A stretch of 9,879 nucleotides of DNA from contig PLYD01000174.1 in NCBI GenBank assembly GCA_003151665.1, forward strand, positions 1 to 9,879, written 5' to 3'. The notes below the pieces were generated by a model. The model was not told the DNA's origin and did no database searches. It saw nothing but the letters and a program-made list of their open reading frames with translations. This document shows positions 1-9,879 of the stretch, in pieces; within the stretch, counting starts at the first letter, position 1, and each line of letters starts with the position of its first letter. Source of the stretch: Candidatus Dormiibacterota bacterium (GTDB lineage: Bacteria; Chloroflexota; Dormibacteria; Dormibacterales; Dormibacteraceae). The position numbers and the translations under genes are program-made.

Positions 1-48
1 ATTCGTAGGTTCGCTCGTACCTATCGCCTCGGCGCAAGCTGGACTCCA

Positions 49-825
49 TCAGTTGATTCTCGCCGAGTTGATCGAGGGCTTCGCCACATCTCGATGGCTG
101 ATCGCAAGGTACGCCACGAACGCGACGATCAATATCCATGAGGCGATGCTGATCGTCCCCTTCCCGAGATTCAGGCCACCCAGACTCGACGGCACCGCAA
201 GCCAGTCAGCAAATGACGCTCCAAGCGGCCTCGTGATGATGTACGCGAACCAGAACGCAATGATTTCGTTCAGACCAAACCATCGGTAGGCGACGCCCGG
301 GATGGCAAACACGACAGCGAAGAGGATCCCCGAAGCAAAGAAACCCAGCTGAAACGTGACCGCCGTCATGTCACCCGCCGCCGTGCCTAGTGCGAACGTC
401 GCGAGGACGGCCGCCCAATAGAACAGTTCGCGGCGGCGTGTGTAGATGCTGTGAACCGAGAGAGTTCTCTCACTCAGATACCACAGCACAAAGATGACGG
501 TCAGGGTGACTCCCCAGGTGATCGCCGACCAGATGTAGGGGACGCCGAGGTAGACGTGGAGAATGCCGGCAGCCATCGTGCCAAAGACAGCGACCATTGC
601 GACAGTCAGCCAGTAGGCCCAGGTCATGTATCGCCGCAAATAGAGTTGCCAGACGAGTGCGATTGCTAAAGCGGCCGCCCCCAGGACCACCACAACGTAT
701 GGGTTGTAAGTGTGGACAAAGTAGTCAGAGGTCGCCTCACCCATCCCCGTGGTCAGGATTTTGATGACCCAGAAGTAGATCGTCAGTTCAGGCACCTTCT
801 TGGCCAGCGGCTGATCGAGGAACAC
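49..825 (-). CDS. COG4705-like polytopic membrane protein
   Basis: A hydrophobic protein of about 258 residues with roughly seven to eight predicted membrane segments. It resembles the uncharacterised COG4705 membrane-protein family. Recognisable pieces, numbered from the chosen start, are KVPELTIYFWVIKIL (10-24) followed by GMGEATSDYF (27-36), GTAAGDMTA (147-155), and near the end TRPLGASFADWL (198-209) followed by a Gly-rich loop and a last membrane helix. The open frame extends upstream to 987, but that part is Arg-rich, lies antisense-like over the end of the CoA-transferase frame and has no family character. GTG at 825 is therefore preferred: it leaves a short lead before the conserved VPEL segment, whereas ATG at 744 would delete the first helix. 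No clear Shine-Dalgarno is visible. The gene lies 35 bp after the Mct-like gene and could be the tail of the operon or a separate unit. By eye it is less GC-rich than the metabolic genes. Its biochemical role is not known to me. Confidence 0.8.
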   Translation of the reverse strand: MFLDQPLAKKVPELTIYFWVIKILTTGMGEATSDYFVHTYNPYVVVVLGAAALAIALVWQLYLRRYMTWAYWLTVAMVAVFGTMAAGILHVYLGVPYIWSAITWGVTLTVIFVLWYLSERTLSVHSIYTRRRELFYWAAVLATFALGTAAGDMTAVTFQLGFFASGILFAVVFAIPGVAYRWFGLNEIIAFWFAYIITRPLGASFADWLAVPSSLGGLNLGKGTISIASWILIVAFVAYLAISHRDVAKPSINSARIN

Positions 826-860
826 GGTTGCAAGAATATGGCGCCGACGAGCTCGGCGCT

Positions 861-2033
861 CTACAAGCCGAACTCCCGCAGCACCTCTTCGGTGTGCTCG
901 CCGAGGTCCGGCGCGCGGCGCGCTGGCACCGGTGCCGCCGCGCCAAAACGCAATGGCGATCCGGCGGTCAGGAACCTGCCCAGCCACGGATGTGTGATCT
1001 CCGAGAACAGAGGGTTGGCGGTGGTGGCGCGCACGTCATCTGTCACCAGTTGCTTCAAGGTCTGGTATGGGCTCCACAACACGCCGTGGCCGTTAAAGGT
1101 CTCGCGAATCTCGGCGAGATCGTGCCGCGCGAACCATTCCTCCAGCAGGGCGAAAAGTGACTTGCGATGGATCCAGCGGTCGCTCTCATTTCGAAAATCC
1201 GCGCTGGCTCGCGACTCAAGCGCCACGAATTCACCGGCAAGTCCGGTGGCTTCACCCAGGCTCGCCCACTGTCTCGCGGTCAACGCAAGCACCATCACGC
1301 GTCGTCCATCGCGGGTGGTGAAATCCCGACCGAACGTGCCGTACACGTCATTGCCGAACCGACCGCGCGGCTGCGGCTCGAGAATCGCTTCGCCGATCAG
1401 GCCCAGGTGCCCGGCGACCGCAAGCCCCACATCCGACAGGCTCAGCTCGACCAGCTGTCCTTCACCATGGATGCGGCGGTGTCGCTCGGCTGCGAGGATT
1501 GCGAGCGCGGCGAGAAATCCCGTCATGCCATCCCACGCGGGCAGGACATGATTGACCGGACCCTCATGGCCCTCGGGTCCGGTGAGCCACGGAAAGCCGA
1601 GCGCCGCGTTGACCGTGTAGTCGACCGCGGTGCCGCCGTCGCGGTCGCCGGTGATGACGACCATGATCACGTCGGGCCGGAGCTTGGCGAGAGCTTCGTA
1701 CGAGTTCCAACCCTTGACCGGAAGGTTGGTTAGCACGATTCCTCCACCTTCTCCCGGCGCCGCGATGAGGCCGGCCACCTGCCTCTGCCCCACCTCAGTG
1801 CGCGTATCGACGACCACCGAGCGCTTGCCCTGGTTCAGGCCTGCCCAGTAAAGGCTGTGGTTGTTGTGCAAGGGCCAGCGCTTGAAATCGATTCCGCCGC
1901 CGGGCGGGTCCACACGGATCACGTCGGCACCGAGCGCCGCCAGGGTCGCGCCACCAAGCGGCGCCGCAATGAACGCCGACAGCTCGACCACGCGCAGCCC
2001 GGCGAGAATTGGCGTATCAGCTGGGCCTGGCAT
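861..2033 (-). CDS. mct: Class III CoA-transferase, 2-methylfumaryl-CoA isomerase (Mct)-like
   Basis: A 390-residue CaiB/BaiF family protein, the usual family length. The N-terminal part has the family Rossmann-like opening GLRVVELSAFIAAPLGG (12-28) and LGADVIRVDPPGGGIDFKRW (34-53). The catalytic Asp should be D168 in NHVLPAWDGMTG, followed by GEGQLVELSLSDVGLA (190-205). From memory, these details match the mesaconyl-C1-CoA/C4-CoA transferase (2-methylfumaryl-CoA isomerase) of the Chloroflexus 3-hydroxypropionate bicycle better than generic formyl-, succinyl- or carnitine-CoA transferases. Other matching pieces are WAGLNQGKRS, DGGTAVDYTVN, GTFGRDF and SPYQTL. Mct moves CoA within one molecule, from C1 to C4 of mesaconate. 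The ATG at 2033 overlaps the E1-alpha end by 17 bp and has GAGG nine bases upstream. The frame is open to 2366, but that extension is only shadow of E1-alpha. Class III transferase activity is near certain; isomerase specificity is inferred, and an itaconate or mesaconate CoA-transferase is the alternative. Confidence 0.85.
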   Translation of the reverse strand: MPGPADTPILAGLRVVELSAFIAAPLGGATLAALGADVIRVDPPGGGIDFKRWPLHNNHSLYWAGLNQGKRSVVVDTRTEVGQRQVAGLIAAPGEGGGIVLTNLPVKGWNSYEALAKLRPDVIMVVITGDRDGGTAVDYTVNAALGFPWLTGPEGHEGPVNHVLPAWDGMTGFLAALAILAAERHRRIHGEGQLVELSLSDVGLAVAGHLGLIGEAILEPQPRGRFGNDVYGTFGRDFTTRDGRRVMVLALTARQWASLGEATGLAGEFVALESRASADFRNESDRWIHRKSLFALLEEWFARHDLAEIRETFNGHGVLWSPYQTLKQLVTDDVRATTANPLFSEITHPWLGRFLTAGSPLRFGAAAPVPARRAPDLGEHTEEVLREFGL

Positions 2034-3054
2034 CGTCCAGGGCCTCAGCCCTCTGCTGCTGCAGGCGGGGCGGCAAAGTTTCGTAGACGTGTTCGAAGAT
2101 CGCCGCCGCTCCAGGCCTTGGTAGCTCCTCGACCTGTCGTTGCGCGGTCTCGATTGCGGACCGGATCTCGTTGAGCGCGGCTGCCTCCTGATCGGCCGAC
2201 CAGACACCCTCGCGGATCGCGAATCGCCGCACTCGTTCGATCGGGTCTCGCTGCTCTGCCTCGGCGATCTCTGCCGTATCGCGGTATTCCTTCGGGTTAT
2301 CGGACGTGTTGTGGAACCCCATGCGGTAGGTCCGGCATTCGATGAGCGTCGGTCCGCCTCCGGCAAGCGCCCGATTCACCGCATCGACGGTGGTCGCGTA
2401 AACAGCCAGGAGGTCGTTGCCATCGACCACGAACCCTGGAAAGCCGTAGCCCTCCGCGCGCGCGGCCAGCTCTGCTGCCGCGGTCTGCCTATGCACCGGG
2501 GTCGAGATGGCGTAGTGGTTGTTGATCAGCAGCATGACTAGCGGGACGCGCATGACGCCGGCGAGGTTCGAGGCCTCATGGAAATCGCCTTCCGATGAGG
2601 CGCCTTCCCCGAAGTACACGGCTACCACGCCGCCGGCTCGCCGCAGCTTCAGCGCCCAGGCAAGGCCAACCGCATGTGGCAGCTGCGCGCCGATCGACTG
2701 CTGGCGCGGCAGCAACCGCACGCCATCCGGGACGGCCGCTGCATCGAAGTTGCCCATGTACGTGGCGAACATGTTCTTTAGCGGCAGGCCGTGCCGCAGC
2801 ATCGCGGGGTGTTCGCGAGACGCGGGGACGATCCAGTCACGCTGGGGATCCAGCGCCATTGCGGATCCGATCACCGCTGCCTCCTGTCCGTGCACCGGGC
2901 CGTACACGCCGACTCGACCCATCCTCTGCAGCTTAATGAGCCGATCGTCGACCGCTCGCGAAAGCAGCATGAGGCGAAGGGCATCGACGACCTCATCGAG
3001 GCTCATGGGCGAGGATCCGCGAACCTTGCCGTCGATGCCGAGCAGCTCGATCAC
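2017..3054 (-). CDS. 2-oxoacid dehydrogenase E1 component, alpha subunit
   Basis: A 345-residue thiamine-diphosphate-binding E1 alpha subunit of the branched-chain 2-oxoacid/pyruvate/acetoin dehydrogenase family. With the beta subunit it forms an alpha2beta2 enzyme that decarboxylates a 2-oxoacid and passes the acyl group to lipoyl-E2. Visible marks are YGPVHGQEAA (51-60), RDWIVPASRE (72-81), QQSIGAQLPHAVGLAWA (118-134), the ThDP/Mg motif from G149 to N178-N179 (INNHYAISTP) and the regulatory-loop-like segment GFHNTSDNPKEYRD (246-259). The usual GDG of the cofactor motif reads GEG (149-151). The start is GTG, abutting the TGA of the beta gene, with GGAG six bases upstream. An ATG at codon 17 is less likely. 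Order is beta then alpha, the reverse of the mycobacterial bkd genes. No E2 or E3 gene lies in the window. The substrate (branched-chain oxoacid or pyruvate) cannot be read from the sequence. Confidence 0.92.
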   Translation of the reverse strand: MIELLGIDGKVRGSSPMSLDEVVDALRLMLLSRAVDDRLIKLQRMGRVGVYGPVHGQEAAVIGSAMALDPQRDWIVPASREHPAMLRHGLPLKNMFATYMGNFDAAAVPDGVRLLPRQQSIGAQLPHAVGLAWALKLRRAGGVVAVYFGEGASSEGDFHEASNLAGVMRVPLVMLLINNHYAISTPVHRQTAAAELAARAEGYGFPGFVVDGNDLLAVYATTVDAVNRALAGGGPTLIECRTYRMGFHNTSDNPKEYRDTAEIAEAEQRDPIERVRRFAIREGVWSADQEAAALNEIRSAIETAQRQVEELPRPGAAAIFEHVYETLPPRLQQQRAEALDDARPS

Positions 3055-4041
3055 TCAGTACTCCACCGTGGCACGCGTCGCGGCTACGATGCGACGCACC
3101 GACGGCAGGAAATAGTCCTCGAGGGAGCCCGGCGGATACGGGGTGTCCCGAGCCGCCACCCGGCGGATCGGAGCGTCGAGCGAACCGAACGCCTCCTGCT
3201 GGATGGTGGCCACGATCTCCGCTCCGAAACCTCCGGTCACAGGCGCCTCATGAACGACCAGGGCCTTGCCGCTTTCTACCACCGCCGCGATCAACCCGGC
3301 GACATCCAGCGGGACCAGGGTTCTGAGGTCGAGCACCGAGGCGGCCACGCCCTCCTGGGCCAGCTGGTCGGCAGCCGCCAGGCACAGGTGAACGGCCGCG
3401 CTCCAGGCGATGAGCACCACATCCTTACCTTCGCGGACGAGCCTCGACGAGCCGAAGGGCACTGTATGATCGCCGGCCGGAACCGGCCCGCGGATCGACC
3501 GGTAGAGCCTTTGCGGCTCGAGGTAGAGGACCGGGTCAGGATCGCGAATCGCCTCGAGGAGCAGGCCCTTCGCGTCGTCGGGAAAAGCAGGGCAGACGAT
3601 CTTCAGGCCGGGCGCTTGGACGAACTGGGCCTCGATCGCGTCAGGGTGAAACTCCGGCGTCCTCGTCCCGCCGCCGAAAGGCGCCCGGATCGTCACCTGG
3701 GCGCTGAAGCGCCCGCGCGAGCGGAATCGGTAGCGCGCGAGCTGCGGGCCGATCTGATGAAACGCCTGGTGCGTGAAGCCCAGGAACTGGACCTCCGCTA
3801 CAGGGACCATGCCGCCGATCGCCAGCCCCAGCGAGGCTCCGACGATCGCGCCCTCGGCGAGCGGCGTGTCGACCACCCGCTCAGGCCCGAACTTCTCCAT
3901 TAGCCCGCGCGTCACCCTGAAGACGCCGCCGAGCTGCCCGACGTCCATGCCCAGGACCATCACTCGCTCGTCGCGACTCATCTCGTCGACGAGGGCGCTC
4001 CGAATCGCTTCGAGGATCGAGAGCTCTGGCTGGTTGCTCAC
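3055..4041 (-). CDS. 2-oxoacid dehydrogenase E1 component, beta subunit
   Basis: A 328-residue transketolase-like beta subunit of a 2-oxoacid dehydrogenase, full length for the family. The N-terminal pyrimidine-binding part contains DTPLAEGAIVGASLGLAIGG (58-77), where the Glu of PLAE is expected to activate the thiamine ring, then QIGPQLARYRFRSRG, APFGGGTRTPEFHPDAIEAQF, PGLKIVCPAFPDDAKGLL and DPVLYLEPQRLYR. The C-terminal transketolase domain carries the SVLDLRTLVPLD, VVHEAPVTGGFGAEI and PYPPGSLEDYFLP segments. It partners the alpha subunit encoded directly downstream. Its GTG start overlaps the stop of the lyase gene in the sequence GTGA, a classic translational-coupling arrangement, and no strong ribosome-binding site stands alone. 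The substrate class (branched-chain oxoacid, pyruvate or acetoin) is undecided. Neighbours argue for either a branched-chain acyl-CoA route or disposal of pyruvate released by a citramalyl-CoA lyase. Confidence 0.93.
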   Translation of the reverse strand: MSNQPELSILEAIRSALVDEMSRDERVMVLGMDVGQLGGVFRVTRGLMEKFGPERVVDTPLAEGAIVGASLGLAIGGMVPVAEVQFLGFTHQAFHQIGPQLARYRFRSRGRFSAQVTIRAPFGGGTRTPEFHPDAIEAQFVQAPGLKIVCPAFPDDAKGLLLEAIRDPDPVLYLEPQRLYRSIRGPVPAGDHTVPFGSSRLVREGKDVVLIAWSAAVHLCLAAADQLAQEGVAASVLDLRTLVPLDVAGLIAAVVESGKALVVHEAPVTGGFGAEIVATIQQEAFGSLDAPIRRVAARDTPYPPGSLEDYFLPSVRRIVAATRATVEY

Positions 4042-4862
4042 CGGGGCATCGGGCTATGGCTCGCCCGCAGGAGCTGCTTCGCGCGCTCGGCCACTGGCCT
4101 GTCGACGAACTCGCCGGACGCGGTCTTCGTCGCCGCGCCGCCTGACTGTTCGAATGCCCGCAGCACCTGATTCGCCCAGGCCAGCTCTTCCGGCGTGGGC
4201 GTGAAAACCTCGTGGATGATCGGCACTTGGCGCGGATGGATGGCCGACTTGCCGAAGAACCCGAGCCGCTTCGCCGCTTCGGCCTCCTTGCGCAAGCCTT
4301 CGTCATCGTCGAGCTGCGGGTGCACGCCGTCGCTCGGCCTCGGCTTGCCCGCAGAGCGCGCCGCGACGACCAGGTGCGAGCGCGCATAGAGCGTCTCCTG
4401 CTCGCCGCCTGAGCTTCCGAGATCAGCCGCCAGGTCGAGGGCTCCGAAGGAGAGCAGCGTGCATGCCGGCGCGGAGGCGATCTCGAAAGCCATGAGCACG
4501 CCGCGTGCAGATTCGATGGTGCAATCGAGGTGGATGCCGGGTGCGCGCTCCGCAACCCACGCGACCTCGGTGGCCGACTCCACCTTGGGGATGCGAATCC
4601 CGGAAACGTTGCCAGCGATCGCGCCAAGGTCGCGCTCGCATTCTTCCGTCTGGGCTCGGTTGACACGGACCCAGCAGCGCTTGCTCGACGCGACCTCGGC
4701 CACCATATCGCGCGCGCGATCCTTCAAGGCGGCGGGCACGGCATCCTCGAGGTCCAGGAGGACGGCGTCCGCGCCCACATCGAAGACCTTGCCAAGAAGC
4801 TTCTCGTCGTGGCCGGGTGCGAAGAGCCAGCTCCGCGGCAGCTCTATGTCAGCCACGCGCAT
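4038..4862 (-). CDS. CitE/HpcH-family acyl-CoA lyase (citramalyl-CoA / 3-hydroxyacyl-CoA lyase type)
   Basis: A 274-residue TIM-barrel lyase of the HpcH/HpaI aldolase/citrate lyase beta family, the stand-alone CitE-like form. These enzymes cleave malyl-, beta-methylmalyl-, citramalyl- or 3-hydroxy-3-methylglutaryl-CoA, using Mg2+. Visible pieces are RSWLFAPGHDEKLLGK (10-25), AVLLDLEDAVP (33-43), WVRVN with R66, IRIPKVES (89-96), CTIESARG with metal-ligand candidate E117, LSFGALDLAADLG with D143 (137-149), and GFFGKSAIHPRQV (201-213). All expected active-site residues are present. ATG at 4862 is chosen because the family opening follows directly; codons back to 4916 are non-family and overlap the cupin end. 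The start overlaps the cupin stop by 14 bp and the stop overlaps the E1-beta start. The closest functional model is mycobacterial Rv2498c, reported to act in itaconate dissimilation and leucine catabolism. The real substrate here is inferred, not shown. Confidence 0.9.
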   Translation of the reverse strand: MRVADIELPRSWLFAPGHDEKLLGKVFDVGADAVLLDLEDAVPAALKDRARDMVAEVASSKRCWVRVNRAQTEECERDLGAIAGNVSGIRIPKVESATEVAWVAERAPGIHLDCTIESARGVLMAFEIASAPACTLLSFGALDLAADLGSSGGEQETLYARSHLVVAARSAGKPRPSDGVHPQLDDDEGLRKEAEAAKRLGFFGKSAIHPRQVPIIHEVFTPTPEELAWANQVLRAFEQSGGAATKTASGEFVDRPVAERAKQLLRASHSPMPR

Positions 4863-5226
4863 CGACCGGCCGCGCGAACGGTTCGTCTGGCGACGGCAGA
4901 GGCGTATTGAACGCAAGGTGAACCGTCGCCTCGGCGCCGCCGTTCCAGGATCGATGCGGAACCCCGGCCGGAAACACCACCAACGTCCCCGTGTCTGCGG
5001 TGTACGCCTGGCCGTTGATCTCCAGGCTCATAGTGCCGCTCAGGATGTAGAAGAGTTGGTCGACGACGTGGGTGTGCATCCCGGCCGGCGAGCCCTCGCC
5101 TGGCGGCGTCTTGATGCAGTTCACGCTGCAGCTTGTCGCTCCTGTGTCCCAATCCAAGAGTGGCTGGCTCACCCGGTGGTCGACCGCCGCGAGCTGCGCG
5201 AAATCGACCTTACGCAAATACTCCAC
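4849..5226 (-). CDS. Small single-domain cupin protein
   Basis: A 125-residue single-domain cupin of the Cupin_2 type. Motif 1 is seen around GMHTHVVDQLFYILSG (49-64), giving candidate metal ligands H51 and H53, with Gln57 where Glu is usual. Motif 2, GTLVVFPAGVPHRSWN (80-95), fits G-x5-P-x-G-x2-H-x3-N exactly and provides H91. A metal site of three His plus Gln is plausible, and from memory Gln in this place occurs in some other cupins such as KdgF. The GTG start is well supported by AGGAGG six bases upstream. The gene lies between the acyl-CoA dehydrogenase (41 bp gap) and the lyase (14 bp overlap), so it is very likely co-expressed and may act on, or sense, an intermediate of that pathway. 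Small cupins range from isomerases and dioxygenases to non-enzymatic binders, so no reaction is assigned. Confidence 0.88.
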   Translation of the reverse strand: MEYLRKVDFAQLAAVDHRVSQPLLDWDTGATSCSVNCIKTPPGEGSPAGMHTHVVDQLFYILSGTMSLEINGQAYTADTGTLVVFPAGVPHRSWNGGAEATVHLAFNTPLPSPDEPFARPVDARG

Positions 5227-5231
5227 GTGAT

Positions 5232-5238
5232 CCCTCCT
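5232..5238 (-). promoter_or_regulatory. Shine-Dalgarno of the cupin gene
   Basis: On the minus strand the sequence reads AGGAGGG, with AGGAGG ending six bases before the GTG at 5226. It is the strongest ribosome-binding site seen in the operon. It fixes the GTG as the cupin start and suggests that translation re-initiates efficiently after the 41-bp gap. Confidence 0.8.
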
Positions 5239-5267
5239 GTCAGGAATAGCGCCCTACGCGCGCCCGG

Positions 5268-6422
5268 CTAATGGTCGTCACGGACGAGCTGGCGGGCGAT
5301 CACGGTGCGGAGGATGTCGTTCGTGCCCTCGCCAATCGCCATCAGCGGCGCGTCGCGGTAAAACCGCTCGACCTCATATTCGGTGGAGTAGCCGTATCCA
5401 CCGTGGATCCGCATGGCCTCAAGAGAGGCGGTGATGCAGACCTCGGACGCGTAGAGCTTCGCCATCCCCGTCTCGAGATCGGCGCGCCGGCCTGAGTCGA
5501 GCGCGGAGGCCGCCCACCACGTAAGCAGCCGTGCCGCCTGCACCTCGGTCGCCATGTCCGCCAGCTTCAGCTGGATCGCCTGGAACTCCGCGATGGGACG
5601 GCCGAACGCATGGCGCTCGCGCGCGTAGGCAAGCGAGCGGTCGAGGCAGGCCTGCGCCACGCCTACGGCCCTGCCGGCGATATTGACGCGGCCGAACTCG
5701 AGTGCTGATAGCGCCTGCTGAAGCCCTTGGCCCTCCTCCCCGCCCAGCACGTTCTCGACCGGCACGCGACAGTCGCTCAAGAAAACTTCCGAGGACTCCG
5801 GCCCCTTGTAGCCCAGCTTGTCGAGGTCCTTGCCGACAGTGAAGCCCGGCGTCCCCTGCTCGATCATCAATACGGTCATGCCCCGATGGCGCGGCTGGGC
5901 GTTGGGATCGGTCTTGACCAGCACCGGAAGCGGGTCCGCGTGGCGCGCGTTGGTGATCCAGGTCTTCGAACCGTTGACGACGTAGTGGTCGCCCTCGCGC
6001 TTGGCCACCGTGGCGATGCCCTGGAGGTCGCTGCCCGCCTGTGGCTCGGTCAGCGCTATGCCCGAACGCCGCTTGCCGGTGGCGAGGTCCGGCAGCCAGC
6101 GGGCGCGCTGTTCAGGGGTGCCGAACTTAGACAGCATCAGCGTGGCCAGCGAGTGCGAGCCCAGGATCCCGGCCACACCCATCCAGGCCTTCGAGATCTC
6201 CTCGAAGACCACGGAATACGAGACCGCGTCGATGGCAATGCCCCCGTACTCTTCCGGCACAAGCATCCCGAACAGACCCATCGTCTTCATCTCTTCGACG
6301 ATCTCTTCTGGGTAGCGACCGGCCAGCTCCCACTCGCGGGCGACGGGGCTGATGCTCTTGCGGGCGAAGTCCCGAATCAGGTCGCGGAAGGCGGCCTGCT
6401 GCTCGGAAAGCTCGAAATCCAT
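5268..6422 (-). CDS. Acyl-CoA dehydrogenase
   Basis: A 384-residue FAD-dependent acyl-CoA dehydrogenase of normal family length, which introduces an alpha,beta double bond into an acyl-CoA and passes electrons to ETF. Visible marks are the N-terminal helical domain (1-115), the flavin-contacting GIALTEPQAGSDLQG (121-135) and WITNARHADPLPV in the beta domain, ARERHAFGRPIAEFQAIQ in the C-terminal helical domain, and EAMRIHGGYGYSTEYEVERF (335-354) leading to AIGEGTNDILR. The likely catalytic base is E365 in GEGTND. In the helix where isovaleryl-CoA and long-chain dehydrogenases keep their Glu, the sequence reads LEFGR, with Gly244 in that place. The enzyme therefore looks like the short-chain/2-methyl-branched type rather than a true isovaleryl-CoA dehydrogenase. 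ATG follows the MaoC stop after 3 bp. The substrate is unknown; a branched-chain acyl-CoA or methylsuccinyl-CoA would suit the neighbours, although known methylsuccinyl-CoA dehydrogenases are longer. Confidence 0.93.
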   Translation of the reverse strand: MDFELSEQQAAFRDLIRDFARKSISPVAREWELAGRYPEEIVEEMKTMGLFGMLVPEEYGGIAIDAVSYSVVFEEISKAWMGVAGILGSHSLATLMLSKFGTPEQRARWLPDLATGKRRSGIALTEPQAGSDLQGIATVAKREGDHYVVNGSKTWITNARHADPLPVLVKTDPNAQPRHRGMTVLMIEQGTPGFTVGKDLDKLGYKGPESSEVFLSDCRVPVENVLGGEEGQGLQQALSALEFGRVNIAGRAVGVAQACLDRSLAYARERHAFGRPIAEFQAIQLKLADMATEVQAARLLTWWAASALDSGRRADLETGMAKLYASEVCITASLEAMRIHGGYGYSTEYEVERFYRDAPLMAIGEGTNDILRTVIARQLVRDDH

Positions 6423-6425
6423 CGG

Positions 6426-6947
6426 CTAGTGCTTCGGCGCTTTCGCGCTCGGGTTCCCGTCACGACGCACCGGCGGCATTGCCGCGGCTTTTCGATAGAT
6501 GAGGGCGGTGCGCTTGAACGAGATCACCTCAGTGCCATTCTGGTTGAAGCCGGTCGTGCGCACGGTCACGATGCCGACGTTCGGTCGCGAGCGCGACTCG
6601 CGGATCTCGAGCACCTCCGAGCGCGAGTGAATGGTGTCCCCCTCGAACACCGGGTGGGGCAGGCGCACCTCGTCCCATCCGAGATTCGCCATCACATTCT
6701 GCGACACGTCGCTGACGCTCTGCCCCGTCACCAGCGAGAGCGTGAGGCAGCTGTTGACCAGGGGTTTTCCGAACTCGGTCTGCGCGGCGTACTGGTGGTC
6801 GAAGTGAATCGGCGCGGTGTTCTGGGTGAGCAGAGTGAACCAGATGTTGTCCGCGGTCGTGATCGTCCTGCCGAGCGCGTGCTCGTACACGTCACCGACC
6901 TCGAAGTCCTCGAAGAACCGGCCCCGCCATCCCTCTTTGACCGCCAT
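6426..6947 (-). CDS. MaoC-family enoyl-CoA hydratase (mesaconyl-/itaconyl-/methylglutaconyl-CoA hydratase type)
   Basis: A 173-residue hot-dog-fold MaoC-like hydratase and probably the first gene of the operon. The N-terminus GRFFEDFEVGDVYEHALGRT (9-28) is the typical MaoC opening. The active-site loop reads LLTQNTAPIHFDHQYA (39-54), with His48 in the place of the catalytic His and Asn43 where many (R)-hydratases have Asp. As I recall, members near mycobacterial Rv2499c and mesaconyl-CoA hydratases share an N-T-x-P-[IL]-H form. Further marks are the helix NSCLTLSLVTGQSVSD (65-80), VRLPHPVFEGDTIHSRSEVL (94-113) and a C-terminal strand ending FKRTALIY (144-151). It should hydrate a branched or dicarboxylic enoyl-CoA, giving the 3-hydroxyacyl-CoA that the CitE-like lyase cleaves. 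ATG at 6947 has only a weak GGCGG upstream. The exact substrate is inferred from neighbours. Confidence 0.9.
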   Translation of the reverse strand: MAVKEGWRGRFFEDFEVGDVYEHALGRTITTADNIWFTLLTQNTAPIHFDHQYAAQTEFGKPLVNSCLTLSLVTGQSVSDVSQNVMANLGWDEVRLPHPVFEGDTIHSRSEVLEIRESRSRPNVGIVTVRTTGFNQNGTEVISFKRTALIYRKAAAMPPVRRDGNPSAKAPKH

Positions 6948-7042
6948 CAGTTACCGCCGAGATCATGGCACGCATACGATTGTCATGGACAGCGTCGGGT
7001 CACGTGGCGGCACCACCGGCTAGTGCCGGCCACATCCCCCGG

Positions 7043-7070
7043 GTGACCTCCTCCCCTAATTATGTAGACT
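7043..7070 (+). promoter_or_regulatory. Candidate promoter of the marR-MFS pair
   Basis: GTGACC (7043-7048) as a -35-like box and TAGACT (7065-7070) as a -10-like box are 16 bp apart. Transcription would then begin at about 7077-7078, on or next to the GTG start. No purine-rich Shine-Dalgarno precedes that GTG, so a leaderless mRNA would be consistent. Both boxes are only moderate matches to the sigma-70 consensus. Confidence 0.35.
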
Positions 7071-7076
7071 AATTAG
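7056..7076. promoter_or_regulatory. Perfect inverted repeat, candidate MarR operator
   Basis: CTAATTA (7056-7062) and TAATTAG (7070-7076) are exact reverse complements separated by seven bases (TGTAGAC). The 21-bp AT-rich element stands out in GC-rich surroundings and has the size typical of MarR dimer sites. It overlaps the candidate -10 boxes of both strands and ends one base before the regulator's GTG start, so autorepression is the natural reading. Whether it also controls the operon on the left is open. Confidence 0.7.
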
Positions 7077-7077
7077 T

Positions 7078-7527
7078 GTGACTAACCAGTTGACGTCTGG
7101 TATCAGCAGTGCGGCGGAGGTCGCAGGCAACCTCCGGGTCGCTCTGATGCGTACGGTTCGGCGCCTGAAGCGCGAAACCGATGGGGGGCATTCGGTGTCG
7201 GTCATTGCCGCTCTGGCATCGGTCAACTCTCGCGGGCCCCTTACGCTGGGTGAACTGGCGGAGGCGGAAGGGGTATCGAGACCAAGCATGACGGTCCTCG
7301 CCGCCAGCCTTCTCGAGCAGAACCTCGTGGCCAGGGAGCTGGACTCAAGCGACGGCAGATTGGTTCGGGTTCGTATCACGCAGCTGGGCAAGCGAGTGCT
7401 TGAGCGCAGCCGGACCCGGCGTAATGCTTACCTTACGAAGCGTCTCGGGTCGCTCAGCGTGGAGGAGCTGCAGACGCTGGATCAAGCGGCGACGATACTG
7501 CTTCGTCTTGTAGAGGAAGGTTCGTGA
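7078..7527 (+). CDS. MarR-family transcriptional regulator
   Basis: A 149-residue winged-helix regulator of the MarR family, normal length. After an N-terminal dimerisation helix (about 13-35), the winged helix follows: SVSVIAALASV, then LTLGELAEAEGVSRPSMTVL (56-75) as the helix-turn-helix, LLEQNLVARELDSSDGRLVR (78-97) and VRITQLGKRVL (98-108) as the wing with its basic residues. The C-terminal helices (128-147) complete the dimer interface. GTG at 7078 is the start; no Shine-Dalgarno precedes it and the 21-bp inverted repeat abuts it. The stop overlaps the MFS start as GTGA, so the pair is co-transcribed. It most likely represses its own promoter and releases it when a phenolic or drug-like ligand binds. 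The ligand is unknown. Confidence 0.93.
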   Translation: MTNQLTSGISSAAEVAGNLRVALMRTVRRLKRETDGGHSVSVIAALASVNSRGPLTLGELAEAEGVSRPSMTVLAASLLEQNLVARELDSSDGRLVRVRITQLGKRVLERSRTRRNAYLTKRLGSLSVEELQTLDQAATILLRLVEEGS

Positions 7528-8819
7528 CCTCAGTCAGAGCTGGCTTCAGCCGGACGTTCGCATCGCTGCGCAACAGGAATTTCCGGATCTTCTTCACGGC
7601 TCAGATCGTCTCCGTGACCGGCACCTGGATGCAGTCAATTGCCCAGATGTGGTTGGTGCTGCACCTTACCGGAAGCGGTATCGCCCTCGGCATCACCGCT
7701 GCCCTTCAGTTCACGCCGATTCTCCTGTTCGGCACCTGGGGCGGCCTCCTCGCGGACCGGCTCGACAAGCGGAAGCTCCTGATGGTGACCCAGAGCGCGG
7801 CCGGCATTGTCGCGCTGGTGCTGGCGGGGCTCACTCTCGGCGGGGTTGTCCAGCTGTGGATGGTCTATGTGCTGGCGTTCTCATTGGGGATCGTCAACGT
7901 CTTTGACAACCCTGCGCGTCAGAGCTTCGTGACTGAGATGGTCGGCAAGGAGCAGATCACCAACGCCGTCGGCCTCAACAGCGCCGTGTTCACCTTGGCC
8001 CGCGTGATCGGGCCTGCAGTCGCCGGCGTCCTCATCGCGGTTGTGGGCACGGGATGGTGCTTCCTCTACAACGGCCTGTCGTACTTCCCGGTGGTGTTTG
8101 CGCTCCTTCTGATGCGTCCCTCGGAGCTCCATCGAGGCCTGCCGGCTCTCCGCGCCCGAGGCCAGATCAGAGCTGGGATTCGCTATGCCTGGAACCGCCC
8201 GGAACTCCGATTTCCGCTTCTTCTGATGCTTGTCGTGGGAACGCTTGCGTTCAATTTCTCGGTGCTGATGCCGCTCATGGCCAGGTTTGTTTTTAACTCA
8301 GGCGCCAGCACCTTCGGGCTTCTGATGTCCTTCATGGGTGCAGGCGCGTTCGTCGGTGCGCTTGTATCAGCCAATCGCGCGCGCCCTACCCACCGACTGC
8401 TTGCGTTCGCCGGCGTCGCCTTCGGTGGATTGCTGATCGGCGCAGCGCTGGCACCGACTTTGCCGATCGAGCTTCTCGTTCTCTTACCGATGGGGGCGGC
8501 GATGATCACGTTCCAGGCCACCGCCAACTCTCTGCTGCAGCTCAACTCTGACCCGGCCTTCAGGGGGCGAGTCATGGCTCTGTATGTGATGGTATTTCTG
8601 GGAACCACGCCCATCGGGGGTCCGATCGTTGGTTGGGTCGCCCAGCAATTTGGGGCACGAGTTGGCTTGGGACTCGGAGGCTTGGCCACGATCATCGGGT
8701 CGGCTGCCCTCCTATGGGGCCTTGGTCACTGGCACGTTGGCCAACTCAACCGCGTCACCGGCCCCTCGCCGATGGAAGCTGGGAATCGGCTGGCCAATTC
8801 GATAGGTTCGGATCTGTGA
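7524..8819 (+). CDS. MFS transporter, MFS_3 / EntS-like efflux type
   Basis: A 431-residue major facilitator with about 12 predicted membrane helices, of the transmembrane secretion effector (MFS_3, EntS-like) group, which includes siderophore and drug exporters. Visible marks are FASLRNRNFRIFFTAQIVS (12-30) opening helix 1, the motif A-like GGLLADRLDKRK (73-84) between helices 2 and 3, the group hallmark DNPARQSFVTEMV (128-140), and LNSAVFTLARVIGPAVAG (151-168). The second half repeats the fold from about residue 215. The GTG start overlaps the marR stop by 4 bp and has GGAAGG a few bases upstream. Co-expression with a MarR regulator suggests inducible, proton-driven export of a toxic or signalling compound across the inner membrane. 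The substrate cannot be told, and any link to the catabolic operon is only positional. Confidence 0.92.
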   Translation: MTSVRAGFSRTFASLRNRNFRIFFTAQIVSVTGTWMQSIAQMWLVLHLTGSGIALGITAALQFTPILLFGTWGGLLADRLDKRKLLMVTQSAAGIVALVLAGLTLGGVVQLWMVYVLAFSLGIVNVFDNPARQSFVTEMVGKEQITNAVGLNSAVFTLARVIGPAVAGVLIAVVGTGWCFLYNGLSYFPVVFALLLMRPSELHRGLPALRARGQIRAGIRYAWNRPELRFPLLLMLVVGTLAFNFSVLMPLMARFVFNSGASTFGLLMSFMGAGAFVGALVSANRARPTHRLLAFAGVAFGGLLIGAALAPTLPIELLVLLPMGAAMITFQATANSLLQLNSDPAFRGRVMALYVMVFLGTTPIGGPIVGWVAQQFGARVGLGLGGLATIIGSAALLWGLGHWHVGQLNRVTGPSPMEAGNRLANSIGSDL

Positions 8820-8821
8820 CG

Positions 8822-8842
8822 AACGAGCGTTGCCGCCTCGTT
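8822..8842 (+). terminator. Candidate terminator after the MFS gene
   Basis: AACGAG (8822-8827) pairs with CTCGTT (8837-8842). Two further C-G pairs are possible inside, with a one-base bulge and a TTGC loop. On the plus strand the hairpin is followed by a T-rich run (GATTATTTTCT), as in a weak intrinsic terminator. It fills the 25-bp gap between two convergent genes. No T-run follows on the minus strand. Confidence 0.4.
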
Positions 8843-8844
8843 GA

Positions 8845-9879
8845 TTATTTTCTGGGCCCGGCTGCCGCCTTCTTCAAAATCACCACGGATCGAGTTGAGG
8901 TCGTTATCCGCTCGGACACCTCTGCGGGATCCGTCTCCGGCTGAAGGCGGGCGGTGTCGAGGACCAGCAGCCATGTCGTCCCAAAGGCGGCCGGAATCGT
9001 CCAGTCGACAGGTTCCGCCTGCGCATTGAACAGCAGAACGAATGAATCATCGATGATCGCCCGACCACGATCATCGTGCGTCTGAATCGCTCTACCGTTC
9101 AGAAAAACGCCAAGCGAGCGCGCGTGACCTGCCGTCCAGTCCTCGTCGGTCATCGATTGGCCGTCAGGCTGGAACCAACCGATATCCACAGTGCCGCGAA
9201 TTGGCCGGCCCTGGAACCACCGGCGGCGACGAAAGACAGGATGTTCGCGGCGGAAGGCAATGAACCAGCGGGTGAATTCGAGGAGGGGCCTGTCGACCGC
9301 GGACCAGTTCACCCATGAGACCTTGTTGTCCTGGCACCAAGCATTGTTATTGCCCCCCTGAGTCCTGCCCAGCTCGTCGCCCGCGAGCAACATCGGCACT
9401 CCCTGGGCAAGGAAAAGGGTCGCCAGGAAATTTCGCTGCTGCTGAGATCGGCAGCCCAGCACGCCCTGGTCATTCGTCTTGCCTTCTGCGCCGCAATTCC
9501 ACGATCGGTTGTGCGATTCGCCGTCGGCGTTTTGCTCCGCATTTGCCTTGTTGTGCTTCTCGTTGTATGAGACGAGGTCGAGCAGGGTGAAGCCATCGTG
9601 CGCGGTCGCGAAATTCACGCTCGCGCCGGGCCGGCGGGTATCACTCTGGTACAGGTCGGAGCTGCCCGTGAGCCGCGAGGCGAACTCCGCGACAGTCGAG
9701 GGCTCGCCTCGCCAGAAGTCACGCACTGTATCTCGGAAGCGGCCATTCCATTCCGACCACAGAGCCGGGAAGTTGCCCACCTGGTAACCGCCCTCTCCGA
9801 TATCCCAGGGCTCGGCAATCAGCTTGACGCGGCTGACAATGGGGTCCTGCTGGATGAGATCGAAGAAGGTCGATAACCT
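8845..9879 (-). CDS. glgX: Glycogen debranching enzyme (GlgX/TreX type), 3' part
   Basis: The last 344 residues of a GH13 glycogen/maltodextrin debranching enzyme (isoamylase type), which hydrolyses alpha-1,6 branches in glycogen. The frame stays open to the right edge, so the first half, with the carbohydrate-binding N-domain and catalytic nucleophile Asp, is outside. Numbering from the edge, KLIAEPWDIGEGGYQVGNFP (19-38) carries the acid/base Glu (E23), and NFATAHDGFTLLDLVSYNEK (89-108) carries the third catalytic carboxylate (D95). QGVPMLLAGDELGRTQGGNN (159-178) and CQDNKVSWVNW (182-192) are standard GlgX segments, followed by a C-terminal beta domain ending at a TAA. The GTG at 9780 is internal, because family sequence continues unbroken upstream. 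It converges on the MFS gene and appears unrelated to the acyl-CoA operon. Confidence 0.95.
   Translation of the reverse strand, partial: RLSTFFDLIQQDPIVSRVKLIAEPWDIGEGGYQVGNFPALWSEWNGRFRDTVRDFWRGEPSTVAEFASRLTGSSDLYQSDTRRPGASVNFATAHDGFTLLDLVSYNEKHNKANAEQNADGESHNRSWNCGAEGKTNDQGVLGCRSQQQRNFLATLFLAQGVPMLLAGDELGRTQGGNNNAWCQDNKVSWVNWSAVDRPLLEFTRWFIAFRREHPVFRRRRWFQGRPIRGTVDIGWFQPDGQSMTDEDWTAGHARSLGVFLNGRAIQTHDDRGRAIIDDSFVLLFNAQAEPVDWTIPAAFGTTWLLVLDTARLQPETDPAEVSERITTSTRSVVILKKAAAGPRK

Follow-up and report, generated by a model that had tools for sequence, protein, structure and literature searches.

A tightly packed operon occupies positions 861-6947 on the minus strand of the window, by which we mean the whole 9,879-nucleotide stretch that was analyzed; the DNA comes from an uncultured member of the phylum Dormibacterota. 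Its first gene codes for a MaoC-type, RipB/Ich-like hydratase (6426-6947; Pfam MC_hydratase/MaoC, NCBIfam RipB_Ich). Genes follow for an acyl-CoA dehydrogenase, the proposed methylsuccinyl-CoA dehydrogenase (5268-6422; Pfam Acyl-CoA_dh domains), a small Cupin_2 protein (4849-5226; Pfam PF07883), and a CitE/HpcH-type lyase, the proposed citramalyl-CoA lyase (4038-4862; Pfam HpcH_HpaI). The lyase open reading frame spans 4038-4916, and the ATG at 4862 is its likely start. The E1 beta (3055-4041; Pfam Transket_pyr/Transketolase_C) and E1 alpha (2017-3054; Pfam E1_dh, TIGR03181) subunits of a 2-oxoacid dehydrogenase are encoded next, and the operon closes with a CaiB-type gene for an Mct-type family III CoA transferase resembling 2-methylfumaryl-CoA isomerase (861-2033). 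The open reading frame coordinates leave gaps of 3, 41, and 0 bp and overlaps of 14, 4, and 17 bp at the junctions. Upstream, the operon is bounded by a divergent plus-strand pair at 7078-8819, a MarR-family regulator (7078-7527; Pfam MarR) and an MFS transporter (7524-8819; Pfam MFS_3/MFS_1), and the 130 bp in between (6948-7077) are the presumed promoter region. Pfam and NCBIfam profile matches bore out the open reading frames and family assignments of a preliminary description of this DNA, whose gene list lacked the cupin between dehydrogenase and lyase.

The same genes are found together in related genomes. One Dormibacterota locus (L018) has the gene order of the window, and the MaoC-dehydrogenase-CitE core recurs in further Dormibacterota, so the grouping is more than chance. 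tblastn matches to the cupin were present at L018, L039, and L040, and none were found at L019, L020, or L032. Window-type CitE (at least 70%) occurs in 8 of 15 genomes with Mct versus none of 9 without it. The seven Mct genomes without this lyase are G008, G015, G018, G028, G032, G056, and G060. The Mct gene lies among unrelated genes in genus g2, G008, and G015, and in g2 it stands apart from the MaoC-ACAD-CitE triad. At three other loci (L021, L022, and L024) the Mct-type gene adjoins a dehydrogenase that is 61-65% identical to 8ciw, named (2S)-methylsuccinyl-CoA dehydrogenase.

The CoA transferase and its relation to Mct

We compared the transferase with NCBIfam families and solved structures. 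It scored 461 bits against TIGR04253 (2-methylfumaryl-CoA isomerase) and 110 bits against the second-best family, in agreement with the earlier claim that a protein resembling this isomerase is present. The score is below the curated equivalog cut-off of 725 bits, as are those of the three other members of the same superclade that were scored (L072, 497; L033, 587; L075, 397). The protein matched Mct from C. aurantiacus (8apq) with 446 bits and is 54% identical to the solved Chloroflexus/Roseiflexus enzymes. In the tree it falls inside an Mct superclade of 32 of the 41 rows, which is set off by a long stem with 100/100 support. It lies outside the 16-row sub-clade that holds both solved enzymes and sits in a Dormibacterota branch. 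The kinship of the CaiB-like protein with characterized Mct thus stands for the superclade and fails for the sub-clade. The superclade may have a wider substrate range, since its members L076 and L078 belong to other acyl-CoA clusters.

Asp165, Arg47, and Tyr136 are kept in the window transferase and in all 32 superclade rows. Arg47 and Tyr136 also aligned in four of the nine remaining rows (L034b and L050-L052), which ruled out this pair as a stand-alone Mct marker. An identical five-residue deletion next to Tyr136 is shared with the solved enzymes. At the positions of Mct Leu43, Arg75, Phe101, and Arg104 the window protein has I, R, L, and K, respectively, keeping only Arg75, and it has Gly where R. 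castenholzii MCT has Arg314. The window protein therefore differs from solved Mct in some cork residues as well as in its separate branch. Its hydratase and lyase steps are proposed to run as they do downstream of Mct, but its operon contains a dehydrogenase and E1 and lacks Mch.

The window transferase stands where Ict does in the pseudomonad itaconate/methylsuccinate cluster ich-mcd-mmgE-ict-ccl (PMC12290011). The transferase apart, that five-gene cluster resembles the window operon in combining, by family, hydratase, dehydrogenase, and citramalyl-CoA lyase types and in ending at pyruvate and acetyl-CoA. In the window operon the transferase holds the corresponding place. It might accordingly be an activating intermolecular enzyme for imported methylsuccinate, itaconate, or mesaconate, with no intramolecular switch. 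The operon has no other activating enzyme, and an orthologous Liv-type importer adjoins 6 of the 11 cassette loci examined. We nevertheless regard an Ict role as unlikely: the protein is 54% identical to Mct and belongs to one superclade with it, and the intermolecular activity of Mct is lower by over six orders of magnitude (PMC9813914). The CoA transferases of MmgE- or Fum-type clusters (L047 and L050-L053, n = 5), which fill the Ict slot there, are distant in the tree, lie outside the superclade, and are 25-27% identical to the window protein, which is not of their types. The window operon further differs from the pseudomonad cluster in having an Mct-type protein and E1 in place of the MmgE isomerase and the Ict-type transferase; Pfam found no MmgE gene among the window proteins scanned. 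In a check of MmgE neighbors elsewhere, L081 and L082 yielded MmgE-type matches and nothing else, and L083 showed a different context. At L050 the name MmgE comes solely from the annotation, and the protein had no NCBIfam match at 1e-20.

Dehydrogenase, hydratase, and lyase

The window dehydrogenase is 67% identical to that of a Rhodococcus MaoC-CaiB-MmgE-ACAD-CitE cluster and 40% identical to the (2S)-methylsuccinyl-CoA dehydrogenase of the ethylmalonyl-CoA pathway (PMC5798300). It shares with the latter the catalytic Glu (MCAD-type), the equivalent of Arg421, and the proposed oxidation of methylsuccinyl-CoA, but lacks the N-terminal extension and the Arg252 and Ala285 of PdMCD, the known C1-specific enzyme. 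Clusters of the kind known from C. necator and P. aeruginosa hold two dehydrogenase types, the window type in L050-L052 and one lacking the catalytic Glu in L046, L047, and L053; the second type also occurs beside a hydratase in L074. Because both types are present, we dropped the attempt to infer C4-specificity of the window enzyme from the dehydrogenase of those two species. Ccr (TIGR01751) scored over its cut-off in 3 of 24 genomes (G005, G056, and G060) and in none of the five cassette genomes (G001, G012, G021, G025, and G032), which ruled out the ethylmalonyl-CoA pathway as their source of methylsuccinyl-CoA. G056 and G060 contain other Mct-type genes in addition to Ccr.

The MaoC protein is a proposed mesaconyl-C4-CoA hydratase, judging from its sequence. 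It is an Ich-like protein of 173 aa that scored 206 bits against RipB_Ich (cut-off 340), and its best PDB match is 8hgn, a beta-methylmalyl-CoA dehydratase. Mct is an enzyme of the 3-hydroxypropionate bi-cycle (PMC6593406, PMC9813914), and the operon could in principle serve the second half of that cycle, the co-assimilation of propionyl-CoA and glyoxylate, as proposed for Kentron. In favor of this, the Mct gene of a related genome (G060) is immediately preceded by one for a protein of 343 aa, half of which is MaoC-like (32% to the window MaoC; no NCBIfam match at 1e-20). By Pfam, however, the window MaoC is single-domain and not the double-hotdog mesaconyl-C1-CoA hydratase looked for beside Mct, and the dehydrogenase would be idle. 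Co-assimilation is therefore highly improbable.

The lyase scored 153 bits against citE and 148 bits against RipC_Ccl, both below cut-off, and 125 bits against 6aq4 ('citrate lyase subunit beta-like protein'), which we take to be Rv2498c. The neighbors of Rv2498c in the mycobacterial leucine/itaconate locus are presumably MaoC, dehydrogenase, and E1 genes, a parts list similar to that of the window. The window operon might then function in leucine-type catabolism, with E1 forming isovaleryl-CoA, MaoC and CitE acting on 3-methylglutaconyl- and (R)-HMG-CoA, and a carboxylase encoded elsewhere. In addition to acting on the itaconate side, Rv2498c and PA0883 do cleave (R)-HMG-CoA (PMC6689899), and each of five cassette genomes has 6-7 PF01039 matches away from the cassette. 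Our comparison with this locus covered the lyase only, and the searched text of PMC6689899 contained no description of the Rv2498c gene neighborhood. The window dehydrogenase does not fit such a pathway, since the Glu base that it retains, along with the Arg421 equivalent, is missing in isovaleryl-CoA dehydrogenase (PMC5798300). The Mct-type protein would also have no role, and the cluster lacks a carboxylase.

The preliminary description had noted that the usual acyl-CoA carboxylase genes are absent, and our searches agree. None was found among the 10 window proteins profiled, and visual inspection of the genes called in the G001 flanks, ten of which were profiled, showed none either. PF01039 had no match on the cassette contig in any of the five cassette genomes searched, three of these contigs being short (5-27 kb). 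A carboxylase just outside the window was thus not found in these relatives. Taken with the dehydrogenase residues, these results make a leucine-type function quite unlikely.

The E1 component and a candidate route

E1 alpha is nearest to pyruvate dehydrogenase models (TIGR03181, 385 bits; cut-off 411), and its best structure match is pyruvate dehydrogenase E1 (1w85). The operon contains no E2 gene; G001 has four E2-type genes elsewhere in its genome. Of the 15 Mct genomes, 5 have a window-type E1 within 10 kb of an Mct gene; a simple Poisson estimate from 16 E1 copies predicts 0.1 such pairs. E1 is missing from four of six sister cassettes (G012, G025, UBA4719, and G032-C55), and neither G012 nor G025 has an E1 of the window subfamily (best match about 40%).

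Related gene sets occur outside Dormibacterota. A Sinorhizobium mexicanum plasmid (L075) carries a complete string of Mcd-type, Mct-type, FAS1-type hydratase, Ccl-like (citramalyl-CoA-lyase-type) lyase, and ETF beta/alpha genes. Its Mcd-type protein is 60.7% identical to PdMCD and agrees with it at all nine positions compared. This independent string lends weight to the Mcd-Mct-hydratase-lyase route drawn in the preliminary description. Two Azospirillum plasmids (L072 and L073) combine an OGDH-type E1 with Mcd-type (69% to PdMCD), LysR, SDR, and Mct-type genes; the E1 carries this name in the annotation of both plasmids, and that of L072, the one scored, reached 824 bits (cut-off 770).

We propose that the gene products make up the lower part of a pathway degrading C5-dicarboxyl-CoA, in which the Mct-type intramolecular transferase shifts CoA from C1 to C4 on a branched diacid, and we give this core route a probability of roughly 55%. 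The dehydrogenase would convert methylsuccinyl-CoA to mesaconyl-CoA, and Mct would exchange the C1 for the C4 ester, either at the mesaconyl-CoA stage or perhaps as early as methylsuccinyl-CoA. MaoC would then hydrate mesaconyl-C4-CoA to citramalyl-CoA, which the CitE-type lyase would cleave to pyruvate and acetyl-CoA. Where present, E1 most likely acts upstream, presumably with an E2 borrowed from elsewhere in the genome, forming the C1 ester by oxidative decarboxylation of a 3-methyl-branched 2-oxo-diacid. The switch would be needed because a C1 ester from E1 cannot otherwise enter the known C4 route; PMC12290011 describes methylsuccinyl-C1-CoA as a dead end where the C4-type pathway is concerned.

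The preliminary description had E1 oxidizing the product pyruvate. The same core route could indeed operate with E1 downstream, or with E1 serving an unrelated 2-oxo acid and merely co-transcribed, and only the role of E1 would differ. We consider this possible, though doubtful. The resemblance of E1 to pyruvate dehydrogenase and its absence from most sister cassettes, which weighs against an upstream role, fit such an arrangement, as does the pyruvate oxidase gene poxB adjoining a Paraburkholderia RipB-type cluster. It is opposed by the lack of E2 in the operon and by the Azospirillum plasmids, where the E1 is of the diacid-acting kind, and an E1 that burns pyruvate leaves the need for a C1-to-C4 switch unexplained. 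The comparative evidence thus makes it more likely that E1 feeds the route, from a branched 2-oxo-diacid to methylsuccinyl-C1-CoA, and the assignment to pyruvate should probably be revised.

With E1 upstream, we tentatively suggest an undescribed catabolic route for methyl-branched 2-oxo-diacids such as 3-methyl-2-oxoglutarate from 3-methylglutamate. E1 would yield methylsuccinyl-C1-CoA, the dehydrogenase would form mesaconyl-C1-CoA, and the Mct-type enzyme would rescue it into citramalyl-CoA cleavage. Such a route may have at least two origins, one with alpha-beta E1 (Dormibacterota) and one with OGDH-type E1 (Azospirillum). Mct had been expected to serve a distinct use here; its occurrence outside autotrophy is already in print (PMC6593406), and we found no published description of an operon of this kind in the open-licence PMC literature. 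ThnP/ThnO of anaerobic naphthalene degradation (PMC11659651) offer a parallel, in that an intramolecular CoA transferase makes the correct carboxyl available to an acyl-CoA dehydrogenase, but ThnP belongs to family I rather than family III, and its substrate is larger and cyclic.

If the proposed route is correct, intramolecular CoA transfer would be a general catabolic strategy by which unsymmetric diacids esterified to CoA at the wrong end are rescued, beyond one CO2-fixation cycle. Through a part that the operon would supply, pyruvate and acetyl-CoA could be reached from the C1-ester methylsuccinyl-CoA of the ethylmalonyl-CoA pathway. The Sinorhizobium mexicanum plasmid provides a complete candidate operon in a cultured organism, and many proteins automatically named 2-methylfumaryl-CoA isomerase may have this function.

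Operon content and placement of the transferase

Among the genomes compared, the closest to the window was the Dormibacterota genome G001, with 30% of sampled 31-letter words in common; its transferase was 95% identical to that of the window. The operon (861-6947, minus strand) contains seven genes head to tail, coding for MaoC, an acyl-CoA dehydrogenase (ACAD), a cupin, a CitE-type lyase, E1beta, E1alpha and a CaiB-type CoA transferase. Three of the junctions are overlaps, and no gap exceeds 41 bp. ORF and family analysis upheld the families named in the preliminary description and added a gene it had left out, the cupin (4849-5226, between the dehydrogenase and lyase genes), which is present in some sister cassettes and missing from others. 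Genes for a MarR regulator and an MFS transporter run divergently from the operon. Directly past the transferase gene, on the same strand, a gene for a DUF347 membrane protein (49-834) may be co-transcribed with the operon. The frame of an ORF at 8845-9780 is closed upstream inside the window; read by eye, its product presumably resembles a glycogen-debranching enzyme in its C-terminal portion.

The transferase scored 461 bits against TIGR04253 (2-methylfumaryl-CoA isomerase, Mct), below the curated cut-off of 725; the second-best model scored 110. The best solved chains were 8apq (C. aurantiacus Mct, 446 bits) and 7xkg (R. castenholzii, 445), and the third, succinate-HMG CoA transferase, reached 95 bits. 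A 41-row tree placed the protein, earlier called Mct-like, in the Mct superclade (32 rows, support 100/100, long stem). There it belongs to a 12-row branch of Dormibacterota sequences (100/99), whereas both solved enzymes fall in a separate 16-row clade (99/99). A 35-row tree agreed (superclade 100/100, 12-row branch 100/99). Asp165, Arg47 and Tyr136 are present in all 32 superclade rows. Arg at 47 and Tyr at 136 also aligned in L034b and L050-L052, four of the nine rows beyond the superclade, so these two residues alone are not diagnostic of Mct. The cork positions 43, 75, 101 and 104 are I, R, L and K, and position 314 is G. Judged from its sequence, the transferase has a good probability of functioning like Mct; we do not class it as an Mct equivalog.

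Superclade genes at L076 and L078 lie amid acyl-CoA dehydrogenase and enoyl-CoA hydratase genes, with a thiolase added in L076 and an HMG-CoA lyase and Liv importer in L078. Given these contents, the substrate range of the superclade may be wider than mesaconyl-CoA. In Cupriavidus sp. EM10 (L074:8944-11337), an Mct-type gene is followed directly by a double-hotdog mesaconyl-CoA-hydratase-like gene, and genes of ich/mcd and ict/ccl type flank the pair.

Cassettes and E1 linkage in Dormibacterota

An Mct-superclade match (at least 240 bits; best match below this threshold, 126 bits) was found in 15 of 61 relatives searched. The proposed survey for the same gene order recovered that of the window in L018 (genome G021). 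E1 was missing from four of six sister cassettes and present in two. G012, G025 and UBA4719 (the last with a record under the name Actinobacteria) carry MaoC-ACAD-(cupin)-CitE-CaiB without E1, and G032 has the order CitE-CaiB-MaoC-ACAD with a distant CitE (35%). The G001 operon is broken between CitE and E1beta by ~12 kb of other genes (L039:4000-16100; amidase, amino-acid permease, SDR, aminotransferase, cyclase and GntR); neither the window nor L018 has such an insert at this position. Four genus-g2 genomes (G003, G016, G026, G030) carry the Mct gene apart from the MaoC-ACAD-CitE triad, and in G008 and G015 unrelated genes surround the Mct gene.

Window-type CitE (at least 70% identity) occurred in 8 of 15 Mct genomes, compared with none of nine non-Mct genomes taken from 46 available; for MaoC the counts were 13 of 15 and two of nine. 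Window-type CitE was not found in seven of the 15 (G008, G015, G018, G028, G032, G056, G060). Liv-type importer orthologues adjoin 6 of 11 cassette loci examined (a contig end precludes a call at L020), which suggests that the cassette substrate is imported.

The E1alpha subfamily of the window (at least 50%) lay within 10 kb of the Mct gene in five of 15 Mct genomes (G001, G018, G021, G032, G056), in a search that took in 14 of them (all except G026). With 16 E1alpha copies counted, two of them partial, a simple Poisson estimate gives 0.1 expected E1-Mct pairs. If G001 and G021 are counted as a single event, four pairs remain (P ~4e-6, by a Poisson estimate that ignores general clustering of catabolic genes). 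An E2 gene adjoins E1 in G056. The window's E1 subfamily was not found anywhere in the G012 or G025 genomes, which argues against a fixed E1 role.

Plasmid loci and a proposed route

The preliminary description drew a route from methylsuccinyl-CoA through dehydrogenase, Mct, MaoC and CitE to pyruvate, to be oxidized by E1. Gene strings on plasmids made this route concrete and also suggested a different place for E1. A Sinorhizobium mexicanum plasmid (L075:6306-15055) carries on one strand genes for a D-2-hydroxyacid dehydrogenase, Mcd-type, Mct-type, FAS1-type hydratase, Ccl-like lyase, ETF beta, ETF alpha and LeuC-type proteins. Its Mcd-type dehydrogenase is 60.7% identical to PdMCD, the known C1-specific (2S)-methylsuccinyl-CoA dehydrogenase (PMC5798300), with 9 of 9 compared positions identical, and its Mct-type protein is 45% identical to the window transferase. 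The Mcd-Mct-hydratase-lyase-ETF string is complete in L075, which appears to be the best cultured candidate for the proposed route.

Azospirillum plasmids from two species (L072, L073) carry an OGDH-type E1 (family profile-tested in L072), an Mcd-type dehydrogenase (69% to PdMCD), LysR, SDR and an Mct-type gene; MaoC and CitE of the queried kinds were not found within these stretches. In L072:13605-31552 and L073 these genes form one arm of a divergent catabolic cluster; on the other arm, opposite E1, Mcd and Mct-type genes, lie those for a TRAP importer, a PanE-like reductase, a GlcD-like oxidase and a 2,5-dioxovalerate-dehydrogenase-like ALDH. On plasmids L021, L022 and L024, an Mct-type gene has as its neighbour a dehydrogenase gene whose product is 61-65% identical to 8ciw, a PDB entry under the name (2S)-methylsuccinyl-CoA dehydrogenase.

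2-Oxoacid dehydrogenases catalyze oxidative decarboxylation. If its substrate were 3-methyl-2-oxoglutarate, as we infer, E1 would yield methylsuccinyl-C1-CoA; Mct would shift the CoA to C4, and hydration by MaoC and then cleavage by CitE would follow. The dehydrogenase could act before or after Mct: the window dehydrogenase keeps Arg421 and the catalytic Glu of PdMCD and not Arg252 and Ala285, and ThnP/ThnO (PMC11659651) offer a precedent for a transferase acting ahead of the dehydrogenase. The pseudomonad itaconate/methylsuccinate route (ich-mcd-mmgE-ict-ccl) uses C4 esters, and methylsuccinyl-C1-CoA is called a dead end there (PMC12290011).

Published work already places Mct outside autotrophy (PMC6593406) and describes a pair of intramolecular transferase and dehydrogenase, with another transferase family (PMC11659651). 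In the portion of the open-licence PMC literature covered, we met no description of a methylsuccinate-type operon, with or without E1, in which Mct replaces the transferase Ict and the isomerase MmgE.
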